From Gordonia malaquae NBRC 108250 (GTDB lineage Bacteria > Actinomycetota > Actinomycetes > Mycobacteriales > Mycobacteriaceae), in the NCBI RefSeq assembly GCF_000344135.1, contig NZ_BAOP01000010.1, positions 62,001 to 126,000 on the forward strand: a DNA stretch of 64,000 nucleotides, in the 5' to 3' direction. The stretch's first letter is position 1. Each line of letters begins with the position of its first letter. Of this stretch, positions 1 through 64,000 are shown one piece after another. The notes under the pieces are model-generated. The model was not told the origin of the DNA. It did no database searches and saw only the letters and a program-made list of their open reading frames with translations. Made by a program: the position numbers and the translations under genes.

Positions 1-1
1 G

Positions 2-553
2 GACTCCGGCGACATCTGCTGGTCGCGCGTGGAGATCTACTGGGGCGATGACCGGTTCGTGCCGGCGACCCATCCGGAGCGCAACTCCGGGCAGGCATTC
101 GACGCGCTCCTCAATCACGTGGCCGTCGATCCGTCTCGCGTGCACGTGATGGCGCCGTCCGACGGAGAGTTCGGCGACGACATCGCCGCGGCCGCACGTG
201 ACTACGCTCGCCTGATCGGGAACGACACCGTCTTCGACGTTCACCTTCTCGGCATGGGCGGCGAAGGACACGTCAACTCGCTGTTCCCGCACACGGCTGC
301 GACCGCGGAGAACGTCCTCCCCGTGGTGGCTGTCACCGACTCGCCGAAGCCTCCGCCTGCCCGGTTGACGTTGACGTTCCCGGTGATCAACGCCTCCCGC
401 GAGGTGTGGTTCCTGGTGTCGGGAGCGGAGAAGGCCGAGGCCGTCGCCGCCGCACACGACGGCGAGTCGCGCGACGACTGGCCGTGTGCAGGAGCCCGCG
501 GCACCGAGGGCACCGTCTGGTTCCTGGACCACGCCGCCGCATCCGGCCTCTGA
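2..553 (+). CDS. pgl: 6-phosphogluconolactonase, 3' part (5' end outside window)
   Basis: Hydrolyses 6-phosphogluconolactone to 6-phosphogluconate in the oxidative pentose phosphate pathway, in the cytosol. The reading frame is open from base 2, so the gene starts upstream of the window. The GTG at 29 is internal: the residues before it (DSGDICWSR) continue the family pattern that leads into GDDRFVP. About 183 residues are present, against roughly 240-250 for the family. The diagnostic segment LLGMGGEGHVNSLFPH is intact. The gene converges on ppc, and a strong inverted repeat lies between them. Confidence 0.93.
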   Translation, partial: DSGDICWSRVEIYWGDDRFVPATHPERNSGQAFDALLNHVAVDPSRVHVMAPSDGEFGDDIAAAARDYARLIGNDTVFDVHLLGMGGEGHVNSLFPHTAATAENVLPVVAVTDSPKPPPARLTLTFPVINASREVWFLVSGAEKAEAVAAAHDGESRDDWPCAGARGTEGTVWFLDHAAASGL

Positions 554-560
554 TCCGCTT

Positions 561-603
561 GTGCCGTTGATCGTGACCATATAGTGGTCACGATCAACGG
601 CAC
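561..603. terminator. Bidirectional terminator-like perfect palindrome between pgl and ppc
   Basis: Perfect 19-bp inverted repeat (arms 561-579 and 585-603) with a 5-nt loop (TATAG). It starts 8 nt after the pgl stop and ends 29 nt before the ppc stop, so it sits between convergent genes. No long T-run follows on either strand, which is usual for high-GC actinobacterial terminators. A protein-binding palindrome is possible but less likely in this position. Confidence 0.75.
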
Positions 604-631
604 AGTGCGCTGCGGGCGATTCGGAACAGTC

Positions 632-3475
632 CTACCCGCTGTTGCGGAGAGCTGTCGCCAGTCCGTTCATCGTCAACTGGATGGCGCGCCGGATCTGTGG
701 TGAGTCGTCGCCTGCGCGGAATCGTTGAAGCAGTTCCACTTGGAGCAGATTGAGCGGTTCGAGGTACGGGAATCTGTTCACGACCGAACGCTTCAGCGCA
801 TCGTTGTCGGCGAGGAGATCGTCGGTGCCGGTGATCGCCGCGCACATCGCGATGGTGCGTTCGTGCTCGTCGACGATCATGGTGAAGACCCGCTCCCGGA
901 GTTCGACGTCGGGCACCAGCTGCGCGTAGCGGTGCGCCAGCCCCATGTCGCTCTTCGCGAGGACCTGCGCCATGTTCGACATGACCGACCGGAAGAACGG
1001 CCAGCGACGGTAGTAGTCGGAGAGAACGGCGAGGCGATCGGGGTCGTCACCGATCCACTCGGCGAACGCGGTTCCCGTTCCGTACCAGCCCGGCAGCATC
1101 ACCCGGCACTGAGTCCACGACAGCACCCACGGAATCGCACGCAGGTCGGAGATCGCGGTGGTCTGCTTCCGCGACGTCGGGCGGCTTCCGATGTTCAGGG
1201 CGCCGATCTCCGACAACGGTGTCGATGCGGTGAAGTACTCGACGAACCCCGGCGTGTCGTGCACCAGTCGCGAGTAGGCGGCACGTGCGGACACGGCGAG
1301 CTCGTCGAACACTCGGTACGCCTCCGCGGACTCGTCACCGAGGCCCTCGACGTCGAGCAAGGACGATTCGAGTGTCGCGGCGACCAACGACTCCAGGTTT
1401 CGCCGAGCCCGGACCGGCTCGGCGTACTTCGCGGCGATGATCTCGCCCTGCTCGGTGAGCCGCAGCGAGCCCTGCACCGCACCCGGTGGCTGCGCGAGGA
1501 TCGCGTCGTAGCTCGGGCCGCCGCCGCGACCGACCGTTCCGCCGCGTCCGTGGAAGAGCCGGAGGCGGATGCCTGCGGCGCGTGCCGCGTCCACCAGGTC
1601 GAGTTCGCCGCGATACAGGGCCCAGTTGGCGGCGAGGTAGCCGCCGTCCTTGTTGGAGTCGGAGTAGCCGAGCATCACCTCGTGGACGTCGCCCTGGGAC
1701 CGGATCAGTTCGCGGTAGAACGGCACACCCAGTGCGGCAGTGAGGATGCCCGCGCCGGCCTGGAGGTCTTCGATGGTCTCGAACAGCGGGACCACTCGCA
1801 CGCTGCACGCCGGTGAGCCGTCGCCCGCATCGAAGAGACCGGCTTCCTTGAGGAGGATCATCGCCTCCAACATGTCCGAGACGGACTGGCACATGCTGAT
1901 GATGTACACCGGCACGGCCTTCGCTCCGAAGCGCTCGACCGCGGCCGCGGCCGCGTGCACCACCCCCAGTTCCTTCACCGCGAGTTCGCTGAGCCGGGCG
2001 TCCGGACTGGTCAGCGGCCTGCGCGACGTGAGCTCCGCGGTCAGCACCGCGACTCGTTCGTCCTCGTCGAGGGACGCGTAGTCGTCACACACGCCAGCCC
2101 ACGCGAGCAGCTCGCCGACAACCTCTTCGTGCGTCTCGGAGTTCTGGCGCATGTCCAGACCCGACAGGTGGAACCCGAAGGTGCGGACCGCCTCACGGAG
2201 AGCCGCGAGACGGTCGTCGGCGATCGCGTCGTCCACGACCGCGCGCAGGGCGGCGTCGATCACGTCGAGGTCGGCGAGGAACTCCGCCGCGTCGGTGTAG
2301 GGCTCCGCTGCTGCCGCGAGAGATCGGTCGGCGGGCGCCACCACATCGTTGCCGAGGGTGACGACAGCCCGCGCCAGCAACCGTGAGCGGACGGCGGTCA
2401 CCGCCGACCGGAACGGCTCGTCGTCCACGCCGTCCGGCGTCTCGGGCGCGTACCCCGCTCCCAGGGCCGTCAGGTCGTCGGTCACTCCACTGATCAGACG
2501 CACCGACATGCTGAGCTCTTGATGCAGGGCGGTGAGCTCAGCCAGGTGATGCCGCATGGCGGTGGCCGCGGCCGCCGACGTCGCCTCGGTCACGATGTCG
2601 CCGGTGACGAATGGATTGCCGTCGCGGTCGCCACCGATCCACGAGCCCATAGTGATGATCGACGTGTCGAGTCGTGCACTGGGGAACGCCGCCTGCAGAG
2701 CTCTCCTGACGTCGTTGTTCAACGACGGGATCACGTCGAAGAACGAGGCGCCGTAGTAGCGGAGACCGGTGGTGATCTCATCGCTGATCGTCAGCCGACG
2801 CATCCGGATGAGCGCCGTCTGCCACAGCATCAGGATGTGACGGGAGATCTCCCGAGTGATCGTCGACTCCTCGTCGGCGGTCAACTCGGTCCGCCCGCGG
2901 ACGCGCATGAGTTCGTTGATGCGGTTCTGTGCGTCGAACACACTCTTGCGACGGGTCTCGGTCGGGTGAGCGGTGATCACAGGAACCACGTTGGCGTCGG
3001 CGATCAACCGATGCACACGCTCGTCGTTCAGCCCGGCGTCGGCCAGTCGGGCGAACGTCGCGCCGAGCGACGACGCCTGCGGCGGGTCCCCGGCGATCAG
3101 ATGAATCCGTCGCCGTCGCTCGCGGTGAAGGTCTTCGGCGAGGTTGGCCAACAGTGCGAAGTTGGTGAACGCGCGGATCACCGGCATCAGTTCCGACACG
3201 TCTCTGCCGGTGTATCGCTCCGCCAGTTCGTCGCGCGACACGTCCTGGTATCGGATGCCGAACGCATCCCTCCGCGAGTCCTCGACGAGGTCGAACACGT
3301 CGTCGCCGGCCTGGGATCGGATCACCTCACCGAGCAGTCCGCCGAGAAAGCGAATGTCGTCACGCAGTGGTTCGGTCGCCGACCGGCCGGTGTCGTCGAC
3401 CCGAATCCGGTCGACCATCGGCGTTGCGATCGCCCGCGCGATCGCTTCGGGATCGTGATGCGGCTCGGGTGTCAT
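632..3475 (-). CDS. ppc: Phosphoenolpyruvate carboxylase
   Basis: Anaplerotic enzyme: PEP plus bicarbonate gives oxaloacetate and phosphate, refilling the TCA cycle. The 947-residue product is of normal family length. Visible signatures are [13 protein letters not shown] (catalytic His, about residue 168), [16 protein letters not shown], the glycine-rich loop [19 protein letters not shown], and a C-terminal asparagine region ending ALRNSG. The ATG at 3475 is preceded by a close GAGGA. The gene diverges from the riboswitch-controlled operon at 3.6 kb and converges on pgl. Its position next to pgl and the tpiA-pgk-gap cluster makes a central-carbon block. Confidence 0.97.
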
Positions 3476-3600
3476 GTCCTCAAGTTACGCGCGTTCGGTC
3501 TCGGCGGCACGGAATGGACAGCACGGCGAATGTACCTCTGCGACTGACGATCCGACAGCTATTCGACTCAGCGTGCGCCTTAGTCTCCGTCTTCGTCCAC

Positions 3601-3745
3601 GGTCGGCTTACGGTCGTATCCGGTTACGAGCGTCAGCGACAAGCCCTGGCTTGCTGGCCGGCAACCCTCCACTGTGCGGCGGGGTGCTCCAGGTGAGAAC
3701 CCGACCGTGCGCTCCCTGCGCCTCGGTAAGCGCAAACCCAGTAAG
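3601..3745 (+). promoter_or_regulatory. SAM-IV-type S-adenosylmethionine riboswitch
   Basis: The leader contains the SAM-IV core almost letter for letter: GGTTACGAG (3622-3630), CAGCGACAAGCCCTGGCTTG (3635-3654), CTGGCCGGCAACCCTCC (3654-3670), then GCGGCGGGGTGCTCC and AGGTGAGAACC. GGTT (3622-3625) can pair with AACC (3698-3701) to close P1, and GC-rich sequence follows for the 3' helix and pseudoknot. A possible -10 hexamer TAGTCT (3581-3586) would start transcription just before it. The Shine-Dalgarno of the first gene (AAGGA, 3743-3747) lies just past the aptamer, so SAM could act on translation or elongation. SAM-IV is known from actinobacterial sulfur genes, which fits the operon downstream. 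The class call is from motif recognition, not a covariance search. Confidence 0.85.
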
Positions 3746-3754
3746 GACTCCCCC

Positions 3755-4738
3755 GTGACTGCTGTCATATCCCCGTCGTCTCCCGGATCGGTCGGCCCCG
3801 TGAACCGTCCGGGCGACGACGATCTCCTCGCCGCGCCGGTAGTCGGCGCACGCCATCCGTGGCAGTGGGTCGGCACCGGCGTTGTGCTCGTGCTGACGGC
3901 GATGCTCGTCCACACGCTCGTCACCAACGACCGGTTCCAGTGGGACGTCGTCGGCAACTACTTCACGAGTTCGTCTGTGCTCAACGGACTGTGGCTCACC
4001 CTGTGGCTGACGGCCGCGACCATGATCGTCGGCTTTGCGCTCGGTGTCCTGCTGGCAGCGATGCGCCTCTCGTCGAGCCCGGTCCTGTCGTCGATCAGTT
4101 TCGGGTACGTCTGGTTGATCAGGTCAGTCCCGCCACTCGTCCAGCTGCTGTTCTGGTTCCAATTGGCGTCGCTGTTCCCCCAACTCTCGATCGGCGTCCC
4201 GTTCGGCCCGAGTTTTGTCACATTCGACACCGCCACACTCATCACCGGGGTGGTCGCGGCTTTCATCGCTCTGACGCTCGACGTCGCAGCCTTCTCCGCA
4301 GAGATCGTTCGCGGTGGACTGCTGTCGGTCGACGAGGGCCAGACCGAGGCTGCGCAGTCGCTCGGCCTGAGCCGTTCGCGGATCTTCTGGCGGATCGTGC
4401 TGCCGCAGGCCATGCCCGCCATCGTTCCGTCCACCGGAAACCTGTTGATCGGACTGCTGAAGGCCACCTCCATCGTGAGCGTGATCGCGGTTGAGGATCT
4501 CCTGTACTCGACACAGCTCATCTACCAGCAGAATTACCTCGTCATCCCGCTGCTCCTGGTGGCGACGGTCTGGTACATTATCCTCACGACCATCCTGTCG
4601 ATCGGCCAGTACTTCGTTGAACGTCACTACAATCGGGGCCGTCGTCGACAGCAGCCGTCGTCGTTCGCTCAGACGTTCCGCGACAACCTGCCGCTGTTCG
4701 GGACCTTTCAGCGCCGCACCGCTGGAGGCGAGGCATGA
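3755..4738 (+). CDS. Amino-acid-type ABC transporter permease, predicted for sulfur amino acids or derivatives
   Basis: Membrane subunit of a polar-amino-acid-type importer (HisM/TcyB class). About six hydrophobic segments are visible, starting near residue 39. The cytoplasmic EAA loop reads EGQTEAAQSLGLSRSRIFWR and docks the ATPase. The GTG at 3755 is chosen because AAGGA (3743-3747) lies 7 nt upstream; an in-frame ATG at 3674 falls inside the riboswitch and would add a spurious leader peptide. The product is 327 residues. The gene is first in the SAM-IV operon and overlaps the ATPase gene by 4 nt. Substrate is inferred only from the riboswitch and the monooxygenase neighbours; cystine, S-alkylcysteine or a related thioether is most plausible. 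Confidence 0.88.
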   Translation: MTAVISPSSPGSVGPVNRPGDDDLLAAPVVGARHPWQWVGTGVVLVLTAMLVHTLVTNDRFQWDVVGNYFTSSSVLNGLWLTLWLTAATMIVGFALGVLLAAMRLSSSPVLSSISFGYVWLIRSVPPLVQLLFWFQLASLFPQLSIGVPFGPSFVTFDTATLITGVVAAFIALTLDVAAFSAEIVRGGLLSVDEGQTEAAQSLGLSRSRIFWRIVLPQAMPAIVPSTGNLLIGLLKATSIVSVIAVEDLLYSTQLIYQQNYLVIPLLLVATVWYIILTTILSIGQYFVERHYNRGRRRQQPSSFAQTFRDNLPLFGTFQRRTAGGEA

Positions 4739-5496
4739 GCCGCCCGCTGGTCCGCGTGCGTGGACTCACCAAATCATTCGGGGCACACCCCGCGTTACGA
4801 GGCATCGACCTCGACGTGAACGAGGGCGAAGTCACCGTGCTCCTCGGTCCGTCGGGATCGGGTAAGTCGACACTGCTCCGCACCGTGAATCACATCGAGA
4901 AGCCCGACGCGGGATTCGTTGAGGTCGACGGCGACATCATCGGCTATCGGCACGTCGGCGGACGCCTCCGCGAACGCCCGTCTCGCGAGATCGCAGCGCA
5001 GCGTGCTCGGATCGGAATGGTCTTCCAGCAGTTCAACCTGTTCGGACACCAGACCGTTGCCCAGAACATCATCGAGGGCCCTGTCGCCGCGGGCGAGTCC
5101 CGTCGCGACGCCCTGCGCCATGCTTCAGAGCTTCTCGAGCGAGTCGGACTCGCCGGGCGCGAAGGCTCGTACCCGCGCCAACTGTCCGGCGGTCAACAAC
5201 AGCGCGTCGCCATCGCCCGGGCCCTTGCACAACGGCCGAGCTTGATGCTGTTCGACGAACCGACCAGTGCGCTCGACCCCGAACTCGTCGGAGAGGTGTT
5301 GTCGGTGATCCGCGACCTCGCCGCCGATGGCATGACGATGCTGATCGTCACTCACGAGCTGGGCTTCGCCCGAGAAGTCGCCGACACCGTCGTGTTCCTC
5401 GAGGACGGCAGGATCGTCGAATCCGGACCGCCCGACGACGTGCTCCTCTCACCGGTCAACGAACGGACCCGGTCGTTCGTGTCGGCCGTTCTCTGA
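4735..5496 (+). CDS. Amino-acid-type ABC transporter ATP-binding protein
   Basis: Energises the importer encoded by its neighbours. The 253-residue product carries Walker A GPSGSGKST (about residues 38-46), a Q-loop region (VFQQFNLF), the ABC signature LSGGQQQR, Walker B LMLFDEP and the switch histidine in VTHE. The sequence is closest in pattern to GlnQ/HisP/TcyN proteins. Its ATG overlaps the permease stop as ATGA, implying translational coupling. Confidence 0.93.
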   Translation: MSRPLVRVRGLTKSFGAHPALRGIDLDVNEGEVTVLLGPSGSGKSTLLRTVNHIEKPDAGFVEVDGDIIGYRHVGGRLRERPSREIAAQRARIGMVFQQFNLFGHQTVAQNIIEGPVAAGESRRDALRHASELLERVGLAGREGSYPRQLSGGQQQRVAIARALAQRPSLMLFDEPTSALDPELVGEVLSVIRDLAADGMTMLIVTHELGFAREVADTVVFLEDGRIVESGPPDDVLLSPVNERTRSFVSAVL

Positions 5497-5540
5497 ACTC
5501 GACTCCCACTCCCTGTTCTTCCTCCTCGAAAGGCTCCACC

Positions 5541-6500
5541 GTGCCCACTTCACATTCCCGACGCCGCTCGGTCCGCTTCGCCTCGGCGACCGCGGCCCTC
5601 CTCGCAGCCGCATCCTTGGCCGTGACTGCCTGCGGTTCGTCCGACGACCCCAGCACCGACGCCAGCGGCGATGCACCCGCCGTGCCCACACAGGACGTCG
5701 TGTCCGGCATCAGGAAGGTCGACGCCATCGCCTCGAAACTGCCGGCCGATGTCCGGTCGGCGGGCAAGCTCACGATCGGAACCATCAAGACTCCAGGACT
5801 CGCGTCCCTTCCCATCGGCGGAGAAGTCGACGGCGAGCCCGTCGGGCTCCACCGCGACCTCACCGACGCCGTCGCAAAGGTGCTCGGCCTCACGGCGGAC
5901 TACCAGTACGGAACGTTCCCGTCGATCCTGCCCGGCATCCAGAACGGCCGCTACCAAGTCGGCCAGGCCAACTTCAGTGTGACCAAAGACCGGGAGAAGG
6001 TCGTCGACTTCGCGACCTTCGTCACCGACGGACAAGGGTTCCTCGGCGCCGAAAAGGTGACACAGGACAAGTTCACGCACATCAGCGACGCCTGCGGGTA
6101 TCGGATCGGCACCGCGCCGGGATCGTCGTTCCAGACTCTGCTCGAACAGAACGCCGACGCCTGCAAGAAGATCGGCAAGCCCGACTGGACCGTCCAGTAC
6201 TTCACCGACTCCGCACCGATCACCCTCGGCTTGCAGAACGGCAAGCTCGACCTCTACTTCGGGCCGTCACTCGCTTTGCAGTACGCGGAGTCGAGGATCC
6301 CCCATACGCGGTATCTCGGTGAGATCTACAAGTCGCCGGTGGGCTTCATCACCGGCAAGGGCTCACCCATCGCACCCGCGATCGTCGACGCCGTGAACGA
6401 ACTCATCACCACCGGCGATTACCAGAAGATCTTCGACAAGTGGAAGGTCCCCGGCAACAAGATCGAGCGATCTGAACTCAATCCCGCCACGACCTTCTGA
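5541..6500 (+). CDS. Family-3 amino-acid substrate-binding lipoprotein of the ABC importer
   Basis: Extracytoplasmic solute receptor for the preceding permease and ATPase. The N-terminus has an Arg-rich start, a hydrophobic stretch and the lipobox VTAC, with Cys31 as the lipidation site. The mature part has the bacterial SBP_bac_3 pattern (KLTIGT, a two-lobe fold, FSVTKDREKVVDFA, LYFGPSLALQYA). Total length is 319 residues. The start is GTG at 5541, with GAAAGG upstream. The 44-nt gap after the ATPase gene keeps it in the operon. The ligand cannot be read from sequence. Confidence 0.9.
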   Translation: MPTSHSRRRSVRFASATAALLAAASLAVTACGSSDDPSTDASGDAPAVPTQDVVSGIRKVDAIASKLPADVRSAGKLTIGTIKTPGLASLPIGGEVDGEPVGLHRDLTDAVAKVLGLTADYQYGTFPSILPGIQNGRYQVGQANFSVTKDREKVVDFATFVTDGQGFLGAEKVTQDKFTHISDACGYRIGTAPGSSFQTLLEQNADACKKIGKPDWTVQYFTDSAPITLGLQNGKLDLYFGPSLALQYAESRIPHTRYLGEIYKSPVGFITGKGSPIAPAIVDAVNELITTGDYQKIFDKWKVPGNKIERSELNPATTF

Positions 6501-6548
6501 CGCGTCGACGTTCTGACGTACACGCGCACAACGAGGAGCCCCACCACC

Positions 6549-7754
6549 ATGACTGATCACTTGCATCTCGCCGTCGCCCTCGACGGCGCGGGCTGGCATC
6601 CCGCCGCATGGCGCGAGTCGCAGGCCCGCCCTGCCGACCTGTTCGACGCCGCCTACTGGATCGACCTCGCCAGGACAGCCGAACGGGGACTGCTCGACTT
6701 CGTCACCGTCGAAGACGCCCTCACCGTCCAGTCGGACGACCCGTTCTCCCCGGACGAACGCACCGACCGGGTACGGGGACGGTTGGATGCGGTCGAGATC
6801 GCCGCTCGTGTCGCGCCGACCACGACCTCCATCGGATTCGTGCCGACGGCTGTCGTGACCCACACCGAGCCGTTCCATCTCTCCAAGGCGGTCGCCACTC
6901 TCGACTACGTGAGCAGCGGCCGGGCCGGGCTGCGGGTCCAGGTCGCTGCGACACCGCAGGCGAACGCCAACGTCGGTCGACGACAGATCCCCGATCTCCG
7001 CATCACCGACGTCGGCACGGACGAGTTCACCGCCGCCGAGTCGGCGTTGTTCGGGGAGGCCGCCGACTACGTCGAGGTCGTCCGTCGCCTCTGGGACAGC
7101 TGGGAGGACGACGCCGAGATCCGCGACGTCACAACCGGCCGATTCATCGACCGACACAAACTGCACTACATCGACTTCGCGGGTGCCGACTTCTCAGTGA
7201 AAGGACCGTCGATCACTCCTCGCCCACCGCAGGGGCAACCGCCCGTCACAGTTCTCGCACATCTGCCCCGTGGCCTGGAGCTCATCGGCGAGTCCGCGGA
7301 CATCGGGCTGATCACTCCGCACACCCAGGAAGAGGCCGCCGACAGTGTCGCGACGATCCACGCCGCCGCGGCGGCAGCGGGCCGCAACGGCGAGACGATC
7401 CATGTGTTCGCTGACCTCGTCGTCTTCCTCGACGACACCGACCACGATGCGCACGAGCGCGTCGCTCGGCTCGACGATGCCGCGGGAGCGGCGTTCCGCA
7501 GCGACGCTCCGGTGTTCGTCGGCACGGCGGCCGGTCTCGCCGACCTGCTGGTCGAGCGTCAGTCGGCAGGGCTCAGCGGATTCCGGCTACGGCCCGGGAC
7601 GCTCCCGACCGATCTCGATCGGATCGTCGACGGTCTGGTCCCCGAACTTCAGCGGCGCGGAGCGTTCCGGTCCGAGTACCCGAAGTCGTCGACCCTGCGT
7701 GGACTGCTGGGGTTGCCACGCCCGACCAACCGCTACGCGACCGCACAGTCGTAG
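6549..7754 (+). CDS. Luciferase-family (LLM) flavin-dependent monooxygenase 1
   Basis: Bacterial-luciferase-like TIM-barrel monooxygenase of 401 residues, probably using reduced FMN and O2. Family features include LDFVTVEDALTV near the N-terminus, TTSIGFVPTAVVTHTEPFH, LDYVSSGRAGLRVQV, and the C-terminal LSGFRLRPG followed by LQRRGAFRSEYP. The pattern is closest to NtaA/SnaA/DszA-type enzymes acting on sulfur or amine compounds, but it is clearly different from the next two LLM genes. GAGGAG (6532-6537) lies upstream of the ATG. It is third from last in a riboswitch-controlled sulfur operon, so a C-S bond cleavage or S-oxidation role is inferred. Confidence 0.85.
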   Translation: MTDHLHLAVALDGAGWHPAAWRESQARPADLFDAAYWIDLARTAERGLLDFVTVEDALTVQSDDPFSPDERTDRVRGRLDAVEIAARVAPTTTSIGFVPTAVVTHTEPFHLSKAVATLDYVSSGRAGLRVQVAATPQANANVGRRQIPDLRITDVGTDEFTAAESALFGEAADYVEVVRRLWDSWEDDAEIRDVTTGRFIDRHKLHYIDFAGADFSVKGPSITPRPPQGQPPVTVLAHLPRGLELIGESADIGLITPHTQEEAADSVATIHAAAAAAGRNGETIHVFADLVVFLDDTDHDAHERVARLDDAAGAAFRSDAPVFVGTAAGLADLLVERQSAGLSGFRLRPGTLPTDLDRIVDGLVPELQRRGAFRSEYPKSSTLRGLLGLPRPTNRYATAQS

Positions 7755-7766
7755 ACAGGAGATTCC

Positions 7767-9158
7767 ATGTCCACCACAGCACACTCCGAACCCGTCAAGC
7801 AGATCCACATCGCCGCGCACTTCCCCGGGGTCAACAACACCACAGTGTGGAGCGACCCGGAGGCCGGCAGCCACATCGAGTTCGACAGTTTCCGCACATT
7901 CGCGCAGGAGGCGGAGCGCGGCAAGTTCGACTTCTTGTTCCTCGCCGAAGGCCTACGGCTTCGTGAGCAGAACGGACAGATCTACGATCTCGACGTCGTC
8001 GGACGACCCGACACGTTCACGATTCTGTCCGCACTAGCCGCCGTCACCGATCGTCTCGGCCTCGCCGGCACCATCAACTCGACGTTCAACGAACCGTACG
8101 AGGTGGCGCGTCAATTCGCCTCCCTCGACCATCTCTCCGCCGGTCGAGCGGCCTGGAACGTCGTCACCAGCTGGGACGAGTTCACCGGAGAGAACTTCCG
8201 GCGCGGCGGCTTTCTCGCCGAAGAGGATCGCTACGGTCGCGCCGAATCGTTCCTGTCCGCCGCGCAGACCCTGTGGGACTCGTGGCGGGACAACGACGTG
8301 ATCGCCGACAAGGCGGCAGGGCGCTTCCTGAGCCGCCCGGACGCGGGGGCATACTCCTACCACGACCGGTTCTTCGACATCGAAGGACGATTCAACGTGC
8401 CGCGGTCCCCGCAAGGTCGACCGGTCGTCTTTCAGGCAGGCGACTCCGACGCCGGCCGCGAGTTCGCGGCGGCTCAAGCCGATGCGATCTTCTCTCGGCA
8501 CGGCGATCTCGAAACGGGCACGAGGTTCTACGCCGATGTGAAGCGGCGGCTGGCCAAGTACGGTCGCCGTCATGACGAACTGCTGATTCTTCCCGCAGTC
8601 ACTTTCGTGCTCGGCGACACCGATGCGGAAGCCGCCGACGCCGCGGCCGAGGTTCGCCTCGCCCAGGTGTCTGCGGCCACCGCGACCCGGTTCATCGAAC
8701 AACTCTGGAACGTCGCACTTCCCGACTTCGACGCCGACGGGTCGTTCCCGTCGTTCGACCCTGTCGAAGGCGAGTCCACGGTGTCCAAGGGACGCGCGAG
8801 CGTCCGCATGCTCGGACGCGAAGCCGCAGAGGTCGCGGAACAGTGGCGGGCCATCGCAGCCGCAGAAGGGCTGTCGGCTCGAGAGGTCGTCGCAAAGGCC
8901 TTCCACCGCGGCGGACTCGTCGGCTCACCGGAGACCGTCGCTCACCAGTTGAACGACCTCGTCCAGTCGGACGCCGCGGACGGCGTCATCCTCGCCCCGC
9001 ACATCACGCCGGGCGGCCTCACCCCGTTCGTCGACAAAGTGATCCCGATCCTGCAGGAGTGGGGAGTCTATCGGACCGACTACGACGGCACCACGCTGCG
9101 AGACCATCTCGGCCTCACGCGTCCCGAACCGACCACCAGCCGAGAGGCCGCCTCATGA
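7767..9158 (+). CDS. NtaA/SnaA/DszA (CmoJ/YtnJ-like) flavin-dependent monooxygenase 2
   Basis: The 463-residue protein has the hallmarks of the NtaA/SnaA/DszA subfamily: AEGLRLREQ near residue 55, the stretch TINSTFNEPYEVARQFASLD, LSAGRAAWNVVTS, and RFFDIEGRFNVPRSPQGRPV. B. subtilis CmoJ (YtnJ), in the same subfamily, is a C-S monooxygenase for alkylcysteine sulfoxides; DszA cleaves C-S bonds in sulfones. A similar reaction is inferred here. AGGAG (7757-7761) sits 5 nt before the ATG, and the gap from the previous gene is 12 nt. The stop overlaps the next gene as ATGA. Reduced flavin must come from a reductase elsewhere, since none is in the operon. Confidence 0.88.
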   Translation: MSTTAHSEPVKQIHIAAHFPGVNNTTVWSDPEAGSHIEFDSFRTFAQEAERGKFDFLFLAEGLRLREQNGQIYDLDVVGRPDTFTILSALAAVTDRLGLAGTINSTFNEPYEVARQFASLDHLSAGRAAWNVVTSWDEFTGENFRRGGFLAEEDRYGRAESFLSAAQTLWDSWRDNDVIADKAAGRFLSRPDAGAYSYHDRFFDIEGRFNVPRSPQGRPVVFQAGDSDAGREFAAAQADAIFSRHGDLETGTRFYADVKRRLAKYGRRHDELLILPAVTFVLGDTDAEAADAAAEVRLAQVSAATATRFIEQLWNVALPDFDADGSFPSFDPVEGESTVSKGRASVRMLGREAAEVAEQWRAIAAAEGLSAREVVAKAFHRGGLVGSPETVAHQLNDLVQSDAADGVILAPHITPGGLTPFVDKVIPILQEWGVYRTDYDGTTLRDHLGLTRPEPTTSREAAS

Positions 9159-10282
9159 CCACCACCGACCTGTCCGTCCTCGACCTCGTGCCGATAACCA
9201 CCGGATCGACGGCTGCCGACGCCCTGCACAACTCGATCGACCTGGCGCAGCAGGCGGAACGCTTCGGTTACCGCAGATACTGGTTCGCCGAGCATCATCT
9301 GAATCCGGGGGTCGCCGGGACATCGCCCGCTGTGGTCTTGGCGCTGACCGCCGCTGCGACGTCGACCATCCGCATCGGTACCGCCGCGGTGCAACTCGGC
9401 CACCGAACCGCCTTGTCGACCGTCGAGGAGTTCGGCCTGCTCGACGCCTTGCACCCGGGCCGCATCGACCTCGGGCTCGGCAGGTCCGGCGGCAAGCCCC
9501 CGAAGGTGTTGGCGACGACGGCTCCTCCGGCTCGCGAGATCGTCGACGGACGGACAGAGAACGGCCTGCGTGTTCCGGAGCCGTTCTCGTTTGCGAGCCT
9601 TCTCGACAATCCTCGAATCGGCTTGATCCAGCGGCTTCTCCAGTTGCCCGGCGCAACCCCGCAGGACTACACCGAACAGGTCGACGACATCCTCGCTCTC
9701 ATCGCTGGGACTTTCCGTGATGAACTCGATCAGGAGGCTCACGTGGTCCCCGGCGAAGGCGCCGACCTGCAGGTGTGGATCCTCGGGTCGAGCGCAGGCG
9801 AGAGCGCGACCGTGGCGGGTACGAACGGGCTTCGATTCGGCGCGAACTATCACGTGAGCCCGGGTACCATTCTCGACGCCGTCGACGCCTATCGATCGGC
9901 GTTCGTCCCGTCCAGAGTCCTCGACCAGCCGTATGTGAGCGTCTCGGCCGACGTCGTCGTCGCACCGACACACGACGACGCGGTCGAGCTCGCCGAGGGC
10001 TACGGGCCGTGGGTCCGCAGCATCCGCACCCTGCAGGGCGCCATCGAGTATCCGACGCCGGCCCAGGCCCGGGCCCTCCCGTGGACCGACGACGATGCGG
10101 CACTCGTCGCCGACCGCGTCGACACCAGATTCGTCGGCACCGCCGTCGAGGTCGCCGACCATCTCGAACGCTTGCGGGATGCGACCGCAGCCGACGAACT
10201 GGTGATCACCACGATCACACATGGGCACGCCGAGCGGGTCCGCTCGTACGAACTGCTGGCCGACGAGTGGGCCCGGCGGTGA
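9155..10282 (+). CDS. Luciferase-like monooxygenase 3 (MsnO8/YtmO-like)
   Basis: LLM-class flavin monooxygenase of 375 residues with the single-domain luciferase-like pattern: LSVLDLVPI at the N-terminus, AEQAERFGYRRYWFAEHHLN-type helix and strand, IRIGTAAVQLGH, and ALHPGRIDLGLGRSGG. This subgroup includes B. subtilis YtmO (CmoO), also encoded next to a YtnJ-type enzyme. The ATG at 9155 overlaps the previous stop (ATGA) and is preferred over upstream in-frame codons lying inside the preceding gene. Translational coupling to both neighbours suggests the three monooxygenases are made together. Confidence 0.86.
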   Translation: MTTTDLSVLDLVPITTGSTAADALHNSIDLAQQAERFGYRRYWFAEHHLNPGVAGTSPAVVLALTAAATSTIRIGTAAVQLGHRTALSTVEEFGLLDALHPGRIDLGLGRSGGKPPKVLATTAPPAREIVDGRTENGLRVPEPFSFASLLDNPRIGLIQRLLQLPGATPQDYTEQVDDILALIAGTFRDELDQEAHVVPGEGADLQVWILGSSAGESATVAGTNGLRFGANYHVSPGTILDAVDAYRSAFVPSRVLDQPYVSVSADVVVAPTHDDAVELAEGYGPWVRSIRTLQGAIEYPTPAQARALPWTDDDAALVADRVDTRFVGTAVEVADHLERLRDATAADELVITTITHGHAERVRSYELLADEWARR

Positions 10283-10971
10283 CGGCTGTCGACACGAGCA
10301 TCCTCGACAATCCTGCTTTCGCGGCGCTCAACGGACCGCACAGCGGGTTCGCCGAACGGGTGGGCGCAGCTGTGCGCTATCCGACGGACGTCTCCCCGTT
10401 CACCGCGATCCCCTCAGATCCGACCGCGGACGACTGGGCCGACCTCGCAACACTCGTCGGGCCGGGCGGAGTGGTCGCGTTCGGCTCGCCGAGCGGGATC
10501 ACACCGCCCACCGGATGGTCGGTTGTGTTCGAGGGCGCCGGCGCCCAGTACGTCGGCGATCGTGTAGAGGCTGTCCGCGACGAACGCAGCGTGGTGCTGA
10601 CCGGAGCGGATGTGCCGGAGATCCTCGACCTCATCGATCGGACCGAACCCGGCCCGTTTCTGGCCCGCACGGTGCAACTCGGCACATATCTGGGCATCCG
10701 CCAGCACGGAGCACTCGTGGCCATGGCCGGTGAACGACTCCGCCTGCCCGGGTGGACTGAGATCAGCGCGGTGTGCACGGACCCCGCAGCACGCGGACAG
10801 GGTCTCGCGTCGGCTCTGGTCCGGCACGTCGCGGCGAACATCGTCGCGACCGGGTCGACGCCGTTCCTCCACGTCGCGGCGGACAACCCCGCCCGACGGC
10901 TGTACGAGGACCTCGGTTTCACTCTCCGCGCCGAAGTGGTGTTCACCGCACTCACCGCCCCCAGCCCGTAG
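10279..10971 (+). CDS. GNAT-family N-acetyltransferase, last gene of the sulfur operon
   Basis: Predicted acetyl-CoA-dependent N-acetyltransferase of 230 residues. The GNAT (FR47-like) fold is in the C-terminal half: EISAVCTDPAARGQGLA carries the acetyl-CoA pyrophosphate-binding motif, followed by HVAANIVATG and the NPARRLYEDLGF motif. The N-terminal 130 residues match nothing I recognise. The GTG at 10279 overlaps the preceding stop (GTGA). In B. subtilis the N-acetyltransferase YtmI acts with YtnJ and YtmO on S-(2-succino)cysteine-type compounds; an analogous N-acetylation of an S-substituted cysteine is inferred here. No deacetylase gene follows. The gene ends at a strong terminator. Confidence 0.85.
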   Translation: MTAVDTSILDNPAFAALNGPHSGFAERVGAAVRYPTDVSPFTAIPSDPTADDWADLATLVGPGGVVAFGSPSGITPPTGWSVVFEGAGAQYVGDRVEAVRDERSVVLTGADVPEILDLIDRTEPGPFLARTVQLGTYLGIRQHGALVAMAGERLRLPGWTEISAVCTDPAARGQGLASALVRHVAANIVATGSTPFLHVAADNPARRLYEDLGFTLRAEVVFTALTAPSP

Positions 10972-10989
10972 GCAAGCGTTGACAGACGA

Positions 10990-11028
10990 AGGAGCCCGGC
11001 AGGTCCGATCTGGACCTGCCGGGCTCCT
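10990..11028. terminator. Bidirectional rho-independent-type terminator
   Basis: Perfect 17-bp GC-rich inverted repeat (10990-11006 with 11012-11028), 5-nt loop GATCT, between the convergent ends of the acetyltransferase gene and secG. It closes the SAM-IV operon on one strand and the glycolytic/secG cluster on the other. Confidence 0.85.
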
Positions 11029-11046
11029 GCTGATGAACGAGGCTCG

Positions 11047-11283
11047 TCAGCCGCCGAACTTGATGTTCAGGCCGACACCGACGATCAGGATCACCCAGAC
11101 CAGACCGACGAACACCGTCAGGCGGTCGAGGTTCTTCTCCACGACCGACGATCCGGAAAGGCTCGACTGCACGCCGCCGCCGAACAGGGACGACAGGCCG
11201 CCGCCCTTGGCGCGGTGCAGGAGCACGAGCACGATCAGCAGGAGGCTGGTGATGACCAGGCCGATGTTGAGCGCGAGAGTCAC
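11047..11283 (-). CDS. secG: Preprotein translocase subunit SecG
   Basis: Small auxiliary subunit of the SecYEG translocon in the cytoplasmic membrane. The 78 residues form two transmembrane helices (about 5-23 and 55-74) joined by the conserved glycine-rich loop HRAKGGGLSSLFGGG. The length is typical of actinobacteria. It lies downstream of tpiA, as in relatives, but a terminator hairpin separates the two. Confidence 0.95.
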   Translation of the reverse strand: MTLALNIGLVITSLLLIVLVLLHRAKGGGLSSLFGGGVQSSLSGSSVVEKNLDRLTVFVGLVWVILIVGVGLNIKFGG

Positions 11284-11317
11284 GAGTCGTCTGTCCTGTC
11301 AGTGGAGGAAAAGTAGT

Positions 11318-11357
11318 GTGGCAGGCCGTCCCCGACAGTGCGGGGACGACCTGCCAC
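11318..11357 (-). terminator. Intrinsic terminator after tpiA
   Basis: Near-perfect 17-bp inverted repeat (11341-11357 with 11318-11334, one mismatch or G-U pair) with a 6-nt loop. On the minus strand it is followed within about 5 nt by CTTTTCC. It would end or attenuate the gap-pgk-tpiA transcript before secG. Confidence 0.75.
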
Positions 11358-11380
11358 AGTCTACGTGATGGGTACTGCGA

Positions 11381-12166
11381 TCAGAGAAGCGGCCCACCGG
11401 CGGCGATCGCCGACAGCTGAGCGAATTCGTCAGCCTTGAGCGATGCTCCGCCGACGAGTGCACCGTCGACGTCCGCCTTGCCGACGATGTCGCCGACGTT
11501 CTTGGCGTTGACGCTGCCGCCGTACAGAACTCGTACGCCGTCCGCCGTCGCCTGATCCGCGAGCTCGACGAGCGCACCGCGCACGGCGGCGCACACCTCT
11601 TGAGCGTCGTCGGCGCTGGCCACCCGGCCTGTGCCGATGGCCCACACCGGCTCGTACGCGACGACGACCTTGGCGATGTCGGCGGCCGACAAGCCTGCCA
11701 GCGACGCCTTGATCTGCTCGACGTTGTACGCGACGTGGTCGCCCGCTTCACGGACGTCCAGGCCCTCGCCGATGCACACGATCGGTGTCAGACCGTGACG
11801 GAGAGCCGCCTTGGTCTTCGCCAACACCGTCTCGTTCGACTCGCCGTGCAGCGTCCGACGCTCCGAGTGCCCGACGACAGCGTAGGTGCAGCCCAGCTTC
11901 GCCAGGAAGGCGCCGCTGATCTCACCGGTGTACGCACCCGAATCGTGCTCGGAGACGTCCTGCGCACCGTAGGTGAGCAGGAGCTTGTCGCCGTCGACGA
12001 CAGTCTGGACGCTGCGAATGTCGGTGAACGGCGGGATCACCGTCACGTCGACCTTCTCGAAGTACTTCTCCGGCAGCGCGAAGGCGATCTTCTGCACCAG
12101 GGCGATGCCCTCGAGGTGATTCAGATTGCACTTCCAGTTGCCTGCAATCAAGGGTTTGCGAGCCAC
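11381..12166 (-). CDS. tpiA: Triosephosphate isomerase
   Basis: Interconverts dihydroxyacetone phosphate and glyceraldehyde-3-phosphate. The 261-residue TIM barrel shows GNWKCN at the N-terminus (catalytic Lys), the catalytic His in VVGHSERR and the catalytic Glu in [13 protein letters not shown], followed by phosphate-binding YGGSV. The start is GTG at 12166, 3 nt after the pgk stop. It is third gene of the gap-pgk-tpiA operon. Confidence 0.97.
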
Positions 12167-12169
12167 GAC

Positions 12170-13381
12170 TCAGACCTCCAGAACGGAGAGGCCGGGAAGT
12201 TCCTTGCCCTCCAAGTACTCCAGCGACGCTCCGCCGCCGGTCGAGATGTGCGAGAACGCCTCATCTGCCAGTCCGAGTGCACGGACGGCGGCAGCCGAAT
12301 CGCCACCTCCGACGACGCTGAACGCGCCGTTGGCCGTGGCCTGGGCGATCGCCTCGGCCACACCGCGAGTACCGGCGGCGAACTTCTCGAACTCGAAGAC
12401 GCCCGACGGTCCGTTCCAGAACACGGTCTTGGCTCCGGTGAGGACGGCGGCGAACCGCTCGACGGTGCCGGGACCGATGTCCAGACCCATCCCCTCGGTG
12501 AAGCCGTCCGCTGTCATCGCGATCGACGTCTGCGCGTCGGGTGCGAACTTGTCGGCCACGACGATGTCGTGCGGCAGGTGGATCACGTCGCCGAAGCGCT
12601 CCAACAGATCCTTGCAGGTGTCGATCATGTCGGCCTGCAGGAGCGAATCGCCCACGGGGCTGCCCTGCGCCTTGATGAACGTGAACGCCATGCCGCCGCC
12701 GATCACCAGAGTGTCGACCTTGGGGGCCAGCGCCTCGATCACGGCCAACTTGTCGGACACCTTCGAACCGCCGAGAACCACCGCGTACGGGTGTTCGACG
12801 TCGCCGGTGATCTTCGCCAGGACGTCGACCTCGGTGGCGACCAAGTCGCCCGCGTACGCCGGGAGCACCTTCGCGACGTCGTAGACCGACGCCTGCTTGC
12901 GGTGCACCACACCGAATCCGTCGGAGACGAACGCGCCGTCGTCGCCGACCAGTTCGACGAGCGCCGCTGCGAGCTGAGCCCGTTCGGCGTCGTCCTTGCT
13001 GGTCTCGCGGGGATCGAAGCGGATGTTCTCCAGCAGCAGGACGTCACCGTCGGTGAGTCCCTCGGCGCGCGCGAGTGCGTCGCTGCCGACGACGTCGCCC
13101 GCGAGCTGGACATTGCGTCCGAGCTCTTCGGCGAGACGCGCGGCGACCGGTGCCAGCGAGAGCGCGGGATCCGGTTCGCCCTTGGGGCGTCCGAGGTGCG
13201 CTGTCACGATGACCTTGGCGCCTGCCTCCACCAACTGGCGGATGGTGGGCGCCGAGGCGATGATGCGGCCCGCGTCGGTGATCTGACCGCCGTCGAGCGG
13301 AACGTTCAGGTCTGAGCGGACGAGCACGCCGCGTCCCTCGACGCCGTCAGCGAGGAGGTCCTTCAGGGTACGGACTGCCAT
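12170..13381 (-). CDS. pgk: Phosphoglycerate kinase
   Basis: Transfers phosphate from 1,3-bisphosphoglycerate to ADP. The 403-residue product has the N-terminal signature [11 protein letters not shown], the [10 protein letters not shown] substrate loop, the hinge region [15 protein letters not shown] and the C-terminal GGGDSAAAV / [20 protein letters not shown] nucleotide-binding part. Only 4 nt separate it from gap and 3 nt from tpiA. Confidence 0.97.
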
Positions 13382-13385
13382 GGAT

Positions 13386-14468
<1,083 letters not shown>

Positions 14469-14524
14469 CTAGTGGTCCGTCTCTCGCGGTTCACCAGAAG
14501 GTCTCAAGATCCTCCCCGCCGGCC

Positions 14525-14573
14525 GCGCAGTCCCCCGCCCGTCGAGCGCGCAGTCCCCGCCCGTCGAGCGCAG
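14525..14573. repeat. Short tandem repeat, two copies of 22-23 bp plus a partial third
   Basis: The unit GCGCAGTCCCC(C)GCCCGTCGAGC occurs at 14525-14547 and 14548-14569, and a truncated third copy (GCAGTCGAG) follows. It fills much of the gap between gap and the 3' end of whiA. No function can be read from it; the copies differ by one C. Confidence 0.7.
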
Positions 14574-14590
14574 TCGAGACGCCCGGCCGA

Positions 14591-15574
14591 CTATGCGTCG
14601 TCCATCAGGTCGGCGGTGACGGCCGATTCGGTGTCCGGCAGGCCTTCCGTTCGTGCCTTCTTGTCCGCCATCGACAGCAGGCGACGGATTCGGCCCGCCA
14701 CCGCGTCTTTTGTCATCGGCGGATCGGCGAGCTGACCGAGTTCCTCCAGCGACGCCTGTCGGTGCTGGACGCGCAGCGAGCCCGCCGCGACCAGATGATC
14801 GGGCACCTCGTCGCCGAGGATCTCGAGGGCACGTTCCACTCGGGCTGCAGCTGCGACGGCGGCCCGCGCCGAACGACGCAGATTGGCGTCGTCGAAGTTG
14901 GCGAGACGGTTCGCGGTCGCCCGCACCTCGCGCCGCATCCGGCGCTCTTCCCACACCAGACGGGTGTCGTGGGCGCCCATCCGCGTCAGGAGCGCTCCGA
15001 TGGCCTCACCGTCCCGGATGACCACGCGATCCGCTCCGCGCACTTCGCGCGCCTTCGCTGTCACACCGAGTCGACGGGCGGCGCCGACGAGCGCGAGTGC
15101 GGCCTCCGGTCCGGGGCAGCTCACCTCCAGCGCGGACGAACGGCCGGGCTCGGTCAACGAGCCGTGCGCGAGGAATGCCCCACGCCACGCGGCTTCTGCG
15201 TCGCCGACGCTGCCGCCGACCACCTGGGCGGGCAGTCCGCGGACCGGACGACCCCGCATGTCCAGAAGTCCGGTCTGGCGTGCAAGACCCTCACCGTCCT
15301 TCGTGACACGAACGATGTACCTGGCGCCCTTGCGAGCACCGCCCGACCGCAGAACGTGCACGTCGGAGGCGTACCCGAACAGATCGTGGATCTCCTGCCG
15401 TAGACGCCTGGCGACGTTGCCGAGATCGACCTCGGCTTCGACCACCACGCGCCCCTGTTGGATGTGAAGGCCGCCGGCGAACCGCAGAAGCGCCGAGACC
15501 TCCGCCTTGCGGCAGCTGATCTGAGTGACCGCCAACCTGCTCAGCTCGTCTTTGACCGCACCGGTCATCGCCAC
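14591..15574 (-). CDS. whiA: DNA-binding regulator WhiA
   Basis: WhiA proteins combine a LAGLIDADG-homing-endonuclease-like fold with a C-terminal helix-turn-helix and act in cell division and sporulation control in actinobacteria. Here [21 protein letters not shown] and the C-terminal YREL-free HTH segment ([20 protein letters not shown]) are clear. The GTG at 15574 is chosen because AGGAGG lies 9 nt upstream; the ATG six bases later is the alternative. That gives 327 residues, matching mycobacterial WhiA. The whiA-yvcK-rapZ order is conserved in Gram-positive bacteria. Confidence 0.93.
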
Positions 15575-15672
15575 GTGTCGACGCCTCCTATAAACAAAGT
15601 GATATCTCCCCCAGGGTACTGACAGCACACCCCGAGCAAACCTCGGGGGCGTCAACCGTAGTGCCGTCGACC

Positions 15673-16674
15673 TTACCGGTCCGAGTGGTCACTCAGCAGG
15701 CGACTCAGAGTGTTCGCGGACTTACGCGGGTCGTGTTCGTGAGTTCCGGGCACGGCCAGGTCGGCGACCACCAAGCGGGCGCCGAACGACGCCGCTGCTC
15801 GCACCAGGTGATCTCGCTCGGCGCCTGCAGGCACGGACGCCGCATCGACCACCACGTCGTCGACTCCGACGGTGTCTGCGTGCGCGTGCAGGACGTGCAG
15901 GTGCCGTTCGACGGAGAAACCTGTCGTCTCCCCTGGCTCGTTGGCCAGGTTCACGAACAGAACCTTCCGTGCGTTCGTCGACTTCAACGCTCTGACCTGG
16001 GATGGGACGAGTACGTGCGGGATCACGCTGGAGAACCATGATCCGGGCCCCAACGTGACGACGTCGGCGTCGATGATGGCGGCGGCCGCCTCGTCGCATC
16101 CCACCGGCTCGAACGGATTGACCCGCACACGTCGGACGGTTCCGGGAGTGGTCGCCACCGCCACTTGTCCGCGGATCACCCGACTGACGCGCGGGTCCGA
16201 TTCGAGGCCCGTGACATCGGCTTCGATGACAAGCGGCACCGTCGACATCGGCAGGACTCGACCGTCGATCCCGAACAGGTCGACCATCGCGTCCAACGCC
16301 TCGACGACGTCGCCGGTGAGTTCTTCGACACCCGCCAACATCAGGTTGCCGACCGGGTGACCGGCGAGCGCTCCATACCCGCCGAGGCGGTGCTGCAGGA
16401 TGCGCGCCCACCGCTTGTGCCTGCGAGCCACCGCCGGATCGACAGCGTTCCAGTGATCGATCGCCGCGGGAGCGCCCATCAGTGCCGCCAACGCCATGCG
16501 CAGATCACCCGGCGGAATGCCGCCGAGTTCGTTGCGGAGTCGGCCCGACGAACCGCCGTCGTCGCCGACGGTGACGATCGCGGTCACGTCGGGCGTGAGG
16601 TACCGCAACGCGGTGATCGTGTTGAAGAGCCCGTGACCGCCGCCCAGAGCGGCCGCGCGGATCGGCGCCGTCAC
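15673..16674 (-). CDS. yvcK: YvcK/CofD-like gluconeogenesis factor
   Basis: Family known to bind UDP-GlcNAc-type nucleotide sugars and to link carbon metabolism with peptidoglycan synthesis. The 333 residues include the N-terminal [37 protein letters not shown] and the later [15 protein letters not shown]. It overlaps rapZ by 4 nt. A weak hairpin (15630-15648) lies between it and whiA, so whiA may also have its own promoter. Confidence 0.92.
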
Positions 16675-17582
16675 TCGCGTCCCAGGTCGCGGTTGGTCAC
16701 CTGCACCTTGTACAACGGGGAACCGTCGTCGTCCGAGGCCTCTTCGAGCCGGCGCGCAAGCTGCTGCGACATCGCGACGCTACGGTGTTTGCCACCCGTG
16801 CAGCCGACACCGATCGTCATGTAGCCCTTGCCTTCGCGCTTGTATCCGCGCGCGACGATGCCCACCAGGTCGACGTATCGGTTGATGAACTCGAGTGCGT
16901 CCTCCTGGCCGAGGACGTAGTCGCGCACCTGCGGGTCGAGACCGTTGTGTTCGCGAAGCTCCGGAATCCAGTACGGGTTGGGCAGGAACCGGACGTCGAC
17001 CACGAGGTCGCAGTCGATCGGCAGGCCGTACTTGAATCCGAACGACTGCACCGCCACTGTCAGCCCCGTTCCACCGACGTTCGGGAACGTGCTCTCGACG
17101 ATGGCCCGCAGCCGAGTGGAGCTCAGATTCGAGGTGTCGATCACGGTTCCCGCGCTCGCCTGAACTCCGGCGAGCATCGCGCGTTCGGCGGCGATTCCCT
17201 CGCTGAGGGTCCCGTTCCCCTGCAGCGGATGCCTGCGCCGGACCTGTTCGAACCGTCGCACGAGGACGTCGTCGGACGCGTCCACGAACACGATGGACGT
17301 ACGGGCGCCGCCCGCTTCGAGGTCGTCACGCAGTTCCGCGATCTGTTCGCTGAACTGCGGGTCGCCTGCCCGGACGACAAGGGCGATCTTTCGCGCGCCC
17401 ACTTCGTCGCTGCGCACCATCTCGATCAGTTGCCCGATCAGCGACACCGGGACGTTGTCCGAGACGTACCACCCGTCGTCCTCGAGGACATTCGCCACCG
17501 ACGTCCGGCCCGCGCCGGACATGCCTGCGACGAACAGGACCGTCGCCGGACCCTCCCCTGTCGATCCATGACTGTCACCCAC
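16671..17582 (-). CDS. rapZ: RNase adapter RapZ-family nucleotide-binding protein
   Basis: P-loop protein of 303 residues. Walker A is GMSGAGRTS near residue 20. The C-terminal domain has [22 protein letters not shown] and the [14 protein letters not shown] signature. In enterobacteria RapZ directs RNase E to a small RNA controlling glucosamine-6-phosphate synthase; in actinobacteria the role is not settled. The GTG start at 17582 overlaps the uvrC 3' end by 8 nt. Confidence 0.93.
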
Positions 17583-19542
17583 TGGTCACATCCTCCCTTG
17601 TGGACTCGTCTGCGCTGAGCGCGTCGCGCACTGACTGCGCGGTGGTTGCACCGATCCCCGGCACCTGCGAGATCTCGTCGACCGTCGCCTTCTTGAGGTT
17701 GGCGACCGATCCGAAATGGGTGAGGAGCGCCGTCCGACGGGTGGCTCCGAGCCCCGGGATCCCGTCGAGCGCCGACGCGGTCATCCGCTTGCTCCGTTTG
17801 CTGCGGTGAAAGGTGATCGCAAAACGGTGCGCCTCGTCGCGCACACGCTGCAGCAGGAAGAGCGCTTCGCTGTTGCGTGGCAGGATCACCGGCTCATCAT
17901 CGCCCGGAACCCACACTTCTTCGAGCCTTTTGGCCAGTCCGATGATCGCGACGTCGGTGACACCGAGTTCTTCGAGGACTGCCGCGGCGGCGTGCACCTG
18001 GGGTGCGCCGCCGTCGACCACGAACAGATTCGGCGGGTATGCGAACCGGCGCTTCTTTCCCTCTTCGGCGGAGACCTCGCCGGCCGCGATCGCAACGGGT
18101 TCGTCCCCGTCGACAGGAGGCGGCGTCGCCTCGCCGCCGCGATGTCGGAGGAAGCGTCTACGGGTGACTTCGGCGATCGATGCGACATCGTCCGAGCGAC
18201 CGTCCCCTGCGGCCTCCTTGATGCCGTAATGCCGGTAGTCGGACTTGCGAGGCAGCCCGTCCTCGAAGACGACGAGGGACGCGACGACATCGGTGCCCTG
18301 AACGTGCGAGATGTCGATGCATTCGATGCGCAGCGGAGCGACGTCGAGGCCGAGGTGCTCCTGCAGTTCGGTCAGTGCCGCCGACCTGGTCGTCAGGTCA
18401 CCCGCACGCTGGAGTTTGTGGCGAGCGAGCGCATCGGAGGCGTTCCGTTCGACGGTGGTCATCAGGTTGCGCTTGTCGCCGCGCTGCGGGACGCGAATGT
18501 CGACTCGCGCGCCGCGCCGCTGTGTGAGCCAGTCCTGCATCTGGTCGACGTCGTCGGGCAATGCCGGGACGAGCACCTCGCGGGGAATGCCGGAGCTCAT
18601 GTCCGACTCGGCGCCGTAGAACTGTGTGAGGAACGACTCGACCTGTTCGGCGAGTGTCGCATTCTCCTGCACTTCGACCACCCAGCCGCGTTCTCCGCGG
18701 ACTCGTCCGTCGCGGACGTGGAAGATGGTCACCGACGATTCGAGTTCGTCTCCGACCATGGCGATCACGTCGGCGTCCGTGCCGCTCCCGAGCACCACCG
18801 CCTGTTTCTCCATCGCACGGCGCAGCGCGGACGTGTCGTCACGCAGACGCGCGGCTCGTTCGAAATCGAGTTCTTCGGCCGCGCTGGTCATCTCACGTTC
18901 GAGTCGACGGATGAGACCGTCGGTCTTGCCCGCGAGGAAGTCGCAGAAGTCGTCGACGATCGCTCGATGCTCGTCGGCGTCGACCCGTCCGACACACGGC
19001 GCCGAGCACTTGTCGATGTACCCGAGCAGGCAGGGGCGCCCCATCTGCTCGTTGCGCCGGAACACCCCCGTGGAGCAGGTGCGGATCGGGAACACACGGG
19101 TCAAGAGGTCGACAGTCTCGCGGATCGCCCATGCGTGGGCATACGGCCCGAAGTACCGGACACCGGGCTTGCGCGCGCCGCGGTAGACGAACACTCGCGG
19201 GTACGTCTCGTTGAGCGTCACCGCGAGCATCGGATAGGTCTTGTCGTCGCGGTAGCGGACATTGAACCGCGGATCGAACTCCTTGATCCAGTTGTATTCG
19301 AGCTGCAGCGCCTCGACTTCGGTGCCGACGACGGTCCACTCGACGGACGCCGCCGTCGTGACCATCTGCCGGGTCCGCGGATGCAGTCCGGTGATGTCGG
19401 CGAAGTACGACGTCAACCGAGAGCGCAGGTTCTTCGCCTTGCCGACATAGATCACTCGCCGGTGTGCGTCGCGGAACTTGTAGACGCCCGGATCGGTGGG
19501 GATCGCCCCGGTAGCGGGGCGGTAAGTCGACGGGTCTGCCAC
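17575..19542 (-). CDS. uvrC: Excinuclease ABC subunit C
   Basis: Makes both incisions around a DNA lesion in nucleotide excision repair, together with UvrA and UvrB. The order is an N-terminal GIY-YIG nuclease ([21 protein letters not shown]), a UVR motif ([19 protein letters not shown]), an RNase-H-like nuclease ([22 protein letters not shown]) and a C-terminal helix-hairpin-helix pair ([27 protein letters not shown]). GTG at 19542 matches the usual family N-terminus (xADPSTYRP); the frame is open to an ATG at 19614, which would add 24 residues without family support. Confidence 0.95.
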
Positions 19543-19660
19543 GGTCTCCAGGTTAGCCGTCGGGTCCGACAACCCGTTCGCCGCCGGGTCGACGGCGGAG
19601 GTTCCCCGAATCACGGCGCAAAGTCGCCCTACGCGTCAGTACCGCAAGAATCAGGGAACC

Positions 19661-20316
19661 TCAAACGCGTCGAGGCCACGGATGCCAGGTGCCGCAGATC
19701 TGGTCGAGACGACCTCTCACCGCACGCGCACGATCGCGCCGAAAGTCCTGAAGTGCCGACTCTGTTCCACTCTGGCCCCATCGTCCAGGAACATCGAAGA
19801 CATGTGAGATCCGCATGCGGAGCCGTCCGTCGACACTCTCGCGGTAATGACCGTCGGCGATCGCGAAGGCGAGGTCTTCGACACGTTCCGCCTCGGTGAT
19901 TGACGATTCATCACACGCATCGCACATGCACGTCGGGATTCCGACGTCGTGGAGAAGCCCGCAGCGCACGACCAGGCCGGGATTCTGGAAGTCGAAGCCG
20001 AGCGGCGCTGCCTGCTCGTCGCGTGGCGTCAGCGTCACTCGTCGATTCGGCGCGCCGTACGGCTGTATCGCCGGTGGATCAGCTTCTTCGGTGACCGTCA
20101 CGTCGAAGTTCTCGGCCAGGTGCGCTATCACCGACTCGGCAACATCGGTGAGCTGATCGAAGCGTTCCGTCGCCGACATCGTGACGTAGTCGTCCTCGGC
20201 GGGTTGTGAGTCGACGGCATTGAACCGGGAGCCGTACTCGACGACGCGTCCGTCACAGGCGACGAACGAGTAAACACGCAGGTCCGGGCGGACGTATCCG
20301 TCCGACGCGGGCCGGG

Positions 20317-20320
<4 letters not shown>
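19661..20320 (-). CDS. Uncharacterised DUF6226-like protein
   Basis: A 219-residue soluble protein without signal peptide or membrane segment. A conserved-looking N-terminal block (YSFVACDGRVVEYGSRFNAV), a central PRDEQAAPLGFDF and a C-terminal DGHYRESVDGR ... WHPWPRR recall proteins annotated DUF6226 in actinobacteria; function unknown. GTG at 20320 overlaps the PH-domain gene (GTGA). The same frame stays open further upstream, but that extension is an Arg-rich shadow of the PH-domain gene. It is the last gene of the riboflavin operon. Confidence 0.7.
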
Positions 20321-22527
<2,207 letters not shown>

Positions 22528-22531
<4 letters not shown>

Positions 22532-23151
22532 TGCTGTCCTTCTGCCCGGCCGGCGCCATGCAGGCGCTCGACGTACTTCGCGATCACATCGACTTCCAGG
22601 TTCACCCGGGCATCGGTCGCGGTGATGCCCAGCGTGGTCTCCGACAGAGTCGTCGGAATGAGAGAGACTTCGAGCCAGTCGCCGCGGTCGTCGTCGCGCC
22701 CGATCGACGAGACCGTCAGCGAGATGCCGTCGATCGTGATCGACCCCTTCTCGACGACGTAGCGCGACAGGTCTCCTGGGACGGCGATGCGGACGACGGT
22801 CCAGTTCTCGGACGGCCAGACGGACACGACAGTGCCGACGCCGTCGACGTGGCCCTGCACGATGTGCCCGCCGAAACGTCCACCCGCTGCCATCGCTCGT
22901 TCAAGATTGACGGTCGCGCCGGGTCCGAGGTTGTCGAGTGAACTACGGCGGAGCGTCTCGGCCATCACGTCCACGGTGAACGCTCCGTCGTCGAGTTCGA
23001 CGACGGTGAGGCACACGCCGTTGACGGCGATCGAGTCGCCGAACGACGCGTCGCTCGTCACGAGGGGTCCGCGGATGCGGAAACGTGCGGCTTCTGCGAG
23101 GTCCTCGCGGCCGATGATTTCGCCGCGTTCCTCAACAATTCCGGTGAACAC
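22528..23151 (-). CDS. ribE: Riboflavin synthase alpha chain
   Basis: Dismutates two lumazine molecules to riboflavin. The 207-residue protein has the internal duplication of lumazine-binding domains: [11 protein letters not shown] ... [13 protein letters not shown], then [13 protein letters not shown] ... [15 protein letters not shown] at 23151 is selected because FTGIVE is the family N-terminus and AAGGAG lies about 6 nt upstream; the frame is open further into the leader. First gene of the FMN-riboswitch operon. Called ribC in some organisms. Confidence 0.95.
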
Positions 23152-23213
23152 CGTCTCTCCTTTGCACAGGTGCGCTCGGGACAGACAGATGACGGCACGG
23201 TGCCGCACTGCCG

Positions 23214-23364
23214 TTCTCTCGTATCCGGACTATGACCGTCGGCTCCGGAATCTCACCAGAATCTGCTGACCTCACATCGTGTCCGATGAGAGCGCTCGCG
23301 GGCTCGTCCCTGAGTTGAAGGGCATCACCGCCGGTGGGGACTTTCACCCCGCCCCGAGAACTAC
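23214..23364 (-). promoter_or_regulatory. FMN riboswitch (RFN element)
   Basis: Reading the minus strand from about 23360: TCTCGGGGCGGGGTGAAAGT, CCCCACCGGCGGTGAT, then AGCCCGCGAGCGCTC, GGTGAGATTCCGGAGCCGAC and GGTCATAGTCCGGATACGAG. These are the conserved RFN blocks in order. The first positions of ribE lie about 60 nt downstream, and that stretch contains ACGGCA...TGCCGT, which can form a hairpin that may be part of the expression platform. FMN binding is expected to lower expression of the rib operon. Confidence 0.93.
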
Positions 23365-23370
23365 CTTTCG

Positions 23371-23376
23371 AAGGTA
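23371..23376 (-). promoter_or_regulatory. Possible -10 element of the riboflavin operon
   Basis: On the minus strand TACCTT fits the actinobacterial TANNNT pattern, and its position would start transcription just before the RFN element. It is part of a short 7-bp palindrome (23361-23377). No convincing -35 was found. Confidence 0.35.
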
Positions 23377-23457
23377 GCACGCACATCACAAGGAGCGTGG
23401 TACACGTATGGTCCATCGGCGCGAAGCGTCCCACTGTGCGAGAGGAACTCCCCCGAA

Positions 23458-23694
23458 ATGTCCGTCAACGACACCAACACGCCAGCTCACGACGCCTCGA
23501 GTTTCCTCCGGCAGTACTGGCTTCCGATTGTGATCACTGTGATCGCGATGATCTTTATCGCCACGAACACCGACTCGGCTCAGTTCACCGCGCTCTGGTG
23601 GAACCTCGACGCACCCCTGTGGCTGATGCTCGCGGTCGTCACGCTGATCGGGTTCGTCGTCGGCTGGTTCGTCGGACGACGCAGCAGGCGCTAA
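23458..23694 (+). CDS. LapA/DUF1049-domain small membrane protein
   Basis: A 78-residue protein with two transmembrane helices (about 21-36 and 51-71) and the LapA-like pattern IATNTDSAQFTALWWNL plus a basic C-terminus (GRRSRR). Members resemble E. coli LapA, which helps control lipopolysaccharide synthesis, but the role in actinobacteria is not known. AGAGGAA lies about 10 nt before the ATG. It is transcribed divergently from the rib operon and its stop overlaps ribD tail-to-tail by 4 nt. Confidence 0.85.
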   Translation: MSVNDTNTPAHDASSFLRQYWLPIVITVIAMIFIATNTDSAQFTALWWNLDAPLWLMLAVVTLIGFVVGWFVGRRSRR

Positions 23695-24695
23695 TCCCTC
23701 CGCGGATGCAGGACGACGAGCAGGTCGTCGCCCAGGACCTCGACGGCCCCGCGCTCGAAGCGGTGCGCATCGGTGAGTGTGTGAACGCATCCGTCGTCCA
23801 CGGATGCGGCGCCCCCGCCGAGAAGCGTCGGCGCGAGGTAGACCTGCACTTCATCGGCGAGACCGGCGGCCAGGAAGGCGCCCACGATGCGCGGTCCGCC
23901 CTCGACGATCACCCGGAGCGCGTCCGGCAGCGCTTCGAGCACATCGCGCGGGTCGTGTGACCGCACCTGGAGGAAACCGTTCTCACCGCTGCGGAGTCGT
24001 GCGCCTGCCGGAACGTCGCGGCGCCCCATGACGACTCTCGTCGGTTGATGCGGATACAGCGAGCCGTCGGGACGTCGGGCGGTGAGCGACGGATCATCGG
24101 TGATCGCGGTGCCGGTGCCGACGACGATGGCGTCGACCGCGGCGCGCTCACCGTGGGCGTGTTCCCGGGCCTGCGGTCCGGTGATCCACCGGCTGGTCCG
24201 GTCGGGTGCAGCGATCCGCCCGTCCAGCGTGGAAGCCACTTTCACGGTCACCATCGGCCGCCCACGGCGCTGCCGGAATAGCCACGCTCGCAGAGGGCCC
24301 GCCTCGACGACGCTGGCGAGCACTCCCGCCGTGACCTCGACGCCCGCATCGAGCAGAGTCTGCGCACCACCGGAAGCCGTCGGATTGGGATCGGTGACGG
24401 CGTAATGCACCGCGGCGACGCCCGCGTCGATGAGCGCCTGAGCGCACGGACCGGTGCGACCTGTGTGGTTGCACGGTTCGAGCGTGACGACCGCGGTGCC
24501 GCCGAGCGCCGCGTCACCGGCAGCGCGCAACGCCATCACCTCGGCGTGCGGCCCGCCGGGCGGCTGAGTGTGCCCGACGCCGACGACCATGCCGTCGGCG
24601 TCGAGGATCACCGCCCCGACCGGAGGATTCGGCGAGCTCGACCCTCGGGCGTGCGCCGATTCGGCGACCGCTCGGCGCATCGCGGTCTCGATCAT
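23691..24695 (-). CDS. ribD: Bifunctional riboflavin deaminase/reductase
   Basis: Deaminates and then reduces the pyrimidine intermediate of riboflavin synthesis. The N-terminal deaminase domain carries the zinc site HAEVMAL and LEPCNHTGRTGPCAQAL. The C-terminal reductase domain starts near residue 145 (RPMVTVKVASTLDGRIA) and includes VEGGPRIVGAFL. Total 334 residues. It lies 6 nt after rpe and outside the riboswitch-controlled operon, so it may escape FMN control. Confidence 0.95.
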   Translation of the reverse strand: MIETAMRRAVAESAHARGSSSPNPPVGAVILDADGMVVGVGHTQPPGGPHAEVMALRAAGDAALGGTAVVTLEPCNHTGRTGPCAQALIDAGVAAVHYAVTDPNPTASGGAQTLLDAGVEVTAGVLASVVEAGPLRAWLFRQRRGRPMVTVKVASTLDGRIAAPDRTSRWITGPQAREHAHGERAAVDAIVVGTGTAITDDPSLTARRPDGSLYPHQPTRVVMGRRDVPAGARLRSGENGFLQVRSHDPRDVLEALPDALRVIVEGGPRIVGAFLAAGLADEVQVYLAPTLLGGGAASVDDGCVHTLTDAHRFERGAVEVLGDDLLVVLHPRRD

Positions 24696-24701
24696 CGCCG
24701 G

Positions 24702-25406
24702 TCAGGCGTTCTCACGGACTACGGTGGCCTTACGACGCAATTCAGCGACACGGGCCGCGGGATCGTCACCGCCGTACACGGCCGAACCGGCGACGAAGCA
24801 GTCGACGCCGGCCTCAGCGGCCTGCTCGATCGTCGAGTCGGCGATGCCGCCGTCGATCTCGACGAGAAGGCGGAGATCCCCGCGGTCGATGATCTTGCGG
24901 ATCGCCCGCACCTTGTCGAGGACCTCGGGCATGAACTTCTGCCCCCCGAACCCCGGTTCCACACTCATCACGAGCAGCGTGTCGAAATCGCGAAGGATCT
25001 CCAGGTACGGCTCGAGTGCAGTCCCCGGCTTGAGTGCGAGCCCTGCCTTGCCGCCTGCGGCGCGGATGTCGCGAGCCACCGACGACGGATCGTCCGTGGC
25101 TTCGGCGTGGAACGTCACGTTGTAGGCGCCCGCCTCTGCGTACGGCGGCGCCCAGCGTCCGGGGTCGGCGATCATCAGGTGGCAGTCGAGCGGGATGTCG
25201 GTGGCCTTCAGCAGACTCTCGACCACCGGCATGCCGAGGGTCAGGTTGGGCACGAAGTGGTTGTCCATCACATCCACGTGCACCCAGTCGACTCCGGGGT
25301 CGACGTCGGACGGCCCGACGGCCGCGATCTCCGACGCCAGGTTCGCGAAGTCGGCGGACAGGATGGACGGAGCGATCATCGGTGCCGGACGGCCGGGGTT
25401 GCACAT
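24702..25406 (-). CDS. rpe: Ribulose-phosphate 3-epimerase
   Basis: Epimerises ribulose-5-phosphate and xylulose-5-phosphate. Family motifs are [38 protein letters not shown] and [17 protein letters not shown]. No Shine-Dalgarno is visible. TAGAAT lies 7 nt before the ATG at 25406, which suggests leaderless translation from that codon. An ATG at 25415 overlaps the -10 and one at 25379 is closer to the family start. About 234 residues. Confidence 0.93.
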
Positions 25407-25413
25407 GGCGGCC

Positions 25414-25419
25414 ATTCTA
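25414..25419 (-). promoter_or_regulatory. Putative -10 of a leaderless rpe transcript
   Basis: TAGAAT on the minus strand, followed by 7 nt (GGCCGCC) and the ATG. Spacing places transcription start at or next to the start codon. No clear -35. Confidence 0.5.
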
Positions 25420-25584
25420 AACCGCGGCCGCGGCCGCGCTGTCTCCGACGCGGCTTCGGCCGTGAGCCGTCACCCGCCGTCGACGGACGGCCTGGTACCG
25501 GTGGTTCCACAGCAACACCACAAGACTTCGCAGCGACCCTCAACGACGAACGCTGCACTCCTCGACGTAAACCGACACTTCGTC

Positions 25585-25618
25585 GACAAACGCGGCCTCC
25601 CTGAAGGCCGCGTTTGTC
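25585..25618. repeat. Palindromic ACAAACGCGGC-type hairpin, copy A
   Basis: Arms GACAAACGCGGCCT (25585-25598) and AGGCCGCGTTTGTC (25605-25618) pair perfectly over 14 bp; loop CCCTGA. Same arms as copy B at 25792. Probably works as a terminator. Confidence 0.75.
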
Positions 25619-25791
25619 AGTCAGGGGCGCGGCGAGGACCCACTGTGCCGGTCCCTTCGGGAGCAACGCCAGAAGACGCCATGACCAGCAGGGAACCGGC
25701 CGATGCGCGCTGAACCAGCCACCGCCCGTCGTCCCAAGCATCTCTTCGCCAAACGTAACCTCTGCGACACCGCCCCGCCGCGACCCTCAAC

Positions 25792-25825
25792 GACAAACGC
25801 GGCCTTCACAGAGGCCGCGTTTGTC
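25792..25825. repeat. Palindromic ACAAACGCGGC-type hairpin, copy B
   Basis: Arms GACAAACGCGGCCT (25792-25805) and AGGCCGCGTTTGTC (25812-25825); loop TCACAG. It lies 60 nt downstream of the rsmB stop on the minus strand, a terminator position. A third, unpaired right arm lies at 25852-25865. Confidence 0.75.
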
Positions 25826-25884
25826 AATGAAGCGTCGATTTATGTCGCCGAAGGCCGCGTTTGTCGCGGAAGGCCGCGCAGCGG

Positions 25885-27351
25885 CTACTTCTTCCGGAGA
25901 ACGGCGAGGAACATGGCGTCGGTGTCGTGGCGGTGCGGCCAGAGCTGGACATGAGGTCCGACGCCGAACACCGACGCGTCGTTGTCGGCGCCTGCGACGA
26001 GCGGACGGGCGTCGACCTGCTCGACCGAGTCGTCCGCCGCGAGAACGGCGTCGATGACGGCGGTCGTCTCGGCCGGATGCGGCGAGCACGTCGAGTAGAC
26101 GACCACTCCGCCCGGCCGGACGAGGCGCAGCGCCTCGGTGACGAGTTCCTTCTGAAGCTCGACGAGCGCCGGAACGTCCTCCGGCGTGCGACGCCAGCGG
26201 GCTTCGGGACGACGCCGCAGGGAGCCGAGGCCCGAGCACGGGGCGTCGACGAGCACCCGGTCGTAGCCGGGTTCGAGGCCGGACTCGCGACCGTCTGCGA
26301 CGTGAACCGTCACGGGCAGTCCGTCGACGACGTTCTCGATGAGCTTCGCGCGGTGGTCGGACACTTCGACGGCGTCCAGGTGTGCACCGTCGAGGTCGGC
26401 GAGCGAGCCGAGGAGCGCGGCCTTGCCGCCGGGGCCCGCGCACAGATCGAGCCAGCGTCCCCCGTCCTCTCCGACCCCAGCCCTCGCGGCCGCGACCGCG
26501 ACGAGTTGGCTGCCCTCGTCCTGGACGCCTGCGAACCCGTCACGGACCGCGTCCAGCGAGCCCGGATCACCTTCGGGCAGGTAGACGCAGTACGGCGAGT
26601 ACCTGCCTTCGTCTCCCCCGCTGATCAGCGCGAGTTCCTCGGCCGTGATCTGGCCGGGGCGCGCGACGAGATGCACGATCGGGCGGTCGTCGTCGGCGGC
26701 GAGAGCCGCCTGCAGTTCGCCGATCGAGCCGAGCGAGTCGGCGAACACGTCAGCGATCCACCTCGGATGCGCGTATGCGAACGCGAGGTGTCCGATCATG
26801 TCGTCCGCCATCGACGGAGCGAGTGCGTCGATCCAGAGCTGCTCGTCGCGCTGGCTCACTTTGCGGAGCACCGCGTTGACGAAGCCGGCCTGGCCCGTGC
26901 CGTGCTCGGCACGAACGAGATCCACCGACGTCGAGACCGCCGCGTGAGAGCCGATCCGGGTGCGCAGCAGCTGGTAGGCGCCGAGACGCAGCACGTCGAG
27001 GAGGTCACCGTCGATGTCAGCGACCGGTCGCCCGGCCGCCGACGCGATCACCGCGTCCAGCAGGCCCAGGCTCCGCGCCGTTCCGTAGGCGAGTTCGGTC
27101 GCCAGACCTCGGTCCCGCGGGTCGAGCTTGCTCTCCCGCAGCAGCCGAGGGAGCAGCAGGTTGGCGTACGCGTCGTCCTTCCGGACCGCTCGCAGCACCT
27201 TCAGCGCAACCGAACGTGCTCCATCGACCGGCTTGTCGCGAGTCTTCTTGTCGCGGGGTGCGTCCGACCGCTGCCCGCCCCCTCGCTGGGGTCCGCCTCG
27301 TTGGAAACCGCCACCGCGTCGAGGATCAGAACCCCGTCCACCACGAGTCAT
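25885..27351 (-). CDS. rsmB: 16S rRNA (cytosine-5) methyltransferase RsmB/Fmu
   Basis: SAM-dependent m5C methylation of 16S rRNA (position 967 in E. coli). After an Arg/Gly-rich, probably disordered N-terminus (first 45 residues), a NusB-like RNA-binding domain is followed by a Rossmann methyltransferase. The SAM site is [11 protein letters not shown] and the two catalytic cysteines are in [16 protein letters not shown] and STCSPHPAE. 488 residues. ATGA overlap with fmt, which lies upstream in the transcript. Confidence 0.95.
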
Positions 27352-28295
27352 GCCAGGACACCGTTCTCATCGAGGCGCGTACCGCGCGCCCAGTCGGCGG
27401 CGTTCATCGCCTTCTTTCCAGGAGCCTGAACCGTCCCGAGCTTCACCGCACCGGAGCCGGTCCCCACGAACACAGCCTTCTTCGTCACGCCCAGTCGCCC
27501 GATCTCGAGTCGGTCCGGGATCAGCGGATCGGTGTCGGCGATGGTGACGGGGCCGAGTTTGAGGCGGACGCCGCCGAGCGTCGTCCAGGCACCTGGCGCC
27601 GGGGTATGCGCACGGATGGTCCGGTCGACCACGTGCGACGGCAGATCCCATCGGACACGGGCGTCGTCGACGGTGATCTTCGCAGCATGCGACACGCCGT
27701 CCGCGTCCTGCGGAACGGGCGAGAGTTCACCTGCCGCGATGCCGTCGACGACTGCCTTCGTCAGGCTCGAACCTGCGGTCGACAGCCGCGTCAACAGATC
27801 ACCCGAGGTGTCGGTGCTCCGAATGCGTTCGGTGAGCGTTCCGTACACCGGGCCGGTGTCCAGCCCGGCCTCCAGGCCGAACACGCTGGCACCGGTGAAC
27901 TCGTCGCCGGACGCGATCGACGCCTGGACCGGTGCCGCCCCGCGCCACGCGGGCAGGATCGAGAAGTGCAGGTTCACCCAGCCGTGGACGGGCATGTCGA
28001 GCACGTCCTGCGGGATCAGACCACCGTAGGCGACGACGACGCCGAGATCAGGCGCCCACCGACGCAGTGTCTCCGCAACCTCCGGCTCGGACATGCGGCG
28101 CGGAGTGATCACCTCGATGCCGTGCTCGTCAGCGACCACACCGACCTCGGACCGGACGCTCTTCCGCCCGCGTCCGGCCGTGGTGTCGGGGCGCGTGATG
28201 ACCCCGACCACCTCGTGATCGGCCGAGTCGATCAACTCCTGCAGGGTCGGTACAGCCACATCGGGCGTTCCAGCGAAGACGATTCTCATGATCAT
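27348..28295 (-). CDS. fmt: Methionyl-tRNA formyltransferase
   Basis: Formylates initiator Met-tRNA using 10-formyl-tetrahydrofolate. Family motifs are [16 protein letters not shown] and the catalytic [18 protein letters not shown], with a C-terminal OB-fold domain. The ATG at 28295 overlaps the priA stop as ATGA; an ATG two codons later (28289) gives the more usual N-terminus. About 315 residues. Confidence 0.95.
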
Positions 28296-30304
28296 CCAAT
28301 CGTAGGCGGATCGATCTGGACTCGGATGCCCGCCGTGTCGTCGTGTCGAGCGTTTCGGATCACCTGAGCCGCGCGCAGGGCGTCGGCCAACGTCCGTCCG
28401 ACAGCTCGCGGGGTGCGCAGCAGGACTCGTTCGACGTCGCCGGCCCCGTCGAGCCCCGCAGGTCTGCGGACCCCGGCCGGGAGCGGCACGGGTCCGAGTT
28501 TCTCGGCACTCGGCGGAAGACTCACAAGATCGCAGAACGCGCTGACCGCTGTCGCCGGGCCGTCGATCGACGCCATCGTGACTGCGGGCGGAAAGCCGAG
28601 TTCGTAGCGCTGTTCAAGTTCGAATGCGGCGTAGCCGATCGGATTCCACGAGATCAACGCCTGCACCTGAGCCCCCGAAGAATCGGCGACGATCACGACT
28701 CGTCCGCCGTCGTTCCGCGACCGGACGAGAGTGCCGATCGCCATCCAGCCGCGAACGGCCTCCTCCCCGGCACGGAGATCCTCACGATCGAGTTGTGCCC
28801 AGGTGTCGAGGATCACCGCGGCACCGTAGCCACCCGGCACCCGTGGTGCTGCTCCGGGCGTCGCAACCACCACACGAGGCCCCTCCGCGATCTCGTCGAC
28901 GATCTTCGCTCCTCCGGATGTCACGATCGGCACCCCGGCGAACGCCTTCCCCAGTTCTTCCGCGGTCCGCTTGTCGCCGATCATCAGCGCGCGGACTGCC
29001 TTGCCGCCGCACGACGGGCAGACGAACCGCAGTTCGGGTCGCCCGCACCACCGACACGCGAGGTCTCCGCGCTCGTTCATGGACACCGGACCGTGGCACA
29101 CGCGACATCGAGCGTGCTCACGGCACCTGGCGCACGCCACCGACGGAAGGTACCCACGGCGCGGGACGCTGAACAGCACCGGCAGGCCGGCTTGAAGCGC
29201 TTTGCGTGCGGCCAGGAAAGCGGTCGCCGGAATGCGGGCAGATCGAGCCAGCGGGTCACCGCCGAGCCGACGGTCGTCGTCGGCGACTCCCTCGATCAAC
29301 GGCGCCGCGGCACGGATGTCCTGTCGGGATGCGGTCAAGTCGTGAGCCCACCCCGAACTGACGAGCGCTTGCGCTTCGGCGGTCCGTGAATGGCCACCGA
29401 TGAGCATCGCGGTGCCCGAGGCGTGTGCACGCAGCACTGCCACTTCCCGGGGGTGCGGGTAGGGCGCCCGCGGCTCGTCGAGACTCTGGTCGCCGTCGTC
29501 GAAGACCACGGTCAACGCCAGATCGACGACGGGTGCGAACATCGCACTGCGAGTGCCGATCACCACCGACGCCTGCCCGCGCAGCACCGACAACCACCGC
29601 CGGTACCTCGCCGACGGGCCCAACCCCGCTGCCAGACTCACACATCGGTCGCCCAGCAGCGGCGTGCACGCGGCCTCCAACCGGTCGAGGTCGCGTTGAT
29701 CCGGAACGACGACGATGGCTCCTCGACCTGCGGCGGCGACCGCGGTCACCAGTTCGGCGAGCCGAGCCGCCCAGTCGTCACCCGGAAGCACCTGCCACAC
29801 CGCACGCGGGTGACGATCCTCGATCGTGGCGCGCACAAACGACGCCGACGTCTCGTACGCCGCCCACCCGGCCATGTCGGGTTCGGGAACCGGTGGCGCG
29901 CACCCGTGCGCTGGGACGTCCTTCTCGACTCTGGCGTGCCGCGGAGGGATCGCCAGCCGCAGGACGTCCGGCATCGTTCCCGCATACCTGTCGGCGACAG
30001 CACGGCACAGCACGGCCAGCTCATCGGTCAACACACGCTCGGGCGACACCACGCGGTCCAACCAGGCGAGCTTTCCCGTGTGCTCGCTGCGCTCCAGGCG
30101 TTCGAGCAGGTAGCCGTCGACGAGGCGACCGGCGAACCGCACCCGCACCCGCACGCCGGGTTGTGCCGCCGCATCGGACTTCTCGTCGACCAGGTAGTCG
30201 AACGGACGGTCCAGATGAGCCAGCGACAGCATCGGCAGAACGCGAGCAACGGGCCGCTGCAATGCAGCGACCCGTTGATTGCGAGTGTCAGTCGGCGAGG
30301 ACAC
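28292..30304 (-). CDS. priA: PriA-like primosomal protein N', helicase motifs degenerate
   Basis: Replication-restart protein homologous to PriA. The N-terminal 3'BD domain ([18 protein letters not shown]) and the eight zinc-binding cysteines as four CxxC pairs (CARC, CRVC, CRWC, CPSC) are kept. The place of Walker A has no GxxGxGKT, and the DEAH-like motif reads VVFDDGDQ. The protein should therefore bind DNA and the primosome without ATP-driven unwinding, as is usual for Mycobacteriales PriA. 670 residues, GTG start directly abutting the metK stop. Confidence 0.9.
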
Positions 30305-31519
<1,215 letters not shown>

Positions 31520-31589
31520 CGGTTCCTCTCGGGATGCAATTCTGCAGGGCTGTGCCCCGCACTCTCTTTCGACTGTGCCAGACGCTCGA

Positions 31590-32843
31590 TCAGAGGTCTG
31601 AGTCAGCCGCACGCCCACCATTCGGCACGACGGCGGCCACTTCGTCAAGGATTCTGCTCGCCATCAATGTCTTGGACCCGAACGGCAACGCCGTCTCGCG
31701 GCCGTCGGCGGTCAGCACCCAGCCGGTGTTGTCCTCCGTGCCGAACGCCTTGCCGTCGCCGACAGCGTTGACGATGAGCAGGTCACAGCCCTTGCGGCGC
31801 AGCTTGGCGCGTCCGTGATCGAGGACTCCCCCGTTCTCGTCCCCGGTCTCGGCGGCAAAACCGACAATGAGGGTGGCGGCGGGAATCACACCGTCGTTCC
31901 GCGCCCGGACGAGGCCGGCGAGGATGTCGGGATTCTCGGCGAGGGTGATGGGTGCCGGTCCGTCCGCGCCCTTCTTGATCTTCGAGCCGGCGACACTGAT
32001 CGGCCGGAAGTCGGCGACTGCGGCCGCCATGATCACCACATCCGCGTCGACAGCCCTGGCCTGCATCTCACGTTCCAGTTCGACCGCGGAGTCGATGTGG
32101 ACCACGTCTACGGCGGCGGGCTCGCCTGGATTGCTGGTGGCACCTGCGACGAGAGTGACGTGCGCACCCCGCTGCGCCGCAGCCCGGGCGAGCGCATAGC
32201 CCTGCTTGCCGGAACTGTGGTTGCCGAGATATCGAACGGGATCGAGCGGCTCTCGGGTGCCTCCTGCGCTGACGAGCACCCGGCGGCCTGCGAGGTCGTA
32301 CGGGAGCGCATCGGCGCGGTCGAGCAGGAGATCCCCGAGCAGACCGATCTCGGTGGGCTCGGGAAGGCGGCCTGCGCCGGTGTCGGCGCCGGTGAGACGA
32401 CCGCTCGCCGGTGTCATGACGGTGACTCCACGCTCTCGCAGTGTCGCCACATTCGCCACTGTCGCCGGATGCTCCCACATCTCGGTGTGCATCGCCGGAA
32501 CGAACATCACCGGGCAGGTGGCTGTCAGCAGCGACGCTGTCAGCAGATCGTCGGCGCGGCCTGCGACTGCCCTCGACATCAGGTCGGCGGTGGCCGGAGC
32601 CACGATCACGAGGTCGGCGTTGCGACCGAGCGCCACGTGAGCGACTTCGTCGACGTCGTCGAACACCTCGGTGCTCACCGGGTTGCCGGACAGCGCCTCG
32701 AACGTCGCCTTGCCGACGAAGTTCAGCGCAGCACGTGTGGGAATCACCCGGACGTCGTGTCCGGCCTCGGTGAAGTGCCGGATGACCGAACACACCTTGT
32801 AGGCGGCGATCCCCCCGCCCACCCCGATCAGGATGTGCGACAC
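31590..32843 (-). CDS. coaBC: Bifunctional phosphopantothenoylcysteine decarboxylase/synthetase
   Basis: Two consecutive coenzyme A steps. The N-terminal CoaC flavoprotein domain has [10 protein letters not shown], the catalytic-His region and [15 protein letters not shown]. The C-terminal CoaB domain starts near residue 185 ([20 protein letters not shown]) and includes [10 protein letters not shown] and KxKK-like [16 protein letters not shown] at 32843 begins the conserved [10 protein letters not shown]; an in-frame extension to 33005 is antisense-like and overlaps rpoZ. 417 residues. Confidence 0.95.
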
Positions 32844-32850
32844 GTGGCGG

Positions 32851-33767
<917 letters not shown>

Positions 33768-33769
33768 GC

Positions 33770-34084
33770 TCAGGAGCTGAACTTCTCGAGCAGAGCCTTG
33801 CGCTGACGATCGCCGAGGCCGCGCAGACGGCGGGTCGGAGCGATCTCCAGCTCGGTCATGATCTCCTGCGCCTTGACCTTGCCGACCTTCGGCAGGGCCT
33901 CGAGGAGAGCCGAGACCTTCATCTTGCCCAGGATCTCGTCGTTCTCAGCGTCCGCGAGGACCTGCTTGAGGTCGGTGCCGCCTCGCTTCAGACGCTCCTT
34001 GAGCTCGGCACGCACACGGCGAGCCTGGGCCGCCTTCTCAAGCGCGGCAGCGCGCTGCTCATCAGTCAACTGGGGAAGAGCCAC
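33770..34084 (-). CDS. mihF: Integration host factor mIHF
   Basis: Nucleoid-associated DNA-bending protein of actinobacteria. The 104-residue product begins [18 protein letters not shown] and includes the helix-two-turn-helix [19 protein letters not shown] and [14 protein letters not shown] at 34084 is preceded by GGAGGA at good spacing, whereas the open frame up to 34258 has no RBS or homology. The 218-bp gap to the divergent hydrolase gene holds the promoters of both. Confidence 0.95.
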
Positions 34085-34289
34085 GGTTCCTCCGTCTTTC
34101 GTTTTCGACAGTTCGGGTTGTCCACGTGACGCTATCAGCGTCTCGTGGTGGTTCGCCGTAGGGCTGTGAAGACCCCCGGCGATCACAACGAGCGTAACGC
34201 TCGCCGCTGAGACCAGCCCAAACGGTACCCCGCTGACCGGCGAGTCCGCATCAACCACCCCGGGCGCGCCGCCAAATGAGGGACTTTAG

Positions 34290-34295
34290 TAGCGT
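34290..34295 (+). promoter_or_regulatory. Putative -10 of a leaderless transcript
   Basis: TAGCGT, then 7 nt (GCCTGCC), then the ATG of the hydrolase gene. It fits TANNNT with transcription starting at the codon, and no Shine-Dalgarno is present. It also helps decide between three possible starts (34276, 34294, 34303). Confidence 0.5.
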
Positions 34296-34302
34296 GCCTG
34301 CC

Positions 34303-35361
34303 ATGTTCAGCGACCTGCGCACCATCGCGCGTGTACTCCGCGACGACTTCGCCCCACGCACCGCATCAGAGTCGGTGGTCGTCGTCGACCGCCCACACGG
34401 ACGTCTCCGCAGGTACGGGACGGCGCAGCAGCTCGACGATGCACGCGCGGCAGGCACTGTTCCGGTGGTTCTCGTGCCGCCGCTGGCGGTTCCGGCGAGC
34501 TGCTACGACCTCGCGCCCGGAGCGTTCCCGGCGAACTCCGTCGTCGAGTTCCTGCTGTCGACGGGAACAATTCCGTACGTCGTCGACTTCGGCGACGTCG
34601 GTTACGCAGATCGCCATCTCGGCTTCGACGACTACTTCGACACATTCGTTCCGCGGGCGATCGCGGACGCCGTCGACGACTTCCGAGCCGGTCCGGACGC
34701 CGTCGACCTCATGGGGTGGAGTCTCGGCGGAACGGTGTCGATCCTGACGGCCGCCTACCGCAAGGAGCTGCCCATCCGGTCGGTGATCACCGTCGGCACT
34801 CCCCTGAACTACATGAAGATGCCGATGTACTCGGCGGTCCGGAAGCTCCTGCGCCTCGTCGGCGGGCAACCACTCGGCGCAATCGCGCGCGCTATCGGAG
34901 GCATTCCGGCGCCGTTGGTCCAGCTGTCGTACCGAGCGACGAGCTGGCAGCGTGAACTCCGCAAACCGAAGTACATTCTGGACAACATCGATGACCATGA
35001 CGCGCTCATCCGGATGCAGGTGATCGACCGTTTCCAGGACTCTATGCCCGGCTACCCCGGACGACTCACCGAACAGATGCTGGTGAACCTCGTCATTCGG
35101 AACGAGATCGGCGAAGGCGTGCTTCACCTGGGCGGACACACGGTGGACGTCCGTACGCTCACCGCTCCCGTGTTCACGGTCGGCTCGCACCGGGACGCCA
35201 TCGTGAGCCACGCAGCAGCAGCGTACGGTCAGGAACTCCTGACAGGCTCGGCGCACGTCGAGTTCCACACAGTTGAATCGAGTCACCTCGGCCTGCTGAC
35301 CGGACCCGACGCGGCAGCCCACACGTGGCCTGCCATCGCCGCCTTCCGCGCGAGCCTCTGA
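34303..35361 (+). CDS. PhaC-like alpha/beta hydrolase
   Basis: A 352-residue alpha/beta hydrolase. The nucleophile elbow is MGWSLGG with serine, whereas true polyhydroxyalkanoate synthases carry cysteine there; the oxyanion region is VVLVPPLAVPASCYDL; the catalytic Asp is likely in VGSHRDAIV and the His in VESSHLG. The overall pattern resembles class III PhaC-related hydrolases/acyltransferases common in Mycobacteriales. Substrate unknown; an acyl ester or thioester is expected. It stands alone, divergent from mihF and convergent with pyrF. Confidence 0.8.
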   Translation: MFSDLRTIARVLRDDFAPRTASESVVVVDRPHGRLRRYGTAQQLDDARAAGTVPVVLVPPLAVPASCYDLAPGAFPANSVVEFLLSTGTIPYVVDFGDVGYADRHLGFDDYFDTFVPRAIADAVDDFRAGPDAVDLMGWSLGGTVSILTAAYRKELPIRSVITVGTPLNYMKMPMYSAVRKLLRLVGGQPLGAIARAIGGIPAPLVQLSYRATSWQRELRKPKYILDNIDDHDALIRMQVIDRFQDSMPGYPGRLTEQMLVNLVIRNEIGEGVLHLGGHTVDVRTLTAPVFTVGSHRDAIVSHAAAAYGQELLTGSAHVEFHTVESSHLGLLTGPDAAAHTWPAIAAFRASL

Positions 35362-35385
35362 CGCGGTTTTGATTGCGGGTGCGGG

Positions 35386-35433
35386 CCTTTCGACTCGCAA
35401 ACTCGCTCAAGACCCGCGAAGCGAGTCGAAAGG
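35386..35433. terminator. Bidirectional terminator-like inverted repeat
   Basis: CCTTTCGACTCGC (35386-35398) pairs with GCGAGTCGAAAGG (35421-35433) over 13 bp; the loop is 22 nt. It lies between the convergent hydrolase gene and pyrF and ends at the pyrF stop codon. Confidence 0.65.
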
Positions 35434-36251
35434 TCAGGACAGCGCGTTCTCGATCTCGTCGCGAGTCGCTTCGACTGCGGCGCGGAGCGCGGCCGAGTCG
35501 GGACCCGAACGGAGGATGCTGCGGCTCGCCGCGGGCAGCAGCCAGGAGAGGTCGGCTCCCTCGAAGATGCGCGCGAGGTCGGCCGCAGTGGCTCCCTGTG
35601 CACCGAGGCCGGGCGAGAGGATCGCTCCCCCGAGCGACGCGAGGTCCAGACCGTGCTCACGCGTGGCGCCCACGACCACACCGATGGTCCCCGGCGATGC
35701 GGCGTTCACCTCGGCAGCGGCGTCGACGATCGACTGAGCGACAGTTCCGCCGGTCTCGACGGTCGACTGCTGGAGTCCCCCGCCTTCCGGGTTCGACGTC
35801 CTGGCCAGTACGAACAGTCCCCGATCCGCGTCGCGCGCGGCCGTGACCGCCGGGGCGAGCGAACCGAAGCCGAGGTACGGAGACACGGTGACGGCGTCAC
35901 TGCACAGCGGCGACGCGTCGTCGAGCCAGGCCGTCGTGTACGCGGCCATCGTGGAGCCGATGTCACCGCGCTTGGCGTCGGACAGCACGATCGCACCGGC
36001 CTCGCGGCACCCCGCGATCGTCTCCTCGAGCACGGCGAATCCAGCCGAGCCGAACTGCTCGAAGAACGCCACCTGCGGCTTCACGACCGCGGCGACCGGC
36101 GCGATGCCCTCGACGCACGCCTGCGCGAACGATCGGAGCCCGTCGACCGACACCGGCAGTCCCCACTCGGTGAGCAGTGCCGCGTGCGGGTCGATGCCCG
36201 CGCACAGCCTGCCCCGAGCGGCGACCGCGTCGGCGTACCGCGGGCCGAAAC

Positions 36252-36255
<4 letters not shown>
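35434..36255 (-). CDS. pyrF: Orotidine-5'-phosphate decarboxylase, type 2
   Basis: Last step of UMP synthesis. The 273-residue product is of the longer, mycobacterial type, with GIDPH at the N-terminus and the catalytic [15 protein letters not shown] at 36255 overlaps the carB stop (GTGA) and starts the conserved [10 protein letters not shown]; the frame continues far upstream only as a shadow of carB. Last gene of the pyr operon. Confidence 0.95.
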
Positions 36256-39601
<3,346 letters not shown>

Positions 39602-39602
<1 letters not shown>

Positions 39603-40780
39603 CAGGAACGGGTCCCTTCCATGGTGGAGACGAACTTGTCGAAGAGGTTTGCTGCGTCGTGCGGGCCGGACGCGGCTTCGGGGTGGTACTGGACGGAGAA
39701 GGCCTGACCGGAGATCAGCTCGACGCCCTCGACGACACCGTCGTTGGCGCAGACGTGCGAGACTCGGGCGCGGCCAAACGCCGTGTCGAACTCCTCGCCC
39801 GCCTCACCGGCGATGGCGAACCCGTGGTTCTGCGAGGTGATGGCGACTCGTCCGGTGACGGTGTCGAGCACCGGGATGTTGATGCCCCGGTGACCGAACT
39901 TGAGCTTGTAGGTGTCGCGGCCGAATGCGCGACCCATGATCTGGTTGCCGAAGCAGATGCCGAACGTCGGCAGACCGGAGTCGATGACTTCGCTGGTCAG
40001 AGCCACCGCGGCGTCGGCGGTCGCCGGGTCGCCCGGACCGTTGGACAGGAAGAATCCGTCCGGGTTCACCGAGCGGATGTCGGCGAGAGTGGCGTTCGAC
40101 GGCAGGACGTGGACTTCGACGCCGCGCGCCGCGAGCATGCGCGGCGTGTTCGCCTTGATGCCCATGTCGAGCGCGGCGACACGCAGCTTGGCCTGCCCGC
40201 CTGCGGCTTCGACCACATACGGTTCGGTGGTGCTGACCTCTGCTGCCAGGTCCGCGCCGGCCATCGACGGCTGCGCCCGCACCGCGTCGAGCATCTCGTC
40301 GACCGATCGGAGCGCGTCGCCGGAGAAGATTCCCGCGCGCATCGAGCCGGTGTCGCGGAGCACCCGGACCACGGCGCGGGTGTCGATACCGGAGATGGAC
40401 ACGACGCCCTGGTCGGCGAGTTCACCTTCGAGGGTCGAACCCGCGCGCCAGTTGGAGACGCGGCGCGTGGGGTTGCGCACGGCGTAGCCCGCGACCCAGA
40501 TCTTGCCCGGATCGTCATGGTCGATGAAGTCCGCCGACCAGCGCACCGCGGACCGCTTGCCGAGCAGGCTCTCGCTGTCCTCGGTGTTCCAGCCGGTGTT
40601 GCCGATCTGCGGAGCTGTGGCCACCACGATCTGCCGGTGGTAGCTGGGGTCGGTGAGCGTCTCCTGGTATCCCGTCATCGCGGTGCAGAACACCGCTTCG
40701 CCCAGGGTCTCGCCGGTCGCACCGTAGGCGCGCCCGGTGTAGACCTGGCCGTTCTCCAGCACCAGTACTGCTTTGCTCAT
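39602..40780 (-). CDS. carA: Carbamoyl-phosphate synthase small subunit
   Basis: Glutaminase subunit feeding ammonia to CarB, for pyrimidine and arginine synthesis. The N-terminal domain starts [17 protein letters not shown]; the class I amidotransferase domain has the nucleophile in [10 protein letters not shown] and the His/Glu pair in [12 protein letters not shown]. 392 residues. Confidence 0.96.
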
Positions 40781-40783
40781 CTC

Positions 40784-41350
40784 TTACGAATCCTTCTTCT
40801 CAGGTGCCGGCGTGGTCTCGGTGTTCTCGAAGGCCTCGAACGCCTTCTCATTCAGGTCTGCGTACGCGGACGTCCAGTCCGGGTAGACGGTCTTGTCGTC
40901 GCCGCGGAGCCCGGAGTCGATCTCGACTCCCGACGGCAGCGCCCAGCGGATCACGAGCACACCGTCGCGGCTCATCACCTTCCCGGCCAGGCCGTTCTCG
41001 GTGCGGACTGCGACGAGAGAGTCCCGCGGAATCCAGATCTCCGACGCGCCCTGGCGGGTCAGCAACAGTCCGTCGTTGTACTCGGTCAGCTCGGCCGACG
41101 CGCGGTCGCCCTTGTCGCCGACGGCGACGCGGTTCTGCCAACTCGGCGACACCGTGCTCCCGACGTACAGACCGGTGTGCGGGCCGCGGATCGGATCACC
41201 GAGGTCGGTCGGTGTCTCCGGGAACGCGCCCAGTTCGTCGATCTGACGGTTGCCGCGCTTGCGCCATCCGCGCAACGCCAACGTCACAAGCGTCAGCCAG
41301 ATCGCGAGCGCGCCGAGTGCGATCAGCAGGTAATAGAGCCAGTTCGTCAC
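40784..41350 (-). CDS. Membrane protein with PH-like domain in the pyr operon
   Basis: A 188-residue protein with one N-terminal transmembrane helix (about 4-26), a basic linker and a beta-rich domain ([46 protein letters not shown]) resembling bacterial PH-like domains. It corresponds in position to M. tuberculosis Rv1382. GTG at 41350 overlaps the pyrC stop. Its place between carA and pyrC is conserved, but its role is unknown. Confidence 0.85.
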
Positions 41351-42672
41351 AGCCACCCCTCGACTTCGCTCGGGGATCCGGCGGCGCGGCGCGCGGTGAC
41401 ACGTCCTCGAAGGAAGGTCGCCTCGACGGTGCCGGGCAGAGTCATCGTCTCGTACGGCGTGTTCGCCGACTTGCTGGCGAGGTCGTCGCTGCTCACGGTC
41501 CACGACGAGTCCGGGTCGATGATCGTGAGGTTGGCCGGCTCGCCGACCGCGATCGGGCGTCCCTGATCGTCCAGTCCGACGATCTCGGCGGGGCGTTCGC
41601 TCATCACTCGGGCCACTCCGCGCCAATCGAGCAGACCGGTGCGCAGCATCGTCTCGACGACGATCGAGACCGCGGTCTCGAGTCCGAGCATCCCCGGCCG
41701 GGCCTGGGAGAACTCGCAACACTTCTCTTGTGAGGCGTGAGGTGCGTGGTCCGTGGCGACGCAGTCGACGATGCCGTCGGCCAGCGCCTGACGCAGGGCG
41801 AGCTTGTCACGCTCCTCACGAAGCGGCGGGTTCACACGATTGACGCCGTCGTAGGTCTCCAGCCGCGAGTCGTCGAGCAGCAGGTGATGCGGGGTCACCT
41901 CCGCGGTGACGTCGATCCCCTGGCTGCGAGCCCATCGAAGAAGTTCGACGGTGCCTTCGGTGGACGCGTGGGCGATGTGGACACGCGCGCCCGCGTCACG
42001 GGCCAGGAGCGCGTCGCGGACCACGATCGACTCCTCTGCGGCGCGCGGCCAGCCTGCCAAGCCGAGGCGTGCGGCAGTCGGGCCGTCGTGCGCGACTGCG
42101 CCCTCGGTGAGGCGCGGGTCTTCGGAGTGCTGGGAGATCAGGACGCCGAGTCCGGTCGAGTACTCGAGAGCGCGTTTCATGATCACCGGATCGTGGACGC
42201 ACTTGCCGTCGTCGCTGAACAGGCGGACCTTGGCGGCGCCGGAGGCCATCATGCCCATCTCGGCGAGTTGTTCGCCCGCCAGGCCGACGGTGACCGCACC
42301 GACCGGGTGGACGTCGACGAGGCCGACTTCCTGACCGAGGCGCCACACCAGATCCGTGATCGAGGAGTTGTCCGCGACGGGAGCGGTGTTGGCCATCGCG
42401 AACACTGCGGTGTAGCCGCCGCGGGCGGCGGCCCGTGATCCGGACTCGACGGTCTCGGTGTCTTCTCGGCCCGGCTCACGCAGGTGAGTGTGCAGGTCGA
42501 CGAAGCCGGGCAGCAGGACCCCTCCGCGCCCGTCGACGGTCTCCGCACCGTCGGGTGCGGTGAGACCGGAGCCGATCTCGGTGATCTCGCCGTCGACGAC
42601 GGCGACATCGACGGGCTCGCCGTCACCGTAGGGTCGAACGTTGGTGATCAGGACCGATCCGGTGGCGGTCAC
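41347..42672 (-). CDS. pyrC: Dihydroorotase
   Basis: Zinc enzyme cyclising carbamoyl aspartate to dihydroorotate. The 441-residue type I protein has the metal site [13 protein letters not shown], the Lys region [18 protein letters not shown] near residue 310 and GLETAVSI. Overlaps pyrB by 4 nt. Confidence 0.96.
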
Positions 42673-43667
42673 GACTGCTCTCCTGACGTGGTGATCGTAG
42701 TGTGGTGCGACGGCTGTTCGTCGGCGCTCGCGAGGAGGCGGAAGAGGACCGCCATCCGGACGTGCACACCGTTGCGAACCTGTTCGAGGACGGTGGCCTG
42801 CGGGGTGTCGGCGACGTCGAAGCCGATCTCCATGCCGCGGAGCATCGGGCCCGGGTGCAGTAGCACCGCGTCGTCGCGAAGCATCGAGCGTCGGTTGTCC
42901 GACAGTCCGTAGCGGACCGAGTACTCGCGGGAGCTCGGGAAGAAGCCGCCGTTCATGCGTTCGGCCTGGACCCGCAGCATCATCACCGCGTCGGCGGCAG
43001 GCAGTTCCGCGTCGAGGTCGGTGGCGACGCGGACCGGCCAGGTCTGCACCCCTGTCGGCAGCAGGGTGGGCGGCGCGACGAGCACGACTTCGGCGCCGAG
43101 AGTCGACAACAGCAGCGCGTTCGACCGTGCGACACGGGAGTGCAGGATGTCACCGACGATCAGGATCCTGCGTCCGTCCAGGCCCCCGAGACGCTGACGG
43201 ATCGTGTAGGCGTCGAGCAGCGCCTGTGTCGGGTGCTCGTGCATGCCGTCGCCCGCGTTGATCACGCTCGGTCCAGTACTGGGGACTCCGAGGATGTCGC
43301 TGCCGTCGTTGGTCCAGCGGGCGATCTGCGCTGCCGATCCCGATGCCGGATGTCGGACGATGAGTGCGTCTGCGCCGAGCGCACGCAGAGTCTTGGCGGT
43401 GTCGCGGAGGGACTCCCCCTTGTTGACCGACGAGCTGGACGCGCTGACGTTGATGACGTCGGCGCTCATCCACTTGCCGGCCACCTCGAAGGAGACGCGG
43501 GTGCGGGTGGAGTTCTCGTAGAACATCGTCATCACTGTGCGACCGCGCAATGTGGGGAGCTTGCGCACCTCGCGTCCGGCGAGGGCCTGTTCGAAGCGCT
43601 GCGCCTCGTCGAGGATGTCGATCGCATCGTCTCGCGACAGATCGGCGGTGGAGAGGAGGTGCTTCAT
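42669..43667 (-). CDS. pyrB: Aspartate carbamoyltransferase catalytic subunit
   Basis: First committed pyrimidine step. Carbamoyl-phosphate binding is [13 protein letters not shown]; aspartate binding includes [24 protein letters not shown] and [12 protein letters not shown]. 332 residues. Overlaps pyrR and pyrC by 4 nt each. No regulatory PyrI is encoded here. Confidence 0.96.
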
Positions 43668-44242
43668 CGCAGCACCACCTCGTCGAGCCCGTCGTGCTCG
43701 GCGAGATGCACCTGTACGTCTTCGTCACGTGAGGTGGGGATGTTCTTTCCGACGTAGTCGGCGCGGAGCGGCAGTTCACGGTGTCCGCGGTCGACCAGAA
43801 CGGCCAGCTGAACGGCCGCGGGCCGACCGAGGTCGCGGAGTGCGTCGAGGGCTGCGCGGACCGTCCGCCCGGAGAACAGGACGTCGTCGACGAGGATCAC
43901 GAGCGCCCCGTCGACACCGCCTTCGGGCACCAGCGTGCGCTCGAGCGGGCGGTGTGGTTTGTCTCGGAGATCATCGCGGTACAGCGTGATGTCCAGGTAG
44001 CCGGTCTCCACGGTCACTCCGGAGAACTCGGCGATCTTGCCTGCGAGGCGCTGCGCGAGGCTGGTGCCGCGGGTGGGGATGCCGATCAGCAGCACTCGGC
44101 GTGAACCGACTGCGTCGAGGGCGGTCTTCTCTATGACTTGATGAGCCATTCGCGCCACCGTGCGTCCGACGTCTGATGCGTCGAGCAGGACACGGGGCTG
44201 CCCCTTCTCCGGGGTGTGGGCATCATCGACCGGCGGAACCAA
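43664..44242 (-). CDS. pyrR: Bifunctional pyr operon regulator / uracil phosphoribosyltransferase
   Basis: RNA-binding repressor of the pyr operon that also has UPRTase activity. The 192-residue product carries [24 protein letters not shown] and the PRPP loop [20 protein letters not shown]. The probable start is TTG at 44242: AAGGAGG lies 5-6 nt upstream, no ATG or GTG is in frame nearby, and the resulting length matches mycobacterial PyrR. The frame is open to 44494, but that part overlaps nusB and has no homology. Confidence 0.9.
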
Positions 44243-44254
44243 GCCGACCTCCTT

Positions 44255-44275
44255 CTCCGCCTCACTGGACGGGTC
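44255..44275 (-). promoter_or_regulatory. PyrR-binding loop in the pyr operon leader
   Basis: On the minus strand GTCCAGTGAGGC matches the PyrR binding-loop core (URUCCNGNGAGGY type) and is flanked by complementary CCG/CGG. The Shine-Dalgarno follows within 5 nt, and outer GACC (before) can pair with GGTC (overlapping the SD). PyrR bound to UMP/UTP would then hide the SD, as described for M. smegmatis translational repression. The match is from memory of the consensus. Confidence 0.65.
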
Positions 44276-44303
44276 GTTAAAGGATTTTCGCTTGAGAGGT
44301 AGT

Positions 44304-44753
44304 CTACTCCGCTGCTGCGGCGGCGCGGACTTGAGGTGCGAGTTCGGCGATACGGCCGAGCACGCCGTTGACGAATGCGGGCGACTCGTCGGTGGAGAGC
44401 TCCTTGGCGAGCGTGACCGCCTCGTCGAGAACAACGTGGATGTCGACCTCGTTGGAGTACAGCAGCTCCCAGACCGCGAGACGCAGGATTGCACGATCGA
44501 CTGCCGGAAGGCGGTGCAGCTTCCAGTTGTCCAAGTGCGAGGAGATCACCGCGTCGATCTGACTCGCGTCGGCGGCGACACCCTCGACGAGAGTAACGGT
44601 GTACCCGGTCATCTCGCCGACGGCGTCGTGCTCGGCGAACCATGCGCGGCGGTCGGCGACCACCTGGGTGGCGGGGACCTCTTTGGCCTCCGCTTCGAAC
44701 AGGATGTCCACCGCACGCGCACGCATGCGGTGGCGGCCTTTTGCTTCAGTCAC
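44304..44753 (-). CDS. nusB: Transcription antitermination factor NusB
   Basis: Binds boxA RNA with S10 in rRNA antitermination. The 149-residue all-helical protein shows [14 protein letters not shown] at the N-terminus and [43 protein letters not shown] at the C-terminus. GTG start; no strong RBS. It precedes pyrR by 61 nt. Confidence 0.95.
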
Positions 44754-44803
44754 GCTTCGACTCGCTTTGCTCGCTCACTAACCAGCTGTTCAGTACTCGC
44801 CGA

Positions 44804-45367
44804 TCAGCTGTTGACGCGGCCGAGGTAATTGCCGTCGCGCGAATCGATCTTCAGCTTGTCGCCGGTGTTGATGAAGAGCGGGACCTGGACCTCGGCGCCG
44901 GTCTCCAGCGTGGCGGGCTTGGTGCCTCCGGTGGAGCGATCGCCCTGCAGACCGGGGTCGGTCTGCGAAACGACGAGTTCGACGGTGACGGGCAACTCGA
45001 CGAACAGCGGCGCGCCCTCGTGGGTCGCGACCTGCACGGTCATGTTCTCGAGGAGGAAACGTGCACCGTCGCCGACGGTTTCCGGCGTGATGTTGATCTG
45101 GTCGTACGTCTCGCCGTCCATGAAGACGAAATCGTCACCGTCGTTGTACAGGTACGTCATGTCGCGGCGGTCGACGGTCGCGGTCTCGACCTTGACACCC
45201 GCGTTGAACGTCTTGTCGACGCCCTTTCCCGTGAGCACGTTCTTGATCTTGGTGCGCACGAAAGCCGGCCCCTTGCCGGGCTTCACGTGCTGGAACTCCA
45301 GGATCTGCCAGAGCTGGTCGTCCATCTTGAGGACGAGTCCGTTCTTGAAGTCGGCGGTCGTCGCCAT
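44804..45367 (-). CDS. efp: Elongation factor P
   Basis: Relieves ribosome stalling at polyproline. The 187 residues form three beta domains: the N-terminal KOW-like domain has the loop [13 protein letters not shown], whose Lys is the tip residue. GAGGAGAA lies upstream of the ATG. It is followed by nusB after 50 nt, as in relatives. Confidence 0.97.
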
Positions 45368-45415
45368 GAATGTTCTCCTCGCGGTTCGCCTGCCCCGGTG
45401 GGGGCCGGCTGCTGT

Positions 45416-46525
45416 CTACAGGACGCGGAGCGCCCTGGATGTGGTCGTCAGCGACGTCGGTCCGGCGTCGGTGACAACAAGGGTGTCCTCGATCCGCACG
45501 CCTCCGCGTCCCGGCAGGTAAATACCTGGTTCGACGGTGACCGTTGCGCCGTCAGGCAGTGTACCGCTCGCAGCGGCCCCGATTCCCGGTGCTTCGTGTA
45601 TCTGCAGGCCCACGCCGTGCCCGAGCCCGTGCACGTAGTACTCGCCGTACCCGGCGTCGGTGATGATCCGTCTGGCTGCGGCGTCGATGTCGGCGAGTTC
45701 CGCACCGACTGTCAGAGCGTCGCGGCCGGCCTGCTGTGCGGTCAGGACGATGTCGAAGATCTCGGTCTGCCACGCCTGAGGCTCGCCGAGCACGAAGGTG
45801 CGCGTCATGTCGGAGTGGTATCCACTCCAGACGCACCCGAAATCGATCTTGACCAGGTCGCCTGCCCTCAGGACGACGTCCGTCGGGCGGTGGTGCGGGA
45901 TCGCCGACATGGCGCCTGCCGCGACGATCGTCTCGAAAGCGATCGCGTCCGCGCCGAGAGCGAACATCTCCCATTCGAGTTCGCGAGCGACCTGGCGTTC
46001 CGTACGGCCGGGGGTGATCGCTCCGCGGTCGATCAATGCGGCGAGCGCGGCGTCGCCGACCCGGCACGCGGACGTGATCAAATCCACTTCATCGGCGTCT
46101 TTCACGATGCGTAACCGCTCGACTGCATCCGTGACCGGGGTCAACGCCGCACCGACCTCCCCGGCGAGTTCGGCGAGTCGCGAATAGTCGGAGACTGTGA
46201 CGACGTGACCTTCGATCGCGACGCGCGCGCCCGGCTGCTCCGCCGCGGCCACTCGCAGGAGCGCCGACGGGCAGTCGCGGTTGATCTCCGCGCGAAGGTC
46301 GGCGGCCTGCTCCCCCACCTGGGTGATGTAGCGACCGTCGGTCGATATCCGATCACGGTCACGGTCGGACCCCGCCCACACGAGTGCGGCCCCGTTGCTC
46401 CCCGTGAACCCTGTGAGATATCGCAGGTTCGTCAGGTCGGAGACGATGATCGCATCGACGTCCGACGCCTCGATCTCGGCGGCGAGTCGGGCCCGTCGGG
46501 CACCGTGATTTGTTGAAAAGTGCAT
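45416..46525 (-). CDS. pepQ: M24-family Xaa-Pro peptidase (PepQ-like)
   Basis: Metallo-aminopeptidase/dipeptidase of the pita-bread fold. The N-terminal creatinase-like domain has SDLTNLRYLTGFTGSNGA. Metal ligands are in KIDFGCVW, GYHSDMTR, GLGHGVG and VEPGIYLPGRGGVRIED. Start uncertain: ATG at 46525 gives an N-terminus close to relatives; another ATG lies at 46543. Neither has a clear RBS. About 369 residues. Confidence 0.92.
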   Translation of the reverse strand: MHFSTNHGARRARLAAEIEASDVDAIIVSDLTNLRYLTGFTGSNGAALVWAGSDRDRDRISTDGRYITQVGEQAADLRAEINRDCPSALLRVAAAEQPGARVAIEGHVVTVSDYSRLAELAGEVGAALTPVTDAVERLRIVKDADEVDLITSACRVGDAALAALIDRGAITPGRTERQVARELEWEMFALGADAIAFETIVAAGAMSAIPHHRPTDVVLRAGDLVKIDFGCVWSGYHSDMTRTFVLGEPQAWQTEIFDIVLTAQQAGRDALTVGAELADIDAAARRIITDAGYGEYYVHGLGHGVGLQIHEAPGIGAAASGTLPDGATVTVEPGIYLPGRGGVRIEDTLVVTDAGPTSLTTTSRALRVL

Positions 46526-46532
46526 GTCTGCA

Positions 46533-46561
46533 TTGTTGAACATGTTCTACCCGGCTACTGT
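46533..46561 (+). promoter_or_regulatory. Promoter of the leaderless B-4DMT gene
   Basis: TTGTTG (46533-46538), a 17-bp spacer, TACTGT (46556-46561), then 6 nt to the ATG. The GGCTACTGT block recurs at the same distance before the ypfJ-like gene at 60754. It overlaps the 5' end region of divergent pepQ. Confidence 0.6.
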
Positions 46562-46567
46562 GTCCCC

Positions 46568-47059
46568 ATGAGTTCGTGGCTTCTTCGTGGTGTCGTGATG
46601 TCCATTGTGCATATCGCCGCCCGCATCATCCTCGGTGCCGTCGTGATTTCCGCACCCCTGTCGTCTCCCCTCGCCCGGTGGCTGACGATTGCGGCCTGCA
46701 TCGTCGTCGCCATCGTGTGGGGCGGCCTGGACGGCCTGAAGGATGCGCGTGCGCATTCCGACCCCGATGACTACGAGGACCTCACTGTCCGCTGGCTCAA
46801 GGCAGGCCTGTTCGCAGGTTTCGTGTCCTGCCTGGTGAGCTGGATTCTCGGCACCGTCTGGTTGAACGGCATCGGTCAGGCGAGCCTGCCGATCGAGCTG
46901 ATCGCCGGCACGTCGTTCATCGCCCTGATCGTCTTCGTGCCGGCCTTCTTCGGCGCCTCGGTCGGCCGTTTCCTGATCCGGCGCGAGCAGCGCAAGGCGG
47001 AGCTCGCAGCCGAAGAGGCCGCCGAGGCCAACACCCAGCACGCAGTGCCCGCAGCCTGA
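46568..47059 (+). CDS. B-4DMT-family four-helix membrane protein
   Basis: A 163-residue membrane protein with four predicted helices (about 9-30, 35-55, 82-101 and 110-135) and an acidic/Ala-rich cytoplasmic tail. It corresponds in position to M. tuberculosis Rv2536 beside pepQ and is of the type annotated as B-4DMT family transporter. ATG at 46568 is preferred over the upstream in-frame ATG because of the -10 at 46556-46561. Function not established. Confidence 0.8.
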   Translation: MSSWLLRGVVMSIVHIAARIILGAVVISAPLSSPLARWLTIAACIVVAIVWGGLDGLKDARAHSDPDDYEDLTVRWLKAGLFAGFVSCLVSWILGTVWLNGIGQASLPIELIAGTSFIALIVFVPAFFGASVGRFLIRREQRKAELAAEEAAEANTQHAVPAA

Positions 47060-47076
47060 CCGACCCGCGAACGCCG

Positions 47077-47111
47077 AACGGCGCCGGACCTCATCGAGGT
47101 CCGGCGCCGTT
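47077..47111. terminator. Bidirectional terminator between B-4DMT gene and aroB
   Basis: Perfect 16-bp inverted repeat (47077-47092 with 47096-47111), 3-nt loop ATC, followed on the plus strand by CTTCAT. Convergent position. Confidence 0.85.
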
Positions 47112-47126
47112 CTTCATCTCAGCTCC

Positions 47127-48750
<1,624 letters not shown>

Positions 48751-48754
<4 letters not shown>

Positions 48755-49941
48755 GGGCGCGGTGGACGCGCTTCGACGGCGTCCAGGTATCCGCGCAGGT
48801 TGGAGCCGGTCTCCCCGACCGAGTCGCCACCGAACTTCTCGAGCGCCACCTGAGCGAGGACAAGCGCGACCATCGCCTCGGCGACGACTCCGGCGGCGGG
48901 CACCGCGCACACGTCACTGCGCTGGTGGATGGCGCTCGCGGGTTCGCCCGTCGTCATGTCGACGGTGGCGAGAGCACGCGGGACGGTGGAGATCGGCTTC
49001 ATGGCGATGCGGACACGGACGTCCTCACCGTTTGTCATGCCGCCTTCGAGGCCGCCGGCCCGGTTCGTCGACCGCAGCACACCGTCCGCGCCCGGGACCA
49101 TCTCATCGTGCGCCTGGCTTCCGCGACGTCGTGCCGTCTCGAAACCGTCGCCGACTTCGACGCCCTTGATCGCCTGAATGCCCATGAGCGCGGCAGCGAG
49201 CCTCGAATCCAGACGTGCCTCGCCACTGACGTGCGAGCCCAGCCCGACGGGGACACCGGTCGCAATCACTTCGACGACGCCGCCGAGTGTGTCACCGTCG
49301 CGCTTTGCCGCCTCGATCTCCTCGATCATCGACGCCTCGGCGTCCTTCCCGAAGGCCCGGACGGGGCTCGCGTCAATGGCCTCGAGGTCGGAGGGGCGTG
49401 GTGCGGGGCCGGTGTACGGGTCACTGTCGCCGATGGACACGATGTGCGAGACGATCTCGATGCCGAGGACCTGCTTGAGGAAGTTCCGGGCGACGGTTCC
49501 GGCCGTCACGCGCGCGGCGGTCTCACGGGCGCTCGCGCGCTCCAGGATCGGACGTGCGTCGTCGAAGCCGTACTTGAGCATGCCGGAGTAGTCCGCGTGC
49601 CCGGGGCGCGGCCGGGTGAGGGCGGCGTTCCGAGCGCTGCCCGCGAGTTCGTCCTCGTCGACGGGGTCGGCCGCCATGACCTTCTCCCACTTGGGCCACT
49701 CGGTGTTCCCGATCTCGACCGCGATCGGACCACCGAGCGTCTTACCGTGGCGGACACCACCGATCACGGTCACTTCGTCGGCCTCGAACTTCATGCGCGC
49801 GCCACGGCCGTAGCCCAGGCGGCGTCGAGCCAATTGTTCGGCGATGTCGGCAGTGGTGATCTCCACTCCCGCCACCATGCCTTCGACCAGGGCCACCAGG
49901 GCCGGTCCATGCGATTCTCCGGCAGTCATCCAACGCAACAC
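48751..49941 (-). CDS. aroC: Chorismate synthase
   Basis: Converts EPSP to chorismate with reduced FMN. The family signatures [39 protein letters not shown] C-terminus and [14 protein letters not shown] are present; 396 residues. GTG start at 49941 gives the usual MLRW-type N-terminus. Its 5' end overlaps the A24 peptidase gene by 16 nt. Called aroF in M. tuberculosis. Confidence 0.96.
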
Positions 49942-50348
49942 GGGTCAATTGTTCCAGAAGGCCCGACGACGGCGGTGACCAGCCATACCAATGTGACCAC
50001 GACGAGTGCCGGGCCGTGCGCGACTGCCCGCGTCCGACGTGCGGCGAGGACGATGCCCGTGACGATCGCAGCTCCGACCACGGCCAGCGCGGCGAGTCCC
50101 GGATCACCGAGAAGGCCACCGCAGACGAATGCGAGTTTGACGTCTCCCCCGCCGCACAATCCTCGCGCGAACGCGATCGCGTATGGCGCCGCGCAGACTG
50201 CCGCCGCGACTGCAGTGGCCGGATCGGCAGCGCTGAGTGCCGCCACCACGACGACGGCCGGTCCGGTGATCACGTTCGGTATTCGTCCGGTACGCGCGTC
50301 GACGACGGCACACACGATGACGGCCGCGGACAGCACGATGGTGATCAC
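49926..50348 (-). CDS. Short A24-family prepilin-type peptidase
   Basis: A 140-residue polytopic membrane protein, the peptidase half only (no N-methyltransferase domain). The two catalytic aspartates are in [10 protein letters not shown] and GGGDVKLAF. It matches the short mycobacterial type (Rv2551c-like). It would cleave prepilin or Flp-type leader peptides, but no pilin genes are in the window. Overlap with aroC implies coupling rather than shared function. Confidence 0.88.
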
Positions 50349-50506
50349 GCGGCCAGCATCACCCGGAATCCGCTATCTGACCAGCACGATTTCCACAGGC
50401 GTGCTTCACCTGCCGACGCAGGTGGCGTTGTGCCATAGAAGTCACAGAGTGGTGGCGTACGAAACGCACCCCCGTGTGACGTTCCTGCCATGTCGTGAGT
50501 TTTCCG

Positions 50507-51322
50507 TCAGAGTGTGACGCCGACCGCGGCGGCCATCGCCGACCGGGGTGCCGTGAGGCCGGTGAACTGCTCCACCTGGCTGTACGCCTGATTGAGCAGC
50601 ATCACGATGCCGCCGACCACAACGCCGCCCGCAGACTCGACGGCCTGAGCGAGCGGGGTCGGCCACGGATCGTAGATGACGTCGACGACGCGTTTCGACG
50701 CGGCGAGCGCATCGGCGATCGTCGCCGCCCCGGGCGCCGGGACGGTCGAGATCGTCACGTCGCCGTCGGTGCAGGCCGCGCGCACCGCATCGTCGTCGCC
50801 GAAGTCGACCACCCGTGCCCGGACGTCGAGCCGTTGGGCGAGTTCGAGGACGCCGCGTGCCCTCCCCTCGTCCCGCGCGACGACGGCGACGTCGTGGACT
50901 CCGACTTCGGCCAACGCTGCGAGCGCCGGGAGCGCGGTGCCACCCGCCCCGACGATCACGGCCTGTGCCGCTCCGGCGGGGAGCCCCGCTTCGGCGAGTG
51001 CTCCTGTCACGCCGTCGACGTCGGTGCAGTCCGCACGCCAGCCGTCGGGGGTCCGGACCAGCGTGTTCGCAGAGCCGATGAGCTCGGTCCGAGCCGTCCG
51101 GACGTCGGCGAACGCGAGTGCCGCGAGTTTGCACGGCATGGTGACGGAGAACCCGACCCAGTCCGAGCCTGCGCCGCCGACGCGTGCCGGCAATTCGTCA
51201 GCGGTCGTCTCGATGGCGTCGTAGGTCCACCCGTCGAGACCGAGCGCCGCGTACGCCGCACGGTGGAGATCAGGCGATCGGGAGTGACCGACCGGCGATC
51301 CGAGGACCGCCGCTCTACTCAC
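50507..51322 (-). CDS. aroE: Shikimate dehydrogenase
   Basis: NADPH-dependent reduction of 3-dehydroshikimate. The 271 residues carry VLGSPVGHSRSPDLHRAAY (substrate), FSVTMPCKLAA (catalytic Lys), DVDGVTGAL and the Rossmann motif VGAGGTALPALAAL. GTG start at 51322 overlaps the mltG 3' end by 8 nt. The 158 bp after the gene hold only a 7-bp hairpin at 50407-50424. Confidence 0.95.
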   Translation of the reverse strand: MSRAAVLGSPVGHSRSPDLHRAAYAALGLDGWTYDAIETTADELPARVGGAGSDWVGFSVTMPCKLAALAFADVRTARTELIGSANTLVRTPDGWRADCTDVDGVTGALAEAGLPAGAAQAVIVGAGGTALPALAALAEVGVHDVAVVARDEGRARGVLELAQRLDVRARVVDFGDDDAVRAACTDGDVTISTVPAPGAATIADALAASKRVVDVIYDPWPTPLAQAVESAGGVVVGGIVMLLNQAYSQVEQFTGLTAPRSAMAAAVGVTL

Positions 51323-53096
51323 AGTTGACCGCCAGCAGGTTGTTCTTGCACGCGACCTGGCGGTTCTTCTTGTGCTGCGCGAACGTCTTCGCGAAGAGCG
51401 TCGTGCCCTTCTTGTCGACGGTCACGAAGTACAGCCAGTCGCCCGGCGCCGGGTCTTCGGTCGCCGACAGCGCACGTTCACCGACCGCGCCGATCGGCGT
51501 CAGGGGAAGCCCGTCGTGCTGGTACGTGTTCCACTTGTTGTCGTCCATGTACGACTCGCCGTGCACATCGATGTCGGCGACCGCCGCGGTGTAATTGACC
51601 GTCGAGTCCATCTGAAGTCGGATGTCCTGGTCCAGACGGTTCACGATCACGCGCGCGACCTTCGGGAAATCGTCCTCGTGCTGTGCCTCGGCTTCGACGA
51701 TCGACGCGATGGTCAGCGTGTCGTACGGCGACTTCCCCGAATTGTTGCCGCTGAGCAGGCCCCACGCGGTGAAGCGGGCGACGCTTCTGGTGATCAAGTC
51801 CTTGAGGATGGTCCGCGCGTCGAGACGCGGGTCGATGTCCTCCCACGCGCCGGACGCGATCAGACCCTCGATCCGGCGGTGATCGCCGGTCAGTTCCTTC
51901 ACCTTCGCCGCAGCCCAGTCGGGCACCCCGAGCTCCTCGGGCGTCGACGTCGCCGCCGCCTGCTGCAACTGTTCGGCGGTCACGCCGTACTCGCGGTCGT
52001 CCGTGGTGAACGTGGTCGCCTTCGAGATCATCTGGAACACGCCGGGCCGGGTGGTGCCGTCCGAGCTCTTCTTGGAGTCGAGTTGCAGTCCCTCGGGGAC
52101 GATGAACCGTCCGACGCGCTTGTCGTCACCGGACATCATCTCCAGTGCCGCCTTGCCCGAGATTCCCTTCGGAAGCGCGTAGAAACCTGCGGACACGCCC
52201 GCGCCGCCTTCTGCGGCGTCGACGAAGGCACGCTGGCTGCCGACGACTCCCGCATCGGCGAGAGTCTGACCCACATCGCGGATCGCGGCGTCGGCGGGCA
52301 CCTCGACGAGCGTCGAACCGGAACCGGTGTCGCTGCTGAAGTCCGTGCGCGAATCGAACACACCGAGCCATTTGAGGCCCAGTCCGCCGACGACGAGAAC
52401 AGCGACGAGGACGAGCGCACCGATGCCGAGGAGGATGCCTCGGTTCTTCTTCCGCGACGGCATGGCGCCACCGTGGACGGGGATCTCACCCGTGTCGGCG
52501 TCGTCGTCACGAGACTCGAGGATGTCCGGGACGAATACCGGCGGCTCCGGCCGGTCCTGCGGTTCCGCGGCGGGCGGAACGTCCACCGGTGCAGTGGGCG
52601 CGGACTGGGCGTACACCGGTTGGGTGGGCTCGACCTCCGGCACCGGAGGTGCAGCCACCGGCTGTTCCGGCTCCGCATAGAACGGCTCCGGTTCCTGCGG
52701 GACCGGCGATGCGAACAGCTGCTGGTCGTTCCCGGTGACGGGCGCTTCGGGGACCGGCGCCTGCGCGTGCGGTTCGTTCAGACGCATCATCGGCTCGGGC
52801 GAGGCGTCCCGGTAGCGCACTTCGAAGTACGGCGACGGAGCGCCCTGAGGCGGCTGGGGCGTGCGGTACTCGATCGTCGGATCGGGCAACGCGCTCTCGA
52901 CTCGAACGATCGGAATGCTCCCCGTCGTCGTCGGGTCGCCGGGCCCACGGCGGCGTCGACGGCGGTTCCCCTCCTGCACCGATGAGGGATCGGCGAAGAA
53001 TCGACGAGGGTCACCGGCGTTGCCGTCCGGGGTGGAACCCGAATGGCGGGGCCGTGCGTCGTCCCCGTGACGGGGCGTACGGTCCTGGTCAGTCAC
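51315..53096 (-). CDS. mltG: Endolytic murein transglycosylase MltG
   Basis: Cleaves nascent peptidoglycan strands at the membrane. The first 220 residues are cytoplasmic and Pro/Glu-rich, probably disordered. One transmembrane helix follows (about 221-244), then the extracytoplasmic LysM-like and YceG domains. The catalytic Glu lies in ASIVEAEAQHEDDFPKVARV. The C-terminal tail has two cysteines (VACKNNLLAVNCE), possibly a disulfide. GTG start with an AGGAGG upstream. 593 residues, longer than E. coli MltG (340) because of the cytoplasmic part. Confidence 0.93.
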   Translation of the reverse strand: MTDQDRTPRHGDDARPRHSGSTPDGNAGDPRRFFADPSSVQEGNRRRRRRGPGDPTTTGSIPIVRVESALPDPTIEYRTPQPPQGAPSPYFEVRYRDASPEPMMRLNEPHAQAPVPEAPVTGNDQQLFASPVPQEPEPFYAEPEQPVAAPPVPEVEPTQPVYAQSAPTAPVDVPPAAEPQDRPEPPVFVPDILESRDDDADTGEIPVHGGAMPSRKKNRGILLGIGALVLVAVLVVGGLGLKWLGVFDSRTDFSSDTGSGSTLVEVPADAAIRDVGQTLADAGVVGSQRAFVDAAEGGAGVSAGFYALPKGISGKAALEMMSGDDKRVGRFIVPEGLQLDSKKSSDGTTRPGVFQMISKATTFTTDDREYGVTAEQLQQAAATSTPEELGVPDWAAAKVKELTGDHRRIEGLIASGAWEDIDPRLDARTILKDLITRSVARFTAWGLLSGNNSGKSPYDTLTIASIVEAEAQHEDDFPKVARVIVNRLDQDIRLQMDSTVNYTAAVADIDVHGESYMDDNKWNTYQHDGLPLTPIGAVGERALSATEDPAPGDWLYFVTVDKKGTTLFAKTFAQHKKNRQVACKNNLLAVNCE

Positions 53097-53128
53097 GTCG
53101 GTCGGTCCTCCTCATCGGCGTGCCCGCG

Positions 53129-53571
53129 TCAGCGACGCGCGTCCAGCCATCCCTGCAGAATAGCCACCGCGGCGGCCTGATCGACGACGGCGCGCGCATT
53201 CTTCGCCTTCACGCCGCTTGCGCGGAGCGCGGTCGTCGCGGTGACGGTGGTCAGTCGTTCATCGTGATACTCGACTCTCACATCGGGCAACGTGTCTCGG
53301 CCCGTCAGCTTCGCCTCGACACGGTCGCCGAATGCGCGAGCCGCCTCGACAGCCGGGCCGTCGGTGTTGCGAAGTGTCCGCGGCAGTCCGACGATCACGC
53401 CGATCGCCTCGTACTCGTCGACGATCGCGACAACACGCTCGACGTCGCTGTCGTGTTTCGTCCGCTGGACGGTCTCGACAGGCGTCGCCAGGATTCCGTC
53501 CGGATCGCACACCGCGACCCCGACACGGACACTGCCCACATCGATCGCGACACGACGCCCGCGGGGCGTGA

Positions 53572-53575
<4 letters not shown>
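53129..53575 (-). CDS. ruvX: YqgF/RuvX-family Holliday-junction-resolvase-like nuclease
   Basis: RNase-H-fold protein of 148 residues linked to 16S rRNA maturation and recombination. The motif [19 protein letters not shown] contains the first catalytic Asp; GLPRTLRN and DERLTTVTA follow. ATGA overlap with alaS; 32-nt gap to mltG. Confidence 0.94.
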
Positions 53576-56238
<2,663 letters not shown>

Positions 56239-56319
56239 TGCGGCGGTGTCCTTCGTTGAAGTGGTGATACCGGAACCCGAGTTTACCGGGCTGTGACAAG
56301 GGAGTTGACGTCGCACGCG

Positions 56320-57690
56320 TCAACGACGGCGCGCACGTCCGGCGAGGCCGCGGACGATCGAGCGCAGTCTGCCCACGCGCGGGCCGAGTTCACGTTCGAA
56401 GCCGTGGTCGGTCGGCAGGTAGTAATCGACGCCGACCAGCGTGTCCGGTGCGTACTGCTGGGCGAGGACCCCGTCCGGATCGTCGTGTGGGAAGCGGTAG
56501 CCGACGGCGTTGCCGAGCTTCTTCGCTCCCGCGTAATGACCGTCGCGCAGGTGCGACGGAACCGCACCCGCCTTGCCCGACGAGATGTCGGTCATGGCGG
56601 CGCCGAGCGCTGACGTGACCGAGCCCGACTTCGGGGCCGTCGCGATATGGATGGTGGCCTGCGCCAACGCGAGCTTCGCCTCCGGCATTCCGACGAGTTG
56701 CACCACCTGAGCAGCGGCCACCGCGGTCTGGAGTGCCGTCGGATCTGCCATGCCGACGTCCTCGCTGGCATGGATCATCAACCGTCGAGCGATGAATCGG
56801 GGATCCTCCCCCGCGCTCAACATCCGGGCGAGATAGTGCAGGGCCGCGTCGACGTCCGAACCGCGCATCGACTTGATGAACGCACTGGTCACGTCGTAAT
56901 GCTGGTCGCCAGAACGGTCGTACCGCACGGCTGCGCGGTCGATCGCCGCTTCGACGTCGGCGACGGTGACGGTCTCCCCGTCGCTGCCGTCGGCGCTCGC
57001 CTCGAGTGCGGTCAACGCTCGCCGCGCATCTCCCCCGGCTACCGCGACGAGATGGTCGAGCGCCTCCTCCGACAGCTCCACCGATCCGTCCAACCCACGC
57101 GGGTCGGCGACCGCACGCGCCACGACGTCCTTGATGTCGTCGTCGGTGAGCGACCGCAGCTGCAGCACCAGCGACCGTGACAGGAGCGGAGCCACCACCG
57201 AGAACGACGGATTCTCGGTGGTTGCCGCGACGAGCAGCACGATCCGGTTCTCGACTGCGTCGAGCAGCGCATCCTGCTGGGTCTTGGAGAAGCGGTGGAC
57301 TTCGTCGATGAACAGGACTGTCTGTTGGCCTTGAATCAGCCGCCGGCGGGCGACGTCGATGACGGCCCTGACCTCTTTGACTCCGGCGGACAGCGCGGAG
57401 AGTGCCTCGAAGCTGCCACCGGTGGCCTGGCTGATCAACGACGCCATCGTCGTCTTGCCGGTGCCGGGCGGGCCGTACAGCAGCACCGACGAGCCGCCGG
57501 ACCCCGCGATCAGCCGTCGCAGCGGCGACCGTTCGCCGAGGAGATGATCCTGGCCGACGACCTCCTCGAGCGAGGTCGGCCGCATCCGGACTGCGAGTGG
57601 TGCGGACGGTGACGGCATCGGCGGGTTCGACCTCTGTGCCGTGCCGATGTCGTCGAAGAGGTCCCCGCCGTCCCCCGACTGGCCGGTCAT
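56320..57690 (-). CDS. rarA: Replication-associated recombination protein A (MgsA/RarA)
   Basis: AAA+ clamp-loader-like ATPase acting at stalled forks. Walker A is [12 protein letters not shown], Walker [11 protein letters not shown], sensor region [10 protein letters not shown] and the C-terminal MgsA domain [22 protein letters not shown] at 57690 overlaps the kinase gene stop (ATGA); the frame open to 58413 is a shadow. 456 residues. Confidence 0.95.
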
Positions 57691-58820
57691 TCGAACCAGA
57701 GACGTTGCAGCGCGCGCCCGACGTCTCGTGCGACGTCTGAGACCACCGGGTCGGCCGACGACCGGGCGAGATCGGCCCAGCGGGCGGTCACGACACGTGG
57801 ATCGGCGGTGTGCAGTGCCCAGTCGTCGCCCGACGTGTCCGACTCCAGCATCCAGTAGGTGCCGAGCCACACCCAGAGGGTGCGTGCGGTGGTCAGCAGG
57901 TCCCGGAGGGTCCGGTCGTCGGCGAGGGCAGGCCACAACGGGGACACCTCCGCCCGCCACGCGTCGGCCAGAGCCGTCTCCAGCTCTGCGGCTCGGTGCG
58001 ACGCGGGCTCGGACAGCGCCGACGGGAACGTGGCCAGCGCGTACGCCACGTCGAGGGTGGCGTCGCGGAACGCGCCCCACTCGTAGTCCATGAACTGGAC
58101 GCCGTCGTCGTTGATCAGGATGTTCTCGGGACCGACGTCCGACGTGCTGAACGCCCGGAACCGGCCGTCGCCGAACAGTGCCAGACCCGCATCGAGCACG
58201 GCCCGGAACTCGTCGGACACGCTCACCCCGATCTCGTCGGCGACGTCGGCGGTACGACGCACCGCCTCCGCGGCCTGAGCATCGATGCCCGACGAGCAGA
58301 TCGGTGCGTCTCGGCGACCGTCTCCACGGCGGCCGCTGACCCGCAGCAGAGTGTCGAAGTCGTCTTCGCCGCCGAAGGTCGCAGCGTGCATGCGTCCGAG
58401 GGCCTGGCCCCACGCGCTCACGCCGCGGCCGACCTCGTCGACGTCGGTCGAGCCGAGCAGGTCGATCATTCGACGGCCGTCGCCGAGATCGGTGAGGACG
58501 AGGATCCGGCTGTCGAGGTCGGAGGCCAGCAACTGTGGGCCGGGCCGTGACGCGGTCGGCAGCGCCGTGGCGTACCGGTACGACGCGATCTCGCGCAGCA
58601 CCTGGTCGGCGGACGAGTGTTCGTCGAACGCTTTGACGACGACGGTGCGGTCGAGCGACACCGGGTTGTCGGCGACTCGGACGCGCAGCACAGTGCTGCG
58701 GCCCGAGCCTCCGAGATCCTCGGGGTCGTCGATACGGACTCGGCTGCCCGCTCGCCGCGTCAGGACGTCCTGCGCGGTCTCGAGCACCGAATCGATTCGA
58801 TCATGTGCCACTACGGTCAT
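57687..58820 (-). CDS. Aminoglycoside-phosphotransferase-fold kinase, substrate unknown
   Basis: A 377-residue APH/choline-kinase-like protein. The catalytic loop reads [13 protein letters not shown] (Asp plus Asn) and the metal-binding motif is [11 protein letters not shown], with the invariant lysine probably in VVVKAFDE. HxD is replaced by TSD, so the loop is atypical. It lies 8 nt after aspS and overlaps rarA. Nothing links it to antibiotic resistance; a metabolite or sugar kinase is as likely. Confidence 0.75.
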
Positions 58821-58828
58821 GATGAGAC

Positions 58829-60634
58829 TCAGGCGTTCGCCTGTCCCTCTCCAGCCACTTCAGCGGCGGCCTTGGGTGCGGGCTTGAAGTCGATTCCCGA
58901 CTCCTTGCGCTGTTCCGGCGTGATGGCGGCCGGAGCGTCGGTCAGCGGGTCGACGCCGCCGCCGGACTTCGGGAACGCGATCACTTCGCGGATCGACGAC
59001 TCGCCCGCGAGGAGCGAGGTGATGCGGTCCCACCCGAAGGCGATGCCGCCGTGCGGCGGTGCACCGTAGGAGAAGGCGTCGAGGAGGAACCCGAACTTCT
59101 CCTGTGCTTCCTCTTCGCCGATGCCCATGATCTTGAACACACGTTCCTGCACGTCACGGCGGTGGATACGGATCGAACCGCCACCGATCTCGTTTCCGTT
59201 GCAGACGATGTCGTAGGCGTAGGCCACGGCAGCACCCGGGTCCGCTTCGAGGTTGTCGAGGCACTCCGGCTTCGGGGAGGTGAACGCGTGGTGCACCGCG
59301 GTCCAGGCACCGGAGCCGACGGCCACATCGCCCGCCTCGACGGCGTCGCCCGCGGGCTCGAACATCGGGGCGTCGACGACCCAGGTGAACGCCCAGTCGC
59401 CGTCCTTGATCAAGTCGAGCTTGCGTGCGATCTCACCGCGTGCCGCGCCGAGGAGTGCGCGCATCGGCTTCACGGCGCCCGCGGCGAAGAAGATGCAGTC
59501 GCCCGGCTTCGCGCCGACGTGGGCTGCGATGCCCTCGCGCTCGGCGTCGGAGATGTTCTTCGCGACCGGACCGGTCAGCGTGCCGTCCTCCTGGACGAGC
59601 ACGTAGGCGAGCCCCTTGGCACCGCGCTGCTTGGCCCATTCCTGCCATGCGTCGAGCTGACGACGCGGCTGCGACGCACCACCGGTCATCACGACGGCGC
59701 CGACGTAGGGCGCCTTGAACACGCGGAACGGCGAGTCGGCGAAGAACTCGGTGCACTCGACGAGTTCGATGTCGAAACGCAGGTCGGGCTTGTCGCTGCC
59801 GAAACGACGCATCGCATCGGCGTAGGTGATGCGCGGGATCGGCGCGGTGATCTCGTGACCGATGAGCTTCCACAGCGATGCGAGGATCTCTTCGGCGAGG
59901 GCGATCACGTCGTCTTCGTCGACGAAGCTCATCTCGATGTCGAGCTGGGTGAACTCCGGCTGGCGATCGGCGCGGAAGTCTTCGTCGCGGTAGCAGCGGG
60001 CGATCTGGTAGTACCGCTCCATGCCCGCGACCATGAGGAGCTGCTTGAACAGCTGCGGGCTCTGCGGCAACGCGTAGAACGTGCCGGGCTGGAGGCGTGC
60101 TGGCACCAGGAAGTCGCGGGCGCCTTCGGGCGTCGACCGAGTGAGGGTGGGAGTCTCAATCTCGACGAAGTCGTGCGAGCCGAGAACGGCACGTGCCGCA
60201 GCGCTGACCTGTGAACGCAGACGGATCGCGCGGGCCGGGCCTTCGCGACGGAGGTCGAGGTAGCGGTGGCGCAGGCGTGCTTCCTCGCCGGGCTGCTCGT
60301 CGAGCTGGAACGGCAGCGGCGCCGATTCGTTGAGGACGACGAGCTCGGTGGCGTTCAGTTCGACGGCGCCCGATGCGAGGGCGGCGTTCTCGCTGCCTTC
60401 GGGGCGTTCTTCGACGACACCGGTCACCTTGACGCAGTACTCGGCGCGCAGGCGGTGAGCGGCTTCGGCGACCTCGTCGTCACGGAAGACGACCTGCACG
60501 AGGCCGGACGAGTCGCGGAGGTCGATGAAGACGACGCCTCCGTGGTCACGACGACGTGCGACCCAACCGGTGACGGTGACGGTCTGCGAGGCGTCCTCGC
60601 GGCGCAACGATCCGGCGAAATGCGTGCGGAGCAC
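58829..60634 (-). CDS. aspS: Aspartyl-tRNA synthetase (probably non-discriminating)
   Basis: Class II synthetase of 601 residues. The N-terminal OB-fold anticodon domain ([21 protein letters not shown]), catalytic motif 2 ([22 protein letters not shown]), GAD insertion and motif 3 (GIAFGWDRI) are clear. GTG at 60634 is supported by AAGGAAGGA upstream. Such enzymes in actinobacteria often also charge tRNA-Asn; this is family knowledge, not seen here. Confidence 0.96.
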
Positions 60635-60691
60635 TGGATTCCTTCCTTGTGCGCAGCGGGGTCGCTGGCAGGATTGGTGACGGTTCCGGTC

Positions 60692-60697
60692 AATTCT
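60692..60697 (-). promoter_or_regulatory. Putative -10 of aspS
   Basis: TAGAAT on the minus strand, giving a 5' leader of about 50 nt. It lies in the 119-bp divergent region shared with the metallopeptidase gene. Confidence 0.45.
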
Positions 60698-60741
60698 ACG
60701 GATCGCCATCGACAAAGCGACTTCGGGCCGGACGTCTTGGC

Positions 60742-60747
60742 TACTGT
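60742..60747 (+). promoter_or_regulatory. Putative -10 of the leaderless metallopeptidase gene
   Basis: TACTGT followed by 6 nt (TAGCCC) and the ATG; identical GGCTACTGT block and spacing to the promoter at 46556. No Shine-Dalgarno is present. Confidence 0.55.
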
Positions 60748-60753
60748 TAGCCC

Positions 60754-61635
60754 ATGACTTTTCAGGGGAGCGGACCTCTCGACACCAGTGACGTGTCGGC
60801 CGGAGGATCTGGCGGGGGCGGTTTCGGCGGCGGAAAGATCGCCCTCGGCGGCGGTGTGGGCGTGATCGTGACGATCGTCGCGCTACTGTTCGGCCTCAAT
60901 CCGGGCGACATCCTCGGCGGCGATTCGTCCAACCAACAGGCTGCTCCGGGCAGTCAGGGCACGGACAGCGCCGAGAACCGAGAGCTCCAAGCCCACATCG
61001 ATTCGTGCACGGTGGAGATGGCGAACACCGATGACGTGTGCCGCATCGTCGCGACGAAGGACAGCCTGAACAAGGTCTGGGCCAAGCAGATGCGCGGCTA
61101 CACCAAGCCGGAGACGAGGATCTTCGCCGGCAACATCTCAACTGGCTGTGGCGCTGCGTCGTCGGCGATGGGTCCGTTCTACTGCCCCGCCGACCGCACC
61201 GCGTACTTCGATCCGGCGTTCTTCGCCGACCTCAAGCGGATGGGCGGCTCCGACGGTCCCCTCGCCCAGGAGTACGTCGTGGCCCACGAGTTCGGCCATC
61301 ACGTCGAGAATCTGACCGGTGTGCTCGCCAAAGGTCAGCGGATGGGCAACGACGGTTCGCGCCGCATCGAACTGCAGGCCGACTGCCTCGCCGGCGTGTG
61401 GGCGTACCACGCCGACAAGGGCCCGGACGCGATGCTGAAGCCGCTCACCGAGGACCAGATCGCCACTGTGATCAAGTCGGCCCAAGCGATCGGCGACGAC
61501 ACCATCCAAGGTTCCAACTCGAACCCCGAGGGTTGGACCCACGGATCGTCCACCCAACGCGTCCGCTGGTTCAAGATCGGCTACGACGGCGGCAAGCCGT
61601 CCCGCTGCGACACCTTCGCGACGAACGACCTGTAA
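60754..61635 (+). CDS. YpfJ-type neutral zinc metallopeptidase
   Basis: A 293-residue membrane-anchored protein: Gly-rich cytoplasmic start, one transmembrane helix (about 30-48), then an extracytoplasmic peptidase domain. The zinc site is [12 protein letters not shown], with [13 protein letters not shown] supplying the third ligand (Glu/Asp). [11 protein letters not shown] precedes it. Function in the cell is unknown for most members. The last base of its stop codon is the first base of the 64-bp palindrome. Confidence 0.9.
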
Positions 61636-61698
61636 ACGAGGGTTTCAACGACAAACGAGGCACGCATGCGTGCCTCGTTTGTCGTTGAAACCCTCGTT
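61635..61698. repeat. Perfect 64-bp palindrome between convergent genes
   Basis: Two 32-nt arms mirror each other exactly around GCA|TGC (61664-61669) without a loop. It begins at the last base of the metallopeptidase stop and ends at the first plus-strand base of the opposing gene's stop. The inner 32 bp (61651-61682, core ACAAACGAGGCACGC and its complement) is identical to the palindrome at 62692-62723. It should act as a bidirectional terminator. Confidence 0.9.
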
Positions 61699-62084
61699 CA
61701 GACACGAATCCCCAGTCGGGCGTAGTGCGAACGCAGGATGCGCATCAGTCGTCCTCGCCGCAGGTCCTCCCAGACCCATCGCACTACGGCGAGTCCCAAG
61801 TCACGAAGCTCGTCCTCGCGGATCTTCTCCCGGATGACGACGTCCTCGGGTTCCTCGCCTCGTCGCATGTTTCGCCGATACTTGACGAGACCGTCGAACT
61901 CGCCGACGAATACGTCGTCGATACCGAAGTCGCAACGCGCCGTCCGGCCTGACCGAAGGGCATATTCGACCTGCAAATCGGGCACGGGAAGTCCGTCGTC
62001 GATCATCTGGGCTCGACTCCACGACTCCCCTGGCGATTCCGAACGCCCGTCCGCGAACCCGAAAGCGCGACGAGCGAGGTTCAC
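61698..62084 (-). pseudogene. DUF559-like C-terminal part of a broken AbiEi-type gene
   Basis: The 128-residue segment beginning NLARRAFGFADGRSESPGES resembles the C-terminal nuclease-like (Vsr/PD-(D/E)xK) domain of DUF559/AbiEi proteins: acidic residues in CDFGIDDVFVGEFDGLVK and VIREKIREDELRDLGLAVVR. It is in the same reading frame as the N-terminal part upstream, cut off only by an amber codon at 62109-62111. A GTG at 62084 could start an independent short product, but no RBS supports it. Both halves together give a protein of about 306 residues, the normal family size. Confidence 0.8.
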
Positions 62085-62108
62085 TCCTCGACGCCGTTCA
62101 GCGAGCAG

Positions 62109-62618
62109 CTACCCGATCGCCTCGACATCGGCTTCTCGCGCGAGCGCGCAGTCGAACGCAGTCAGCGCCTGCGCAAAGTTCCTCGCTCCGAGTGCGACGT
62201 CGACGACTGTTCGCTCGAGACTAGTCGCCGGTACGCCATCGATCACCACGATCTCGTTGTCGGTCAACGTGCGAGGGTGCACAATCCGTCTCGACTGCCG
62301 GTACCCGCCGTCCCCTCGACCGTTTGTCATGTGAATGTGCTCGTGATCCGGGTACAAGAGTCTCAGCCCGTGCAGTGACGCGGCTGACTCATGGCTGAGG
62401 ACCAGCGACCCGCACCGCCCCGCGACCAGACTTCGGCGTCGGTACACCTCTTCTCCAGCTTCTGCCGACGAGCGATCCGTGATCGGCAATGAATAGTGTC
62501 CACGCCCGACAATCAGTAGTTCGCCGCGACGGATCGCGTCCGTGAGCTGCCGCTCGGAGACTCCTGCGTCGAGTGCTTCGCTGCGACTGATGATCCCGTG
62601 CTCGTCCGTAGGCCACAT
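62109..62618 (-). pseudogene. AbiEi-antitoxin-domain N-terminal part of the same broken gene
   Basis: The segment encodes an N-terminal winged-helix AbiEi domain (HGIISRSEALDAGVSERQL, GRGHYSLP) and a middle region (LSHESAASLHGLRLLYPDHE, TSLERTVVDVALGA). In relatives this continues directly into the DUF559-like domain; here a TAG follows AREADVEAIG and the next in-frame residues LLAERRRGV resume the family pattern. ATG at 62618 (MWPTDEHGI) is the likely start; an in-frame ATG at 62708 lies in the palindrome. No AbiEii toxin is adjacent. Confidence 0.8.
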
Positions 62619-62691
62619 ATCCAGATTGAAGCCCCAATTCACGGATTCGTCACATACGTTGTCCGCAGGCTTGCAAACGAGGCATTCAAAC

Positions 62692-62723
62692 ACAAACGAG
62701 GCACGCATGCGTGCCTCGTTTGT
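62692..62723. repeat. Perfect 32-bp palindrome between the broken gene and hisS
   Basis: Arms of 16 nt with no loop, identical to the centre of the palindrome at 61635-61698. It ends at the first plus-strand base of the hisS stop. An extra left half-arm, AAACGAGGCA, lies at 62675-62684. Works as a possible hisS terminator. Confidence 0.88.
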
Positions 62724-63988
62724 CAGATGCCGAGGCGGGAGCGGATCTCTGCGAGGGCGGCGTCGAGGGGCACCTTGTGCTGGTCGCCGTTGGTGAGGTC
62801 CTTGATCTCGATGGTGCGTTCGTCGAGTTCGCGGTCGCCGAGGACGAGAGCGAGGCGAGCGCCGGAGCGGTCGGCGGCCTTCATCGCGCCCTTGAGGGCC
62901 CGGTCACCGTATGCGAGGTCGACTTTCACCCCGGCTGCGCGGAGCTCACCGGCCAGAGCGACGAGCTCGGCTTTGGCCGCTGCTCCCATCGGCACTCCGA
63001 ACACGTCGACACGCCCGACACCGGCGACCGAGACGCCTTCCGCCTCGAGCGCCAGGACAGTGCGGTCCACACCGATGCCGAAACCGATGCCCGACAGCTC
63101 CTGTTTCCCACCGATCTGCTTCATCAACCCGTCGTAGCGTCCGCCGCCACCGATGCCCGACTGTGCGCCAAGACCGTCGTGGACGAACTCGAACGTCGTC
63201 TTCGTGTAGTAGTCGAGGCCGCGAACCAGACGCGGATTGACGACGTAGTCGACGCCGAGCCGGTCCAGATGACCCTTGACCTGCTCGAAGTGGTCCTTGG
63301 CCGAATCACTGAGGTGATCGAGCATCAGCGGGGCGTCGGCCGTGGCCTCGCGAACCTCGGGACGCTTGTCGTCGAGCACACGCAGCGGGTTGATGCGGGC
63401 GCGTTCCCGAGTCGGCTCGTCCAGATCGAGACCGAGCAGGAACTCCTGCAGACGCTCTCGGTACTGCGGTCGGCAGGTGTCGTCGCCGAGCGACGTCAGA
63501 TCCAGCCGATATCCGGTGAGACCGAGCCGCTTGTACCCCTCGTCGGCGATGGCGATGACCTCGGCGTCCAATGCCGGGTCGTCGACGCCGATCGCCTCGA
63601 CACCCACCTGCTGCAACTGGCGATAACGGCCGGCCTGCGGACGCTCATACCTGAAGAACGGCCCCGAGTAGCACAGCTTCACCGGAAGCTGACCACGGTC
63701 CAGTCCATGCTGGATGACGGCGCGCATGACACCCGCGGTGCCTTCCGGGCGCAGCGTCACGGTGCGGCCGCCTCGGTCGGCGAAGGTGTACATCTCCTTG
63801 GAGACGACGTCTGTCGACTCGCCGACACCGCGCGCGAACAGCGCGGTCTCTTCGAAGATCGGCAGTTCGATGTGGCCGTAACCCGCGCGGTACGCGGCGT
63901 CGGTCAACGCATTGCGGACGGCGAGGAAATCGGCCGACGCAGGCGGAAAGTAGTCCGGAATGCCTTTCGGCGCGGAGAATTCGCTCAC
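62723..63988 (-). CDS. hisS: Histidyl-tRNA synthetase
   Basis: Class II synthetase of 421 residues. Motif 1 and 2 regions ([33 protein letters not shown]), the histidine-specific loop [15 protein letters not shown] and motif 3 ([11 protein letters not shown]) are intact, with a C-terminal anticodon-binding domain. GTG start at 63988, complete within the window. Separate from aspS by the metallopeptidase gene and the palindrome-flanked module. Confidence 0.96.
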
Positions 63989-64000
63989 AGTCCGAACCGT

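Follow-up and report, generated by a model that had tools for sequence, protein, structure and literature searches.

The ytm/ytn operon of Bacillus subtilis includes an amino-acid importer and is controlled by protein regulators. The chemistry of its CmoO and CmoJ enzymes has been published (PMC10863075), and in the passages cited an MsnO8-type protein, an NtaA-type (CmoJ-like) protein and a GNAT act in an acetylate-oxidise-cleave logic (PMC10863075, PMC12757645), with a deacetylase carried in the clusters (PMC12757645). The scm (yxe) operon for S-(2-succino)cysteine (2SC), for which acetylation, cleavage and deacetylation have been published, is described in the sections cited as combining an acetyltransferase, an NtaA-type monooxygenase and an ABC importer (PMC9706529).

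We identified a comparable set of genes in the soil-type actinobacterium Gordonia malaquae NBRC 108250, within the window (the whole stretch of 64,000 nucleotides analysed, to which all positions refer). Behind a SAM-IV riboswitch aptamer lie seven tightly packed open reading frames on the plus strand, of whose junctions three are 4-nt overlaps and the others gaps of 44, 48 and 12 nt. They encode an amino-acid-type ABC importer, three luciferase-like proteins (FMO1, FMO2 and FMO3) and a GNAT, as judged by BPD_transp_1, ABC_tran, SBP_bac_3, three Bac_luciferase and GNAT domains. The preliminary description of a SAM-IV-led operon of seven same-strand genes is thus borne out by the covariance match given below and the open-frame coordinates, and its likening to the ytm/ytn (CmoO/CmoJ) pathway, with which it would share the acetylate-oxidise-cleave logic, is apt. 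Unlike ytm/ytn, the Gordonia operon is under a SAM-IV element, has an additional, degenerate FMO1 paired with FMO2, and is without a deacetylase gene. It also differs from scm as described in the source cited above, which has one monooxygenase and a deacetylase, whereas the Gordonia operon has three luciferase-like genes and lacks one for a deacetylase.

The operon is flanked on the left by ppc, encoding phosphoenolpyruvate carboxylase (632..3475, minus strand; NF000584, 1117.8 bits, cut-off 815), and on the right by a minus-strand gene at 11047..11283 that we take to be secG-like, a name recognised by eye. These two genes are direct neighbours in six of the eight fetched Gordonia genomes that lack the operon at ppc, and the earlier view of an insertion into a conserved central-carbon block therefore holds.

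The SAM-IV leader and its recurrence

The aptamer (3622..3738, plus strand) matches the Rfam SAM-IV model RF00634 over its full length (1-116) with 89.1 bits and an E value of 1.1e-14, clearly above the gathering score of 38. It ends 16 nt before a GTG codon at 3755, which is most likely the start of the first gene. A Shine-Dalgarno-like AAGGA (3743-3747) precedes this codon, and the segment 3743..3757 on the plus strand is a probable translational expression platform. GTG occurs at the corresponding position in all six aligned Gordonia leaders, with a two-column shift in L021 and L022. An alternative start at 3674, given by the mechanical open-frame call, falls within the aptamer, and one at 3800, chosen by script, was set aside for GTG 3755. 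We detected no terminator-like site in 3476-3800; translational shut-off is therefore most likely. The predicted fold of the leader, computed without pseudoknots, is not stabler than those of shuffled sequences (z 0.15). Across 11 Gordonia SAM-IV elements, including the metY element of the same genome, 48 columns are invariant.

The genome contains three SAM-IV elements, counting the operon's own. The other two head metY-metX (NF005872, 807.1 bits, and NF047917, 537.5 bits, both above cut-off) and a gene for a SufS-like PLP enzyme (TIGR01979, 281.1 bits, below the cut-off of 475.1). Orthologs of the latter (53-59% identity) lie behind SAM-IV in all six loci where the sequence retrieved around FMO2 includes one. 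These genes match the kinds of target reported, in the passages cited, for actinobacterial SAM-IV elements, namely O-acetylhomoserine sulfhydrylase (PMC3774663) and cysteine desulfurase (PMC8079986). The target described here, by contrast, is an importer-flavoenzyme operon, a kind of target absent from the literature matches listed, a set that does not cover the 2008 SAM-IV paper.

Of 59 Gordonia genomes, 5 combine SAM-IV and FMO2 at one locus. The operon stands behind SAM-IV in four of these 5 (this one counted), and the fifth has a version with an Opp-type importer. Five more Gordonia genomes carry SAM-IV before a related importer without FMO genes, accompanied by a GNAT relative in three. 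Most Gordonia FMO2 genes (28 of 33) have no SAM-IV nearby by coordinates, and a scan of 20 of these 28 loci with a model built from the 11 Gordonia elements (R1) gave a best E value of 0.069. Among 80 FMO2 loci from named genomes, R1 detected 15 clear elements in 12 loci, against about 0.3-0.6 expected from genome density, the loci being related by descent. In seven of the 12, an element stands at the head of the FMO pair, of its operon or of the importer: five Streptomycetaceae, Blastococcus and the Gordonia locus L045, which comes from the same genome as G052 and hence belongs to the R1 training set. Rfam confirms SAM-IV in the six non-Gordonia loci. The other 68 of the 80 are without a clear SAM-IV by R1, one of them (L089) having a match at 31.9 bits that is absent from the Rfam hits. 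Given the many loci without SAM-IV in both sets, the FMO pair does not need SAM-IV control.

In four Streptomycetaceae loci (L070, L104, L110 and L116), about 340-430 nt separate the element from FMO1 downstream of it, and in a fifth (L081) about 450 nt separate it from the permease gene, in each case with a leader open frame between, whereas the distance here is 16 nt. Leader frames of the RRH[IV]DL..V..ALCP type precede FMO1 in eight loci and the importer in five; RRHxDL-type frames are unspecific, with 17 of 30 preceding other genes. Clustering places a PLP enzyme of Cys/Met metabolism close to FMO2 in 12 Actinomycetospora loci, two of which were tested with Pfam.

Flavoenzymes, acetyltransferase and importer

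FMO2 (7767..9158, plus strand) is an FMN monooxygenase of the NtaA/DmoA/CmoJ/DszA type (TIGR03860, 388.4 bits, cut-off 279.7) and is probably the C-S cleaving enzyme. Its best PDB match is CmoJ/YtnJ (273 bits), followed by DszA/BdsA (247) and an NTA-type monooxygenase (245); judged by homology, CmoJ is only slightly nearer, which leaves CmoJ and DszA/NTA-type chemistry unseparated. FMO1 (6549..7754, plus strand) is a degenerate NtaA/DmoA-type luciferase-like protein that scores 258.7 bits with TIGR03860, below the same cut-off. Compared with FMO2 it is shorter by about 60 residues and lacks parts of the region corresponding to FMO2 residues 303-385. In 102 pairs, W130, N131, T134, S227, G230 and R231, which we take to be the residues that hold FMN, are conserved at 0.99-1.0 in FMO2 and replaced or variable in FMO1; the flavin motifs of FMO2 are the same in CmoJ and DszA. 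Of 106 FMO2 genes (97 distinct), 104 (95 distinct) have FMO1 immediately 5' of them, the exceptions being L123, with swapped order, and L074, where no FMO1 was called. Because FMO1 so consistently sits directly upstream of FMO2 and has lost the flavin-motif residues, its probable role is that of a partner subunit for FMO2, and the earlier count of three flavin monooxygenases is probably wrong.

A putative FMO1-FMO2 heterodimer would resemble NtfO1-NtfO2, a LuxAB-type heterodimer of luciferase-like proteins in which, according to the passages cited, FMN is docked to one protein and the other is without a lid (PMC8027225; PDB 7e36). NtfO1-NtfO2 differs in its role in polyketide biosynthesis and in that one of its two PDB chains is SsuD-like, whereas FMO1 is NtaA-like. 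Of 301 genomes drawn from the family, 143 have FMO2 relatives (E 1e-90 or better), and FMO1-FMO2-type genes are commonly annotated as nitrilotriacetate monooxygenase. The operon offers a way to assign a function to this large actinobacterial gene pair, and should FMO1 prove to be a partner without flavin, the true enzyme would escape assays of FMO2 by itself.

FMO3 (9155..10282, plus strand) is an MsnO8-family luciferase-like monooxygenase (TIGR03558, 295.2 bits, cut-off 166.95), a family to which CmoO presumably also belongs, and is a candidate sulfoxidase with a CmoO-like role. The last gene (10279..10971, plus strand) encodes a GNAT acetyltransferase with an FR47-like domain (PF08445, 76.1 bits), whose sole PDB match is the putative GNAT 3ec4. 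It is a candidate N-acetyltransferase of the imported sulfur compound, and its presence in the cluster matches the CmoO-CmoJ pathway at family level only. Profile searches gave no N-acetylcysteine deacetylase family match among the seven operon genes, and none of the seven is a flavin reductase; two TIGR01891 amidohydrolases above cut-off are encoded elsewhere in the genome.

The importer comprises a polar-amino-acid-type permease (3755..4738; PF00528; TIGR01726, 48.6 bits, cut-off 42.2), an ATPase nearest to cystine TcyN (4735..5496) and a solute-binding lipoprotein (5541..6500; SBP_bac_3, PF00497, 60.2 bits), all on the plus strand. Neither L-cystine importer equivalog reaches its cut-off: the ATPase scores 305.8 bits against 406 (NF008428), and the permease, whose best NCBIfam name is cystine permease (NF011680, PRK15100 equivalog), 120 against 300. 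In alignments, the binding protein has Gly-Pro at the usual position of the ammonium-binding Asp. The absence of this residue, which usually grips a free amino group, argues against free S-alkylcysteine as the ligand and would fit an N-acetylated one.

Proposed function and alternatives

The other SAM-IV targets of the genome and the recurring company of SAM-IV in Gordonia, Streptomycetaceae and Blastococcus lead us to consider SAM-controlled scavenging of organosulfur compounds highly probable as the function of the operon. We infer an OFF switch acting on translation: with plentiful SAM the aptamer would fold and most likely hide the downstream Shine-Dalgarno region, and when SAM falls the importer would be made and take up a sulfur-containing, amino-acid-like compound. 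The GNAT may then acetylate this compound, if its amino group is free, before FMO3 oxidises its sulfur and FMO2, together with the partner protein FMO1, cleaves the C-S bond, drawing reduced FMN from a reductase whose gene lies elsewhere. An amidohydrolase, likewise encoded outside the operon, would deacetylate the (N-acetyl)cysteine set free, and the sulfur would pass through the SufS-like PLP enzyme and MetY-MetX to methionine and SAM. We lean towards this explanation as a whole, reaction order included. It would add a pathway that imports and cleaves organic sulfur to a SAM-IV regulon of methionine synthesis and cysteine desulfurase genes. As to substrate class, we give about even odds that the operon mainly serves cysteines with an S-substituent, whether free or N-acetylated. 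From the preliminary proposal of S-alkylcysteine salvage, SAM-IV control and the set of importer, luciferase-like and GNAT genes stand; S-alkylcysteine is a plausible candidate substrate, against which weigh the close FMO2 scores, the lack of an operon deacetylase and the missing Asp of the binding protein.

We also offer a bolder, rather unlikely reading: FMO1-FMO2 would be a widespread actinobacterial two-subunit C-S monooxygenase with flavin in FMO2 only, and the operon, directly controlled by SAM, would return the sulfur of N-acetyl-S-conjugates (mercapturates) to methionine and SAM. These mercapturates would include the Mca products of mycothiol adducts, exported by cells.

It is possible, if somewhat unlikely, that the flavoenzymes work like DszA, SsuD or SfnG and desulfurise another class of organosulfur (sulfones, sulfoxides, sulfonates or thiophene-like compounds), with SAM-IV only reporting sulfur need and the importer carrying a zwitterionic or peptide-like sulfur compound. 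The importer, however, belongs to an amino-acid family, and a GNAT relative accompanies the FMO pair in 20 of 105 loci (19 genomes) or the importer alone (L018-L020); we know of no need for a GNAT in sulfonate systems. A main role in detoxification or repair, with S-alkyl or mercapturate adducts from mycothiol-trapped electrophiles removed and sulfur recovery secondary, would agree with the mycothiol S-conjugate amidase Mca encoded in the genome (505.3 bits, cut-off 277.15) and with a GST-like gene within the G038 version of the operon. We regard it as very unlikely, as clearing internal adducts needs no importer and control by a SAM riboswitch suits sulfur supply better than electrophile stress. 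Finally, the riboswitch could be an insertion relic without effect on the operon, in line with the lack of a z-score signal in the leader fold and with the 68 of 80 named loci without a clear element. This is extremely improbable, given that six Gordonia leaders, in at least three genomic places, retain the aptamer and a GTG shortly behind it, and that FMO loci of Streptomycetaceae and Blastococcus also have SAM-IV.

The SAM-IV leader and the operon behind it

The leader of the operon contains a full-length match to the Rfam SAM-IV model at 3622-3738 (+), with a score of 89.1 bits (gathering score 38), and the SAM-IV-like element of the preliminary description is thus borne out by covariance search. 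Its account of a leader followed by tightly packed coding regions on one strand also agrees with the Rfam match, open reading frames (ORFs) and protein families. The seven ORFs overlap or are separated by short gaps. Family matches assign them, all on the + strand, to an ABC permease of polar-amino-acid type (3755-4738), the ATPase of the same importer (4735-5496), a family-3 binding protein (5541-6500), the luciferase-like proteins FMO1 (6549-7754), FMO2 (7767-9158; TIGR03860) and FMO3 (9155-10282; TIGR03558), and a GNAT protein (10279-10971). FMO1 is probably a flavin-less partner in the FMO1-FMO2 pair. As far as the literature searched shows, a pair with such a probable partner is new, as is the link of SAM-IV to an importer-flavoenzyme operon.

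Translation is predicted to start at a GTG (3755) separated from the aptamer end by 16 nt, with AAGGA at 3743-3747 in between. The equivalent GTG occurs in all six aligned Gordonia leaders, offset by two columns in loci L021 and L022. No terminator-like site was found in the leader of the operon, and the riboswitch therefore likely acts on translation. By analogy with SAM riboswitches in general, we infer that SAM switches the operon off. An FMN riboswitch (RF00050; 98.7 bits) lies elsewhere in the window, at 23209-23365 (-).

Candidate substrates

The GNAT, TIGR03558 and TIGR03860 proteins fit the Bacillus subtilis CmoO/CmoJ and 2SC pathways. N-acetyl-S-alkylcysteines are sulfoxidised by CmoO and cleaved by CmoJ in B. 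subtilis (PMC10863075), the 2SC pathway comprises acetylation, cleavage and deacetylation (PMC9706529), and the B. subtilis clusters also carry deacetylases (PMC12757645). We regard S-alkylcysteines as the best single guess for the substrate class, not a result. A firm call is held back because the FMO2 scores are close (CmoJ 273, DszA/BdsA 247, NTA-type 245), no deacetylase is found among the genes of the operon, and the importer ATPase and permease both score below the cystine equivalog cut-offs. Two TIGR01891 amidohydrolases are encoded elsewhere in the genome.

In 16 of the 17 binding proteins aligned for operons of this kind, Gly-Pro or Ala-Pro takes the place of the Asp of GlnP-type and ancestral amino-acid-binding proteins; only the L089 protein differs. 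This Asp usually holds the ammonium group of the ligand, and a ligand whose amine is blocked, by N-acetylation or otherwise, would suit the binding protein. The genome also encodes Mca (505.3 bits), which makes N-acetyl-S-conjugates from mycothiol adducts. Of two published studies, one finds NTA-type and LLM genes of Gordonia NB4-1Y expressed more strongly with sulfonates than with sulfate (PMC7661421), and the other has NTA-type proteins, a cystine-type importer and a SoxA-like protein among the sulfur-related proteins tabulated for Rhodococcus IGTS8 (PMC8557817).

Genomic place and SAM-IV elements in Gordonia

The operon lies between ppc and a gene that we take by eye to be secG-like, on the strand opposite to both flanks. 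Eight Gordonia genomes that lack the operon at ppc were compared: in six, ppc directly adjoins the secG-like gene, in another a single different gene lies between the two, and in the last a set of four that includes an ABC ATPase. The site accepts different inserts, as seen in G014 and G042 (loci L133 and L132; ABC ATPase in L133). The operon has the same place in G044 and G052 (the latter counted in the same genus), and in G016 it is on the opposite side of ppc, with ppc-secG unbroken. The flanks of ppc thus receive inserts repeatedly. Among named genomes, the nearest relative is Gordonia spumicola, whose FMO2 is 87% identical.

Three SAM-IV elements occur in the genome, ahead of metY-metX, a SufS-like class V PLP enzyme that scores under the SufS cut-off, and the operon studied here. 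Earlier work places SAM-IV before O-acetylhomoserine sulfhydrylase in M. avium (PMC3774663) and before cysteine desulfurase in S. lividans (PMC8079986). All 59 Gordonia genomes searched have one to three elements, and 32 encode FMO2 (33 genes; E 1e-100 or better). By coordinates, the two lie close together in five genomes (G000, G044, G052, G016 and G038), and 28 of the 33 FMO2 genes have no SAM-IV nearby; a scan of 20 of these 28 with model R1 (below) found no clear element in any (best E 0.069). The G016 version has two importers and an extra luciferase-like gene, and that of G038 an Opp-type importer, a SoxA-like oxidase, a GST-like gene and an FMO2 only 54% identical. The FMO3 of G038 (L016 4747-5900, -) is in two overlapping frames of 276 and 108 aa, a split gene or sequence error. 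In five further genomes SAM-IV precedes an importer that is not accompanied by FMOs. Three of them (G026, G030, G031) also have a GNAT relative, and their importer is more distant, at about 50% for the permease and about 30% for the binding protein; in G020 and G053, which lack the GNAT, the importer is at 57-74%. The broad reading of organosulfur salvage under SAM control is supported by comparison within and beyond the genus, although most copies of the FMO pair have no SAM-IV nearby.

Eleven Gordonia loci lacking SAM-IV (L025, L026, L029, L032, L035-L037, L039, L042, L043 and L106; L037 and L106 from one genome) have the pair next to genes resembling acyl-CoA dehydrogenases and to other genes that form a conserved set. 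R1, a model trained on 11 Gordonia SAM-IV elements, gives weak extra matches of 44-57 bits at L023 2018-2158, L024 3456-3634 and L017 10515-10627 (G012, G007 and G033), the first with an MFS transporter downstream.

The FMO pair and its leaders beyond Gordonia

In the best 80 of 105 candidate FMO2 loci from named genomes, R1 detected 15 clear elements across 12 loci; the density in such genomes (59 elements in 42) predicts about 0.3-0.6, although the loci share descent and do not form an independent test. The element precedes the FMO pair, its operon or importer in seven: L045 (Gordonia, its element in the training set as L014), five Streptomycetaceae of the order Kitasatosporales (L070, L081, L104, L110 and L116) and L083 (Blastococcus, order Geodermatophilales). 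Rfam also detects SAM-IV in the latter six. In the Streptomycetaceae about 340-450 nt separate the element from the FMO1 or permease gene downstream, and this interval holds a leader ORF, a layout unlike the 16 nt of the window operon. In Blastococcus, SufS-like, DUF1684, FMO1 and FMO2 genes form one run behind SAM-IV, and a second element stands before the importer, separated from it by a single 202-aa frame. The element heads a SufS-like gene in the remaining five loci (L055, L071, L072, Williamsia; L122, L124, Actinomycetospora), and SufS-like orthologs (53-59% identity) follow SAM-IV in all six such loci including L083. L071 and L072 each have a second element, directed towards an operon for an ABC importer with a permease that groups with those of Opp type. 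The R1 scan found no clear SAM-IV in 68 of the 80 loci, among them L089 (31.9 bits, not listed by Rfam), and an all-Rfam search of fourteen loci without clear SAM-IV gave no match.

Short ORFs of the type RRHIDLQRVAGALCP precede FMO1 in eight loci (L061, L070, L081, L089, L104, L110, L112 and L116), and RRHVDLLRVSSALCP-type ORFs precede the same importer in five (L081, L104, L110, L112 and L116). A further 17 ORFs of this loose type lie ahead of other genes within the loci examined. These RRHxDL-type ORFs may sense cysteine or sulfur, and may provide a second sulfur signal. Leader ORFs with cysteine runs lie upstream of cys operons in other actinobacteria, according to one report (PMC1262725). 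The motif RRH[IV]DL.RV..ALCP is conserved in the leader ORFs, the importer of the five loci is divergent, and in several loci SAM-IV and such an ORF stand in series.

Clustering places a PLP enzyme of Cys/Met metabolism close to FMO2 in 12 loci of Actinomycetospora, two of which were tested; L104 has a flavin reductase near FMO2. Eight loci (L070, L081, L083, L098, L104, L110, L112 and L116) share a DUF1684-type protein, about 275 aa long, next to the FMO pair or the importer, as judged by clustering, with Pfam tests of four. The gene string of L068, titled Kitasatospora arboriphila, nearly equals that of Williamsia muralis L060/L065, possibly through mislabelling or contamination.
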